Assembly: GCA_027483765.1 (NCBI GenBank)
Contig: JAIXTW010000003.1
Coordinates: forward strand, 62,001 to 126,000
From: Streptomycetaceae bacterium
GTDB taxonomy: Bacteria > Actinomycetota > Actinomycetes > Nanopelagicales > Nanopelagicaceae
Direction of reading: 5' to 3'
Length of the DNA stretch: 64,000 bases
The notes beneath the pieces were generated by a model that worked only from the letters and a program-made list of their open reading frames with translations, ran no database searches and was not told the origin of the DNA. Made by a program: the position numbers and the translations under genes. Positions 1 through 64,000 of the stretch are shown piece by piece (the first letter of the stretch is position 1; each line of letters opens with the position of its first letter).

Positions 1-150
1 CTCAAGCAGGCCTTCGCCGAGTTGAGAGTAGTAGGCGTTAATCTGACGCGCGCGCTTAGCTGCATATAGAACTAATGAGTACTTAGAGCCGGCCTTATCG
101 AGCAGTTCATCGATAGGGGGATTTGTGATTCCGTCCATATGTGCACTCAT
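1..150 (-). CDS. rpoZ: DNA-directed RNA polymerase omega subunit, 3' end cut by window edge
   Basis: Reverse complement from 150 reads [50 protein letters not shown], typical actinobacterial RpoZ N-terminus; next to gmk as expected. Confidence 0.9.
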
Positions 151-181
151 GTGTACTCCTTGCAATCAATTCTTGGCCTAA

Positions 182-1054
182 TTAGGCAGATGCGAATTCT
201 ATCAGGCTTGAGACCACCTTCTCGACCTCGTCATTTACTAGGACTTTGTCAAAAAAGGACGCTGCCGCAAGCTCTTCCTGCGCCAGAGCCAGTCGGGCTG
301 CTCGCCGCTCAGTGCTATCTGTACCACGTCCTTCTAATCTGGAAACTAACTCTTCCCAGCTTGGTGGTTCGAGGAAAACTAAAAGGGCTTGTGGAATCTT
401 CGCTTTAACCTGCTTCGCGCCCTCAATTTCAATCTCCAAGAGAACGTTCTCCCCCTGGGCCAAAGCTAGATCTACTGGCGTGCGTGGTGTTCCGTATCGT
501 GCACCAGCGAATTCGGCCCATTCAAGAAAGTGATCATCCTTAATTGCTTGATCAAACTCTTCATTACTTAAATAGTGATAGTCAACACCAGCTGATTCAT
601 TGAAACGAGCCGGTCTAGTTGTCGCCGAAACAATAACAACAAAGTCAGAAATTTCTTTTAGTCTCTTTGCGATAGTGCTCTTACCCACTCCCCCTGGACC
701 AGAGAGAACAATCAATTTGCCTATCTGTGGCGAAGTTGGCAATTCAAATTCCTTTAATAGCGCTGCTCGTTGATAACGTCCAAGGCCTTGAATCCGTCTC
801 GTACTAGAAATCCCGAGCTTTTCCAATAACGCCTTTCCCCGAATTTTACCCACTCCGCTCTTTGATTCAACCATTTCTAAAACGCGCATCTTTGCAATTG
901 CTTCCCTAGTGCCCGCCAAAGCAATCACTTCTGCAATGGAAATCTCGCCGCTCTTAATCTGCGACTTAATCTGCGAACGCTCCTGGCGAGCAGCTTTGGC
1001 CAAAGCTAGGGCGGAAGCTCGTTCGGCCGGCGTTAATTGCGGAGGGACTCCCAT
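182..1054 (-). CDS. gmk: Fused actinobacterial integration host factor (mIHF) domain + guanylate kinase
   Basis: N-terminal ~100 aa resemble mIHF (LTPAERASALALAKAARQERSQIK...GVGKIRGKALLEKLGISSTRRIQGLG); C-terminal guanylate kinase with P-loop SGPGGVGKST. Confidence 0.92.
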   Translation of the reverse strand: MGVPPQLTPAERASALALAKAARQERSQIKSQIKSGEISIAEVIALAGTREAIAKMRVLEMVESKSGVGKIRGKALLEKLGISSTRRIQGLGRYQRAALLKEFELPTSPQIGKLIVLSGPGGVGKSTIAKRLKEISDFVVIVSATTRPARFNESAGVDYHYLSNEEFDQAIKDDHFLEWAEFAGARYGTPRTPVDLALAQGENVLLEIEIEGAKQVKAKIPQALLVFLEPPSWEELVSRLEGRGTDSTERRAARLALAQEELAAASFFDKVLVNDEVEKVVSSLIEFASA

Positions 1055-1064
1055 GGTTCCAAAG

Positions 1065-1766
1065 TTACTGGAGTATCTCTTCAGAAATCGCTCGCGCTGC
1101 AGAGGTCATAGCGCTCGCGCCATCAGTCCACGCCTGAGTTATTGGGCGCCCAATAACGACATAGGACGCACCCGCAGCGATTGCGGCGTGAGGTGTCATT
1201 GTTCGTTTCTGATCATCAGTCCCAGTATTACCGGCTGGCCTCACACCGGGCGTAATAATCTTGGGCAGATCACCAACGGCGGAACGGATCGCTGATATCT
1301 CAAGCGGCGAACAGACAATAGCTTTGGCTCCGGCGGTCACCGCCATAGTGGCTAACGCGACCGCGCTCTCGAGCGCGTTATTGGCAAATCCAATCTCGAA
1401 AAGATCCTCTTCGGTTAACGATGTCAAAATTGTTACCGCCGTGACATCCGTCTTTGGCACTGCACTCACGGCCGCCTTAATCATCTCCTTACCGCCGGAA
1501 GCATGAACAGTTAAGAAGCGAGGAGCTAAGGATTCGATCGCCAATGCTGCCGCCCCCACAGTGTGTGGAATATCGTGCAATTTTAAATCAAGAAAAATAT
1601 CAGCATCGGTTGCAGATTTAATCCGCTCAACACCTGCATGGCCAAAGGTAAGAAAGAATTCCAATCCCAATTTGTAGACACTGATGTAGTCGCGAGTTGC
1701 CTCTATCCATCTCTGGGCAATATCCAGATCCGGGGTATCAACTGCTAGAACTATTGGAGCCCTCAT
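1065..1766 (-). CDS. pyrF: Orotidine 5'-phosphate decarboxylase
   Basis: IVLAVDTPDLDIAQRW, FLDLKLHDIPHTV motif; pyr operon context. Confidence 0.95.
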   Translation of the reverse strand: MRAPIVLAVDTPDLDIAQRWIEATRDYISVYKLGLEFFLTFGHAGVERIKSATDADIFLDLKLHDIPHTVGAAALAIESLAPRFLTVHASGGKEMIKAAVSAVPKTDVTAVTILTSLTEEDLFEIGFANNALESAVALATMAVTAGAKAIVCSPLEISAIRSAVGDLPKIITPGVRPAGNTGTDDQKRTMTPHAAIAAGASYVVIGRPITQAWTDGASAMTSAARAISEEILQ

Positions 1767-2704
1767 GGCTTCTCATCCCGGTGTGCGTAACCAATCGCTT
1801 GTTGAAGAGTCGCAAATCCTCGAGCTGCCAGGAGTTCACGCAATTCATTTTGAATTGATATCAGCGCAGTTGGATTTCCAAAACTTGCAGTTCCCACCGA
1901 TACTCCTGAAGCACCGGCAAGTATTAACTCGAGTGCATCACGCCCCGATGCAACACCACCCATTCCCAGGATTGGAATGTGTGGAAGCGCAGCATGTACT
2001 TGGTAAATCGCCCTTACAGCTATCGGACGAATAGCTGGACCCGATAAACCGCCAGTTTTCCCACCAAGATGTGGCTTCATGGTCTCTAGATTGATAACCA
2101 TTCCTAAGACCGTATTGATCAAGGCCAGCGCATCTGCGCCAGCGTCAACTACTCCCTTTGCAATTTCGGGAAGATTGGTTACATCGGGCGATAACTTTGC
2201 AATGATTGGTAGTTCTCCGCCGATAGTTTTACGAACCCCATCAATAACGCGACGTGAGGCATCAGGATCGCACGCAAATACCAAGCCACGATTTTCGACA
2301 TTCGGACAAGAGATATTTACTTCAACAGCGCTGATCCCTGAGACAGATCTGAGCTTGCGAGCAAGAGTGGAATATTCTTCAATCGTTTCTCCGGCTATTG
2401 AAACGATTACGCGCGCTTTCTGCTCCAGCAGCCACGGCACATCATTTGCTAAGAAGGAATCAATACCGGGACCTTGCAGTCCTATCGAATTGAGCATTCC
2501 CGAAGGGGTTTCAGCCATTCTTGGCGTTGGACGACCATGACGAGGTTTGGTCATCACTGATTTCGTAACTATAGCCCCGACATCTTTCAGTGGAAAAAAT
2601 TGCGCTAACTCTTTACCGCTGCTGGCACACCCGCTTGCAGTAAAGATTGGAGTCGGAAACCATGCGTTCGCGAGCGTGGTCGACATATCAACTGGAAGCG
2701 TCAT
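1763..2704 (-). CDS. pyrD: Dihydroorotate dehydrogenase catalytic subunit
   Basis: NSIGLQGPGIDSF, VEVNISCPNVENRG; adjacent to pyrK-like subunit. Confidence 0.93.
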   Translation of the reverse strand: MTLPVDMSTTLANAWFPTPIFTASGCASSGKELAQFFPLKDVGAIVTKSVMTKPRHGRPTPRMAETPSGMLNSIGLQGPGIDSFLANDVPWLLEQKARVIVSIAGETIEEYSTLARKLRSVSGISAVEVNISCPNVENRGLVFACDPDASRRVIDGVRKTIGGELPIIAKLSPDVTNLPEIAKGVVDAGADALALINTVLGMVINLETMKPHLGGKTGGLSGPAIRPIAVRAIYQVHAALPHIPILGMGGVASGRDALELILAGASGVSVGTASFGNPTALISIQNELRELLAARGFATLQQAIGYAHRDEKP

Positions 2705-3549
2705 TGGTGAACCTCAGGTATTTGACCAACTAAATCCCATTGGACGCGGGACCCATCCATCACAGGTCCGTCAATACATGAGCGGAGCATTGAGGTCGAT
2801 CCATCTTCATTTCGAATCGGAAGAACGCAAGTCATGCAAATTCCTATGCCGCAAGCCATAGATTCTTCCACGGCGCATTGATGAATAACCTCGGTATGAG
2901 CTACCAACTCGGTGATAGCGCGCAACATACCCATTGGGCCACATGAGTAGATAACGTCGATATTTCGATTAGAAACAATCTCCAACAGCGACTCAGTAAC
3001 ACGACCGGTTTCACCCATTGAACCATCTTCGGTATAAATCTTGAGCGAGTTAACTGATCTCTTACCCTCCATCGGAGCATAAATTTTTGAACCATTGCTA
3101 GCGCCTAGCAACATATCAACTTTGCAACCACGCGATTTCAAAACATCTGCCAGACCAAAAAGTGGTGCCGATCCATACCCGCCACCAATAAGAAGTGCGT
3201 TAATCGGTTCGGTGGGAATCCCAAAAGATGTTCCTAGTGGCGCCACTATGTCGAGCTCTGCACCCTCAATTTGCGAACATAACCACCTGGAACCAGCTCC
3301 ATGTGGAGCGACTATTAACTCCATTGTCCCGCCGTACTGAGAACTCTCAGAGACGCGCGAGATTGCAAATGCCCTTCGAAGGATCATCCGCGAAGAATCG
3401 CCACCCACACTGATTGCAACGAAGTTCCCAGGTCTACAACTTTTTACAATCTCGCCAACATTGATATGAATCTGATGGTAGGCGCCCACACGTTTATTTG
3501 AAATGATGGTCGCGATTTGCTGAGTTGCACCCTTGTTAATGCTTGTCAT
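2701..3549 (-). CDS. pyrK: Dihydroorotate dehydrogenase electron transfer subunit (FAD/2Fe-2S)
   Basis: FNR-like fold with C-terminal EESMACGIGICMTCVLPI Fe-S motif; operon with pyrD. Confidence 0.88.
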   Translation of the reverse strand: MTSINKGATQQIATIISNKRVGAYHQIHINVGEIVKSCRPGNFVAISVGGDSSRMILRRAFAISRVSESSQYGGTMELIVAPHGAGSRWLCSQIEGAELDIVAPLGTSFGIPTEPINALLIGGGYGSAPLFGLADVLKSRGCKVDMLLGASNGSKIYAPMEGKRSVNSLKIYTEDGSMGETGRVTESLLEIVSNRNIDVIYSCGPMGMLRAITELVAHTEVIHQCAVEESMACGIGICMTCVLPIRNEDGSTSMLRSCIDGPVMDGSRVQWDLVGQIPEVHQ

Positions 3550-3551
3550 CG

Positions 3552-6500
3552 CTACTTAAGCCATTCCTGAATTGATTGAACAGGTAGTTCTCCGGTACGA
3601 AGCGCTTTGATACCTTCAACAGCTGCGCTAAAACCTGCGGTTGTTGTAATGATCGGAATTGAACGCTGGACTGAAGCTGTTCGAATCGCCCATCCATCTG
3701 CGCGAGTTCCACGTCCAACTGGGGTGTTGATCACGAGCTGCACAGTTCCCGCGTTGAGCATTTCCACAATCGTCTTCTCACCCAGTGGTCCGGTGCCTTC
3801 AGAGTTTTTACGCACCTTGACTACCTTCACGCCATCTTCTTCTAGAACTCGAGCGGTTCCATCTGTCGCCAATAAGGTGAAGCCAAGCTCTGCCAATTTA
3901 CGAGCCGGTTCAATTCCAGCTGGTTTATCTTTATCCGCTAACGAGATAAACACAGTCCCGGTTTTAGGAAGTGGCCCGAAGGAACTAATCTGAGATTTGG
4001 CATATGCCTCTCCGAAATTATCGGCGATACCCATAACTTCACCGGTGGAACGCATCTCTGGTCCAAGTACGGCGTCTACTCCTCGACCATCAACTCGTCT
4101 AAATCGATTCCATGGCAGGACTGCTTCTTTGACGCTAATCCCCTTTGCGACTGCATCTCCCGATTGCGGCAATAGCGACTCTAATCGCAGCTGCGCGATT
4201 GTTGCACCGAGTGAAATACGTGCGGCAGCTTTCGCTAAGGGAACACCTGTGGCTTTACTGACAAACGGAACTGTACGTGAGGCGCGGGGATTAGCTTCAA
4301 GTACATACAAGACTTTATCTGCCATAGCGAACTGGATATTAATTAAGCCCCGAACACCAACACCTTGTGCAATCTTCAGAGTTGCTTCTCGAATCGCACT
4401 TCGCTGTTCAGCCGAGATAGTCATCGCAGGTAGAACGCAGGCGCTATCACCTGAATGAATTCCTGCCTCTTCAATATGCTCCATAATCCCACCCAGGAAG
4501 AGTTCTTCTCCATCGAAAAGTGCATCTACATCTAATTCGATTGCAGAATCTAAAAATCTATCAACAAGAACTGGGTGGTCCGGGGTGATATCAGTTGCAC
4601 GAGCTATGAACGAGGCAAGTGCTTCATTGTCATAAACAATTTCCATACCGCGACCACCTAGAACAAAGCTCGGCCGAACAAGAACTGGGTAGCCGATTCG
4701 TTGCGCAATAGTTTGCGCTTCTAACTCTGTTGCAGCCATCCCGAATTCAGGAGCAGTTAGTCCTTGATCCGCTAGCACTTGGCCAAAGGCTCCGCGCTCT
4801 TCAGCCAAATTAATTGCCTCTGGACTTGTGCCGAGAATCGTTACTCCAGCAGCCTTGAGACCAGCCGCTAGACCCAGAGGTGTCTGTCCCCCGAGCTGAG
4901 TGATTACTCCTAAGACTGGACCAGCGAGCGTCTCGGCGTGAACAACTTCTAAAACATCTTCAAGGGTAAGTGGTTCAAAGTAAAGGCGATCACTTGTGTC
5001 GTAATCCGTCGAAACAGTCTCCGGATTGCAATTAATCATAATTGTTTCGTAATCCGCCTCACGAAGAACAAATGATGCGTGCACACAAGAATAATCAAAC
5101 TCAATTCCTTGACCAATTCGATTGGGCCCACTACCTAAAATAATTACGGCAGGCTTTGTACGAGGGCGAACTTCAGTCTCTTCCTCATAACTCGAGTAGT
5201 GGTACGGAGTGAATGCTTCAAATTCAGCAGCGCAGGTATCTACCGTCTTATATACGGGGCGAATGTTTTCGTGGTGTCGAGCCTTCCGAACATCCTCTTC
5301 GCTTACACCGCGCAGACGTGCAATCTGCAAGTCTGAGAAACCTAAAGATTTGGCTGATTGAAGTACTTCAGCGGTCAGGCCGCCGAGCTCGGCAATGGCA
5401 GATGCTTCACGATTAATTAACTCGATCTGACTCAAGAACCATCGGTCAATTTTTGTAGAAGCATAAATCTCTTCAATGCTCGCACCGCACCACATGGCAA
5501 GTTGTACCTGCTGGAGTCGATACTCAGTGGGTACTTTCATAGATTCCAGTAAAGAACTCTTCTGGGTGTCTGGGAATTTCTTCGGGAAGGTAAAGGTCGC
5601 TTCTTTGCGTTCAAGTGAACGCAACGCCTTCATTAAGGCTTCCGGGAAGGAGCGCCCGATTGCCATAGCTTCGCCAACGCTCTTCATCGTTGTTGTCAGG
5701 CGTGGATCAGCATCTTGAAACTTCTCGAAGGCAAATCTTGGCGCCTTCACCACGATGTAATCAAGGGTTGGCTCGAAGGAAGCTGGTGTCACCTGAGTGA
5801 TGTCATTTTTGATCTCATCCAAGGTGTAACCGATTGCAAGTTTGGTAGCAATCTTTGCAATGGGAAAGCCGGTCGCTTTCGAAGCTAAGGCGCTTGAGCG
5901 TGAAACACGTGGATTCATCTCAATCACAATGATTCGACCAGAATTGGGATCGACTGCAAATTGAATATTGCAGCCGCCGGTGTCGACTCCAACTTCTCGG
6001 ATGATATCAATCGATAGATTGCGAAGTTTCTGAAACTCAACATCCGTTAAGGTCAACGCTGGTGCTACGGTAATGGAATCACCGGTATGTACACCCATTG
6101 GGTCGATATTCTCGATGCTGCAAACGATGACAACGTTATCTGCTCGATCGCGCATCACTTCTAATTCATACTCTTTCCAACCAATAATCGACTCTTCAAT
6201 CAGCACTTCAGATGTTGGACTATGTAAAAGACCAGCTCCGGCAATTTGTCGAAGAGTTGGTTCATCGAAGGCGATTCCTGAGCCCAAACCGCCCATAGTA
6301 AAAGATGGTCGAATAACAACCGGATAACTTAACTGCGCAGCAGCACTCATGACTTCATCGATTGTGTGACAGATGATTGAGCGAGCCGATTCGCCGCCAA
6401 TTTTCTCCACAATAGCTCGGAAGAGTTCACGATTCTCTCCGCGTTCAATCGCTGCCACATCAGCTCCGATTAGCTTCACGTTGTATTTATCGAGCGTTCC

Positions 6501-6815
6501 AGCTTGAAAGAGGCCGATGGCAGCATTTAGCGCAGTTTGTCCGCCGAGAGTTGCAAGAACGGCATCTGGCCGTTCCTTAGCGATAATTCGTTCAATGAAT
6601 TCAGGTGTGATTGGTTCGATATATGTTGCGTCAGCGAACTCAGGGTCGGTCATGATGGTCGCTGGATTAGAGTTAACCAAGATGACTCGTATTCCTTCGG
6701 CTCGAAGTACACGGCATGCTTGAGTACCCGAATAATCGAATTCACACGCTTGCCCGATAACGATCGGTCCCGAGCCAATTACTAGAACACTCTTAATCGA
6801 ATTATCGCGAGGCAT
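3552..6815 (-). CDS. carB: Carbamoyl-phosphate synthase large subunit
   Basis: 1087 aa, two ATP-grasp halves, [21 protein letters not shown] and [19 protein letters not shown]. Confidence 0.98.
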
Positions 6816-7942
6816 TATTGGGTAGCCACCGTTCTTGGGTAGCGAGTCATGATTTCCACGAACTGATCAAATAGATAAGAAGCATCGTGAGGTCCTGCTG
6901 CCGCCTCCGGGTGGTACTGCACACTAAACGCACCACGTTCTAGCAATTCAATTCCTTCAACTACGCCATCATTGAGACAGATATGAGTTACCTGTCCTGG
7001 ACCAAAGACTGTAGTAAATCCCGAATCGGTTGGCGCCTTAAGAGCGAAACCATGGTTATGAGCGGTGATTTCTACCTTTCCGCTTCGCTTATCCAGTACT
7101 GGTTGATTGATTCCACGATGGCCAAATTGCAACTTGTATGTCTCAAAACCAAGCGCTCTTCCCAGAATTTGATGACCGAAACAAATACCAAAGATTGGAA
7201 TTTCCTCCAAGAGAACTTCTCGCACTAAATCTATGGTCTCCGTCATCGTTGCCGGATCTCCGGGACCATTCGATAGGAATACTCCATCCGGCTTCACCGA
7301 CAAGATTTGTTCGAGCGTTACGTTGTAGGGCATTACATGAACTTCAATTCCGCGCTCACTCATCGCCCTGGGTGTTGCACCCTTAATTCCGAGGTCTATC
7401 GCAACAACTGTAAACTTCTTCTCGCCTTGTGCAGGCACTACATAACTTGTTGGAGTCGACACATCGGCAGATAAATAGGCACCGTTCATCGCGCTCTGCT
7501 TTCGAACCTCAATCACCATCTCTTCTCGAGTGAGATTCTCGCCCGAGAAAATTCCAACCTTCATTGCACCTCGATCACGAAGATGGCGAGTAATCGCTCT
7601 CGTGTCGACGCCTTGAATACCGACAACTCCTTGCGAGATAAGTTCCGACTCAAGATCACGTTCACTTCGCCAGTTACTGGTTATGGTGGAAGGGTTGCGA
7701 ACAACAAAACCTGCAACCCAGTACTTACTAGATTCATTATCAAAGGTATTTACACCTGTGTTACCGATATGAGGCGCAGTCATAACAACCACTTGTTTGT
7801 GATACGAAGGGTCGGTAAGAGTCTCTTGATATCCAGTCATGCCGGTCTGAAAGACAGCTTCACCAAATGTTTTACCGGTTGCAGCCCATGATTTACCTTC
7901 GAAGATTCGTCCATCATCGAGAACAAAAAATGCTTGCGACAT
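6815..7942 (-). CDS. carA: Carbamoyl-phosphate synthase small subunit
   Basis: Class I GATase motif [19 protein letters not shown]. Confidence 0.97.
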
Positions 7943-9228
7943 TATTTGCTCCTTTCGAATGTGACTCGGCCATCAAAAATGGTTGTTGTGATTATCCCTG
8001 GGAGCTCGCGCCCGTGGAAGGGAGTATTCCGGCTGCGAGAGGCCACCAGGTCACGATCTACCCGGTAGGTCGCGGTTGGATTCATCACAGTGATATGAGC
8101 CGGTGAACCAACTTCAAGATCGCGACCGTGTTGGTAATACTGGCCAATCCGAGCTGGAGCCTTACTCATTCGCATCGCTACCTGCTCCCAGTTCATGAGG
8201 CCAGTCTGAACCATAGTTTGATTGACAATCGGTAGCGCCGTTTCCAGACCGATCATGCCAAAGGCCGCCTCCTGCCACTCGCACTCTTTACTTTCCGTCC
8301 CATGCGGTGCGTGATCTGTTGCAACGATATCTATGACTCCTTCAGCTAAAGCCTCTCGAAGTGCCATGACATCGCGTTCTGTACGTAATGGAGGATTAAC
8401 TTTATATACGGCGTCATAACTTCTTGCCAACTCATCGGTGAGTAAGAGATGGTGTGGAGTTACCTCGGCGGTTACCTGAATTCCGCGAGCTTTAGCCCAG
8501 CGAATAATCTCTACTCCACCGGCAGTCGTTACATGACAAATATGTAATCGTGCTTGCAGAAAATCGGCAAGTAGAATGTCACGAGCAATAATTGCTTCCT
8601 CTGCAATCGCCGGCCAACCCTTGAGGCCCAATTGAGAAGAGACTATTCCCTCATTCATCTGTGAACCTTTAGTAAGCGCGGGCTCTTGCGCATGTTGCGC
8701 AATCACACCGTTAAAGCCCTTTACGTACTCGAGCGCATGACGCATCACCAATGCATCTGAGACGCAATGCCCGTCATCACTAAATACTCTTACTTGCGCT
8801 TCAGAGTTTGCCATTGCACCAATGTCTGCAAGGTTTACTCCACCAAGTCCTTGAGTGACCGCCCCGATTGGAAATACATCAACCAGTCCAGCTTTCTGCC
8901 CAAGTCTGAATACATGCTCAACAACACTGGCATTATCGGCAACCGGAGTTGTATTGGCCATCGCGCTGACCGCTACATATCCGCCCTTGGCCGCAGCCTG
9001 CGAACCAGAGAGAACTGTTTCAGCGCTCTCTTTGCCTGGTTCGCGCAAGTGGGTATGTAAATCAACCAAGCCAGGTAAGAGAATGCAATCCTTTGCATCA
9101 ATTACTCGTTCATCATTGAGGACTCCATCAGCGGTATCCATGGCGGTAATTACGCCATCTGATATGTGAATGTTGGCTTTACTTCCATCGACCAGGGTTC
9201 CGTTTTTTATAAATAGCTTCTCGCTCAT
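7942..9228 (-). CDS. pyrC: Dihydroorotase
   Basis: [20 protein letters not shown] motif. Confidence 0.96.
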
Positions 9229-10172
9229 AATGAAACCTCCAAATCTTGATTACCTGCCAGCAGAAGATACAAAATCGCCATTCTCACGCTCACCCCGTTC
9301 TTCACCTGTTCAACGATTACAGAACGCGCACTATCAGCACTCTCAGAAGAAATCTCAAGGCCTCGATTCATAGGACCCGGATGCATCACTATTGATTGAG
9401 TTTTCATTCTTGCTAGGCGATCCAAATTCAGGCCATAGAAACGTGCGTACTCACCAGCGCTCGGGAGGTACATCTCAGTCATGCGTTCAATCTGAATGCG
9501 CAACATAATGACTGCGTCGACGCTCTCAATAACAGAGTCAAGGTCATAGGAGATAGTGACAGGCCATGATTCAACACCTATAGGTAACAGGGTTGGAGGT
9601 GCAACCAATACTACGTGTGCACCTAACATAGATAGCAGGAGCACATTCGAGCGGGCCACCCGGGAGTGCAGAATGTCACCAACAATGGCGATTCGTAATC
9701 CTGTTAGGTCATCATTTCCATGTGCACAATGTTTACGGATGGTAAAGGCATCGAGTAGGGCTTGACTTGGGTGCTCGTGGGTTCCATCACCAGCATTAAT
9801 CACAGAGCCCGACATCCATTGCCCCTGAGCCAGAGTATGCGCTGCACCCGATGCGCTATGTCGAATGATTACGGCATCTGCTCCCATCGCTTGCAGAGTT
9901 TGGGCAGTATCTTTAAGTGACTCCCCTTTACTTAAGCTCGAACCCTTGGCAGAGAAATTGATGACATCAGCCGATAATCGCTTTGCTGCAGCTTCAAAAG
10001 AGATTCGGGTCCTTGTTGAATCTTCGGCGAAGAGATTTACGATTGTTCTTCCTCGAAGCGTAGGTAACTTCTTCATCGGACCATCGGAAGCTCGTGAAAG
10101 TGTTTCCGCTGTATTAAGAATCGAAAGCGCATCGCTCTTCGTGAGGTCAGCGATTGAAAGTAAGTGACGCAT
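9225..10172 (-). CDS. pyrB: Aspartate carbamoyltransferase catalytic subunit
   Basis: [43 protein letters not shown]. Confidence 0.96.
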
Positions 10173-10705
10173 TACCCGGCCACCTCTTCGAGCAGAACTT
10201 CATCCACACCATCGAGTTCGCTCAGGTGCACCTTAATAATTTGCTGAGGCGAGGTCGGAAGATTCTTGCCAACGTAGTCAGCTTTAATCGGTAGCTGACG
10301 ATGCCCACGATCTACCAGGACCGCCAGTTGCACAGTTTTTGGTCGCCCCACCTCACCGAGGGCATCCAGTGCGGCTCGAATAGTTCTGCCAGAAAAAAGC
10401 ACGTCATCGACTAGGACTACGTGGCGATCTTCAACACCTAGCGGAGGAATGCTGGTTGGCGCCAAAGCTCGTGGTGCGCGCAGGCGCAGATCATCACGAT
10501 GCATCGTGATATCAAGAGTCCCGCATTCAACTGAATTTCCCGTAATGGATTCAATCTCGGCCGCCAAACGCTGAGCGAGATGCGCTCCACGTGTCGGGAT
10601 TCCTAAGAGGGTAACTAACTGCGAACCACTGTTACGTTCGCAAATTTCATGCGCGATGCGCGTGATGGCACGGGATATATCCGGCGCGGGCAGGGCAATG
10701 CTCAT
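10172..10705 (-). CDS. pyrR: Bifunctional pyr operon regulator / uracil phosphoribosyltransferase
   Basis: [25 protein letters not shown] motif; start placed at [12 protein letters not shown] (CAT at 10703-10705) behind a good SD. Confidence 0.93.
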
Positions 10706-10710
10706 AAATC

Positions 10711-10734
10711 TCCTTCCCCGCCTCACAGGACGGG
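10711..10734 (-). promoter_or_regulatory. Putative PyrR-binding hairpin overlapping pyrR ribosome binding site
   Basis: On the transcript: CCCG-UCCUGUGAGG-CGGG followed directly by GAAGGAGAUUUAUG; loop fits the UCCNGNGAGG PyrR-binding consensus. Confidence 0.75.
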
Positions 10735-10827
10735 TCGTTAAAGGATGTTGAGCGAAGAATACCATCAAGATTTCCTTCTTGTGGATATCTCAATCCGGTG
10801 TCGAAGCCTGCCGCCTAGGCTCGTGAT

Positions 10828-11322
10828 ATGTATATACAGCCTTCCATTTCCGAGATAAATCAGAAATTGCGCGACATCCGCCATTCACAATCACTCTCAC
10901 TCGCCGACGTCGAATCACTGAGCAAGGGACTCATTAAGGCAGTTGTTCTGGGATCCTACGAGCGAGGAGCCCGATCTCTGAGCATCAAACGGGCGCTGCA
11001 GCTCGCAGATCTCTACCAAGTTCCAATCTCTGAAATTCTTGGGAGTCCAGCGAGAGCATGTAGTCCCACATATAGTAAAACTATTCTTGATTTACGTCTC
11101 ATAAATAAACGCTCTCAACAAGAGAGTAGGCATGAACTTTCTCGATACCGCTACCTCATGGCATTTCTGCAACAGATTCTACGTATGCGTCAAGATTGGA
11201 ATGGTGAAGTAATTTCGCTCCGCAAGAGCGATATTGCAACGCTGGCGCTGCTCTTTGTGGAAGACGAAGGGGAAGTAATTCGCTGGCTCAAAGCCGAGAC
11301 CTTAATACTGGAAAAATCTTAA
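10828..11322 (+). CDS. bldD: BldD-like XRE/HTH transcriptional regulator
   Basis: N-terminal HTH (LSLADVESLSKGLIKAVVLGSYERGARSLSIKRALQLADLYQVPISEIL); location between pyrR and nusB matches actinobacterial bldD. Confidence 0.8.
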   Translation: MYIQPSISEINQKLRDIRHSQSLSLADVESLSKGLIKAVVLGSYERGARSLSIKRALQLADLYQVPISEILGSPARACSPTYSKTILDLRLINKRSQQESRHELSRYRYLMAFLQQILRMRQDWNGEVISLRKSDIATLALLFVEDEGEVIRWLKAETLILEKS

Positions 11323-11745
11323 TTAGCGGGCGATACTCGCTTTTATCGTAGAGATTCTGCCCAGAACTCCGTGAATGTACCCCGCAGATTCATCAGTTGA
11401 TAACTCTTTCGCTAGGTTGAGCGCTTCATCAATCGCGATTCCATCTGCAACATCATCGGCCCAAACTATTTCATAGATACCAAGGCGCATAATGTTGCGA
11501 TCGACGGCGGGTAATCGATCCATATCCCAACCTTGTGCATATGTTGCAATAAGTTCGTCAATTTTCCGACGATTCTCCGTCACACCCGCAATGAGGACTT
11601 TCGTGAAATCTCTGATCGGTCTGGCATCTGGACCACTTTCGGCCACATCTCGAAGCAGCAATAAGTCGGCCGCTGAAGAACCTCGAATATCTGACTCGTA
11701 AAGCAGGTCGAGGGTCTGTTTACGGGCTTTACTGCGAGCCGACAC
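11323..11745 (-). CDS. nusB: Transcription antitermination factor NusB
   Basis: SKARKQTLDLLYESDIRG, VDRNIMRLGIYEI, IDEALNLAKELSTDESAGYIHGVL. Confidence 0.95.
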   Translation of the reverse strand: MSARSKARKQTLDLLYESDIRGSSAADLLLLRDVAESGPDARPIRDFTKVLIAGVTENRRKIDELIATYAQGWDMDRLPAVDRNIMRLGIYEIVWADDVADGIAIDEALNLAKELSTDESAGYIHGVLGRISTIKASIAR

Positions 11746-12305
11746 TAGTTGGCGCGACCCAGATAAGATCCATCGCGAGTATCTACAAGGACTATCTCAT
11801 CTTGTTTAATAAATAGCGGTACCTGAATTTGAATGCCTGTCTCTACAGTTGCCGGCTTAGTTCCACCAGAGGATCGATCACCCTGAAGTCCTGGCTCTGT
11901 GTAAGTAATCTTTAGCGGAACAGATGCGGCTAGCTCCAGATAAAGCGGATTTCCTTCATGAATCGCAACGATAGCCTCGGTGTTTTCGAGCATGTAATTT
12001 GCTGCTTCACCGACTGTTGCGGCAGAGATTGTCATCTGGTCGAAATTCACATTGTCCATAAATACAAAGTCATCGCCCTCCTTGTAAAGGAAGTTCATTT
12101 CACGCTTTTCCAGAATAGCAATTTCAATCTTCACGCCAGCGTTAAAGGTCTTATCAACAACCTTGCCACTCAATACTTGCTTGAGCTTTGTTCGTACGAA
12201 AGCCGGACCTTTACCCGGCTTTACATGCTGGAACTCAACTACAGTCCAGAGCTGACCCTCGATATCAAGCGTCATTCCATTTTTTAGATCATTAGTAGTT
12301 GCCAC
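11745..12305 (-). CDS. efp: Elongation factor P
   Basis: [41 protein letters not shown]. Confidence 0.98.
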
Positions 12306-12369
12306 GATTGCTCCAGTTCATGCCTTCGCTCTTCGAAGCGCAATAGGCTGCGAAGTTTACCTCATTCGG

Positions 12370-12801
12370 TTATGCGAGTAACGCCTTCAGCGCTATCAAG
12401 GCGAGCACATAAGAATTCGGCCCGAAGCCTCCGATAGTTCCATTAGCCACTCCAGAAATTACTGAGGTATGGCGGAATTCTTCACGTGAAAGCGGGTTCG
12501 ATAAATGCACTTCAATCAGAGGTGCCTTCACCAACTCCGCGGCATCACGAATTGCATAGGAGTAATGAGTGAAAGCCGCAGGATTAATGATCACCGGCGT
12601 CTTGGTATCGGCTGCTTCATGTAACCAACCAATAATCTCCGATTCATCGTTACTTTGTCGTACATCAGCATCAAATCCATGAGTTTTGGCAGCGCCCTCG
12701 ATATGACTGACAAGAGCCGGGTACGTCATATCACCATAGATCGAAGAGTCACGAATATCGAGTCGACCAAGGTTTGGACCATTGAGTACTAGTACCTTCA
12801 T
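12370..12801 (-). CDS. aroQ: Type II 3-dehydroquinate dehydratase
   Basis: LVLNGPNLGRLDIRDSSIYG, IINPAAFTHYSYAIRDA. Confidence 0.95.
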   Translation of the reverse strand: MKVLVLNGPNLGRLDIRDSSIYGDMTYPALVSHIEGAAKTHGFDADVRQSNDESEIIGWLHEAADTKTPVIINPAAFTHYSYAIRDAAELVKAPLIEVHLSNPLSREEFRHTSVISGVANGTIGGFGPNSYVLALIALKALLA

Positions 12802-13853
12802 TGGATAACCATCTCATATGCCTTGAGTAGTTCGCTCTCAGTTACGCCCTCTAGTCTCGTTGTTTTGCCAATCTGGGTAATTGCCACAAAACGAATCTGC
12901 TTGCCTCTTGATTTCTTATCAACTCGCATGGTCGACTCAAGACCCTGCCAATCTCCCCCTGCGTATCGGACCGGAAGATCTAGCGATTTCAATACCCTGA
13001 TGTGCTGGGCGAGAACTTCCTCGCTCATGAGGCCTGACGCATGCGCAAGATGTGCGATAAATACCATTCCGATGGAGACACACTCACCGTGTCGAAGTGA
13101 ATATTTGCTCTCTAACTCAACAGCATGTCCAAAAGTGTGACCGTAGTTGAGAATCTCTCGATCGAAACTCTCCTTGAAATCTCCTGAAACAACTTCCGCC
13201 TTAACAGTTACGGCACGAGAAATAAGTTCAACAGTGAGCTCTTTAGATGAGCGAATATCTGAAACAGATTTACCTTCTACTAGATCCAAAATCTGTGCAT
13301 CTCTAACAAAGCCGCACTTAACAACCTCTGCTAGGCCAGCAGCAAAATCACGGTCCGAAAGTGTCTGCAACCAATCTGTGTCGATGATTACTTCAACTGG
13401 TGAATGAAATGCTCCAATAAGATTCTTACCGAAATCACTATTGATTCCGGTCTTTCCACCAACTGCCGCATCGACCATTCCTGCAACCGTTGTCGGGATC
13501 GCTACCCAGTCGATTCCTCGTAACCATGAGGCGGCCGCGAAGCCGGCTAAATCCGTGACGGCTCCCCCGCCAATACCAACGATGAGATCAGAGCGAGTAA
13601 ATCCAGCTGACCCCAACCAATCCCAAATCTTGAGTAAAGTTTTCGGGCTCTTCGCCTCTTCTGAATCCGGTACGGGAAAGTAGAAAACTTCCGCTTCCTG
13701 GGAACTAAATGTCGGGATAGATGATTTCATCGACTCTGAGAAGATCACCGCAATCCGCTCTCTTTGCGAAAAGTGCGGGGCCAGTGCCTGAAGATACGGA
13801 GTATCAATCAGGACCTTATATCTGCGTTCGGCGCGAACTTCAATCGTTTTCAC
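12798..13853 (-). CDS. aroB: 3-dehydroquinate synthase
   Basis: IVGIGGGAVTDLAGFAAASWLRGI, NYGHTFGHAVE. Confidence 0.96.
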   Translation of the reverse strand: MKTIEVRAERRYKVLIDTPYLQALAPHFSQRERIAVIFSESMKSSIPTFSSQEAEVFYFPVPDSEEAKSPKTLLKIWDWLGSAGFTRSDLIVGIGGGAVTDLAGFAAASWLRGIDWVAIPTTVAGMVDAAVGGKTGINSDFGKNLIGAFHSPVEVIIDTDWLQTLSDRDFAAGLAEVVKCGFVRDAQILDLVEGKSVSDIRSSKELTVELISRAVTVKAEVVSGDFKESFDREILNYGHTFGHAVELESKYSLRHGECVSIGMVFIAHLAHASGLMSEEVLAQHIRVLKSLDLPVRYAGGDWQGLESTMRVDKKSRGKQIRFVAITQIGKTTRLEGVTESELLKAYEMVIQ

Positions 13854-14356
13854 GAAATCACCTCCATGATTTGAGAGACGATCTCACTTTGCGACCTCTT
13901 ATTTACATCAATAACTGTGTCGGCGATAGATTCATAAATCGGACGACGCGCCTCCATCAGTGTCTGCCATTGCCCACGAGGGTTGTTCAGAAGAAGTGGG
14001 CGATCTCGATTAAACCCAATCCGCGGAGCAACGTTGGCTAATGAGATGTCCAGGTATACAACATGAGACTTAATCGCACGAAGGGCAGATTGAGCATCTA
14101 TTGATATCGGAGCTCCACCCCCCAGGGCCAGCACAGTGTCATCGGTGAGTAATTCTTGGCGAAGCACTGATTTCTCAATCAGCCTAAATGCATCTTCACC
14201 ATCCTCAATAAAAATCTGAGAAACGGTTTTCTTCTCTTGTTCTTCAATCACCGAGTCGGTATCTCGAAACTGCAACGAGAGCTTATTTGCCAGCGACTTA
14301 CCAATGGTACTTTTTCCTGAACCCATCGGACCAATCAGAATGACTCTAGGCGGCAT
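13850..14356 (-). CDS. aroK: Shikimate kinase
   Basis: ILIGPMGSGKSTIGKSLA, FRDTDSVIE, ALGGGAP. Confidence 0.95.
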   Translation of the reverse strand: MPPRVILIGPMGSGKSTIGKSLANKLSLQFRDTDSVIEEQEKKTVSQIFIEDGEDAFRLIEKSVLRQELLTDDTVLALGGGAPISIDAQSALRAIKSHVVYLDISLANVAPRIGFNRDRPLLLNNPRGQWQTLMEARRPIYESIADTVIDVNKRSQSEIVSQIMEVIS

Positions 14357-14364
14357 AGGTATGG

Positions 14365-15546
14365 CTACTTAAATCGAAGATTCTTCATGTAGGACTCAAA
14401 GTTTCTCCGTGTTTCCTGCACTGAATCACCACCAAATTTCTCAAGTACTGCCTGCGCAAGAACTAGTGCTGCCATCGCTTCGGCTACGACACCAGATGCC
14501 GGAACAGCACACACATCAGAGCGTTGATTAATTGCTTTTGCAGCTTCGCCGGTCTTAACATCAATGGTGTCGAGCGCCTTTGGAACAGTTGAAATCGGTT
14601 TCATCGCAATAGAGATACGTAAAATTTCCCCATTGGACATTCCGCCTTCAGTACCACCAGCACGATCTGTACGACGGGCAATATGTCCATCCTTTGCGCG
14701 TTCAATCTCGTCATGTGCAACCGACCCACGACGAGTCGCAGTTCTAAAGCCGTCACCAATCTCAACACCCTTGATTGCCTGAATACCCATCATCGCGCCA
14801 GCTAGGCGTGCATCTAAACGACGATCCCAATGCACATGCGAGCCAAGTCCTGGCGGAAGATTGTAAGCAAGCACTTCGCAGACTCCACCCAACGTATCTC
14901 CATCGGTATGTGCACTTTCAATCTCTTCAATCATCTTCGCACTTGTTGTTGGATCTGCGCAACGAACTGGGTCAAGATCAATCTTGGACATATCGCCTTG
15001 TTGAGGAAGTTCATAATCGTCAGGAATTCGTACCGAACCGATTGATACGACGTGGCTAAGAATCGTGATTCCGACAGATTGTTCAAGAAAGTTTCTAGCA
15101 ATCGCTCCTAGTGCTACTCGCGCCGCTGTTTCACGTGCACTGGCTCTTTCGAGAATTGGTCGAGCATCATCAAAATCGTACTTTTGCATTCCGACTAAAT
15201 CTGCATGTCCTGGTCGTGGTCGCGTCAATGGAGCGTTTCGTGCGAGTTTCTCGATTTCAGAAAGTGGTACCGGATCGGCCGACATCACCTTTTCCCACTT
15301 CGGCCATTCGCTATTTCCCACTTGAATCGAGATCGGGCCACCTTGTGTTACACCTAGACGAACTCCCCCGAGAATGCTGACCTTATCTGCCTCAAAATTC
15401 TGTCGAGCGCCTCTACCTACTCCTAGCCTGCGACGCGCTAGATGAAAATCGATATCAGCGGTCGTAATCTCAATGTGAGCGGGCATGCCTTCAATAATTG
15501 CCGAAAGGGCCGGTCCATGAGATTCACCTGCAGTAATCCAACGCAT
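14365..15546 (-). CDS. aroC: Chorismate synthase
   Basis: [40 protein letters not shown]. Confidence 0.97.
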
Positions 15547-15591
15547 GAGCCTATTCTGGCAGAAAGTTACCTAATCTTGCGCACTTTATAC

Positions 15592-15981
15592 TCACCTCGA
15601 CATCAGTACAGTCAGATAAGAGGCACATATCGCTGGAGCAAAGGCAACGCTTCCCCTCATTGTCTTCCTCACTAGCGCGATGAGAATCATTAGGCAGGTT
15701 GCAAAGGCGAGGAGATAGACCAGAAACTGATAAATCTCATCTGTCGGAATAGCGCACAATGCCACGACACTGAGAAGTTTTATATCCCCTCCTCCGAGGC
15801 CACCCAGAGCTCCGGCTAGCAGAAAGATTGAAAAAATCACTAATCCGGAGAGTAAATAGAATCGGAAGCTCCCATGTAGCAGTAGTAGCAGAGCAATAAT
15901 TGTTATCGAGCGATTAGAGATCCGATGAGTAAACCAATCATTGATTGATATGTAGATCGAGAAGAGCAAGACCAGAAGCAT
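15592..15981 (-). CDS. A24-family prepilin peptidase (short TadV/CpaA type)
   Basis: Membrane protein with DWFTHRI and GGGDIKLL aspartyl motifs and FAPAI; in the aro cluster. Confidence 0.75.
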   Translation of the reverse strand: MLLVLLFSIYISINDWFTHRISNRSITIIALLLLLHGSFRFYLLSGLVIFSIFLLAGALGGLGGGDIKLLSVVALCAIPTDEIYQFLVYLLAFATCLMILIALVRKTMRGSVAFAPAICASYLTVLMSR

Positions 15982-16031
15982 TGAGTCAGCATATGGAAAG
16001 GCGCCTACCCGACAAGTTTCGTTGTGGAAAA

Positions 16032-16832
16032 CTACTCCTTGAGCGCCTTACGTAAGTGCTCTGCAAGTGATTGTCGGTCTAGATCCTGCTTGAGGATAAG
16101 CTCCAATTGATCAATACCTTGATAGATAAGAAGTTCAAGCCCATTGATGACCTTTGCTCCTGAATCTTTCCATCCCGAAGCCAATACAGTGGGCCACGGC
16201 TTGTAAATGACATCAAAAAGCACAGCGCGCAATCCACCTCTAACTTTCTCAACGAGTAAATCAGCTGCGCCAGCGGGGGTCGTATTTACAACGAGATCGT
16301 AAGAGTTGAAGTCGAAATCAAGACCCCATCGAATATATTCAAAATCGGCGCTCTGTACCGCGGACTCGAGCGCCGGGGCACGCACGGAACTACGACCTAG
16401 CACGTGAATTTCTTTCGAAACAGAATCCAATGCACCTGCAACTGCGCGCGAGGTGCCACCTGCTCCCAGGATTAAAACTCGCTCAAAGCTATGCAAATTC
16501 GCATACGCCAAAGCCGAGATAAAACCCGAACCATCAGTCGAAGTAAGCGACCAGCTTTCTCCAGTTCGATAAAGGGTATTTGCAGATTGAATCTGAGTCA
16601 GCAATGAACTCTTCGTCACAGGCAAGGTAAGGACTTCCTCCTTGAGCGGCATCGTCAATGAGAAGTAATCAAACTCTTCGCATCTTTCGTTAAAGAAGGT
16701 AGACAGCGTCCCAGCTGGAACATCTATCGCATCGTATTGAGCTTTTAATCCAAGAAAAGTAAATGCCGCTCTATGCAACCGCGGTGAGAGCGAGTGTGTG
16801 ATTGGCGAACCAAGAACAGCTCCTCTAATCAA
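16032..16832 (-). CDS. aroE: Shikimate dehydrogenase
   Basis: GAVLGSPITHSLSPRLHRAAF, LILGAGGTSRAV, VVNTTPAG. Confidence 0.93.
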   Translation of the reverse strand: MIRGAVLGSPITHSLSPRLHRAAFTFLGLKAQYDAIDVPAGTLSTFFNERCEEFDYFSLTMPLKEEVLTLPVTKSSLLTQIQSANTLYRTGESWSLTSTDGSGFISALAYANLHSFERVLILGAGGTSRAVAGALDSVSKEIHVLGRSSVRAPALESAVQSADFEYIRWGLDFDFNSYDLVVNTTPAGAADLLVEKVRGGLRAVLFDVIYKPWPTVLASGWKDSGAKVINGLELLIYQGIDQLELILKQDLDRQSLAEHLRKALKE

Positions 16833-17866
16833 TTCTGACTCCTAAATTTTCCGGCCCTGAGATTCTTCTTATACTCAATTTTCCAGCTATTAAATTGATT
16901 GATATCGGCGGTGAATCGAGTATCCCCAGGTAGAACAGTAATGAAATATAACCAATCCCCCGCCATCGGCGAGACCGCCGCGCGCATCGCAGCCGCGCCA
17001 GGATTATTAATTGGCCCCGGAGGCAATCCGTAGCGCCTGTAAGTGTTGTAACTGGAGGAGAGCATTGTCGATTTAGTGCTGAGGAAAATATTCCCTCTCG
17101 ATTTCATAACATAGTGAACGGTTGAGTCGAACTGCAACGGCATTCCTACTTTTAATCTATTTCGAACCACCTGCGAAATTTTCGTAAAGTCTTTCTCTTT
17201 ACCTTCAGCTTGCACCAACGATGCAATAACCAATAACTCTGATGGGTCAAAACTCATCTTATTACGATAGAAGCCCGCCTTGCGCATCTCGCCCTCTGCT
17301 CGCAAAACCATCGCATTAAGGGCGCTCTTAGCAGTAGTTGATGGCGCAAAACTATACTGAGCGGGAAAAAGCAATCCCTCTAACTGCTTAAATCCAGCTG
17401 GTTTCACAATGGTATTGAGAGCTCCTTGCACATCGGCTGTTGTAAATCCGGAACGATACATCTGAGGTAAAACTTCACTTACCCACATACCCTCTGAAAT
17501 ATTTATCAGCCCAGTAATTCTTTTCGAATCCAACAATTGCAGCAAGGCCTGTTGTGCACATAAGTTCTTCTGCAATCTATGAGTTCCAGGTGCAACCTTT
17601 GTCGCTCGCGAATCCGCAACAGCTAATCGAAAATAAGCCTCTGACGATTTAACAACGCCAGCTCGAGCGAGTGATAGACCAACGGATGACCCCGCCTCCC
17701 CTGACTTAATCGTGATCAGTACCTCTTCGCTAGCTGCAGATCCACATTCAAAATCAGGTGCGGATGAAGAGGAGTTTCGCGCAAGAAACAGTCCAACCAA
17801 AAGAAGGAAGAGAAATGAGCTCGCCAGGATTAGTCTGGTGGTTCGGTCCTTAGGAATTTTTTTCAA
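16829..17866 (-). CDS. mltG: Endolytic transglycosylase MltG (YceG-like)
   Basis: VIASLVQAEGKEKDFTKISQVVRNRLKVGMPLQFDSTVHY, PPGPINNPGAAAMRAAVSP. Confidence 0.93.
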   Translation of the reverse strand: MKKIPKDRTTRLILASSFLFLLLVGLFLARNSSSSAPDFECGSAASEEVLITIKSGEAGSSVGLSLARAGVVKSSEAYFRLAVADSRATKVAPGTHRLQKNLCAQQALLQLLDSKRITGLINISEGMWVSEVLPQMYRSGFTTADVQGALNTIVKPAGFKQLEGLLFPAQYSFAPSTTAKSALNAMVLRAEGEMRKAGFYRNKMSFDPSELLVIASLVQAEGKEKDFTKISQVVRNRLKVGMPLQFDSTVHYVMKSRGNIFLSTKSTMLSSSYNTYRRYGLPPGPINNPGAAAMRAAVSPMAGDWLYFITVLPGDTRFTADINQFNSWKIEYKKNLRAGKFRSQN

Positions 17867-18272
17867 TTGCTAACCCTTGCTCCAAGATCGCAACTGCCGC
17901 CATGGAATCAATTAACTTCTTAGAATCTCGTGGATTGACTCCGGCTTCTTTAAGTTTGCGTGCTGCAGAAACCGTTGAGAGGCGTTCGTCAACATAGGTA
18001 AGAGGTAAGGGGAATTCACTTTCAATTAACTCACCAAACTTCTTAGCCTTTGCAACGCTATCGCCACTTTTGCCGGACATATGTTTTGGTTCACCAATAT
18101 AGATAGAAATTGGTTGGTATTCATTAAATATCGCCGCTAGATCCTGAAGCAATTTCGGGTTTTGCGATAGAAGTGGAGTAAGTGGCGTTGCGATAATTCC
18201 ATCCGGATCACTTACCGCTACCCCGATACGCACATCACCGTAATCGAAGGCAATTCTTCGACCTCGCATCAT
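17850..18272 (-). CDS. ruvX: Holliday junction resolvase-like YqgF/RuvX
   Basis: RIAFDYGDVRIGVAVSDPDGIIATPL, YVDERLSTVSA; overlaps mltG start. Confidence 0.92.
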   Translation of the reverse strand: MMRGRRIAFDYGDVRIGVAVSDPDGIIATPLTPLLSQNPKLLQDLAAIFNEYQPISIYIGEPKHMSGKSGDSVAKAKKFGELIESEFPLPLTYVDERLSTVSAARKLKEAGVNPRDSKKLIDSMAAVAILEQGLAIEKNS

Positions 18273-20948
18273 CTACTTCCCAGAAATTGAATCTTCAATA
18301 GCCGATAGCGCAAGTGCTGCTTTACTCGAATCTGTGCCACCGCCTTGTGCAACATCATCTTTGCCGCCACCGCCGCCACCCAAAATGGCCGATCCAATTT
18401 TTACTAACGCTCCAGCTTTAAAACCCTGCGCACGAGCTGCTTCACTCACCGCGACTATCAAGACGGGTTTCGAATCCACGGAGCTGACGAGCGCCACTAC
18501 CGACTGAGCTGCGCGATTACGTAGATCAAGTGCAATCTTTCGTAAATCATCTGCGCTTATTTCATCCGCCAGCACCGCAGTAATTGTGAATGTTCCAGCA
18601 ATAACTTTCGCTTCTTTTACTAATGAATCAACCTGACCTAGCGCTTGCGCAGATCGAACCAAGGTCAGTTCCTTTTCAATCTCCTTCATCTTCGCAAGAA
18701 GCTCCGAGATCTTCTCCGGGAGTTCCTCTACCCGCGCGCCCTTGATTAACTCTGTCAGTGAATTTAGGAGAAGGTGTTCGCGAGCAAGGAACTTATATGC
18801 ATCTATTCCCACTAGCGCCTCTACTCGACGAACTCCCGCGCCGACCGATGATTCGCTGAGCAGCTTGATCAAACCCAACTGTCCTGAACGTTCCACGTGA
18901 GTTCCCCCGCATAGTTCGCGCGCCCAGTCACCGACACTGACAACTCGCACTTCATCGCCATACTTCTCGCCGAACAGCGCCATCGCGCCAACTTTCTTAG
19001 CTTCCGCTTGACTCATTACTTCAGCCGTGACCGCGAGATTATCTAAGAGCAGAGAATTGACACGGGACTCAACGTCATTGAGAACCGAAGTTGGAACCGC
19101 ACCTGTTGAAGGGAAATCAAATCGGAATCGTCCTGGAGAATTCTCAGAACCAGCTTGCGTTGCAGTTTCCCCAAGGAGTTCACGGAAAGCTTTGTGCACC
19201 ATATGGGTTGCAGTGTGAGCACGAGAAATTGCCTGTCGACGTTCGACATCGATGACGGCGTGAACTGAATCCTTAACCGCTACTTCACCTGAAATAATTC
19301 GACCACGATGAATTGAGAGTCCTTTTACCGGACTCTGTACATCATCAATTTCAATAACCGCTCCTGATGCCAGGGTGATCCTTCCGCCATCAGCGAGTTG
19401 TCCGCCACCTTCTGCGTAGAACGGCGTCCGATCGAGTGTTACTTCAATATCTTGACCAGCATGTGCTGAGCTCACGCTTACACCGTCAACGAGAAGCCCA
19501 TTAATCCTTGATTCTGATTCCGTATTTGAATACCCAATAAACTGCGTAGCACCGGCTGCATCTGCAATCTTCTTATACTCAGATAAATCTGTATGCCCGC
19601 TCTTCTTCGCCTTCGCATCTGCTTTCGCACGATCACGCTGCTCGTTCATGAGTCGGCGGAAACCGTCTTCATCAACTTCGAGACCTTCCTCGCGTGCCAT
19701 CTCAAGGGTCAGATCAAAGGGGAATCCGTAGGTATCGTGTAATTTGAAAACTTCATCACCGGGAAGAACGCTCTTCTTACTCGCTTTCAATTGCGTGGAT
19801 GCGATATCAAAGATCTGAGTGCCGCTCTTGAGTGTCTGCAGGAAGGATTCTTCTTCGGATTCAGAGACAGAGAGAATGCGCTTTTGATCGGAAATCAATT
19901 CAGGGTACTGCGGACCCATCGCACCGATCGCTGCAATGGTGAGTTCAGACATGATTGGATCGTTAACTCCAAGAAGTCGCATATTTCGGATAGTACGTCG
20001 CATCATTCGTCGCAGTACATAACCACGACCCTCATTACCTGGAGTCACGCCGTCGCCAATCAACATTGCGGATGTTCGCGCGTGATCTGCAACAACACGA
20101 AGAGCTACATCCGACTTTAGAGCTGATCCATAAGCAACCCCAGATAACTCAGAAGCCCTGGTGAGAATTTTCATGGTGGTGTCGATTTCGTAGATGTTTT
20201 CAACACCTTGTAAAAGCGCAGCGGTACGTTCTAGGCCTAAACCAGTATCAATACTCTTCGCTGGTAACTCACCGAGAATTGGATATCCATCTTTGCCGCC
20301 TCCGGCTCCGCGTTCATTTTGCATGAACACTAGATTCCAAATTTCAAGGTAGCGATTCTCATCCGCAATCGGTCCACCATCTACACCGTAGGCAGGACCT
20401 CGATCGAAGTAAATCTCAGAACATGGACCACAAGGACCGGGAACTCCCATCGACCAAAAATTATCAGCCATGTCACGGCGTTGAATTCGCTCACGCGGAA
20501 CGCCAATCTTTCTATGCCAAATATCTTCAGCCTCATCGTCATCTAAATAAACGGTCACCCATAATTTATCCTCAGGGAATCCGTAGCCACCATCGCTGAT
20601 GGGACGTGTCAGTAACTCCCAAGCAAGTGCAATTGCACCTTCCTTAAAGTAATCGCCAAAAGAAAAATTTCCACACATCTGAAAGAAGGAGGCGTGACGA
20701 GTCGTCTTGCCTACCTCATCGATATCCAAAGTTCGAACACACTTCTGAACCGAGGTAGCTCTCTTATATGGCGGGCTCACTTCCCCAAGGAAGTAGGGCT
20801 TAAATGGAACCATTCCCGCATTGACGAGAAGTAAATTGGGATCATCGGCAATCAGTGAAGCGGAAGGAACGACGGTATGTGTTAATCCTTGTCGATTATC
20901 TGATTCAAAGAAGCGCAGCCAGCGCGAACGGATCTCGGCGGATTCCAC
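18273..20948 (-). CDS. alaS: Alanyl-tRNA synthetase
   Basis: 891 aa; [46 protein letters not shown]. Confidence 0.97.
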
Positions 20949-20986
20949 TAGTTACATTCACCCATTCAGATTATTGAGATATCTGA

Positions 20987-21349
20987 TTAATCAGATTTCT
21001 TCTTGGATTTGCGACCCTTGCTCATCTGGGCAGCGCTAATGAGCGCTCCTGCAACCTTTACCGCTGGCCCGCTCTTATCCATGAAACCAGTTGTTGCATC
21101 AGTGACTTTAGTGGTTACTTCTTCAACATTTTTTGTGATCTTGGCAAAGCTAGCCAGTGGGCTATTAATCAATTCGAGGGTGCGGGTTGACTCGGTGAGC
21201 AATGGTGTTGTGTCATCTGTAAAAGCCTTGAGCGAGACTTTGGCTTCATCGATGAATCTACCTACACGGACGACCGCATAAGCCACGGCTGCTGCAATCA
21301 CAAAAAGTGATGCCGCTGCGATGATTGTTGCAATACCACCTGGACCCAT
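20987..21349 (-). CDS. DUF948-like membrane-associated protein
   Basis: N-terminal TM then amphipathic helix; between alaS and aspS as in many actinobacteria. Confidence 0.65.
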   Translation of the reverse strand: MGPGGIATIIAAASLFVIAAAVAYAVVRVGRFIDEAKVSLKAFTDDTTPLLTESTRTLELINSPLASFAKITKNVEEVTTKVTDATTGFMDKSGPAVKVAGALISAAQMSKGRKSKKKSD

Positions 21350-21367
21350 ATCAGTAGCCTACCGGAA

Positions 21368-23107
21368 TTACTCCTTAGGAGGCGTCCAATCGATTGCCGC
21401 TTCTTTGCGTTGCGCGGCGGTAATTGGTGTTGGAGCCCCAGTGAGTGGGTCTCCTCCGCTGGCTGTCTTTGGGAAAGCAATCACTTCGCGGATTGAATCT
21501 GAATTCGTAAGTAGTGCGCACACGCGATCTAATCCAAGTGCAATTCCACCGTGAGGCGGTGGCCCATAATTAAATGCTTCGAGCAAGAAACCAAATTTGC
21601 TCTGTGCTTCTTCATCACTTAGCCCGATAACTGTAAAGACATCTTTCTGTATTTCTCGATTGTGGATACGGATGGAACCGCCGCCAAGTTCTGTTCCATT
21701 GAGAACGATGTCATAAGCATAGGCAAGCGCTCTCGCTGGATCACTCTTAAAGGTGGCAGCAAACTCTGGCTTCGGACCAGTAAATGGGTGATGGACTGCT
21801 GTCCAACCTCCACCATCTGTAGGTTCAAACATTGGAGCGTCAACAACCCAAACAAACTCCCAAGCACCTTCATTGATGAGATTGCATCGTTTGCCAATCT
21901 CAAGTCGAGCGGCTCCTAAGAGTTGCTGCGATGAAGCGCGTTCGCCAGCAGCAAAGAAAATTGCATCTCCCGCCTTTGCGCCAACTGCAGCAACTATTCC
22001 GGCCTGCTCTGCCTCCGAAATATTTTTGGAGACCGGTCCACCAAGTGTTCCATCTGCATTGACCAAGATGTACGCGATGCCTTTTGCGCCTCGTGCTTTA
22101 GCCCAATCTTGCCAGGCATCAAGTTCACGTCTTGGAGAATCAGCGCCTCCAGGCATAATCACAGCTCCAACATATGGAGCTTGGAAAACTCTAAATGGTG
22201 TCTCCTTGAAGAAATCCGTCACTTCAATAAGTTCGTATCCAAAACGTAAATCTGGTTTATCAGACCCGTACTTATCCATAGCAACTGCATACGTCATATG
22301 CGGAATCGGTGTTGGAATATCGTAACCAACAGCTTGCTTCCAAACCTTAACTAAAATCTTTTCAGCGACCGCGAGAATATCTGCCTGGTCGATAAACGAC
22401 ATTTCGATATCTAACTGAGTAAACTCTGGTTGGCGATCGGCTCGGAAATCTTCATCCCTAAAGCAACGAGCAATTTGGTAATACCGTTCCATGCCCGCAA
22501 CCATAAGAAGTTGCTTAAATAGTTGCGGTGATTGCGGCAGCGCGTACCAACTACCTGGTTGCAAGCGAACCGGGACGAGGAAATCTCGTGCGCCTTCAGG
22601 TGTTGATCGAGTCAAATATGGTGTTTCAATCTCAAAGAAATCTAGCTCTTCCATGACTCCACGGATAGCTGATGTCACTCGCGAACGAAGTCGTAAATTT
22701 GCAGCAGGGCCCTCGCGTCGTAAATCCAAGTATCTATAGCGCAGGCGAACTTCTTCGGAAATTTCAGACTCGCTTCCAGAGTCAACTGGAAATGGCAGCG
22801 GGGCTGATTCGCTGAGGACGACAACGTCATCACCCATTACTTCGATTGCTCCCGTTGGAATGTTTGGGTTTTCGTTACCTGCAGGACGCAATGCAACTTC
22901 TCCAGTTATCTGCAAGCACCACTCCGCTCGCAATTGTCCTGCTAACTTCTCATCGCGAATAACAACCTGAACCGACCCAGTTCCGTCTCGAAGATCAATA
23001 AATGCAACTCCGCCATGATCTCTACGACGAGCTACCCATCCGGCCAGAGTTACGCTTTGGCCTACGTGGGAGGCGCGCAACGCGCCAGCATCCTGATTTC
23101 TTAACAT
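21368..23107 (-). CDS. aspS: Aspartyl-tRNA synthetase (AspRS/AsxRS not distinguished)
   Basis: [49 protein letters not shown]. Confidence 0.97.
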
Positions 23108-23139
23108 TTTCGAAGTGCCGCCTTTAAAGAGATAGTGCG

Positions 23140-24408
23140 CTAGAGCGATAAGGCTTGGCGCATTTGGTCCTGCAATTGTGCAATCTTAACCGAAGTTACA
23201 ACGCCATCACTCATTCGCTTGAGGTCTACTGAGCCATTTAAGAGCTCAGAATCACCTAGAACCACCACGAACCTGGCGCCAGATTTATCCGCCGCTTTCA
23301 TCGCACCTTTAAGCGCGCGATCACCGAACGCAATTTCGACTGTGATACCCGCACTCCGTACATCTTGCGCGATAGTGAGAGCAGAGTCCATCGCGTTCTC
23401 GCCTAGCGGAATGATGAATAAGTCAGATGTGAATTCCTCAGTGGGTAGAGAATCCTCTGCGATAGCAGCGAGCAAGGCCCGGTCGACGCCTAGTCCGAAA
23501 CCGATTCCGGACAGTGATTGCCCACCAAGAATCTCCATCAAACCGTCGTAACGTCCGCCACCACCTATACCCGACTGGGCACCGAGGTCAGGATGGATGA
23601 ATTCAAATGTAGTTCCGGTGTAGTAATCCAACCCGCGCACCATCCGAGGATTGATCACAAAATCAATCCTCATTCCACGAAGGTAACTCTGCACCTTCTC
23701 AAAATTATTGCGCGCAGAATCACTTAGATAGTCGAGTAAGAGTGGAGCTTTCGACATGGCAGATTGCATTTCCGGTCTCTTATCGTCAAAGAGACGTAAT
23801 GGGTTTATTCCGGCACGTTGCGACGTAGCCTCATCTAGATTCAAGGTTTTGATAAATGCCAATAAATCAACTCGATGGGCAGCTCGTGATTCGGCGTCAC
23901 CCAGTGAAGTGATTTCTAGCCGATAGTTTTTAAGCCCTAAGTTCTTAAATCCTCGATCTGCTATCGCTATTACTTCGGCATCGATTGCTGGATCATCTAA
24001 GCCGATAGCTTCAATTCCCACTTGATAGAACTGACGGAATCGGCCAGCTTGCGGACGTTCGGCTCTAAAGAATTGTCCTGAGTACCAGACCTTTACCGGA
24101 AGTTGAGCACGATCAAGGCTCTGTTCAATAACGGCGCGCATGACTCCGGCTGTTCCTTCAGGTCGCAAGGTAATGGAACGGCCACCGCGATCTTCAAAGG
24201 TGTACATCTCTTTGGAGACGACATCCGTTGATTCACCGACCCCACGACTAAAAAGATTGGTGTCTTCAAAGACCGGGAGTTCCATCAACTTATAGCCCGC
24301 TAACTTTGCGGGTGCAATCAACTGACTGCGTACCCATTCGAAGGCCGAGGATTCCGGGGGTAGGTATTCACGAACCCCTTTAGGCGCATTTATCTTCTCG
24401 AACTTCAT
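23140..24408 (-). CDS. hisS: Histidyl-tRNA synthetase
   Basis: [44 protein letters not shown]. Confidence 0.97.
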
Positions 24409-25073
24409 GAGGTTAATTCTTTCAGATAAGGGTTATTTTTTCTCTCGAATTTGATAGTCGTCTCTGGGCCATGTCCGGTAAGTACGCGTAAATCATCACT
24501 CAGTGGAAACACCTTATTCAAGAGCGTCTCTTTCATTTGTATGGCACTTCCGGTAGGCAAATCGGTTCTACCAATCGACCCTGCAAAGAGCACATCACCA
24601 CTAATGAGGATCTCTTCATTGAGTAAAAACATCATTGAACCTCGAGTGTGCCCAGGGGCATGAATCGCTTTCAGATGCATGCCAAGAAGATCTATCTCGT
24701 CCCCATTTTTTAACTCACGGACATCGCGAGGTTCGGTGAACTTCATCGCCGTGATTTGCGCTGTGAATTCCGGACTAAGTGCACCAGCAGGATCGCTGAT
24801 AAATCGACGATCTTCACTATGAATGTAAGCAGGGATTTCATAACCATCGGCGACTGGAACTATCGAGAACGTATGGTCCAAGTGGCCGTGCGTGAGAATC
24901 GAGGCAACCGGTTTCAACTGATGCTCCTCAATCAACATCGTGATTTCATGTGAAATATCTGGCATGCCCGGATCGATGATGATGCATTCCTGACCCTGAC
25001 CCGGTGAAATCACCCAACAATTGGTCGCAAACATGGGCGCCGGATAGGAGAGAACTAGCATCGATGACTCCAT
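24405..25073 (-). CDS. MBL-fold metallo-hydrolase (glyoxalase II-like)
   Basis: [37 protein letters not shown]. Confidence 0.85.
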
Positions 25074-25178
25074 TTTCTCGCGTGAATTTACTGATGTACC
25101 GGGCTCAGGGTAGCCTTCTCCTCTACATCAATGGCAGTTAACAACGAAGGCTACGGCCGACGCGCTGAAGGGGAAATC

Positions 25179-26495
25179 ATGACCGACGTAAATCCAGGAA
25201 CGCTAGCAAACTCTCACCTCGCACCGAGTGCGGCATCTGCGCTCATCGGAGACCCTTCACAATTTGGCCGCGTAGGCGAAGATGGAACTGTTTTTGTTCG
25301 AACATCTGAAGGCGAAAAACCTGTCGGCTCCTATCCGGGCAAGAGTGCGGAAGAGGCGCTCGCATACTTTGTAAGAAAATTTGAGGCTCTTGCCTCCGAA
25401 GTTGCACTCACCGCAGCGCGTATCACCAGTGGCGCCATGGTTCCGCAAGATGCATATGAAGCGGTGAAGAAGCTTCGTCAACAAGTTCGTGAACTCAATG
25501 GCGTTGGAAACCTAGACGCCCTTGCACTCTCTGTTGATCAGATTGAGCCACTTATTGAGGGCCACCGGGAAGCGTATGAGGCGAAGAAATCTGCAGAGAT
25601 CGAAGCTAAGGCCGCTCGACGCGAACAAGTTTTGGTTGAAAAAGAGAAGATTGTGGCCGAGGCCGAATCTTTAGCGCTCTCAGAAAATTGGAAAGCGACT
25701 GGAGATCGACTCAAGGTTCTCCTAGATGAGTGGAAGGCTGCTCCTCGACTTGATAAGAAAGTTGACGGCGATTTCTGGAAGCGATTCTCTGCCTCCCGAA
25801 ATAAGTTTGATAAGCGCCGACGAACACACTTTGCTCAACTCGAGGCAACATCAGCGGTCGTATCACAAACTAAAATGGCGATCATTACAGAAGCCGAGAA
25901 GTTGGCAACATCTACCGATTGGGTAGCAACCGCCCGTCGATTTAAAGCGCTGATGGATTCATGGAAGGCTGCTGGTCGCGGAAAACCAAGTGATGAAGCA
26001 AAGTTGTGGGCCCGATTTAAGGCGGCACAAGACCAATTCTTCACCGCAAAGAGCGCGGACCTAGAGAAGCGTGAAGTTTCAATGACAGCTAATCTTGCAA
26101 AGCGCGAGGAAGTTATCGTGCAGATAGAGGCACTTCTACCATTTACTAATGTGAAGGAAGCAAAGAACTCTTTCAGAGAACTCATGCGCACATGGGAGAA
26201 AATTGGAATTACGCATCGCGAAAAGCGAGCTGCCTTCGATGCTCGTGTCGCTAAGGTGGAAGAGGCCATTAAGGAAGCTGAAGCGGAGATTTGGCGCAAG
26301 ACTGATCCGGCGGCGAAAGCACGTGCCGCTGAAGTTGTTAAGCAACTCAGCGATTCAATCGAAAACTACCGCAAGATTGCCGCAAAAGCACAAGCAGCCG
26401 GAAATGATAAGAAGGCTAAGGAAGCTCTTGAATCTGCTGAAGCTCGCACCGTCTGGTTGCAAGAGGCCGAGAAGCATCTCGCTGAGTTTAATTAA
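25179..26495 (+). CDS. DUF349 domain protein
   Basis: Repeated coiled-coil W/K-rich segments (LSENWKATGDRLKVLLDEWKAAPRLDKKVDGDFWKRFSASRNKF); internal ATG at 25179 preferred over ORF-track start 25131. Confidence 0.8.
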   Translation: MTDVNPGTLANSHLAPSAASALIGDPSQFGRVGEDGTVFVRTSEGEKPVGSYPGKSAEEALAYFVRKFEALASEVALTAARITSGAMVPQDAYEAVKKLRQQVRELNGVGNLDALALSVDQIEPLIEGHREAYEAKKSAEIEAKAARREQVLVEKEKIVAEAESLALSENWKATGDRLKVLLDEWKAAPRLDKKVDGDFWKRFSASRNKFDKRRRTHFAQLEATSAVVSQTKMAIITEAEKLATSTDWVATARRFKALMDSWKAAGRGKPSDEAKLWARFKAAQDQFFTAKSADLEKREVSMTANLAKREEVIVQIEALLPFTNVKEAKNSFRELMRTWEKIGITHREKRAAFDARVAKVEEAIKEAEAEIWRKTDPAAKARAAEVVKQLSDSIENYRKIAAKAQAAGNDKKAKEALESAEARTVWLQEAEKHLAEFN

Positions 26496-26521
26496 GCAAA
26501 CTTAAGTTAAGTTAATCTGAG

Positions 26522-28687
26522 CTAGGTTCGATAGACGTCATAGACGCCTTCGATATTTCTTACCGCGGCAAGTACTGAGTCAAGATGCTTTGCATCTGCC
26601 ATCTCGAAGGTAAATCGAGAGATAGCAACGCGATCTTTTGAGGTACTAACGGCGGCACTCAAAATATTTACATGCTGCTCGGAAAGCGTTCTTGTGACAT
26701 CTGCAAGAAGACGTGCACGATCTAACGCCTCTACCTGAATATTTACCAAGAATAAACTAGCTGCTCCCGCTAGCCACTTAACCCCCACCACTCGTTCGTT
26801 CTGATGAGTACGCAGATCAGTGGCATTAATGCAGTCTTCTCGATGTACAGAAATTCCTGAACCTTTGGTAATGAAACCCATAATCGCATCTCCAGGAACG
26901 GGCGTGCAGCAACGAGCGAGTTTTACTAAGACGTCATCAACGCCCTCAACCTCGACCGCACTAGAGGTCCGCTTTGTTGCTTGAACTCCGGTAGGAATAT
27001 TCTCAATTGTGACCTCTGGATGTGAATCCTCGGTAGACATTGATGCGGTGAGTTTTTCGACAATCGAGGCTGATGAGACATGCCCATCTCCGACCGCGTT
27101 ATAGAGCGCATCGATATCGGCATAATGCATATCGTGAGCCAATTCGAGTAGCGCATGACCTGCAAAAATCTTCTGCAATGGTAAGCCTGCTTTTCGCATC
27201 TGACGAGCGATAGATTCACGCCCGGCATCAATCGCTTCTTCTCTTCGCTCCTTGCTAAACCAAGCCTTTATCTTCGAGCGTGCACGTGGACTCTTTACGA
27301 AGTTGAGCCAGTCACGACTAGGTCCAGCGTGTTCACCCTTATTGGTGACAATCTCAATGACATCGCCATTTACCAACTTAGATTCAAGCGGCACTAACCG
27401 ACCATTGACCTTCGCTCCCGCACACCGAAGACCAACATCTGTATGAACTGAGAATGCAAAATCCACTGGTGTCGAGCCACCAGGAAGAGCAACCACCGAG
27501 CCTTTAGGTGTGAAAACGAAGACTTCTGGGCTGCCTAGATCAAAGCGCAGAGCTTCAAGAAATTCGGAAGGGTCCTCGGTCTCCTTCTGCCACTCATGCA
27601 ATTGCTTGAGCCACATCATTTCCGGGGTATTTGTTTCTGGCTCTCCCCCTTGCTTGTACTTCCAGTGCGCCGCGATTCCGAATTCAGCGCGTGAGTGCAT
27701 CTCATATGTTCGAATCTGAATTTCAATCGCTTTACCATTCGGTCCAATAACGGTGGTGTGTAGTGACTGATAAAGATTGAACTTGGGCATGGCAATGTAA
27801 TCTTTAAATCGACCTGGGACCGGACTCCATCGTGCGTGGATCGAGCCCAAAACCGCATAACAATCCTTCACATCATTTACTAAAACTCTGATTCCAACTA
27901 AATCATAAATATCATTGAACTCTCGTCCTCTAACAACCATCTTCTGGTACACGCTGAAGAAGTGTTTCTTGCGTCCAGTTACCGTGGCAGAGACCAGATC
28001 CCGCTTCAAATCGGCTTCAACTGCTTCAACAACTTCCGAGGTGAGTGCATCGCGAGAAGGTGAGCGCTCTGCAACTAATCGGGAAATCTCATCAAACTTC
28101 TTTGGTTCAAGTACGGCAAAAGAGAGATCCTCTAACTCCCACTTGATTGCATTCATTCCAAGTCGGTGAGCTAGCGGAGCATAGATATCGAGCGTTTCTT
28201 GCGCTTTGCGTTGAGCGGATTCAGAAGAGACAAATCCCCAGGTGCGCGCATTGTGAAGTCGATCTGCAAGCTTGATAACCAAAACTCTAATGTCGCGTGA
28301 CATCGCAATGACCATTTTGCGAACCGTCTCCGCTTCCGCGGTGGGGCCGTACGTCAATTTGTCGAGCTTGGTAACACCATCTACTAGCGATGCAATTTCA
28401 TCGCCAAAATCGACGCGGAGTTGATCTAAAGAGTAAGGGGTATCTTCTACCGTGTCATGTAAGAGCGAGGCGATGATTGTTGTTTCATTCAGACCCAACT
28501 CGGCTAAAATTAATGAGACTGCAACCGGATGAGTTATGTAATCCTCGCCAGATTTCCGTAACTGTCCCTCGTGAGCTATTCGAGCAACGTCGAAGGCCCG
28601 TTCAATTTCGGACCCATCACTATCAGGATGATGCTCCTTAAGCGCACCTATCAATGGTGCGATTAAGGTTTTGGTATCCATATGCAA
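26522..28687 (-). CDS. rel: Bifunctional (p)ppGpp synthetase/hydrolase Rel
   Basis: HD motif LLHDTVEDTPYS, TGS domain, C-terminal ACT domain, 721 aa. Confidence 0.96.
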   Translation of the reverse strand: MHMDTKTLIAPLIGALKEHHPDSDGSEIERAFDVARIAHEGQLRKSGEDYITHPVAVSLILAELGLNETTIIASLLHDTVEDTPYSLDQLRVDFGDEIASLVDGVTKLDKLTYGPTAEAETVRKMVIAMSRDIRVLVIKLADRLHNARTWGFVSSESAQRKAQETLDIYAPLAHRLGMNAIKWELEDLSFAVLEPKKFDEISRLVAERSPSRDALTSEVVEAVEADLKRDLVSATVTGRKKHFFSVYQKMVVRGREFNDIYDLVGIRVLVNDVKDCYAVLGSIHARWSPVPGRFKDYIAMPKFNLYQSLHTTVIGPNGKAIEIQIRTYEMHSRAEFGIAAHWKYKQGGEPETNTPEMMWLKQLHEWQKETEDPSEFLEALRFDLGSPEVFVFTPKGSVVALPGGSTPVDFAFSVHTDVGLRCAGAKVNGRLVPLESKLVNGDVIEIVTNKGEHAGPSRDWLNFVKSPRARSKIKAWFSKERREEAIDAGRESIARQMRKAGLPLQKIFAGHALLELAHDMHYADIDALYNAVGDGHVSSASIVEKLTASMSTEDSHPEVTIENIPTGVQATKRTSSAVEVEGVDDVLVKLARCCTPVPGDAIMGFITKGSGISVHREDCINATDLRTHQNERVVGVKWLAGAASLFLVNIQVEALDRARLLADVTRTLSEQHVNILSAAVSTSKDRVAISRFTFEMADAKHLDSVLAAVRNIEGVYDVYRT

Positions 28688-28692
28688 AAAGG

Positions 28693-29742
28693 TTATTTGC
28701 GACCTTTACGCTTTGGTTGATTGCGTGGTCCGCCGGTAGAAACTGCTTTAGCTGGCTTTACCTCAGCGACTATGGGAGCACCTCCGCGAGCAGCGACTCG
28801 CTTGGCAAGAGCCTGCATTGCAGGCTCTTTCTCGCGAAGGGAAGCTAGAAATGGCGGCGCGATAAAAATTGAAGAATATGTTCCTACCGCCAGACCAATG
28901 AATAGCGCTAGCGAAAGATCCTTCAGTGTGCCGGCTCCTAACAGTCCGGCTCCCACGAACAAGATTGCTCCGACAGGTAGTAGCGCAATGATTGAGGTGT
29001 TGGCAGAGCGAACAATCGTCTGATTAACCGCCAAATTCGCCGCCTGTGAGTATGTGTACTTGCTATTGGCAGTTACTGACTTGGTGTTCTCTCGAACTTT
29101 GTCGAAGACAACCACGGTGTCGTAGAGCGAGTAGCCCAGAATTGTAAGGAATCCAATAATCGTTGCTGGTGTTACATCAAAACCGACAAGTGCATAGATT
29201 CCAACTGTAATGAGCACATCGTGCACAACCGCGACTATCGCCGCCAGTGCCATTTTCGATTCGAAGACCATTGCAAGGAAGAGCATGACCGCGAGTAAGA
29301 AGGCGATCAGGCCATAAATTGCCTTCTTGGTGATTTCTTCACCCCAAGATGGGCCAACTAGCTGGGTATCGATAGATTCAACCGGTACTCCAAAAGTAAA
29401 TACGATTACATTCTCGACCGCATTAGCTTGGGCTGGAGTAAGCGCACCTGTCTGGATACGAATCTTGTCATCGCCGATTTTCTGAACGACGGCTTCGCCA
29501 GGAATATCGAAGTTATCGGCAGCTGCCCGTCCCTGCTCGATAGTTACTCCAGGTTTAGTGACGGTATAGGAAGCACCACCTTTAAACTCGAGACCAAGAT
29601 GAAGTCCCTGAACTACTAGAGCCCCAATTGAGATAAGTAGAAAGATTGCTGAGATTGAATACCAGCGCTTGCGATTCTCAACGATGTTGAATGAGGTCTC
29701 ACCTGAGTAGAGACGACCACCTAGTCCTGAAAGTGTTGCCAT
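28693..29742 (-). CDS. secF: Protein translocase subunit SecF
   Basis: LGLEFKGGASYTV, YSLYDTVVVFDKVREN. Confidence 0.95.
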   Translation of the reverse strand: MATLSGLGGRLYSGETSFNIVENRKRWYSISAIFLLISIGALVVQGLHLGLEFKGGASYTVTKPGVTIEQGRAAADNFDIPGEAVVQKIGDDKIRIQTGALTPAQANAVENVIVFTFGVPVESIDTQLVGPSWGEEITKKAIYGLIAFLLAVMLFLAMVFESKMALAAIVAVVHDVLITVGIYALVGFDVTPATIIGFLTILGYSLYDTVVVFDKVRENTKSVTANSKYTYSQAANLAVNQTIVRSANTSIIALLPVGAILFVGAGLLGAGTLKDLSLALFIGLAVGTYSSIFIAPPFLASLREKEPAMQALAKRVAARGGAPIVAEVKPAKAVSTGGPRNQPKRKGRK

Positions 29743-29746
29743 TGCT

Positions 29747-31279
29747 TTATGCCTCCACGGTTGATGATGAACTTTGAGAACCAGAGTTCTTTAAACCAAT
29801 GCTCTTGGCTGAGAATCCTGAGAGTGGATGTCCGGATGAGAAGAACTTTGCTTTAATCACAAGAGAGAGAAGTGGCTTGGTGAATAAAAATACAACGATC
29901 AAGTCAACTACCGTTGTAAGTCCCAGCGTAAATGCGAATCCACGAACTCCTCCGACAGCGAAGATGTAGAGCAGAACCGCAGAAAGCAAGGAAATCATGT
30001 CTGCCACAATGATTGTCTTTCGCGCACGTGCCCAACCGGTTTCAACAGCGGTACGTAACGACCTGCCTTCACGTGCCTCATCTCGAACACGTTCAAAGTA
30101 GACGATAAATGAGTCAGCGGTAACTCCGATAGCAACGATGGCTCCCGCGATACCCGCCAGCGTAAGTGTGAACCCAATAGTTTCGCCAAGCACTAGGAAG
30201 AGCAAGTAGACCAAGAGAGTTGCCACAGCTAGTGAGCCAACTGTTACTAGACCCAAAGCACGGTAATAGAGGAGTGAGAAGATGACTACTAGTCCCAAGC
30301 CCAGTGCGCCAGCGATAAGACCAGCATTGAGCTGATCAGAACCTAGTGTTGGAGAAACCTGTTGCACTTCGCCGCGGTCGAAGGCAAGTGGAAGCGCTCC
30401 GTATTTAAGAACATTGGCAAGATCTTCTGCCTCGACTTGGGTGAACGATCCAGTGATTTGCGCATTTCCAGAAGGAATCGCTTCATTGATTACCGGTGCT
30501 GAAACAACCAACCCATCAAGGACAATCGCAACCTGATTTTGTGGGGATGCAAGTGAAGTTACTCGACTTGTTAACGCACCAAAAGCTGATGTGCCTTCAC
30601 CGTTGAATGTGAGCGATACGAACCAAGAAGCTGAACCCTGTTGATCGAGTCCTGCTGAAGCCTTCGAAACCTGTTGACCTAAAACTTCTGCTGGAGCAAG
30701 GATGTACTTACTTGTTCCAGTTCTAGAACAAGCAACGATTGTCTCCGATGGCGAATCCGCGCCAGTACCTTGGCGATTGGCTGGATTACTACAATCGAGA
30801 GCAGCAAATCGAGCATTGAGATCTGCAGCGATTCCGGTTGAAGGTGTCGCGGTATCTGTTCCACTGCCCCCCAGTGCTGCCGACTCTGCAAGTACTTGTC
30901 TAAATCTAAGTTCTGCTGTCTGTCCGACGAGGTCAACTACGCGACGTCCCGAATCGCCAGGAACTGAGATTACGATCTGGCGGTTGGTGCCACTGCCTTG
31001 CGCAGTTACTTCTGACTCTGCCACACCAAGTGAGTTAACACGCTGACGAATAATCGTTACCGCTTGGTCAATCGCTGCCGACGTAATTTTATTTGAATCA
31101 TTGGAAGCGCGTGGCTGCAAGGTAACGCTCGTTCCACCGCGTAGATCTAGGCCAAGTCGAACCGAATCGACGCCTTGAACGAGGGCGGTACCGATGAGGC
31201 CGAGAATAATGATTGCCAAGAGCGCTAGGGCGCGGGCGGGACGGACCGAGGTCTTCACAGTTTTCGTAGGTGTGGACAT
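29747..31279 (-). CDS. secD: Protein translocase subunit SecD
   Basis: VRLGLDLRGGTSVTLQ, GVTADSFIVYFERVRDEAREG. Confidence 0.95.
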   Translation of the reverse strand: MSTPTKTVKTSVRPARALALLAIIILGLIGTALVQGVDSVRLGLDLRGGTSVTLQPRASNDSNKITSAAIDQAVTIIRQRVNSLGVAESEVTAQGSGTNRQIVISVPGDSGRRVVDLVGQTAELRFRQVLAESAALGGSGTDTATPSTGIAADLNARFAALDCSNPANRQGTGADSPSETIVACSRTGTSKYILAPAEVLGQQVSKASAGLDQQGSASWFVSLTFNGEGTSAFGALTSRVTSLASPQNQVAIVLDGLVVSAPVINEAIPSGNAQITGSFTQVEAEDLANVLKYGALPLAFDRGEVQQVSPTLGSDQLNAGLIAGALGLGLVVIFSLLYYRALGLVTVGSLAVATLLVYLLFLVLGETIGFTLTLAGIAGAIVAIGVTADSFIVYFERVRDEAREGRSLRTAVETGWARARKTIIVADMISLLSAVLLYIFAVGGVRGFAFTLGLTTVVDLIVVFLFTKPLLSLVIKAKFFSSGHPLSGFSAKSIGLKNSGSQSSSSTVEA

Positions 31280-31290
31280 AAGGGCAGAGT

Positions 31291-32349
31291 CTATGCGTCA
31301 AGCGCAGGTGTGTCGAAAAGAGTGGCTGCTCCGGCGGGCGGAGTACGCCCTACATGCGCCCATCCGAGAGCTGTTGCAATACGCCCTCTGGGAGTACGGG
31401 CCATGAAGCCATTTCTCACGAGAAAAGGTTCGGCTACTGATTCAACAGTCTCAGTCTCTTCACCCACTGCGATAGCCAATGTAGATAATCCGACCGGTCC
31501 GCCAGCGAATCGCTCAATGAGTGCAAGAAGGACCGATCTATCAAGGCGATCTAAACCCTTCTCATCAACTTCATACATTTCAAGTGCGGCAGTTGCATCT
31601 TCATGTGTGAGTTTTTCTGATCCTCGCACCTGTGCGTAATCGCGCACTCTTCTAAGTAATCTATTTGCAATTCTAGGAGTTCCTCGAGAACGCCCAGCGA
31701 TTTCATCAACCGCCTTGCTGTCAATAGTGAGCCCCAAGAGAGTTGCGCTTCGCGAAACAACATCCACCAATTCTGACTCTTCATAGAAATCTAAATGAGC
31801 AGTGAAGCCAAAACGGTCGCGGAGTGGCGAAGGTAGTAAGCCAGCCCGCGTTGTTGCACCGACTAAGGTGAAATGTGGGAGCTGTAATGGAATGGCTGTC
31901 GCCCCGGGACCCTTGCCAACAACTATGTCGACTCGGAAATCTTCCATGGCTAAGTAGAGCAACTCCTCCGCAGGTCGCGGTAGTCGGTGGATTTCATCGA
32001 GGAAGAGGATTTCGCCTTCTACAAGTGATGACAATATTGCAGCTAAGTCTCCGGCATGTGTGATCGCTGGGCCGCTGGTTATGCGAATCGGAGTCTGCAT
32101 CTCACTAGCCAAAATCATGGCCAACGTTGTCTTTCCGAGACCGGGAGGACCAGATAAGAGAATGTGGTCTGCCGCTGAGCCTCGTTTACGCGCTGCACTC
32201 AGTAAGACATCAATTTGTTCGCGAACTCGATGTTGACCAATAAAATCTTTTAACGTCTTGGGGCGAAGTGCGTGTTCGACGCCGGAATCATCGGTGTTCA
32301 TATCTGGATTAACTAACCGTTGTGAATCGTCATTTCTCTCTTCTGGCAT
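31291..32349 (-). CDS. ruvB: Holliday junction ATP-dependent helicase RuvB
   Basis: [47 protein letters not shown]. Confidence 0.97.
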
Positions 32350-32958
32350 TTAGCTCCGCCGCCCCTGTGCCAACGTTGCCTTGAGCAACTCTGAAAGATC
32401 TAGCGTTGCGGCATCCACACCAGCTTCAGCGTAAGTAGATAGAACTTCGTTGATTGCCGAATCGGAATCTTTTGCGGTAAATCCGAGTGAGACAAGTGCC
32501 GAGGTGAGTTGCTCGCGCCAAACTGGCTGATGACTCTGTACTCGATCAGCACCACCGAGATCACTGATCTTTCCTTTAAGTTCGAGAATGAGTCGCTGCG
32601 CTCCCTTACGTCCAATACCCGGAACTTTCTCAATCGCTTTAATATCTTCTTGTGCAATTGCGCGAGCGAGTGAATCTGCACTGTGCGCGCCCATGATTGC
32701 TAAAGCTACTTTCGGCCCTATCCCGGAGACGGTCTGCACGAGTTCGAAGGTATTTCTACTTTCCTCATCTAAGAATCCAAATAGCGTCAATGAATCTTCG
32801 CGCACCACTAACGAGGTAAAAAGGTGGGTTGCGGCGCCGAGATGTAACTGGGAACTTGTTGGACCTGTAATTGAAACTGAAAGTCCAACTCCCCCAACCT
32901 CAATCACCGCACGATCGACATTGACCGATCGGACTATGCCGTTAATGAGTGAAATCAT
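32350..32958 (-). CDS. ruvA: Holliday junction protein RuvA
   Basis: [25 protein letters not shown], Hh[16 protein letters not shown] and [19 protein letters not shown]. Confidence 0.95.
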
Positions 32959-33518
32959 TTCTTAACCATCTTCGCGAGCCGAGATTTCTCCTGCAATAAC
33001 GCTTGCGCAATCTTCTCATTGCCTCCCCCGCGCCAGATGTTACAAATGGCTAGAGCTAGCGCATCTGTACTATCAACTGGCTTCGGAATAGTTTCCAGAT
33101 TGAGAATTCGTTTCACCATCTCAGCGACCTGCGCTTTATTTGCACGACCTGACCCAGTGACCGCCGCTTTAACTTCAGATGGCGTATGCATCATCACCGG
33201 AATGTTACGACGGGCCGCGACAAGGAGTGCGATACCCGCCGCCTGACCAGTGCCCATCACAGTTCGAACATTGTGTTGTGAAAAAACTCGTTCGACTGCA
33301 ATGACCTCAGGACGATGGAGTGAAATCCATTCTTCTAACTCTGACTCAAGTTGTAGCAAGCGTTGTTCTAACGGTGCATCCGGTGGAGTAAGAATCACAC
33401 CGACTCCGACAAGAGATAACGGGCTACCAATGCCACCTTCGATTACTCCAACTCCACAGCGAGTTAATCCGGGGTCGACCCCAAGGACTCTCTTCTGTGC
33501 GTGGCTCATAATTTCCAA
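32955..33518 (-). CDS. ruvC: Crossover junction endodeoxyribonuclease RuvC
   Basis: [51 protein letters not shown]. Confidence 0.96.
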
Positions 33519-33541
33519 GCCTATGTGAGTCTGGGTATTAC

Positions 33542-34294
33542 TTAAGAAAGGCTCGCCATAACTTCATCGGAGACATCGAAATTTGAGTAAACATTCTGCA
33601 CATCGTCTAATTCTTCGATTGCATCGATGAGTTCAAAAACTTTAGTTGCACCTTCGGCATCTAGCGCAATCTGCATCGAAGGCAGGAATGAGGAATCCGC
33701 TGATTCGTAATCTATTCCGGCCTCTTGAAGGGCAGTCCGTGCCGCTACCAGGTCACTCGCTTCGCAAACGACTTCAAATGATTCACCGAGATCGTTCACT
33801 TCTTCTACTCCAGCATCAAGGGCTGCTTCCAGAATTGAATCCTCGGTCACACCGGATGACTTACTGACGATGATGACGCCTTTGCGATTGAAGAGATAAG
33901 AAACCGAACCGGGATCAGCCATGCTTCCGCCATTGCGCGTTACCGCAACTCGTACCTCAGATGCAGCGCGATTTCGATTATCAGATAGACACTCAATCAT
34001 CAGGGCAACACCATTTGGACCATAACCCTCGTACATGATTGTCTGCCAATCAGCACCACCGGATTCAAGGCCGGCGCCACGCTTGACGGCTCTTTCAATG
34101 TTGTCGGCCGGCATGGAATTCTTCTTTGCCTTTGCAATGGCGTCAAAGAGCGTCGGGTTGCCATCAACTTCGGGTCCACCGTTGCGAGAGGCAACTTCAA
34201 TAGCCTTAATCAACTTTGCGAAGTTCTTTGCTCGTCGACTATCGATAATTGCTTTCTTATGTTTGGTGGTCGCCCATTTGGAATGGCCTGACAT
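33542..34294 (-). CDS. yebC: YebC/PmpR family transcriptional regulator / translation factor
   Basis: [37 protein letters not shown]. Confidence 0.97.
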
Positions 34295-34348
34295 TTTTCA
34301 ACACCTCAATCGTTTTCGAGAGGCAGTAACGCCCCTAATGAGCCAACT

Positions 34349-34921
34349 TTATACCGATTTACAGATCTCATCAAAGAAGTAGCGATGGATTTCAAGATTA
34401 CTAGTTAGCTCAGGGTGAAAACTCGTAGCCAAGAGATTGCCTTGCCGGACTGCAACCGGGTGTCCTGCGGCCTCTGAAAGAACCTCGACTCCAGGACCGA
34501 ATTCTTCAACCCAAGGAGCACGGATAAATATCGCATGCAACGTGCGACCATTAAATTGAAGATCAGATTCAAAGGAATCTACCTGTCGACCGAATGCGTT
34601 TCGTCGAACTGTGATGTCTAACCCGCCGAAGGTTCTTTGTCCCTCCGCACCATCAAGGATTCGATTACTCAGCAGAATCATTCCGGCACAGGAGCCGTAG
34701 ACCGGCATTCCGGCAGCGATACGGGCAACTATTGGTTCAAAGAGATCAAAAGCGGCCGCAAGTTGGGCAATTGTCGTTGATTCACCACCGGGCAAAATGA
34801 GTGAATCAATACTTTCTAACTCTGAAAGTCGACGGACCTCGATTGCTTCATGCCCGCATTCAATAACTGCGCTGACATGTTCGCGAAAGTCACCTTGCAG
34901 TGCAAGAACGCCAACTTTCAT
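34349..34921 (-). CDS. pdxT: Pyridoxal 5'-phosphate synthase glutaminase subunit
   Basis: [44 protein letters not shown]. Confidence 0.96.
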
Positions 34922-34934
34922 CGAACCCTATTAA

Positions 34935-35822
34935 CTACCAGCCGCGTTCAGCTAAGCGGTGCGGAGCAGGGATATCAGCGACATTGATGCCGACCATTGC
35001 TTCACCCAAGCCACGCGAAACATCAGCAATAACTTTCGCATCTTGATAAAAAGTAGTTGCTTTGACGCACGCTGCTGCTCGTTGTGCCGGGTTACCTGAC
35101 TTAAAGATTCCTGAACCTACGAAGACGCCGTCGGCACCCATCTGCATCATGAGCGCAGCATCGGCAGGTGTTGCAATTCCACCAGCTGTGAAAAGAACAA
35201 CTGGAAGTTTGCCAGTTTCAGCAACTTCCTTTACTAGCGCATAAGGAGCCTGTAACTCCTTCGCGGCGACATATAGCTCATCTTCACGAAGTGACGAGAG
35301 GCGTCGAATTTCGGAACCAATCGTGCGCATATGCATCATGGCATTTGAAACATCACCAGTTCCTGCTTCGCCCTTAGAACGAATCATGGCAGCACCTTCA
35401 TTGATGCGACGAAGCGCTTCTCCGAGATTGGTCGCACCGCATACGAATGGAACTTTAAAATTCCACTTATCAATATGGTGGGTGTAATCGGCCGGGGTAA
35501 GAACTTCTGACTCATCGATGTAATCGACTCCGAGACTTTCCAAAATCTGTGCCTCTACGAAATGACCGATGCGAACTTTCGCCATCACTGGAATTGATAC
35601 CGCGGCTTGAATTTTTTCAATCATGTCGGGATCAGACATACGTGCGACGCCACCCTGGGCGCGAATATCCGCAGGCACACGCTCTAGCGCCATCACTGCA
35701 CACGCACCGGCATCCTGAGCAATTTTGGCCTGCTCAACGTTAACGACATCCATGATGACGCCGCCCTTGAGCATTTCAGCCATGCCGCGCTTTACTCGCG
35801 CCGTGCCAGTTGTTTCAGACAT
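34935..35822 (-). CDS. pdxS: Pyridoxal 5'-phosphate synthase lyase subunit
   Basis: [52 protein letters not shown]. Confidence 0.98.
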
Positions 35823-35866
35823 TAATTCAAACTCCCCATTGTGTGGAATATGTGTAGAGGGAGAGT

Positions 35867-36916
35867 CTACTTTGAACCGGTGTTGGCCGCATCCGCGCTT
35901 TTACGAGTAAAAACAGGTTCTTTATCTGTGAGCGCTACCCAAATCTGTCCCTTGGCGAAGGCAATTTCATCACCATCTATGGTTTTCCAGGTAGTTCCAT
36001 CTGCCGGGGAAGGTCTACTCCACAGAGCCGGGATTGATTTTCCATCTCGTAAGACATAACCGCGACCCGATCCAACTGTTGCCGTAAACGGCGTTACTCC
36101 ACCAACTTTATCTTTGTAAATGGAGTCAGTGATTGATACCAATTGAATAACAAAGGTTGAAGCACCGAGATGTTGCCCTGAATCCGCAATGTTTGCAGCC
36201 TTGCGATAATTAAGAAGCCATCGGGATTCACTTGGTGACCACACTGCGCTGTAGGAACTCGTCGGCCACGACACCTCTACCGATGTGACCTCTTCCCCAC
36301 TTTCTGGGGCGTTACCAAATTTCCAGCCCATATTCTTTGATTGGGCGAATTCTAAATTTCGACTAGCTGCTAACTCCATTAACAAGTCTGCCCGCAGCAC
36401 CATCGCGTAAGGTGAGATTCGATTCGGATCGGTCGTATAGATAGTTGGAGAATTTCGTTGTGCGCCCAAGTCGTGCAAATTTGCTTCTTCGATAACCGGA
36501 TACATTTTTCGCTGTGCCCCGCTATAGGCGAAACCAACCCGACCATACTGTTCAAGTAATTCAATATCTGAAATACGTGCTGAACGTACGGGCCCGACTC
36601 TGCTCGGAATTTTCGATGAGAAGATAGCGGCAAGCCTGGTGGAACCGCCTTCTACTTGCTCGATATAGATGAGATCTGCATCTTCTAGACCTATTTGTGG
36701 ATGTGCAGCACTTGTGTCATCAATTTTCACAACTAAAACTGGTCCATCTCCGCCCACTCGACCACTAATCGAATTCTCAGGTTCTTGCTCGGCAAATGGA
36801 ACTCTGATTCTCTCCAAGCCATCTGGAGACAGCACGGCAAGTGCAATGACTGAGATTGAGAGCAGGGCTACGAAGGTAACCGCTCCGCGTCTAAATAACA
36901 TCGCCTTCAAACTCAT
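35867..36916 (-). CDS. DUF3048 (YerB-like) protein
   Basis: [58 protein letters not shown]. Confidence 0.85.
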
Positions 36917-37394
36917 AAGTGACCGGAAGCGGCGCCGATCCGGCGAGACGGAAGAGTCTAATCATCACTTTCTTTCGAACCATCTGGGTTCTAGTAACTG
37001 ATTCAACATGCATTGCAATAGCAACTTTTATCTTCGCTGTGAGATCCTCAAGTTCATGAATCAACTCTAATTCCATCGGACTTTGCGCTGATGCAGAGTT
37101 CTCAAGCAGAATGCCGAGGGCACCGGTTAGTCCAGATTCAGCTTGCGAACGATCTCGCATATTTGCATCACGTGCCTGATGAGCTGCAAATGTAAGCAGT
37201 AAAGATGCAGCCGGATCAGAAATTTCTGAACGGGCGATCTCAATGGCGACTGCGGCACGTCGCTGCAGCAACCCATCCAAATTCGCCCAACTAGTTTCTA
37301 CTCGATGATGCAATCGATTTAGTCGCGTAGCTAGAAAAGATAAGTACCATGCAAGAATTGAGAGCAAGAAAAAAACAAAGAGAAAGTCATTCAT
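36891..37394 (-). CDS. LemA-like membrane protein of unknown function
   Basis: N-terminal TM + RLHHRVETSWANLDGLLQRRAAVAIEIAR resembling LemA helices; overlaps DUF3048 start. Confidence 0.55.
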   Translation of the reverse strand: MNDFLFVFFLLSILAWYLSFLATRLNRLHHRVETSWANLDGLLQRRAAVAIEIARSEISDPAASLLLTFAAHQARDANMRDRSQAESGLTGALGILLENSASAQSPMELELIHELEDLTAKIKVAIAMHVESVTRTQMVRKKVMIRLFRLAGSAPLPVTYEFEGDVI

Positions 37395-38565
37395 TGTTTC
37401 GACCTAGCAATCGGATCCAAGCTCGATTATCTGAAGAGAGCGTTACTCCGCTGCCTCCGACCATCGCCATTTCGTACACGTCATAGATTCTCTCAGCCAC
37501 AACATCCCAGTCAAAACTCTGGGCATAGTCATGGCCTTTCTTCGCTACTGCACTGCGACGAACGGGATCCTGAAGTAAAGAAATCGCCTTAACGGCAAGG
37601 TCTTTAGGATTCTCAGATTGAAAGAGAGTTCCGTACTCTCCGCCACCCAAGAGCGAATCAAAGGCTGGAATATCACTTGCAAGTACCGAGGCTCCTGCAG
37701 CTAGCGCTTCGGCCAAGATGATTCCAAAAGATTCTCCGCCGGTGTTAGGTGCAACATAGATACCGACCGAAGCCATGAAATTGGCTTTTTCAGACTCTGA
37801 GATGGTTCCTAAGAATGTGAATCTGTTGCGAAGATGCGGTTCAAGTTTTTCCAAGAAAGTTTCCGGTTCCCCCGGTCCCGCAATAAGCACACGAACATCT
37901 GGAATTTGGTTCACGATCTGCGGTAGCGCCTCGATAAGTACAGAGAGACCCTTTCGATACTCTTCAAAACGTCCTATAAAACCTATTGTGTTTCCCGACC
38001 ATCGCGGATCAGAAGTTGCATCGGCAAATCGATCTGCGTAAATACCGTTAGGAACAACCATGGCATCGGTATCAAGATGTATTCGCAGCGTTTCACGGGC
38101 AGCTTCACTGACCGCAATGCGTGCATTTAACTTCTCTATCACCGGCTCAATAAATGGCGTGATAGCAAAAGCGATCTTCTTCCGTGACGAGGCTGCGTGA
38201 AAAGTTCCGACCATGGGACCTTCTGCAGCCCAACATGCCAGCAGCGAGATAGATGGAATCGCCGGTTCATGAAGATGCAGGACATCGAAATTTCCCTCTG
38301 AGATCCAACTCTTCACACGACTAAATGCGACCGGCCCAAAGAGTAGGCGTGCTACTGCTCCGTTGTAGGCAATCGATATTGGACGACCCGCGCTGGTGAC
38401 AAAAGACGGCAAGTTCTCATCGCTTGCAGATGGTGCCAAGACCGAAACCATATGACCTTGCGCAATCAGATATTCAGCTAAGTCATTGACATGACTCTTT
38501 ACTCCCCCGGGCGTATCCCATCCGTAAGGACAAACAATTCCGATTCGCTTCTTACTTAACGGCAT
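37387..38565 (-). CDS. pimA: GT4 glycosyltransferase, probable phosphatidylinositol alpha-mannosyltransferase
   Basis: RIGIVCPYGWDTPGGVKSHVNDLAEYL; context pgsA-acyltransferase-GT4. Confidence 0.85.
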   Translation of the reverse strand: MPLSKKRIGIVCPYGWDTPGGVKSHVNDLAEYLIAQGHMVSVLAPSASDENLPSFVTSAGRPISIAYNGAVARLLFGPVAFSRVKSWISEGNFDVLHLHEPAIPSISLLACWAAEGPMVGTFHAASSRKKIAFAITPFIEPVIEKLNARIAVSEAARETLRIHLDTDAMVVPNGIYADRFADATSDPRWSGNTIGFIGRFEEYRKGLSVLIEALPQIVNQIPDVRVLIAGPGEPETFLEKLEPHLRNRFTFLGTISESEKANFMASVGIYVAPNTGGESFGIILAEALAAGASVLASDIPAFDSLLGGGEYGTLFQSENPKDLAVKAISLLQDPVRRSAVAKKGHDYAQSFDWDVVAERIYDVYEMAMVGGSGVTLSSDNRAWIRLLGRNNE

Positions 38566-39449
38566 TACTTATGCTCCTTGAAATCTCCATCGGTCCAAAT
38601 TCGCTGCAACATATGCCAATCCTCTGGGTGGGCAGCAATCCCTTTTTCAAAAAGGTTTGCCATACGCTGCACAGTTTGTACGACACGCTCTGATTCGCTG
38701 CCAGTTTGAGACACATCTACCGGCGTAAATTCGATGTGAATTCCAATTTCCGTGTACGACACATGTGCCACGACCAGTGGGATACCTGTTTTTATTGCAA
38801 GCAATGCAGGTCCAGCGGGCATTCGAGATGGAAAACCGAAAAAGTTAACGTTTACTCCAGAGGCAGATAAATCTCTATCCGCTACTAAGGCAATGAGTCG
38901 TTTCTCCTTAGCTCGCCTGACGAGCGTTGCAAAAGATCGAGAATCTATTGACAGTACTTCAAAGCCCATCGATTCCCGATAGCGTAAAAATCGCTGAAAG
39001 AGCGCCTCAGGTTTCAAACGCTCCGCAACTGTGACTAGCGGTATTCCTAACGAACAGAAGTAGGCCCCGGCATGATCCCAATTTCCTGAATGTGGGAGGG
39101 CAATAACTACGCCTTTACCTTGTTGCATCGGATCTAGAAGTAAGTTCTCATTTTTAAGCGTCACTGTGTTTTGCACGCGCTCAGGAGACCAGTCTTGAAT
39201 TCTAAATGTGTCACACCAGTAGCGAAGATAGGAACGCATCGACAGCGCAACTAACCGATCGATTTCATCGGAAGAAAAAGCGGGTTTGATTCGCGATAAA
39301 TTTCCACGAAGCCGCTGAACACTTCTGCCGTTTTTCTTGACTAGGTAATCAGCAAAGCGGTTAAAGATGGGGTAGGCCCATCTTTCCGGCAGTACTCGAA
39401 CTATTCTCCAGCCAAAGAAATAGGCGAAGGCTGAGACTCTCTCCATCAT
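38565..39449 (-). CDS. Phosphatidylinositol mannoside acyltransferase (LpxL/HtrB family)
   Basis: HSGNWDHAGAYF acyltransferase motif; start moved to MERVSAF to give an ATGA overlap with the upstream gene. Confidence 0.85.
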   Translation of the reverse strand: MMERVSAFAYFFGWRIVRVLPERWAYPIFNRFADYLVKKNGRSVQRLRGNLSRIKPAFSSDEIDRLVALSMRSYLRYWCDTFRIQDWSPERVQNTVTLKNENLLLDPMQQGKGVVIALPHSGNWDHAGAYFCSLGIPLVTVAERLKPEALFQRFLRYRESMGFEVLSIDSRSFATLVRRAKEKRLIALVADRDLSASGVNVNFFGFPSRMPAGPALLAIKTGIPLVVAHVSYTEIGIHIEFTPVDVSQTGSESERVVQTVQRMANLFEKGIAAHPEDWHMLQRIWTDGDFKEHK

Positions 39450-40057
39450 GAATGAAGTAGTCCTTTTCGAACCACGAGGAGGCGCTGAATGACCGTGAGT
39501 ACACCAAGGAGTGCAAGCAGCCAAAATCCAACCGCAAGAATGTATGGCACGCCTAGTCCATGAAAGCCCGCTGCGACAAGAATGATTATTAGTCGCTCTG
39601 TTCGTTCTGCCACTCCGACATCACAAGGTATGTGAAAGCTCTCGGCTTTAGCGCGGATATACGGAATCAAGATTCCAGTTACAAGTGCAATCAAGGCAAT
39701 GAAAGATAAGGAATCTTCATTTCGGATTAACGGCAAGGCCAGGCTTATAACAATTGCGCTATCGGTGGCTCGATCGATTGTTGAATCTAAGAACCCTCCC
39801 CAAGCGCTAGCTCCCTTCTCAGAAATACGCGCCATCGCGCCGTCGAAGAGATCACTCAAAGCAAAAAAGGTGATGACAAGAGTTCCTACAAAATACCGTT
39901 CGGAACTGTAGAAGTAGATTGCTGACGTGATGAGTCCCAGCGCACCTAGGAGTGTCACTGAATTGGGCGTCAATCCAATGCGCAGGGCAAATCTGGCAAC
40001 CGGATTAATTAATCTGGTCACCGCAGGTTTAAGAGCGCCACTTATCATCAGGAGCAT
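39446..40057 (-). CDS. pgsA: CDP-alcohol phosphatidyltransferase, probable phosphatidylinositol (phosphate) synthase
   Basis: DLFDGAMARISEKGASAWGGFLDSTIDRATD = DGx2ARx8Gx3Dx3D motif. Confidence 0.88.
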   Translation of the reverse strand: MLLMISGALKPAVTRLINPVARFALRIGLTPNSVTLLGALGLITSAIYFYSSERYFVGTLVITFFALSDLFDGAMARISEKGASAWGGFLDSTIDRATDSAIVISLALPLIRNEDSLSFIALIALVTGILIPYIRAKAESFHIPCDVGVAERTERLIIILVAAGFHGLGVPYILAVGFWLLALLGVLTVIQRLLVVRKGLLHS

Positions 40058-40072
40058 CGTAGGCTTTCTTCC

Positions 40073-40669
40073 GTGTCATCACCTAGCTCCTCGCCTGTGA
40101 AACGTATCCACGTTTATGGCCACGTCTCTGCTTCACCGCAGGCGGTCGCGAGAGAGTTCGAAGGTTCAGTGAGTACAACCGCTGAGCATGAATCAGACCT
40201 TGCAATTTTTGCAATAAATCCAGCCGCCGGGATAGACCAAGAAACTATTGCACTATGGACAGCCCTAGATGAGATACAACTTCCGCGAATGGTTCTTGTC
40301 ACTGGACTCGATGGACAAGAGTTAGATTTTGAGGACGCAGTAATGGTGGCCAATCGAGTTTTTGATCAACTGATTACGCCCTACCTTGTTCTACATAGCG
40401 ATGATGGATCTCCGGCTGCCCTCATTCGATTAGAAGACTTGAGCATCATTGACTATTCCACAAATCCAGCAACGACTCGTAGATGCGATCCCGAACACGA
40501 AGAGTTGGTGAAAGAATTTAGAGAAGAGTTTCTAGAACAAATGCAAGAAATGGATGATGGGGCTTTCGCAGCCGGGATTCTATTTCCCGCGATACCAATC
40601 AATTTTGCCAATGGCATCGGTGTCGATGTGGTGCGAAACTTTATCGCGCAACTACCAAGCGGCAGCTAA
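40073..40669 (+). CDS. EF-G-like degenerate GTPase-domain protein
   Basis: SDLAIFAINPAAGIDQETIALWTALDEIQLPRMVLVTGLDG resembles the EF-G G-domain but lacks P-loop and NKxD. Confidence 0.5.
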   Translation: MSSPSSSPVKRIHVYGHVSASPQAVAREFEGSVSTTAEHESDLAIFAINPAAGIDQETIALWTALDEIQLPRMVLVTGLDGQELDFEDAVMVANRVFDQLITPYLVLHSDDGSPAALIRLEDLSIIDYSTNPATTRRCDPEHEELVKEFREEFLEQMQEMDDGAFAAGILFPAIPINFANGIGVDVVRNFIAQLPSGS

Positions 40670-41176
40670 CTCATCTCGAGTAGTTGTCAATAACTGCGGA
40701 AGCACCTTGGTTTTCCCGATTATTGGCATAAAGTTCGCATCGCCAGACCAGCGCGGAACAATGTGTTGATGTATATGAGCCGCGACACCTGCACCCGAAA
40801 TTGCACCCTGATTCATTCCTAGATTAAATCCATCAGCTTTCGAGACCTGCCTGAGTGTCTTCATTGCATGCGAAGTTAGATCTGTAATCTCGTGACGTTC
40901 CTCCGAAGTCAAATCAGTTAAATCTGCAACATGTCGGTGCGCGCACACTAAGAGATGGCCGGGGTTATAGGGATACAAATTCATCACTACATATGCACTC
41001 ACGCCACGATGAACAATTAGGCCTTCCTCATCGCTCAATGTTGGAATCCTGCAGAATGGGCATTCCACATCATTTCCTGCTAACGGACGATTCTCGCCAC
41101 GCAAATATTCAAGTCGATGTGGTGCCCATAAACGTTGCCATCCATCTGGCATACCAAGACCATCAATTTCGCTCAT
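40652..41176 (-). CDS. HIT family protein (AP4A phosphorylase-like)
   Basis: CPFCRIPTLSDEEGLIVHRG...NPGHLLVCAHRHV...AHIHQHIVPRW. Confidence 0.9.
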   Translation of the reverse strand: MSEIDGLGMPDGWQRLWAPHRLEYLRGENRPLAGNDVECPFCRIPTLSDEEGLIVHRGVSAYVVMNLYPYNPGHLLVCAHRHVADLTDLTSEERHEITDLTSHAMKTLRQVSKADGFNLGMNQGAISGAGVAAHIHQHIVPRWSGDANFMPIIGKTKVLPQLLTTTRDELAAAW

Positions 41177-41178
41177 CC

Positions 41179-43167
41179 TTACACCTGGCGGCGTTCACTA
41201 ATCGTTGCCAAAATCTCGGATATTGCATCGGCAATCGGAACGCCATTTTTTTGTTCGCCATTTCGGTACCTGAAGGAGACTGCGCCAGCGTTCATATCTT
41301 CCTCACCGACAATGAGCATGTATGGAATCTTCTGCATCTGGGCGTTACGAACCTTTTTCTGCATGCGGTCTTCAGAGAGATCAATATCGGCACGTATTCC
41401 TGCACTCTTCATCTGCTTAATTACATCTACTAAGTAATCGTTAAATGCTTCAGCCACAGGAATACCAACCACCTGAACCGGTGCCAACCATGGTGGGAAG
41501 GCGCCTGAATAGTGTTCGGTTAGAACTCCAAAGAATCGTTCGATGGAACCGAAAAGGGCTCGGTGAATCATTACTGGACGTTGCTTGCTTCCATCGGTTG
41601 CCGAAAACTCAAGTTCGAATCTCTGCGGTAATTGAAAATCTACTTGGATGGTGGACATCTGCCAGGTACGACCGATTGCATCTTTTGCTTGCACCGAAAT
41701 TTTCGGGCCGTAGAAAGCTGCGCCACCCTCATCAAGAACAAGTTCAAGTCCCTGTGCAAGTGCTGCCTTTCGAAGTGCTTCCGTTGCCTCGTTCCAATCG
41801 GAATCCTCGCCCACTGATTTTTCCGGGTTGCGAGTGGAAAGTTCTAGATAAAAATCTTGCAGACCATAATCACGCAAAAGGTTCAGTACGAAAGTCAACA
41901 ATGAATCGAGCTCACCCGGCATCTGTTCTTTCGTGCAGTAAATGTGTGCATCATCTTGCGTGAAGCCGCGGGCACGTGTGATTCCATGAAGAACACCCGA
42001 CTTTTCATAGCGATAGACAGTTCCGAATTCGAATAGTCGCAATGGCAGTTCGCGATAGGAACGTTGGCGGGAGGCAAAGATGAGATTGTGAAATGGGCAG
42101 TTCATCGGCTTCATGTAGTACTGCTGACCCGCTCGCTTGATCGTGCCATCAGCGTGAAGTTCTTCATCCATGATCATCGGTGGGTACATACCTTCGGAGT
42201 ACCAATCGAGGTGTCCTGATTTCTGGAAGAGCGCAGCTTTAGTTAAGTGTGGAGAGTAAACAAATTCATACTCTTCTTCTTCATGTCTTTTACGTGAATA
42301 ATCTTCCATCGCGCGACGAATGATTCCGCCCTTTGGATGGAAGACCGCAAGCCCTGATCCAATCTCCTCTGGGAATGAGAAGAGATCTAACTCTTGACCA
42401 AGTCGACGATGATCGCGCTTTTCTGCCTCGGCTAATAGTTCAAGATAACCGTTGAGTTCATCCTGAGACGGCCATGCGGTTCCGTAAATTCGTTGCAACA
42501 TTGGATTCTTTTCAGAGCCCCGCCAATAGGCTGCCGCGCTTCTCATTAATTTAAATGCCGGAATGTGTTTTGTGGAAGGAAGATGCGGTCCACGACATAG
42601 GTCTGACCACACTGGCTGCCCGTCTCGCCCGAGGTTGTCGTAGATCGTTAGCTCGGCTCCGCCGACTTCAACACTTGTCTCATCTGTAATGCCACCTTTA
42701 ATACCAATGAGCTCGCACTTGTATGGTTCGTGAGCAAGTTCTTTTAAAGCATCCGCTTCAGTGGTTACACGTCTTTTAAAACGCTGACCTTCTTTCACGA
42801 TTTTGCGCATAGCGCTTTCAATCTTCTCTAAATCATCAGGATTGAAAGGTTGTTGTGGGTCGAAGTCATAGTAGAAACCGTCGGTGATTGGTGGGCCAAT
42901 GCCTAGCTTCGTCTCGGCGAATACCGACTGGACCGCCTGCGCCATCACGTGCGCTGTTGAGTGTCGCAAAACCTCGAGCCCTTGTGGAGAAGAAATGGAG
43001 ACCGATTCAACAACATCGCCATCAACTAAATCAGTCCATAAATCTTTAAGAGCGCCATTTACTTTACAAACAACAACATCTTTAGCTTCGGCGAAGATGT
43101 GAGTCGGGCGCTGGTCACTTTCTACTGACCGGGACTTGCCATCCACGGTGATAGTGATGAGAGACAT
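41179..43167 (-). CDS. thrS: Threonyl-tRNA synthetase
   Basis: 662 aa; TGS domain, [28 protein letters not shown]. Confidence 0.97.
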
Positions 43168-43172
43168 GGGCG

Positions 43173-43895
43173 CTAGCCTATCGAAACTGGTTGCAGGTGA
43201 GCGCGAATTTGCGCCTCAAGTTCTCGCGATGACTCCCCTATCTCAATCTTCATATCGCCGATAAAGGCGATGGGTTGAGCGATTCGCAGACTAGAAAGCA
43301 TGAATCCGGATTGAATTTCTGGAATCTCAGAAATATGAATGGCACGAACGCCAATGCCACACTCCTCAATAGCTACGGCTCTTACTACCCCGGGCAACAA
43401 TCCCGCCGAAATTGGTGGGGTCACCCAAGCGCCATTGATAAGAAAAACTAGGTTGGCAACAGCCGTCTCGGTGATCTCATTCTTTGCATTAAACAAAATT
43501 GAATCATCGAAGCCTTCATCTCGCGCTGCTTCCAGGATTGCGAAGCGATCGTTATATGGGAAGCGCTTGTGAATAGAGCCAGGAACTGTCTCGCTAAAAA
43601 AATTCAATCTGGCTGGCTCTTGCAGCTCTTCGTACGCGGAATGAGAGATATGAAATATGTTCTCCGCGAAGGACAAGCGCAGTCGACCGACCGGAAAATT
43701 CTCGGCGGCAAGTACTTCCGAGAGCTCTCGCCGAATACTCTCTTCATCAGGGATTGAAATACTCAATTCCTTTGCTGACGTGACCACTCGGCGCATATGT
43801 CGTGCGAGAGCGATAGGTGCACCATCTACTGTCTTAATGGTTTCGAAGATTCCAGATGCGATTGGGAATCCATATGAATCAAGTTCTATTGTCAC
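43173..43895 (-). CDS. pabC: Class IV aminotransferase, probable 4-amino-4-deoxychorismate lyase
   Basis: Class IV fold motif [22 protein letters not shown]; coupled to pabB-like gene. Confidence 0.8.
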
Positions 43896-44953
43896 AGGAT
43901 TTCACCCCCTGCAATTGTCAGTAGCCGATTGGCTTTAAGTCGCGTCTCTTCCCATTCGGCACCGGCATCACTAGCCCACGTGATTCCAGCTCCAGTTCCG
44001 AAATGTAGAACATCTTTATCTGCTCTCCAAAACGTTCTAATTCCTACCGCTAACTCAGCCTTATCGCTATCTACCCAACCAATCGCTCCACAGTAAGGGC
44101 CACGTTTTTTACTCTCATGCTTTTGAATGATGCGCAGCGCAGAACTCTTGGGAGCGCCACTCACCGAACCTGCGGGTGTGAGCGCCTGAAAGATCTCGCC
44201 CCACGAACTTCTCGGGCGTAATGAGCCTCGCACATCTGAGACTAAATGACTAAGTCCAGGATGTTTTTCAACTCTAAAAAGTTCAGAGACCGCGACGCTT
44301 CCTGACTCACATACCTTTCCCAAGTCATTACGCATGAGGTCAACAATCATTAGATTCTCGGCCCGATCCTTCTCACCGAAGGAATCCTGGTCTGAACGAA
44401 TAGTTCCTTTGATAGGTGAGGTCGAAATCTCGCTTCCTGCCCGAGAAATCAACCGCTCCGGAGTTGCAGATGCAATCTCGATCTCTGGTAACCGTAAGTA
44501 CTGCGCGAAAGGCGCAGGGTTCTTCTTAGTAATCTCAGAAAAAAGACCGAGTAACGATTCGACCGGCTGACTTAATCTATTACTCAATTCGTAGCATGCA
44601 TTTACTTGATAAACCCCTCCGGATGCAATCTCCTCTTTAATGTGATTGACATAGTCGATATATGAATCTCGATCACACGATGTGTTCCATGGAGTTGTTA
44701 TCTCTTGCCACGGAGATACGGGTGCGGCTTCTTCTCTGACTTCGGAGAATCTGGCAAAAGTCATCTGCCCTTCGAATGTAATCAGCACCGCCCAAAAGTT
44801 GCCATCCTCTAATACCGCTGGGTCGTTACTGATTTCTTCTAACTGGGTCGCTAATAGACCACCCATCCAGAACTGATTTTCGGGGCCGTACACCTGGCTA
44901 AGGCTACGCACTTGGCGCGTATAAACAGTGCAGAATATTTGACGCTTTGGCAC
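43892..44953 (-). CDS. pabB: Chorismate-binding enzyme, probable aminodeoxychorismate synthase component I
   Basis: VYQVNACYELS, SPIKGTIRSDQD, IVDLMRNDLGKVCESGSV, PAGSVSGAPKSSALRII. Confidence 0.87.
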   Translation of the reverse strand: MPKRQIFCTVYTRQVRSLSQVYGPENQFWMGGLLATQLEEISNDPAVLEDGNFWAVLITFEGQMTFARFSEVREEAAPVSPWQEITTPWNTSCDRDSYIDYVNHIKEEIASGGVYQVNACYELSNRLSQPVESLLGLFSEITKKNPAPFAQYLRLPEIEIASATPERLISRAGSEISTSPIKGTIRSDQDSFGEKDRAENLMIVDLMRNDLGKVCESGSVAVSELFRVEKHPGLSHLVSDVRGSLRPRSSWGEIFQALTPAGSVSGAPKSSALRIIQKHESKKRGPYCGAIGWVDSDKAELAVGIRTFWRADKDVLHFGTGAGITWASDAGAEWEETRLKANRLLTIAGGEIL

Positions 44954-44992
44954 TTACGCCTCGCCTGCGCTAGATTTGCCCCTGCACAAAAT

Positions 44993-45065
44993 GCGGACGT
45001 AGCGCAGCTGGTAGCGCGGAACCTTGCCAAGGTTCAGGTCGCGGGTTCGAACCCCGTCGTCCGCT
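44993..45065 (+). tRNA. tRNA-Gly (GCC)
   Basis: Cloverleaf GCGGACG...CGTCCGC-T, anticodon loop TTGCCAA, GGTTCGAACC T-arm. Confidence 0.97.
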
Positions 45066-45072
45066 CGGATTG

Positions 45073-45110
45073 ACCGCCGCTTAGAATTAATTTTCGGGTG
45101 GCGGTTTCTC
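45073..45110 (+). terminator. Possible Rho-independent terminator after tRNA-Gly
   Basis: ACCGCCGC / GTGGCGGT 8-bp stem (one G-U) followed by TTCTCT; weak U-tract. Confidence 0.4.
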
Positions 45111-45111
45111 T

Positions 45112-45147
45112 ATAGTAGGAAAAATAGTAGGAAAAATAGTAGGAAAA
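45112..45147 (+). repeat. Tandem repeat (ATAGTAGGAAAA)x3
   Basis: Three perfect 12-bp units between tRNA-Gly and tRNA-Cys. Confidence 0.97.
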
Positions 45148-45151
45148 GTTT

Positions 45152-45222
45152 GGTCGGATGGCCGAGAGGCGAGGCAAGGGACTGCAAATCCCTCTACACG
45201 GGTTCAAATCCCGTTCCGACCT
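45152..45222 (+). tRNA. tRNA-Cys (GCA)
   Basis: Acceptor GGTCGGA/TCCGACC-T, anticodon loop CTGCAAA, GGGTTCAAATCCC T-arm. Confidence 0.97.
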
Positions 45223-45255
45223 CAAGAGGGTAAAAGAAGAATAAATGGAGAGCCG

Positions 45256-45600
45256 ATGTCAGATCATGATTCAACGCGACCTTGGGGCCGCTATGAAATC
45301 TTGCAGGACACTCCTACCTACAAGGTGAAAACAATCTGGGTTCAACCTGGGCATCGAATCTCATTGCAACGTCATCAAAAGCGACAAGAGCATTGGTTCA
45401 TTGTCGCTGGTGTTGCCGACGTCGTGCTTGGCGAGGAGAGCTTTAAGAGATATCCCGGTGAAACTGTCGATGTACAGGTGGGCCAACTTCACCGTATTGG
45501 AAACTCTGGCACGGAAGAGATGATTTTCATTGAGGTACAGACTGGCACCTACTTTGGCGAAGATGATATCGAGCGTATTCAGGACGATTACGCTCGATAG
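45256..45600 (+). CDS. Cupin, phosphomannose isomerase type II-like
   Basis: RPWGRYEILQDTPTYKVKTIWVQPGHRISLQRHQKRQEHWFIVAGVADV. Confidence 0.88.
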   Translation: MSDHDSTRPWGRYEILQDTPTYKVKTIWVQPGHRISLQRHQKRQEHWFIVAGVADVVLGEESFKRYPGETVDVQVGQLHRIGNSGTEEMIFIEVQTGTYFGEDDIERIQDDYAR

Positions 45601-45654
45601 CTCTCTCGGCTATACTCGCCCAACAATTTAATAAATACCGAAGTTGTAAGGCCC

Positions 45655-45726
45655 GGACGATTGGCTCAGCGGTAGAGCACCACATTGACATTGTGGGGGT
45701 CACTGGTTCGATCCCAGTATCGTCCA
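45655..45726 (+). tRNA. tRNA-Val (GAC), integration target
   Basis: Acceptor GGACGAT/ATCGTCC-A, anticodon loop TTGACAT, T-arm CTGGTTCGATCCCAG. Confidence 0.96.
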
Positions 45727-45727
45727 C
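45704..45727 (+). repeat. attL core (within tRNA-Val 3' end)
   Basis: TGGTTCGATCCCAGTATCGTCCAC, identical to 51777-51800. Confidence 0.93.
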
Positions 45728-45751
45728 TTCATCACATTGAAGTATCTTGAT

Positions 45752-45770
45752 TTTGACCCAATACGGACAA
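45752..45770 (+). promoter_or_regulatory. Candidate integrase arm-type or accessory site, left
   Basis: TTTGACCCAATACGGACAA, matched at the right end by TTTGACCCATATTCGGACAA in the same orientation. Confidence 0.5.
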
Positions 45771-45794
45771 CATCAAAAAAACGGACGAAGTTTG

Positions 45795-45834
45795 AATCAA
45801 ATCCAATAGATGAAATAACTAATTGGGTTTGATT
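45795..45834. repeat. Inverted repeat upstream of integrase
   Basis: AATCAAATCCAAT (45795-45807) / ATTGGGTTTGATT (45822-45834), one G-T. Confidence 0.7.
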
Positions 45835-45873
45835 GCGATTGAAACATCTATCCTTAACTGGAAGGTGTCAATC

Positions 45874-46716
45874 ATGTTGGTATCAACATACTTAGAAAAC
45901 TACCTAGAGCGTCAGGCTTACAGAGCCTCTACTTCTAGAAACTACACAAAGCACATCAAGCAACTTGGATTCATGCAATTAGAGGTTGATCAAGTTACCC
46001 CCAAAATGATCATGGATTCTTGCGCTCGCATTGATACCTACACAGTAAGGCGATCAGCCCTGATCTCTTGTAGAGCCATCTTTAAAGAACACTTAGGTTT
46101 GGATCACAAAAAGATCCCAATACTCCCCCATGTTCAAAAGGTCTATGAATTTCCCACTCAGGACGAACTTCACGAAATGATCAACAGAACAAAATACCGA
46201 CTTCAACTTCTTCTGTGTATGTATGCAGGTCTAAGGGTTGGCGAGGCTTGCGGAATCAGGAGACAGGATTTGATAGGCAATCGACTAACCATTACTCGTC
46301 AAGTGAGTCAGGATGGGGTTATTTCTACTGCTAAAACCATTGGCGTAGTCATCATTCCTAACTGGCTAGCAGACGAGATTCATGGAACTTCAGGCGATCT
46401 CTTCCCAGAGGGTAAGGGAAGCCTCGTAGTTACCCATGCTTGTAGAAATCAGTCAGATAGAACAGGCAAACAAATGAATCCTCATCTACTTAGACATTGG
46501 TATTGCACGACCCTGATAAATAACGGAGCGAATCCTGAAATAGTTAGACGCCAGATGCGACATGCAAGTCTCAATACGACGATGAGAACTTATGTTCAGG
46601 TTAAGCCATCCCAGATTTTAGACAGTCTGCCAGTGGTTTCAGAAGGGCAGATTGGAAGGCTTAGCAGGTCGATAGAGGCATCTTTACTTGATGATCCATC
46701 TTCAGTTATGGTCTAG
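45874..46716 (+). CDS. int: Tyrosine recombinase/integrase
   Basis: Catalytic residues in MYAGLRVGEACG, HLLRHWYCTTLINNGANPEIVRRQMRHASLNTTMRTYVQV; SD GGAAGG before ATG 45874 (ORF track uses an upstream non-ATG start). Confidence 0.94.
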   Translation: MLVSTYLENYLERQAYRASTSRNYTKHIKQLGFMQLEVDQVTPKMIMDSCARIDTYTVRRSALISCRAIFKEHLGLDHKKIPILPHVQKVYEFPTQDELHEMINRTKYRLQLLLCMYAGLRVGEACGIRRQDLIGNRLTITRQVSQDGVISTAKTIGVVIIPNWLADEIHGTSGDLFPEGKGSLVVTHACRNQSDRTGKQMNPHLLRHWYCTTLINNGANPEIVRRQMRHASLNTTMRTYVQVKPSQILDSLPVVSEGQIGRLSRSIEASLLDDPSSVMV

Positions 46717-46740
46717 AAAACAAAAGGCTAATTTAGGTAT

Positions 46741-46784
46741 GTTTGTCTAGATAGTTAAAGATATGAAAAATTATCTAGACAGAC
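46741..46784. repeat. 13-bp inverted repeat downstream of int
   Basis: GTTTGTCTAGATA / TATCTAGACAGAC (one G-T), 18-nt spacer, no U-tract. Confidence 0.8.
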
Positions 46785-46825
46785 TTCATTCAGAAGTATC
46801 AAATAACAGTGCTCTGCTTTACTTT

Positions 46826-46856
46826 TTGACCATCAGAAAAATGTTTCTGGTATAAT
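46826..46856 (+). promoter_or_regulatory. Strong sigma70-type promoter with extended -10
   Basis: TTGACC (46826-46831), 19-nt spacer, TGG-TATAAT (46851-46856). Confidence 0.7.
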
Positions 46857-46862
46857 TGTATA

Positions 46863-47022
46863 TAGCAAGGTAGAGAGAAGTCTTGTAAGGGTTCGTTAGC
46901 CCACTTCTCAAAGCCCTTAGGCATAGATGGTCACTGCGTATAAGTGACGCCTACAACATCTAATTGATCACTGAAAATAAAGGTGATCAGCCAAGGGTTT
47001 TATTCTGAAAGTTTCCCTTTTT
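46863..47022 (+). ncRNA. Candidate structured small RNA or leader segment, unknown family
   Basis: Consecutive hairpins: GAGAAGT/ACTTCTC, TAGGC..GTCACT/AGTGAC..GCCTA, TGATCAC/GTGATCA, AAGGG/CCCTTTTT; promoter immediately upstream; no ORF. Confidence 0.5.
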
Positions 47023-47055
47023 AACAAACTGCACACAAACCAAAGATGGCTTTTC

Positions 47056-47174
47056 GTGGGGTTTTACACTGTTTCATATGGAAATACTTTTCCAGAGATC
47101 AATGTAAATCCCACCAATCCTTATAAGAATCTAATTTATAAGGGTAGGTGGGGTTTTCCCTAAATCTCTGGAAA
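47056..47174 (+). promoter_or_regulatory. Candidate bistable RNA element
   Basis: Central strand TTTCCA...AAATCCCAC can pair with upstream GTGGGGTTT...TGGAAA or downstream GTGGGGTTT...TGGAAA; the downstream form has 11+10+8 bp nested stems. Confidence 0.55.
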
Positions 47175-47220
47175 TGAGTATTAAAGATTAACTACAAAGA
47201 ATAAACAAGAAAAGGGATAA

Positions 47221-47484
47221 ATGAATATGACAAATCTAGAAAGAATTATGAAAGATCTTCAAACAACAATTGGAGAAAAGCAAGCAAAATCAGGAGCAAG
47301 AAAACCAAGAAGATCTACAAGGGCTGACGGAACCAATCCAAGAGCCAAGGGAACCAATCCAAGAGCCAAAAAGGTTACTTTCACTGAAACCAAGACCAAA
47401 ACTGTTCTCGTTGAGACCTTTGATGCTCAAGATTGGGATGAAATCTTGTCACTTGAAGAACGATGGGGGTACGACTATGAGTAG
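47221..47484 (+). CDS. Small basic protein of unknown function (87 aa)
   Basis: ORF with weak AGGGA SD, duplicated GTNPRAK motif, basic middle and acidic C-terminus; stop overlaps next gene start. Confidence 0.6.
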   Translation: MNMTNLERIMKDLQTTIGEKQAKSGARKPRRSTRADGTNPRAKGTNPRAKKVTFTETKTKTVLVETFDAQDWDEILSLEERWGYDYE

Positions 47485-48274
47485 ACAATCTGGCAAGAAG
47501 AAAAAGTTCCTTCCCAGCACTGACTATTCACACTTAAAGCCTCATCGGAATACAGGTGAGATTCTTGAAGCAAAACGACTTAAACCAGAACACGCCAGAC
47601 AACTACAAATTGCCTTGAATCATGGAACAGAACATATCGCTGGCTATTTTTCTTGGGCTGAAAATGCCAAAAGTTGGGATACAAAACGATGCCTATTTTG
47701 GATTCGGCAGATCAACAGAGAGAAACTTCCCTCTGAACACTATGCATTCTTCCTCGGAAAGGAATTAGTTGGAATTGGAAGCCTAAGACCTCATGGGAAC
47801 ATACGCTCTGTTCAAATGGCTTATTGGGTGAGCAAGAAATACATTCAGCAAGGCATAGGAAAAAGTATTGCAAAGACCATGGAGGATCTTGCTATCAAGT
47901 ATCGACCTTACCAATACATATTTATTGATCATGATAGTTCGAACAGATCAAGTGGAAAGATTCCTCAAAATTTGGGATACAGGTTTGTAGGAACATTTGA
48001 CTCTGATATTCATGCTAACAAGGAATCTGGACTTTGGTACTCGTGGGTGAAAGAGAATCCAAGATATTCAGAATGTGAAAATGAACGAATGTGCGAAATA
48101 CATTTTGCAATACTCTGGTGCGAAATGATGCTTGAAACGCAACCTGAGATATACGAAGAGGAGTACATACAGACTCACAGGGAAGCGATCAAAGCATTTC
48201 AAATGGAAAGAGAAAATGTGCGCACTATGAAATCGATTGAACTTGAGTTCCCCTTGGATGGTACTTCTGGCTAA
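47477..48274 (+). CDS. GNAT-family N-acetyltransferase (RimJ/RimL-like) with C-terminal extension
   Basis: MAYWVSKKYIQQGIGKSIAKTMEDLAI acetyl-CoA motif; ATG 47477 is in frame with the longer ORF and overlaps the upstream stop. Confidence 0.82.
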   Translation: MSRQSGKKKKFLPSTDYSHLKPHRNTGEILEAKRLKPEHARQLQIALNHGTEHIAGYFSWAENAKSWDTKRCLFWIRQINREKLPSEHYAFFLGKELVGIGSLRPHGNIRSVQMAYWVSKKYIQQGIGKSIAKTMEDLAIKYRPYQYIFIDHDSSNRSSGKIPQNLGYRFVGTFDSDIHANKESGLWYSWVKENPRYSECENERMCEIHFAILWCEMMLETQPEIYEEEYIQTHREAIKAFQMERENVRTMKSIELEFPLDGTSG

Positions 48275-48391
48275 CAAATTCAGAAATCCTTACTAATGGA
48301 ACTGTAATTTCTTTCAAGAGCAAGCCTATAAATCAACTTGGGTAATCGTTCGTGTGTGACAACCTCGTAAGTCAGTGGGGTTTAGTAGCCT

Positions 48392-49549
48392 ATGGTTGTG
48401 AATGCCTCCTCTCAGCCTTTGACTGTGACTCACCCTGAATTGGCTAAAGAGGCTAACGGCTGGGATCCTTCCAAAGTTTCCAAGGGCATGAAACGCAAAC
48501 TTAGTTGGAAATGCTCTAAGGGACATGTTTATCTAGCGACAGTGGTACATAGAACTAATAAAAAGAATCCATCTGGTTGCCCCATTTGCACGAATAGGGT
48601 CATCCTTAGCGGCTTTAATGATTTGGCTTCACTCTTTCCTGCCCTCGTTGAGGAAGTTTACGGATGGGATCCGACAGAAGTAGGTGCGGGATCGAGAAAG
48701 ATTCTTCCATGGAGATGCAAAGAGGGGCATGTGTGGAATTCCAGTGTTACACAAAGAACATCGGGTGGTTATCGCAGTGAAGGAACTGGATGCCCATTTT
48801 GCGCAGGAACAAAAACTCTCACTGGATTTAACGACCTATCTACTACTCACCCAGAGATCGCAAAGGAAGCCAATGGTTGGGAGCCATCCGAAATTTCGGC
48901 AGGAAGTTCAAAACGACTTTCTTGGAAATGTTCCCTAGGACACGAATGGAAATCTATGGTTCATAGCCGAACACGAAGTAGATCGTCGGACTGTCCATAT
49001 TGCACGAATCGAAAGGTGTTGATCGGTTTCAATGATTTGAAAACAACACATCCAGATATAGCAAAAGAAGCAGATGGTTGGGATCCGACATCGGTTACAA
49101 GAGGCGTTGATAAACCGAGGAAATGGAAATGCGCACAAGGACATAAGTGGTCAACTGGCGTCATGGTTAGAACAAGAGGAAGCGGTTGCCCTTCATGTTC
49201 AAAAACTGGTTACGATCCGAATTTAAGTGGTTATCTATATTTGATAGAACATCCAATTTGGAACATGTATCAAATAGGCATCACTAATGATCTAGAAACA
49301 AGAATGAAAGCACACGGACAACTGGGTTGGAAGCCAATGCAGTTTCGTGGACCCATGGATGGTTTATTGGCTAAGGAATGGGAGACCAGCATTTTGCGAT
49401 TGCTTCGCCTCAAGGGTGCGGACCTCGGAAATCAATCTGTCGTTGGTAAATTCGATGGCTATTCTGAAGCGTGGTCAAAAGACACTTATGAACCTAAGTC
49501 CATCTCCGATTTGATGAATGCCGTAAAGGAAACTGAAGATGACAAATAA
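48392..49549 (+). CDS. Four DUF4379-like zinc-ribbon repeats + C-terminal GIY-YIG-like nuclease domain
   Basis: Four units with W-[KR]-C-x2-GH-x-[WY] and CPxC; C-terminus YLYLIEHPIWNMYQIGITNDLETRMKAH...EWETSILRLLR. Confidence 0.85.
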   Translation: MVVNASSQPLTVTHPELAKEANGWDPSKVSKGMKRKLSWKCSKGHVYLATVVHRTNKKNPSGCPICTNRVILSGFNDLASLFPALVEEVYGWDPTEVGAGSRKILPWRCKEGHVWNSSVTQRTSGGYRSEGTGCPFCAGTKTLTGFNDLSTTHPEIAKEANGWEPSEISAGSSKRLSWKCSLGHEWKSMVHSRTRSRSSDCPYCTNRKVLIGFNDLKTTHPDIAKEADGWDPTSVTRGVDKPRKWKCAQGHKWSTGVMVRTRGSGCPSCSKTGYDPNLSGYLYLIEHPIWNMYQIGITNDLETRMKAHGQLGWKPMQFRGPMDGLLAKEWETSILRLLRLKGADLGNQSVVGKFDGYSEAWSKDTYEPKSISDLMNAVKETEDDK

Positions 49550-50339
49550 CAACTTCGAACCCCTAGATAACTGGCTAACAACTAATGGGATAGGGCTAGA
49601 ACTACAAGTCGCAGGTGCCTTCAAAAGGAAATATGCCTCTGATCGATTCTGGACCGACATTCAACATAGTTACCAGTACCTAGATTCCAGTAAAGAAGAT
49701 AGCCAATTAGTTCTCAGGGAAACTGATGTAGTAATCACCAAATCAAAGAGACTTTACAACGACTTACTAATTACTGTGCGTCTAGTCATTGAATGCAAAC
49801 ACGGTGCTGGCATCCCGATAGTTCTATACAGGGAATCTACTCAACTCCCCAAATTCAATTTTGATCCACTAAATTACCTCTGGGAATGTCGAACGACCGA
49901 CAACATAGATACCAAAAATATCGCTGGCGTAACGCAGAATGGTTTGTTCGGTGCTGGATTAGACAAGACCTGCTATTCAATCAATACAATCTTTCCTGAC
50001 GGAAAAAGCAACACTAAATCGAGTGCTCAAAACTCGATAAAACAATTAGCCAGTGGATTAGCGGGTGTTTCAGAGCAAACTATTCAAGACCCAATTGCTA
50101 AGAGAAGCATTCAAATCCTCATACCAATACTCATGACTAAGTCTCCGATCTATACCCTTGAGTTAGGTGACGCTGGAAACATCATTAAGAATGAATCAAC
50201 GAGAGAATTGTTAATCTGGAGAACAAAACCATCTGTAGAGGATTCTCAGGGTTTCTGGGTAATGCATTTTGAAGCACTTGATGGACTAATTGAGGACTTC
50301 GACAAGTTCTTCAATGAACTTGATTATCGACAGTTTTGA
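49539..50339 (+). CDS. PD-(D/E)XK-like nuclease domain protein
   Basis: LELQVAGAFKRKY...RETDVVITKSKRLYNDLLITVRLVIECKHG fits E...D...ExK core; start overlaps upstream gene by 11 bp. Confidence 0.65.
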   Translation: MTNNNFEPLDNWLTTNGIGLELQVAGAFKRKYASDRFWTDIQHSYQYLDSSKEDSQLVLRETDVVITKSKRLYNDLLITVRLVIECKHGAGIPIVLYRESTQLPKFNFDPLNYLWECRTTDNIDTKNIAGVTQNGLFGAGLDKTCYSINTIFPDGKSNTKSSAQNSIKQLASGLAGVSEQTIQDPIAKRSIQILIPILMTKSPIYTLELGDAGNIIKNESTRELLIWRTKPSVEDSQGFWVMHFEALDGLIEDFDKFFNELDYRQF

Positions 50340-50408
50340 GAACGAGATAACTTTACTATTCTGACTAGGTTCACCTCAAATAGTCACATTGTTATTTTCG
50401 AACACAAT

Positions 50409-50960
50409 CTAGATTGCGATATCAGCAGTCATGACAACATCCGCAAATTCGCCATTCAAATTTGTTGCAGTCATTAGATAAACATCTTCTGCTTTTACGA
50501 CATTTCCACTCAGATCCTTGAAATCAAAAGTTCTTGTCGCATCCAAGACGAATTTAACTTGATATCCCATGTTCCCTGCCATTCGTGCAGTGGTTTCACA
50601 ACAATGATTTGTAGTGATTCCACATATAACAAGTGATGTGTATTCATTCTCTTTTAGCCAATCGCCTAAAGAGGGTGTCCCAAAGAATGCAGAATTTACA
50701 GATTTGGAAATCAGTAAATCATGGGTGCCGTCAATGCCATCTTGGAAATCATTTCCAGTTTGGTTAGGTCGCAAAGTGGATGTGGCTGATACTGAATCAT
50801 GCCTAACGAGCACAATTGGATGATTCGCTTTACGCCACATTTTTATCAGGCGTCGAATGTTTTCCTCACAATTCGGATTGTTCGAATTGCCCCAAGAAGA
50901 ATCCAAGAAACCCTTCTGAACATCTATGACTACCAAGACAGGCTTTTTACTCATGGTCAA
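50409..50960 (-). CDS. Cysteine hydrolase (isochorismatase family)
   Basis: VLVVIDVQKGFLD, VICGITTNHCCETTARMAGNMGYQV. Confidence 0.88.
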   Translation of the reverse strand: MTMSKKPVLVVIDVQKGFLDSSWGNSNNPNCEENIRRLIKMWRKANHPIVLVRHDSVSATSTLRPNQTGNDFQDGIDGTHDLLISKSVNSAFFGTPSLGDWLKENEYTSLVICGITTNHCCETTARMAGNMGYQVKFVLDATRTFDFKDLSGNVVKAEDVYLMTATNLNGEFADVVMTADIAI

Positions 50961-51025
50961 AGATATCCAATTCGTTATTGGGCATGCTAGTTATTTCCAA
51001 AAGAGGGTTGTTAAGGACTTGACCC

Positions 51026-51613
51026 TCACAAAACCCATCTGTATTCCATTTGTTTTGCAGTGTTAGTAGCGAGATCTCTCGAAGCAAATACTTCAACTAG
51101 ATGAAGACTTAAATCTATCCCCGCACTGATTCCTCCAGAAGTGAACGAATCACCATTTCTAACCCACCTCTCATCTGGAAGAACTTTGAGATTGGGAAAT
51201 CTGCGAGCCAAATCATCCTGATCCTCCCAATGCGTGGTCACCTCGCCAGAAGTTAGGATCCCTGCTTCCGCAAGAATGAATGCACCTGTGCAAATTGAGG
51301 CGATAACAATTCCAGACTCATGGCTCAACTTCAGCCAATTTAGTAATTCAGTATTCCTTTCAGCGTCCTGAGTCACTCCCCCAGCAACGACAATCAAGTC
51401 GAATTTTGGGCTTTCAAAGATTGAGTAATTAGTCTCAACAATTAGGTTATGCCTGAGGTTCACCCTCTTGTTGAGTTGATCTGATAGGAGGCTAACTTCA
51501 AATTTAACAGAGGAACTCAGTCGACCAGCAACAGAAAAGACCTCGAACGGACCCATCACATCGAGCACTTCCGCCTGATCAAAGGCAACAATTCCTATTT
51601 TTTGAGTGGTCAT
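51026..51613 (-). CDS. DJ-1/PfpI family protein (isocyanide hydratase / AraC-type GATase1-like)
   Basis: VAFDQAEVLDVMGPFEVF, IASICTGAFILAEAGIL, TTHW. Confidence 0.88.
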   Translation of the reverse strand: MTTQKIGIVAFDQAEVLDVMGPFEVFSVAGRLSSSVKFEVSLLSDQLNKRVNLRHNLIVETNYSIFESPKFDLIVVAGGVTQDAERNTELLNWLKLSHESGIVIASICTGAFILAEAGILTSGEVTTHWEDQDDLARRFPNLKVLPDERWVRNGDSFTSGGISAGIDLSLHLVEVFASRDLATNTAKQMEYRWVL

Positions 51614-51695
51614 CCCAAAATTCTAGGGGGTTTATTGTCGACCATGGGGACCCATTTCAATTCAGGATTCTGCTTGATTCCTCTCCTTGTAGGAC

Positions 51696-51715
51696 TTTGA
51701 CCCATATTCGGACAA
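51696..51715 (+). promoter_or_regulatory. Candidate integrase arm-type or accessory site, right
   Basis: TTTGACCCATATTCGGACAA, counterpart of 45752-45770. Confidence 0.5.
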
Positions 51716-51776
51716 AGGACTCATATTCCATTTGTCATACTATTGAACTAGTCTTTTAGTAAGAAAACTGCATAGA

Positions 51777-51800
51777 TGGTTCGATCCCAGTATCGTCCAC
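51777..51800 (+). repeat. attR core, duplicated tRNA-Val 3' segment
   Basis: TGGTTCGATCCCAGTATCGTCCAC identical to 45704-45727; no tRNA 5' half here. Confidence 0.93.
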
Positions 51801-51874
51801 GTTTAAATGCGTGTCACTCCTTCAACGTGCTTCGGAAGGTTCAATTTTCGCCTTCTTTTTGCTACCCTTTCGGC

Positions 51875-52027
51875 ATGACAATTAGACCTGCCTATTGGCT
51901 TGAATGTGGACATGCATGGAACGCCGACTTAACTAAGCCAAATGAAAATTGGATTGGTAAGACAGCCCTCTGCCCAGTTTGTGCAGTAGTGAGCCCAGTT
52001 AAAGAAAAGGTTATTAACTCGCGCTAG
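51875..52027 (+). CDS. Small zinc-ribbon-like protein (50 aa)
   Basis: MTIRPAYWLECGHAWNADLTKPNENWIGKTALCPVCAVVSPVKEKVINSR; ATG 51875 in frame with longer ORF. Confidence 0.55.
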   Translation: MTIRPAYWLECGHAWNADLTKPNENWIGKTALCPVCAVVSPVKEKVINSR

Positions 52028-52052
52028 TTAAATTCTCTTTGCTTTATTTTGA

Positions 52053-52424
52053 TTACACGTTGTTGGAATCAGAATAACTGTAGAGAACCTTGTAGAGGTT
52101 GCAACGAGCAGCAAACTGCTTCCATTTACTCTTGTTCCGCTTGGCCACTTCGCAGCCTTCTTGTAATTGATTTACGCCGGTGACTAAGCCCTCATACTCT
52201 TGAAAAGTAAGGCAATCTGCATTCTTGAACCCCATTTGATAAGCCTTGACGATCCGCTTGGAGTACTCCAGCGCCGCAGCCTGTCCTTTACCCGAATACT
52301 TCTGCCCTAGCATCGCCTGGATGTCGCTCTTTAAAGACTCGCATCGAGTTTGCGCCGATGCGACAGATGAGAAGATTGATGAGCAGAGTATGAGAACTAC
52401 GCCGGAGACAAATATTTTCCGCAT
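52053..52424 (-). CDS. Secreted small protein of unknown function
   Basis: Signal peptide-like MRKIFVSGVVLILCSSIFSSVASAQ; four cysteines in mature part. Confidence 0.65.
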   Translation of the reverse strand: MRKIFVSGVVLILCSSIFSSVASAQTRCESLKSDIQAMLGQKYSGKGQAAALEYSKRIVKAYQMGFKNADCLTFQEYEGLVTGVNQLQEGCEVAKRNKSKWKQFAARCNLYKVLYSYSDSNNV

Positions 52425-52458
52425 TCTTTGAGTTCCTTTCGGGAGCTACATCATCTGA

Positions 52459-53016
52459 CTATCGAGCATTGTGAACCAACTGCCATGTGCTAAGTATTTT
52501 ATCCATATCTCCTTCGGCGCCAATCATGTGGAGAAACTCAGTAAAGCTCTTGGAGCCATCCTCTAGATGAACAACGTGGTGATGGCGATTCTTAAGAAAG
52601 AAATCAATATTCGACTTAACTGTTTCGACATAGAAGGCGGCGAGATCTCGCTCTTGATCTTCTCGCCAATCCCCTGGTTTCATCAAGATTCCGTGGGCGA
52701 AGGCGTTCATAATGGATGCTCTATAGGAACTGTTTTTAAGCCGATGTTGAAAACTCTCAATAGTTGCATCAAGGTCTCTAATGAGATTCACATAAAGAAC
52801 GTCCTCGGAGAAGCGATGAGCAAGTTCGCCGGTAAACCAGACCAAGCGGTTATCGGCCTCTATGTGGTGGATTGGATATGCGAATCGCTCGTCACCTAAT
52901 TTGGCGCTAAGTGATTCGTGGGCCGCTGAATAGTTGGTGATGTGAGAACAGGCCGCAATGAAAGTTTTTGAGCCAGATCTGCCCGGGCTCAAGACAAAGA
53001 CCTGCTTAAAGCGCAT
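52459..53016 (-). CDS. Sulfotransferase-like P-loop protein
   Basis: VFVLSPGRSGSKTFIAA (PAPS-loop-like), LYVNLIRDLDATIESF. Confidence 0.65.
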   Translation of the reverse strand: MRFKQVFVLSPGRSGSKTFIAACSHITNYSAAHESLSAKLGDERFAYPIHHIEADNRLVWFTGELAHRFSEDVLYVNLIRDLDATIESFQHRLKNSSYRASIMNAFAHGILMKPGDWREDQERDLAAFYVETVKSNIDFFLKNRHHHVVHLEDGSKSFTEFLHMIGAEGDMDKILSTWQLVHNAR

Positions 53017-53118
53017 GACGAATTCTAAATCTTCCGGGATTTTAAGGGAAGGGTTGTGTTGCGTTTCCTGGGTAGAAAACCTGGAGCTAAGTTAATGCTC
53101 GCTGGGTACTATCGGTTC

Positions 53119-53727
53119 ATGCTGGCATTCTTTCCAGGTTTCTTCACGGGACTTTCACTCATCATCGCTATTGGCGCTCAGAATGCTTTTGTTATTCGCC
53201 AAGGTCTAGCGAAATCTCATGTGTTATTGGTTGTCTCTATCTGTGCCATATCTGATGCATTTCTTATCTTCCTGGGAACTGGCGGTCTCGGGACCCTCAT
53301 TCAAGCCCAGCCAAGTCTCCTGGAATTCATTCGCTGGTTCGGAGTCGCATACCTCACTTGGTTTGGAGTTAAATCACTTCGATCCGTCTTTCGCCAACAA
53401 TCTTTAACTACTGGAAGCGGAACCTCAGCTAGCAAACGCACCGCAATTCTTTCGGTCTTGGGCTTTACCTTTCTTAACCCACATGTTTACCTCGACACAG
53501 TTGTACTACTGGGGAGTATTGCTAATCAATTCGAATCTGATCGGTGGTACTTCGCGCTAGGCGCATCGGTTGGCAGCGTTCTATGGTTTTCTGCGATTGG
53601 TTTCGGAGCTCGCGCCGCATCACGATATATGTCGCGACCAGTTTTCTGGAAGATTCTTGACTCTGTTATAGCGTTAGTAATGTTCAGCGTGGCCATATTT
53701 CTAGCCTTCTATAAATTCCCTACTTAG
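53119..53727 (+). CDS. LysE/ArgO family amino acid exporter
   Basis: FPGFFTGLSLIIAIGAQNAFVIRQGL, FLNPHVYLDTVVLLGSIA; start could be 53056, 53095 or 53119. Confidence 0.9.
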   Translation: MLAFFPGFFTGLSLIIAIGAQNAFVIRQGLAKSHVLLVVSICAISDAFLIFLGTGGLGTLIQAQPSLLEFIRWFGVAYLTWFGVKSLRSVFRQQSLTTGSGTSASKRTAILSVLGFTFLNPHVYLDTVVLLGSIANQFESDRWYFALGASVGSVLWFSAIGFGARAASRYMSRPVFWKILDSVIALVMFSVAIFLAFYKFPT

Positions 53728-54619
53728 CGCGAGAGATGTAAAGAATTCCTGCGGCAACGATTGCGATTCCGATATAACTTTGCGCAACCAGGCTCTCCCC
53801 AATTACTACCGCGGCTAAGATTGTCGCAGTTGCCGGTTCGGCTAGAACTACAGTCGCTGCAGTGCTTGAATCGAGGCGCTTGAGACCCGAGGTAAAGAGG
53901 AAGTAACCAATCGCGGTAGGTACCAACCCAAGCCATAAAACCGAGAGTGCGCCCGGAGTTGTCAGTAACCATTCCGGGTTCTGTGCGAAGAGAAATGGAA
54001 GAGTCAGTAGCGCGGCGACACCAAATGAAGATGCGGTAAGCCAGATATCTTGCACGCCCATGGTTAACGATCTTCGACTGATAACGCTAAAGACGGCGAA
54101 GCCAAGTCCTGCTATTGCGGCGAGAAAAATACCGAGTGGCTTAAATTCTTCAATTCCATTTGCAGTTCCCACGAGAACGATACCCAAGATCGTGACTGAT
54201 GTGCCTAAGTACCAACTCTTAGAAGGTTTCTCGCCCATTACCAGATAAGCCACGATTGCAGAAAAGGTTGGAACACTGCCTAACGCTGTGACGGTGGAAA
54301 TCGCGATTCCGGTGATATCAACAGCGCTAAAGAAGGTGAGTTGGTAAATGGCCACCCCGAAACCACAGATTAGAAGATCTCGCCGAGACATGCGAATAGT
54401 TCCACGATGAGCTCGCTGTAGATATGCGAAGAGAAAAAGGAATAGTGAGCCACAGAGCAGTCGAGCCGCTCCAACAGCGACCGGTGAAATCTCAGCAAGA
54501 CCTAGTTGCTGTGTCGTGCCGGTTGTTCCAAAACAGAGGGCGGAGCCAAGGACTGCAAATATTCCTACCCGCCTGGATGAGGATTGCACGTGGGAAGAAT
54601 ACTCGTAAGATTCAAGCAT
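53720..54619 (-). CDS. EamA/DMT family transporter
   Basis: Ten-TM drug/metabolite transporter pattern; start set at MLESYEYSSHV. Confidence 0.87.
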   Translation of the reverse strand: MLESYEYSSHVQSSSRRVGIFAVLGSALCFGTTGTTQQLGLAEISPVAVGAARLLCGSLFLFLFAYLQRAHRGTIRMSRRDLLICGFGVAIYQLTFFSAVDITGIAISTVTALGSVPTFSAIVAYLVMGEKPSKSWYLGTSVTILGIVLVGTANGIEEFKPLGIFLAAIAGLGFAVFSVISRRSLTMGVQDIWLTASSFGVAALLTLPFLFAQNPEWLLTTPGALSVLWLGLVPTAIGYFLFTSGLKRLDSSTAATVVLAEPATATILAAVVIGESLVAQSYIGIAIVAAGILYISRAK

Positions 54620-56105
54620 GACCTTTACCGCCGTGAAACCTAGCGATTCATCCTCATATGGAACTCCGATACATGAAAATTCAGAGGCTGAAGTTGGTAA
54701 TTTGATTTCGAAAGCACACGAGAACGCCCACACTCTGGCCAATCTTTCGCCGGTTGAACTAGCAGCCTTGTTGCGATTGATTGCAGATGAAATTGAGGCG
54801 CAACGTACTCAACTTATTGAAAGTGCTTGCGCAGAAACTGCGCTTCCCGAAGGTCGTATCGGCGGCGAAATCACTCGCACTACAGCTCAATTCAAACTTT
54901 TCGCAAACTTGGTCGAGACTGGCCGTCATCTAAGAGTTGTTATCGATAAGGCCGATCCCAACTACTCCCCTGCTCCACGCCCAGACATCCGTCGGCAAAA
55001 TCAACCGCTCGGAGTAGTCGCAGTGTTTGCAGCGAGCAACTTTCCGTTAGCTTTCTCAGTAGCCGGTGGAGATACTGCTTCAGCTCTGGCCGCCGGCAAC
55101 GCAGTCGTTGCTAAGGCTCATCCGGCACATCCAAACACCTGTGCCATTATGGAAGGTGCGGTAAAGAGCGCACTGATTAAATCTGGTTTACCTGCTGAAC
55201 TCTTTGCCATTGTTCAAGGTGTAAATCCGCAAATCACTCATTGGCTTGCCGGAGATTCCCGAGTGCAAGCAGTTGGATTTACTGGCTCTGAGGCAGTGGG
55301 GCGAATACTTTTAGATATCGCAGCAAAGCGCGAAACACCGATTCCGGTATACGCCGAGATGGGAAGTTTAAATCCTGTCTTCGTGACACGTTCTGCAATT
55401 GCAGAACGATCTGATGAATTAGCTAAAGGGCTGGTTGATTCGGCACTCCTTGGCTCTGGACAATTCTGTACTAAACCTGGCCTGATCTTCGTGCCTGAAA
55501 ACGAGAAGGGTTTCCTCGACCAGCTGAGTTCTCACCTTGCTACGCTGCAAGTTGGACCATTGCTTTCATCATCGATCGCCGATCGTTACAGCGCTGCAAT
55601 CGCAAAACTTTCGCAGTCTGGTGCGGTACAGGTGCGCTCCGGTAAAACTACGGAAACTGGTTTTGGAGTTACCCCCACCGTCTTGATCACCGACTGGAAT
55701 AGTGCGCAATCGACGCCAGGATTACTAGAAGAACATTTTGGTCCCACTACGGTAGTAATCACCGCTTCTGAGAATGACTACGTGAAAATTGCACACGAAC
55801 TTCACGGACAATTAACTGCAACTATTCATGGAACAACAAATGACTCCTACTCGGAACTCCTATCTGTGCTTGCGCAGAAGGCCGGCCGAGTTATTTGGAA
55901 TGCATTTCCAACTGGCGTAGCGGTCACTGAAGCGATGCAGCATGGTGGTCAGTGGCCCGCCTCATCAACGCATACAACCTCTGTTGGTATTGATGCAATC
56001 TATCGATTTATGCGCCCAGTTTCCTATCAATCATTTGCCCAAGATGTTCTCCCACGTGCATTGCAGGATGCCAATCCATGGAAAATCGAACAGCGAATTA
56101 ACTAA
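54618..56105 (+). CDS. Aldehyde dehydrogenase, probable alpha-ketoglutarate semialdehyde dehydrogenase
   Basis: GVVAVFAASNFPLAFSVAGGDTASALAAGNAVVAKAHPAHP, LGSGQFCTKPGL; hydroxyproline cluster context. Confidence 0.85.
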   Translation: MTFTAVKPSDSSSYGTPIHENSEAEVGNLISKAHENAHTLANLSPVELAALLRLIADEIEAQRTQLIESACAETALPEGRIGGEITRTTAQFKLFANLVETGRHLRVVIDKADPNYSPAPRPDIRRQNQPLGVVAVFAASNFPLAFSVAGGDTASALAAGNAVVAKAHPAHPNTCAIMEGAVKSALIKSGLPAELFAIVQGVNPQITHWLAGDSRVQAVGFTGSEAVGRILLDIAAKRETPIPVYAEMGSLNPVFVTRSAIAERSDELAKGLVDSALLGSGQFCTKPGLIFVPENEKGFLDQLSSHLATLQVGPLLSSSIADRYSAAIAKLSQSGAVQVRSGKTTETGFGVTPTVLITDWNSAQSTPGLLEEHFGPTTVVITASENDYVKIAHELHGQLTATIHGTTNDSYSELLSVLAQKAGRVIWNAFPTGVAVTEAMQHGGQWPASSTHTTSVGIDAIYRFMRPVSYQSFAQDVLPRALQDANPWKIEQRIN

Positions 56106-57106
56106 ACAATAAATCCGTTGGGGAATGGATCATTTTCATCAAGCATCCAGGTTGATTCACCCATCACCCAGGCACGCCCGGTAATCATCGGAATAATGGC
56201 GTCGAATTTTCCCACTTTTGTATGTTCCTTCACGCGACCCTCGAAGTGAGAACCAATCCACGATTCATTGATGAGAACGTCTCCATCCTTGAATTCACCA
56301 CGGGCAACCATCTGCGCCAATCGCGCCGAGGTTCCAGTTCCGCATGGTGAACGATCAAACCACCCAGGATGAATAGCCATCGCATTTCGCCAATGCAGAG
56401 GTCCTTGGTTGCCAGGAGATATGAAATCTATGTGGTGGCAGATTGCAATATCTGGATTCTCTGGATGTACTGGTCGATTCTGTTCATTGATTGCATCAGA
56501 AATCTTTAGACCAAGATCAAGAAACTTCTGACCGTTTTCTCGTAAAAATTCAATCTTTACTCTATCGATTGGCACAATCGCATAGAAGTTCCCACCGTAG
56601 GCCATGTCATATTTCAACTTTCCAAGACCGGGTACATCAACTTCTTGGTCAAGGGCGTATGAAAACGAGGGAACATTGATGAGCGTCACATTCTTTGCTC
56701 TTCCATCTTCCACAGCTACATCAACGGTTACTAGACCTGCCGGAGTATCGAGGCGAATAGTTGTGACCGGTTCAACCACTGGCACCAATTTCTTCTCCAC
56801 CAGTGCAGTTGCAACTCCAATAGTTCCGTGTCCGCACATTGGCAGGCAGCCTGATACTTCTATGTAGATGACGCCCCAGTCTGCATCTGGCCGAGTAGGT
56901 TTTTGTAGAATCGCTCCACTCATTGCACTGTGTCCACGCGGCTCAAACATCAGCCATTGGCGCCAATAATCTAAATGCTCCATGAAGTACAAGCGCTTTT
57001 CGAACATCGTCGCACCCGGAATTTCACCTATTCCAGAAGTAACCACACGTGTGGGCATGCCCTCGGTATGTGTCTCAACGGTGGAAACTGTGCGCAAGCT
57101 CTTCAT
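56102..57106 (-). CDS. 4-hydroxyproline epimerase / proline racemase family
   Basis: SGCLPMCGHGTIGVATAL and DRSPCGTGTSARLAQM catalytic cysteines. Confidence 0.9.
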   Translation of the reverse strand: MKSLRTVSTVETHTEGMPTRVVTSGIGEIPGATMFEKRLYFMEHLDYWRQWLMFEPRGHSAMSGAILQKPTRPDADWGVIYIEVSGCLPMCGHGTIGVATALVEKKLVPVVEPVTTIRLDTPAGLVTVDVAVEDGRAKNVTLINVPSFSYALDQEVDVPGLGKLKYDMAYGGNFYAIVPIDRVKIEFLRENGQKFLDLGLKISDAINEQNRPVHPENPDIAICHHIDFISPGNQGPLHWRNAMAIHPGWFDRSPCGTGTSARLAQMVARGEFKDGDVLINESWIGSHFEGRVKEHTKVGKFDAIIPMITGRAWVMGESTWMLDENDPFPNGFIV

Positions 57107-57115
57107 GCAAAGGTG

Positions 57116-58009
57116 CTACCGATTCTTAAAGTAAGAGAGCGCGACATCCATCTCACGATGAATCTGTTCCTGCTCATGCTTTGGAAGCGGCAATCTTGGT
57201 AGACGAGTGGGTCCACCGTAGCGACCGACGTGATCCATACCGAGCTTAATTGCCTGGATGAACTCCTTCTTAGAATCCCAATGGAAAACATCGTGAAGGG
57301 CAGCGTACATAGGCGCTGCTTCAGCAAAATTTCCCGAAGTTGCCAGGTTGTACAACTCCATAGATTCCTTAGGAAGCGCATTTGGGAAACCAGCAATCCA
57401 CCCAGAAACTCCAGCAGTTGATAGCTCTAGAAATACATCATCAGCACCAACAATGACCTCTATTCGAGGAGCCAACCGCTTGATCTGCCAGATTCTGCGA
57501 ACATCGCCCGAGAATTCTTTGATTGCTACGACTTCTGGGACTTCTTCCGCAATTCTAGAAACAAGTTTTGGCGTGAGATCAACTTTGGTATCAAATGGAT
57601 TGTTGTAGGCGATTATCGGCATACCAACTTTTGCGACCTCTTTGTAATGTGCAATTACTTCGTCATCAGAGGCGCGATATGCATTTGGGGGCAGCAGCAT
57701 CACCGCTCCAGCACCAGCCTTTTGCGCATGTTCCGCCCACTTGCAAGACTCGGTTGCGCCATAAGCGGCGACTCCTGGAACAACGCTGAAACCTTTAGGC
57801 GCAGCTGCGACCGCAACTTCGACCATCTTCGCTCGTTCTTCCGGTGTGAGTACTTGGTATTCACCAAGTGAACCATTTGGAATTACTCCGTGTGTTCCAT
57901 TCGCGGCAAGCCATGAAACATGTTCTGCATACTTATCGAAATCGACAGAGAGGTCAGATTTAAATGGGGTTGCGGTAGCTGTCAGGACGCCGTGCCATGG
58001 TTTTGTCAT
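57116..58009 (-). CDS. DapA-family aldolase/deaminase, probable 1-pyrroline-4-hydroxy-2-carboxylate deaminase
   Basis: GVLTATATPFKSDLSVDFDKYAEHVSWLAANGTHGVIPNGSLGEYQVLTPEER; cluster context. Confidence 0.82.
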   Translation of the reverse strand: MTKPWHGVLTATATPFKSDLSVDFDKYAEHVSWLAANGTHGVIPNGSLGEYQVLTPEERAKMVEVAVAAAPKGFSVVPGVAAYGATESCKWAEHAQKAGAGAVMLLPPNAYRASDDEVIAHYKEVAKVGMPIIAYNNPFDTKVDLTPKLVSRIAEEVPEVVAIKEFSGDVRRIWQIKRLAPRIEVIVGADDVFLELSTAGVSGWIAGFPNALPKESMELYNLATSGNFAEAAPMYAALHDVFHWDSKKEFIQAIKLGMDHVGRYGGPTRLPRLPLPKHEQEQIHREMDVALSYFKNR

Positions 58010-58031
58010 AGGAGAAAGTTATCCCTTAACG

Positions 58032-59366
58032 TCATTTAATTCCATCGGTTAGCGCACCCAGTGAGATTGGCGCTGCTATTGGTCTATTGCTATATGCGAT
58101 TCTTTCTTGATCAGTTACTTGGCATTGAGTCTGAACTCCGATTATCTCGCTTACATTTCGAGAGCAAATGCGCCCTTGACACATCCCCATGCCGGCCCGA
58201 GTAAATAACTTGGAGGTTCTAGCATCGTTAGCGGAAAGCTCGGTGACGGAGCTACAAATTTCACCCAATGAAACTTCTTCGCAACGACAAACCTTACTTT
58301 CCGAACGTAACCACCCCTGCCATCCGTTGCCAACCGGATAACTTACTTGCAGCGCCCGCGCGAACTTTTGCAATCGATAACGTTGAAAACGTAATCGGAG
58401 CGAAATTCCGAGTCCTAAAGCAGAAAGTCCAGCAATGCGACCCTCAATCAACGCGAGGTCGGCGCCACCAATACCAGTGGCCTCACCAGCAATCCAGATA
58501 TTTGGTTGTGAACTTCTTTGATGATTATCAACAGCAAAGATTACTGTTCCATCTAAGTCCACGATCTGCTTGCAACCCAAGATTCCACCCAACGTGACAT
58601 CAGGTGAAAATCCCCAACCAGCCGCAACGACATCGCAGTGAACTTTGGAAACAATCTTTTTAGTTGTGAGATCTTTCGACACCTTGGCAATTGTTGCGCT
58701 CTTTCCATCAAATGCGACGACAGCCTGATTAAAGCGAATCTTTAACTTGTACTTCGCAATTTTTCTAATGTAGTACAACAGCTCTAACGCTTTCTGCGGA
58801 TTCAGGGCCAGCGCGACGGGTGACATAAGCCAGCGCAACGGTGAATGCGCTTCCACGATTCCTACGACATCTGCGCCGGCGGCGGCCAAACCAACAGCTA
58901 CTGGTAAAAGAAAAGGGCCAGTGCCTGTAATCAGAATCTGCTGGCCAGCCATGACGTTATGACCCTTGAGCAGAGCCTGAGCTGCGCCGGGCGTCATCAC
59001 ACCAGGTCGCTCCCAGCCAGTAAATGGAATAGCGCGATCGTGCGCACCGGTAGCGAGAATAATTTTCTGCACAGTAATAGATGACTCAATGCCATCAGCT
59101 AAGTAGTTCAGGGTGATCGAATTCTCGCCAGGAACTGCGCTCCAAATCTGCGCTCCGCTAATGTGAATGACGTTCTTTCTTTCGCGCAGTGCCTCGAAGT
59201 ACTTTTCGCTACGCCCAGATTTATAACCCTCAACCTGGTTGAGATGGCGCCAATACTGCCCACCCGGACGCGGCGCCGAATCAATAACAACAATTTCTTC
59301 GCCACCTTGTGCTGCAGTCATCGCAGCAGCAAGTCCTGCCGGGCCGGCACCAACGATGGCGATCAT
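58032..59366 (-). CDS. FAD/NAD(P)-dependent oxidoreductase subunit (hydroxyproline dehydrogenase/opine oxidase alpha-like)
   Basis: IAIVGAGPAGLAAAMTAAQGGEEIVVIDSAPRPGGQY; C-terminal cysteine-rich CRCEEV..C..GMGMCQGRIC. Confidence 0.85.
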   Translation of the reverse strand: MIAIVGAGPAGLAAAMTAAQGGEEIVVIDSAPRPGGQYWRHLNQVEGYKSGRSEKYFEALRERKNVIHISGAQIWSAVPGENSITLNYLADGIESSITVQKIILATGAHDRAIPFTGWERPGVMTPGAAQALLKGHNVMAGQQILITGTGPFLLPVAVGLAAAGADVVGIVEAHSPLRWLMSPVALALNPQKALELLYYIRKIAKYKLKIRFNQAVVAFDGKSATIAKVSKDLTTKKIVSKVHCDVVAAGWGFSPDVTLGGILGCKQIVDLDGTVIFAVDNHQRSSQPNIWIAGEATGIGGADLALIEGRIAGLSALGLGISLRLRFQRYRLQKFARALQVSYPVGNGWQGWLRSESKVCRCEEVSLGEICSSVTELSANDARTSKLFTRAGMGMCQGRICSRNVSEIIGVQTQCQVTDQERIAYSNRPIAAPISLGALTDGIK

Positions 59367-59626
59367 TTGCTACTCCTAATCTGATCACCAGGCGCGATTT
59401 CTACAAGACAAGCTCTTTGATTTGCGACTTCATTGACTACAACAACGCAATCAAAGCAAACACCGATACCGCAGAAGATGAGCCGTGGTTCATTTCCAAA
59501 GCGGGTCTGTCGCAACTCTCGGACACCAGATTCCATCAGCGCAGCTGCAATTGATTGGCCGCGAACACCTTCATGTGCAACGCCATTGAAAGTGAATGAA
59601 ATCTTTTGGCTCGCGCTATTACTCAT
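59363..59626 (-). CDS. (2Fe-2S)-binding small subunit
   Basis: SFTFNGVAHEGVRGQSIAAALMESGVRELRQTRFGNEPRLIFCGIGVCFDCVV. Confidence 0.85.
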   Translation of the reverse strand: MSNSASQKISFTFNGVAHEGVRGQSIAAALMESGVRELRQTRFGNEPRLIFCGIGVCFDCVVVVNEVANQRACLVEIAPGDQIRSSK

Positions 59627-60765
59627 TTCAAGACCTCAGCGAATCTCTTCGGCGAGAATGCATGTGGATCCATGAACGAGTCTCTGCCCAGAATTGCATC
59701 GGTGATGAGCGCAGCAGAGCCAGGGGCTAACCCAATTCCAGCGCCCTCATGTCCGGCCGAGTGCCAGAAACCCTTCACTGTGGAATCCTCGCCAATCAAT
59801 GGAAGGTGATCTGGGGCGTAAGGCCTAAAGCCTCGATATACCCGCAGCAGTTGAACATCGCGCAAGATAGGAAAGAGTGATGTTGCTTGAGCTGCCAGTT
59901 TGCGAACGATCTCATAATTCATAGTTGAATCGAAACCGATTCTTTCGCGACTTGCTCCAATCAGAATTGTTCCGCTACGGGTACCTTCAACCACCGTACT
60001 TGTCTGCAAATCCGCATCACTACTGGCCACATTCACCACGTAATCCGAGTCATAGACTTTATGGAAGATGTATTGCGGTGCTGGTTCGGTGACCAAAATG
60101 AATCCGCGCCTTGGAGCAACCGGTAGATATGAATCTGCTAGGGCGGCTATCTCGCCAGCCCACGTGCCGGCGGCATTGATAACAATGGGCGAAGAATATT
60201 CACCAGTGCTTGTAACAACGCCCTTCATTGCGCCATGGGCAAGATTGAAACCAAGCACCTTCGAGCGCATAACCAGTTCTCCACCTCGAGCGATAACGCT
60301 CTGAATTATGCGAGCCGCAGCGAGCATAGGTTGGCATTGCGCGTCTTGGGGATAGAGGACGCCAGACGAAAGTTCGGGGTGCAGATACGGCTCGAGTTCA
60401 TGCAAACGAACGGAATCAAGTTTCTCCGTGATGACGCCGTGTTTTGATTGCGATTGTGCCAGTGCCATCAGCTGCGAATCATCTGTGCGGGCAACAACAA
60501 CGCCGCCCTTGGCTTCCAATTCAAAAGAATCTCCAACATCTTCCTGCATCTCAAACCATAAATCTCGAGATTTCAGTGCGAGCGTAAGTTCAGGACCCGG
60601 ATCTTTATCTGAAACAAGAATGTTTCCCTCACCGGCACCGGTAGTACCACTAGCCACAGTGCCTCTATCGATAATCAGTACCTTTAAACCTGCGTTGGTG
60701 AGTGAGAGCGCAGCACAGGCGCCAACGATTCCAGCACCAATAACTATCGCATCAGGATTTTTCAT
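59623..60765 (-). CDS. FAD-dependent amino acid oxidase/dehydrogenase (DAO family), probable cis-4-hydroxy-D-proline dehydrogenase beta
   Basis: AIVIGAGIVGACAALSLTNAGLKVLIIDRG; start set at MKNPDAIV. Confidence 0.85.
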   Translation of the reverse strand: MKNPDAIVIGAGIVGACAALSLTNAGLKVLIIDRGTVASGTTGAGEGNILVSDKDPGPELTLALKSRDLWFEMQEDVGDSFELEAKGGVVVARTDDSQLMALAQSQSKHGVITEKLDSVRLHELEPYLHPELSSGVLYPQDAQCQPMLAAARIIQSVIARGGELVMRSKVLGFNLAHGAMKGVVTSTGEYSSPIVINAAGTWAGEIAALADSYLPVAPRRGFILVTEPAPQYIFHKVYDSDYVVNVASSDADLQTSTVVEGTRSGTILIGASRERIGFDSTMNYEIVRKLAAQATSLFPILRDVQLLRVYRGFRPYAPDHLPLIGEDSTVKGFWHSAGHEGAGIGLAPGSAALITDAILGRDSFMDPHAFSPKRFAEVLK

Positions 60766-60775
60766 CAGTGACTCG

Positions 60776-61180
60776 CTAGCGCACAATCTCATCGTGCACT
60801 GCACTCAGTTGTGAGTCCGTCGCAGCGGCGATATCCCACGGTTTGTGAAGTCCATCATCGCTCCATCGCGGAATCACGTGCATGTGTAAATGAAAGACGG
60901 TTTGCCAACCGGCCTCGCGATTCATTTGAAATATCGTTGTTCCTTGCGACCCTAACTTTGTCTGCAATAGATCGGCGACCTCTTTAGCCACCGCGGCAAC
61001 AAGGGAGTATGTCTGCGCATCAGAATCGTGAATATCGATTACATGCTTCTTCGGAATAACAAGCGTGTGGCCTTTAGCTGCCGGAAAAATATCTAGAAAT
61101 GCAAAACAGTCTTGGTTTTCAAAGACTTTGCGAGAGGGAATTGCGCCTTCAATTATCTTGCAGAAAAGACACTCACTCAT
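60776..61180 (-). CDS. HIT family hydrolase
   Basis: CLFCKIIEGAIPSRKVFENQDCFAFLDIFPAAKGHTLVIPKKH...HLHMHVIPRW. Confidence 0.93.
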   Translation of the reverse strand: MSECLFCKIIEGAIPSRKVFENQDCFAFLDIFPAAKGHTLVIPKKHVIDIHDSDAQTYSLVAAVAKEVADLLQTKLGSQGTTIFQMNREAGWQTVFHLHMHVIPRWSDDGLHKPWDIAAATDSQLSAVHDEIVR

Positions 61181-62084
61181 TTACCGATTCTATTCTTCGG
61201 ATTCGCTCGCGGGCAATCCTCTGCGAAGGTGATTCATGGCCCAAGATGTATGAGAGAAACGAAAGGAGAATTCGACTCACTTTTAACCAAGCTTTTGAAC
61301 GGCGCTTTAGCCCTAAAACTTTGAGAAATGGTTCATCTATCGTGGCAATCGCGGCATTGCGCAGAATTGCATAGAAGAAGAGGCCACCTCTACCAAATGG
61401 GGGTTTGAGGATGAAGCGAACAATCGGAGGCGTCATCGCTATCGACGCTACATCCTCTCTCACGAATCGAGCCATCTCAGCCTCAAGTTCGCGCATTGAA
61501 AGTGGAGCCGAATGCAGGCCCAGCGGCTCAGCACTTTTCGCCCACTCATGTATATATCGATCACCGATGTCATGTGTGTCATAGCCCAGCTCTTGGAATG
61601 TTCGTAGGAACGAATCCGTGAAGGCGCAGTGCACCCACAACAGGTATCTCGGATCATTTGCCGCATATGAATGAGTCTCTTGGTTCTTATCAGGGTAATA
61701 ACCTACAACTCGTTTATGAATCTCATTTACTCGCTGGGCTTCGCGGGCAATCGCCTCGGTAGAACCGAAAGATGTAATGGTCAGCCATCTAGTAGTTCGC
61801 TCCAAGCGACCAAGTGGATCAGAGTCATATTGCGAATGTTCAGCAACTCCTGTCAGTGCTGCAGGATGTGCCGCTTGCATAAGAAGAGCTCGAATTCCAC
61901 CAACGATTGTTGAAATACAGCCATGGACTTCCCACACTGCACTTGCCGGACCGAAATATCCGATGTCGTTACCAATCGCCATCTGCGCCGACCAAGCGGG
62001 TGCTCCACTGGAATCTCCCGATACCGTTTTTCGAAAAGAGTCCGCGGCTCGATTTCCGCCTAGAAGCCCGACAATCTTGTGCAC
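61173..62084 (-). CDS. Oxygenase MpaB family (DUF2236) protein
   Basis: GGIRALLMQAAHPAALTGVAEHSQYDSDPLGRLERTTRWLTITSFGSTEAIAREAQRVNEIHKRV. Confidence 0.85.
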   Translation of the reverse strand: MHKIVGLLGGNRAADSFRKTVSGDSSGAPAWSAQMAIGNDIGYFGPASAVWEVHGCISTIVGGIRALLMQAAHPAALTGVAEHSQYDSDPLGRLERTTRWLTITSFGSTEAIAREAQRVNEIHKRVVGYYPDKNQETHSYAANDPRYLLWVHCAFTDSFLRTFQELGYDTHDIGDRYIHEWAKSAEPLGLHSAPLSMRELEAEMARFVREDVASIAMTPPIVRFILKPPFGRGGLFFYAILRNAAIATIDEPFLKVLGLKRRSKAWLKVSRILLSFLSYILGHESPSQRIARERIRRIESVNE

Positions 62085-62109
62085 GTGTCTAGTTTAACGC
62101 AGCAGTCGT

Positions 62110-62874
62110 TTAATGCGATTCGATGAAAATCTGAGAATTCTTGTAGATAATCTCTGCGTCATAATCTAGCGGCGCAACATGATAACTATTGACCAATTCG
62201 ATTCTACTCTTCTCTTTCGAGCCAATCTCTCGAAGAATAATTTCAGTGTTAGAGACCGGCAATGTGTGGTCTTCCGCGCTATGAAATAACTGGACCGGCA
62301 ATGTGACGCGCGGGAGCTCGCTCCGAGTTTTGCTGCACATCTTAAGCAGTTGATAAACACCCACGATTGGATTCGCGTCGTAACCTAGTTCTGTTACCCC
62401 TGGTCGCTTAATGTCATCGCCAATAGAGCTCCGATATTTCATGAAACGACTCACGACCCACGCTAATTGTGGAGGGACAAATCTCAGATGGATCATTGGG
62501 TTGACCAAAATTAGGCCTGCCAACTCATTGGAATATCGAGCGGCAACATTTAAAGAAGTTGTTCCACCCATAGAAAAACCGATGAGAAAAACTTTCTCGC
62601 AGGTTCGCAGCAAGGACTGCAAATCACTCTCAACCTTAGCTGGCCATTCTTGCCACTTCACCTCATTCAAATCTTTAGGTGAAGTTCCATGTCCGGGCAG
62701 CAATGGAACTTTGACGGTATATCCGTGGCTATTTAAGTACTCCGCCCAAGGACGCATCGCAGCCGGAGAGCCAGTAAATCCATGTACCAAGAGCACGCCG
62801 ATCTTTGAATTCGCCCCGTGACCGTCGGCGCTCCAATCTCTCAATAAATCGGCTGATGAATCGTGGCTCTTCAT
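62110..62874 (-). CDS. Alpha/beta hydrolase (carboxylesterase-like)
   Basis: VLLVHGFTGSPAAMRPWAEYL, FLIGFSMGGTTSL. Confidence 0.87.
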   Translation of the reverse strand: MKSHDSSADLLRDWSADGHGANSKIGVLLVHGFTGSPAAMRPWAEYLNSHGYTVKVPLLPGHGTSPKDLNEVKWQEWPAKVESDLQSLLRTCEKVFLIGFSMGGTTSLNVAARYSNELAGLILVNPMIHLRFVPPQLAWVVSRFMKYRSSIGDDIKRPGVTELGYDANPIVGVYQLLKMCSKTRSELPRVTLPVQLFHSAEDHTLPVSNTEIILREIGSKEKSRIELVNSYHVAPLDYDAEIIYKNSQIFIESH

Positions 62875-62898
62875 ATCGAAAATGGTAAGGCTTAAGTA

Positions 62899-63579
62899 TT
62901 GTCAGAGCCATCATCTAGAGTTCGTTGCGTGATGGATAATTCTTGGCAAACAACTTTGCAGGATTTAGGGCGTTTGCTAGTTGATACAACCTTTGTCGTC
63001 ATTGATTTGGAAACTACTGGAGGAGCGCCCCATATCGGTGCGGCAATTACTGAAATTGGCGCGGTGAAAGTTAAGGGAGGTAAAACTCTTGGTGAATTTG
63101 AAACTTTTGTAAATCCAGGACACCCCATTCCTACATATATTTCTGAGTTAACCTCAATTACTGACGAGATGGTTAGCGCCGCTCCTTCAATTGCATCGCT
63201 ACTTCCAGAGCTTTTCGAATTCTTGGGAGATCATCAGGAGACAGTGCTGGTTGCACAGAATGCTCCCTTTGATCTCTCATTTTTAAAGCATTACTCCCGT
63301 GAGCACAATTTTGCCTGGCCACAATTTTCGATCCTTGATACCGCAATCATTGCCCGCAAAGTGCTAACTCGAGATGAAGTACCCAACTGTAGATTGGGTA
63401 CTTTGGCTCAATTCTTTGGCACAACGACAACCCCAAATCACAGGGCGCTAGATGACGCTCGAGCTACCGTCGATGTATTGCATGGTTTGATTGAAAGACT
63501 TGGAACCTTCGATGTTTACACACTCGAAGAACTGCAGAATTTTGGCAAGCGAACTAAGAAGCCGAAATCTCCTGCGTAA
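62899..63579 (+). CDS. DnaQ-like 3'-5' exonuclease
   Basis: FVVIDLETTGGAPHIGAAITEIGAVKV, NHRALDDARATVDVLHGL; start may be ATG 62932. Confidence 0.88.
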   Translation: MSEPSSRVRCVMDNSWQTTLQDLGRLLVDTTFVVIDLETTGGAPHIGAAITEIGAVKVKGGKTLGEFETFVNPGHPIPTYISELTSITDEMVSAAPSIASLLPELFEFLGDHQETVLVAQNAPFDLSFLKHYSREHNFAWPQFSILDTAIIARKVLTRDEVPNCRLGTLAQFFGTTTTPNHRALDDARATVDVLHGLIERLGTFDVYTLEELQNFGKRTKKPKSPA

Positions 63580-64000
63580 GCGCCGCCCACTTATGAAGTA
63601 GATCCAAGGCTGCTCCCGAATCAACTGCTTGGCTAGCTCGGGCTAATCCGCTAGTAATCCGATTCTTAAGATCGATATCTAGATCGCCCTCAAATGCAGC
63701 TATTGCCGCGGCGGCGTTGAGCAAGACTGCATCCCGTGGCGCCCCACGCTCTCCAGCAAGTATTGCCAAACTAATTCGCGCATTCTCTGTCGCATCTCCC
63801 CCAACTATTGCTGAGAGCGGTGCGTTCTGCAGTGAGAAATCTTTAGCATCGATTCGATCGCTAGAAATTTCACCATTGCCAATGGAGAGCACAGACGTTG
63901 TCGTTGCCAACGTGATCTCATCTAAACCATCGTCGCCTCTAAAGACGAAGCCATCACACCCTTTGCCCGCAAGCACCTGAGCCATCACCAGGTGCATTCG
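63554..64000 (-). CDS. trpD: Anthranilate phosphoribosyltransferase C-terminus, cut by window edge
   Basis: GKGCDGFVFRGDDGLDEITLATTTSV...RDAVLLNAAAAIAAFEG. Confidence 0.88.
   Translation of the reverse strand, partial: RMHLVMAQVLAGKGCDGFVFRGDDGLDEITLATTTSVLSIGNGEISSDRIDAKDFSLQNAPLSAIVGGDATENARISLAILAGERGAPRDAVLLNAAAAIAAFEGDLDIDLKNRITSGLARASQAVDSGAALDLLHKWAALTQEISAS

Follow-up and report, generated by a model that had tools for sequence, protein, structure and literature searches.

What does an RNA strand able to pair either upstream or downstream do just ahead of the cargo genes of a small mobile element? This question is raised by a hairpin region (47056-47179) which a preliminary description had presented as a bistable RNA resembling attenuators and riboswitches. 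In streamlined freshwater actinobacteria, integrative elements can be very small, and gene control within them has, to our knowledge, been little described. Should the leader investigated here turn out to be an attenuator, the element would illustrate silencing of cargo without a protein repressor; otherwise, it would illustrate how an extended hairpin with one arm partly duplicated can mimic a switch.

The Host Element and Its Genes

The host genome comprises 1.29 Mb in 11 contigs, and the window, i.e., the whole stretch of 64,000 nucleotides analyzed, covers positions 62001-126000 of contig 3. The size of the genome and its genes point to a streamlined freshwater actinobacterium. The hairpin region lies inside a 6.07-kb integrative element inserted at a tRNA-Val(GAC) gene identified by ARAGORN (45655-45727, plus strand, as are all features below unless stated otherwise). 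The 3' end of this gene constitutes the left attachment repeat (45704-45727), a 24-nt exact direct repeat with 51777-51800, the right attachment repeat at which the element ends. The element encodes a tyrosine integrase (45871-46716, with the ORF open from 45823; Pfam PF00589, 4.4e-14). Its best phage match is that of Streptomyces satellite phage Mulchroom (36% identity; for the system, see PMC10690885), hinting at a satellite-like origin. Right after the integrase stop codon, an inverted repeat (GTTTGTCTAGATAGTT / AATTATCTAGACAGAC, 46741-46784) may be an operator or a terminator.

The first cargo ORF (47221-47484) encodes 87 amino acids, is preceded by the Shine–Dalgarno (SD) sequence AAAAGGG, and overlaps the start of a coupled gene for a GNAT acetyltransferase (47477-48274; Pfam PF13302, 2.6e-08). 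It is an orphan, since searches of Pfam and PHROG gave no match and no homologue was found among 135 genomes of the genus. The element further encodes a DUF4379 protein that weakly matches GIY-YIG, one unknown protein and, on the opposite strand, an isochorismatase and a DJ-1/PfpI protein. It also contains a 504-nt non-coding stretch with a G+C content of 34.5%, compared with 41% for the element and 49% for the contig. The placement of the hairpins directly before the first cargo ORF, as initially described, is borne out, the downstream hairpin ending about 42 nt from the ATG at 47221.

Two Hairpins With a Common Strand

The six sequence segments on which the preliminary description was built are present at the positions it gave: GTGGGGTTT...TGGAAA flanks TTTCCA...AAATCCCAC on both sides. 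When the region was folded, as had been proposed there, both pairings formed hairpins, which are termed here U (upstream) and D (downstream) and share a central strand (47085-47116) paired in both.

The dominant fold is D (47086-47179), a hairpin of 35 pairs with an energy of -42.0 kcal/mol that was reached in 0 of 1000 shuffles; the best 95-nt window in these shuffles attained -36.1 kcal/mol. It consists of an innermost stem of 11 bp (47117-47127/47135-47145), a middle stem of 10 bp (47106-47115/47147-47156) and an outer stem of 14 bp with a 2-nt bulge (47086-47099/47164-47173+47176-47179). The preliminary description had announced nested stems of 11, 10 and 8 bp. The 181-nt region containing both hairpins folds at -53.7 kcal/mol (z -4.29), with none of 200 shuffles as good, and the downstream complementarity to the central strand was equalled in only one of 5000 dinucleotide shuffles. 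Both the stability of D and this complementarity are thus well above chance.

The fold U (47056-47114) has 24 pairs, more than the two short stems initially pictured, and an energy of -21.8 to -22.6 kcal/mol. Complementarity between the central strand and the upstream sequence (46990-47084) was equalled in 18 of 5000 dinucleotide shuffles, which makes U, a structure selected by eye from 64 kb, only moderately unusual. When the 13 nt between the repeated blocks were shuffled, the energy of U was still reached in 984 of 5000 trials, and it is therefore credited mostly to the blocks GTGGGGTTTT and TGGAAAT. In a comparison of energies alone, about six other places in the 267-kb contig pass the two energy thresholds jointly, and each of them has a higher G+C content (0.50-0.64).

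Because of G-U pairs, RNA of the plus strand folds better than RNA of the minus strand. This holds for D as a whole (-42.0 vs. -36.9 kcal/mol), for its inner stem (-25.4 vs. -19.3) and for U (-21.8 vs. -20.1). Under DNA parameters, D reaches -21.3 and -21.2 kcal/mol on the two strands, i.e., no preference. Since RNA prefers the plus strand and DNA parameters are neutral for D, a role as plus-strand RNA is favoured.

The inner stem of D (47106-47156) is preceded by a run of A and followed by a run of T, a layout with some likeness to a terminator. After the stem there is one more U and then CCC (GUGGGGUUUUCCC), so that the U run at the 3' edge is no longer than UUUU. A consensus scanner lists no terminator in D, a silence to be read knowing that this scanner may disallow the internal mismatches of the stem. 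The inner stem would be, at best, a weak terminator. A survey of terminators along the contig was uninformative, the number of convergent gene pairs being too small.

Order of Formation and Competition

Folding of successively longer prefixes indicates that U forms once position 47115 has been made, that the inner stem of D appears by 47155 and that its outer stem follows by 47175. The initial proposal of two mutually exclusive folds competing for one strand is upheld; U would form first and D replace it. Bistability was too strong a term: the energy of D is below that of U by 8.7 kcal/mol within the 181-nt region and by 8.1 kcal/mol in the local context, and conversion of U into D must cross about 9 kcal/mol along the lowest path found. 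In a simple Arrhenius estimate, crossing such a barrier takes on the order of seconds, so that U is predicted to exist briefly but to be absent at equilibrium. At most, U would be a transient made during transcription.

The ribosome-binding site AAAAGGG is paired equally in the U and D states. A translational switch by masking of the SD sequence was rejected because of this identical accessibility, and any effect of the alternative folds must therefore act on transcription.

The Leader Upstream of the Hairpins

Two features upstream of the hairpins had been overlooked in the preliminary description. A pattern scan revealed a candidate promoter (46826-46856) made of TTGACC, a spacing of 19 nt and an extended -10 site, TGGTATAAT (46848-46856). 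It is absent from the list of the consensus scanner, whose accepted spacing is 16-18 nt. Downstream of it, a compact structured RNA domain of 131 nt (46875-47005) is predicted, combining a hairpin with a three-way junction that the pairing AAAGCCCUUAGGC/GCCAAGGGUUUU closes. This domain folds at -48.0 kcal/mol (z -4.86), with 0 of 200 shuffles as good, and it has no match in Rfam.

Along the strand, a promoter-like site is followed by the compact domain, the alternative hairpins, the SD sequence and the ORF. Such an order is suggestive, though only suggestive, of a regulatory leader, and it is plausible that the promoter-like site, the domain and the hairpins together make up a structured leader of 360 nt.

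Search for Relatives

At gathering score, a scan against Rfam 15 returned tRNAs only, and under a relaxed threshold only hairpin-type matches far below their own gathering scores. At the DNA level, 296 genomes of the family were searched, followed by genomes of the order, which amounted to the same set; the window itself was recovered and, beyond it, a single 28-nt match that covers the SD region but has other surroundings. The 5' domain and the hairpin were each turned into a covariance model from this one sequence and searched for in 295 genomes; besides the window, there were only weak matches, which proved, on inspection, unlike the query. Phage records searched at the DNA level contained no homologue, and pattern scans of viral contigs gave either nothing or 17-mer matches in unrelated contexts. 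No homologue, and hence no covariation, was found in these sets.

Relatives of the element itself do exist, as searches with the integrase, the GNAT protein and the 87-aa ORF established, and none of them was seen with the leader. Elsewhere in the family, integrases of about 40-45% identity adjoin genes for tRNA-Val or tRNA-Lys. The only relative of the integrase found under a name is from an Actinomycetota MAG. A closer one (97%), in genome G145, stops at a contig edge, and the remainder of the element was not found in that genome. A related element (L042, on contig 113 of genome G191) lies beside tRNA-Val(TAC) and, judging from its ORFs, a GNAT match and DNA similarity to the DUF4379 gene, carries GNAT and DUF4379-like proteins, suggesting that this pair is a recurrent cargo set. 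Its non-coding region contains other hairpins and no triad with a shared strand.

Possible Roles of the Hairpin Region

The sequence features of the putative structured leader are real and their layout is attenuator-like, in line with the initial comparison to attenuators and riboswitches; comparative support for a switch, in the form of a homologue, was not obtained. Two mutually exclusive hairpins with a common strand are present, and the candidate extended -10 site (46848-46856) stands on the same strand as the ORF at 47221. As in attenuators and riboswitch expression platforms, the shared strand is predicted to pair with an upstream arm first and then with a downstream arm, giving a stem that resembles a terminator ahead of the first gene. 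In contrast to these systems, the U tail is weak, the default state is strongly favoured, and neither a known sensor domain nor a conserved family is seen, no Rfam 15 covariance model matching the region.

We tentatively favour, with a confidence that stays short of even, a structured leader in which the dominant hairpin may be a leaky terminator or an insulator and U would be a transient of the modeled folding pathway. The hairpin region would be the 3' part of an untranslated leader to the cargo operon, with transcription probably starting near 46863 from the putative promoter. RNA polymerase would pass the compact 131-nt domain, after which U would arise as a short-lived intermediate until D, the presumed default state, takes over once transcription has produced its 3' arm. 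Acting as a polarity barrier or as a weak and leaky structure of terminator type, D might insulate the 87-aa ORF and the GNAT gene or lower their expression. Since U covers the 5' half of the inner stem of D, a brief antiterminator role is possible. Computation yielded the folds and the order in which they form, and we infer the promoter, termination, regulation and any sensed signal. This interpretation is supported by the stability of D beyond chance, its preference for plus-strand RNA and the appearance of U before D in prefix folding. It is also supported by the energy gap and the barrier, the extended -10 site, the second structured domain, the SD sequence and ORF about 42 nt downstream and the coupling of this ORF to the GNAT gene. 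Counting against it are the short U tail (UUUU, then CCC), the silence of the scanner, the missing homologue and the lack of the arrangement in L042.

The same hairpin could also serve without any alternative fold. D would then be an insulating or bidirectional hairpin at the boundary between integrase and cargo, and the upstream GTGGGGTTTT...TGGAAAT a partial duplication of its arm arising by chance or by mutation, for instance through a template switch close to a quasi-palindrome. One study reports that template switching creates and maintains RNA hairpins (PMC8794818). The two repeated blocks account for U, itself only moderately rare, and the A run before and T run after the inner stem would suit a terminator in either direction. 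However, the two flanking copies have different middles, and the central strand nevertheless pairs across nearly the whole of 47056-47114; we regard this account as rather unlikely. In a regulated switch, a signal sensed by the 46875-47005 domain or by some other factor would lead to stabilization of U, so that D is blocked and transcription continues. Such a switch fits the succession of a structured domain and two mutually exclusive hairpins, which is that of an expression platform, and the 24 pairs of U. Yet the 8-9 kcal/mol advantage of D is a large cost for a ligand to meet, unless it works kinetically; covariation and homologues were not found, and a fold of the whole leader (46863-47220) shows zero pairing between the domain and U. 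A regulated switch is therefore unlikely. The bolder proposal of a new regulatory leader class of small tRNA-integrated elements in freshwater actinobacteria, with a 131-nt sensing domain and a kinetically controlled U/D hairpin gating the cargo, appears quite improbable.

Leader-peptide attenuation finds an echo in a 26-codon ORF (47046-47126) spanning U, which, unlike known leader peptides, has no clear SD sequence or run of a single codon and is of a length common by chance. A structure acting as DNA, such as a recombinase arm site, a MITE or a single-strand origin, could be evoked by a long imperfect inverted repeat near the integrase of a mobile element. The repeat is nevertheless present as one copy at one locus of the genome, which does not suit a multi-copy MITE; its flanks show no clear target-site duplication, and the nearer att site is 1.3 kb away. 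With DNA parameters indifferent to the strand and RNA favouring the plus strand, a role at the DNA level is very improbable.

In satellite phage P4, the CI RNA is a central segment which pairs with sequences on either side, leading to termination, in a seqA-CI-seqC layout (PMC4825925). The present leader likewise belongs to a mobile element, and its central strand finds a complementary copy both upstream and downstream, which is the same A'-A-A'' topology. By analogy, the central strand might be released as a small RNA pairing with its flanking copies and perhaps with 48375-48383. The best phage match of the integrase, to a satellite phage, speaks for this reading, as do the three occurrences of GTGGGGTTT, the only ones in 267 kb and all within the element. 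Unlike in P4, P4-type genes are not recognized here, neither Pfam nor PHROG revealing a replication, capsid or other satellite gene, and the likeness is one of topology read from sequence. No such RNA family is among the Rfam matches, and only a slight chance is left to antisense control of this type. Pairing of the central strand to the start of the ORF at 48392 was rejected as no better than chance, the duplex with 48361-48392 (-14.1) being equalled in 136 of 2000 shuffles. The third copy of GTGGGGTTT, at 48375-48383, is located 17 nt ahead of the start of this ORF.
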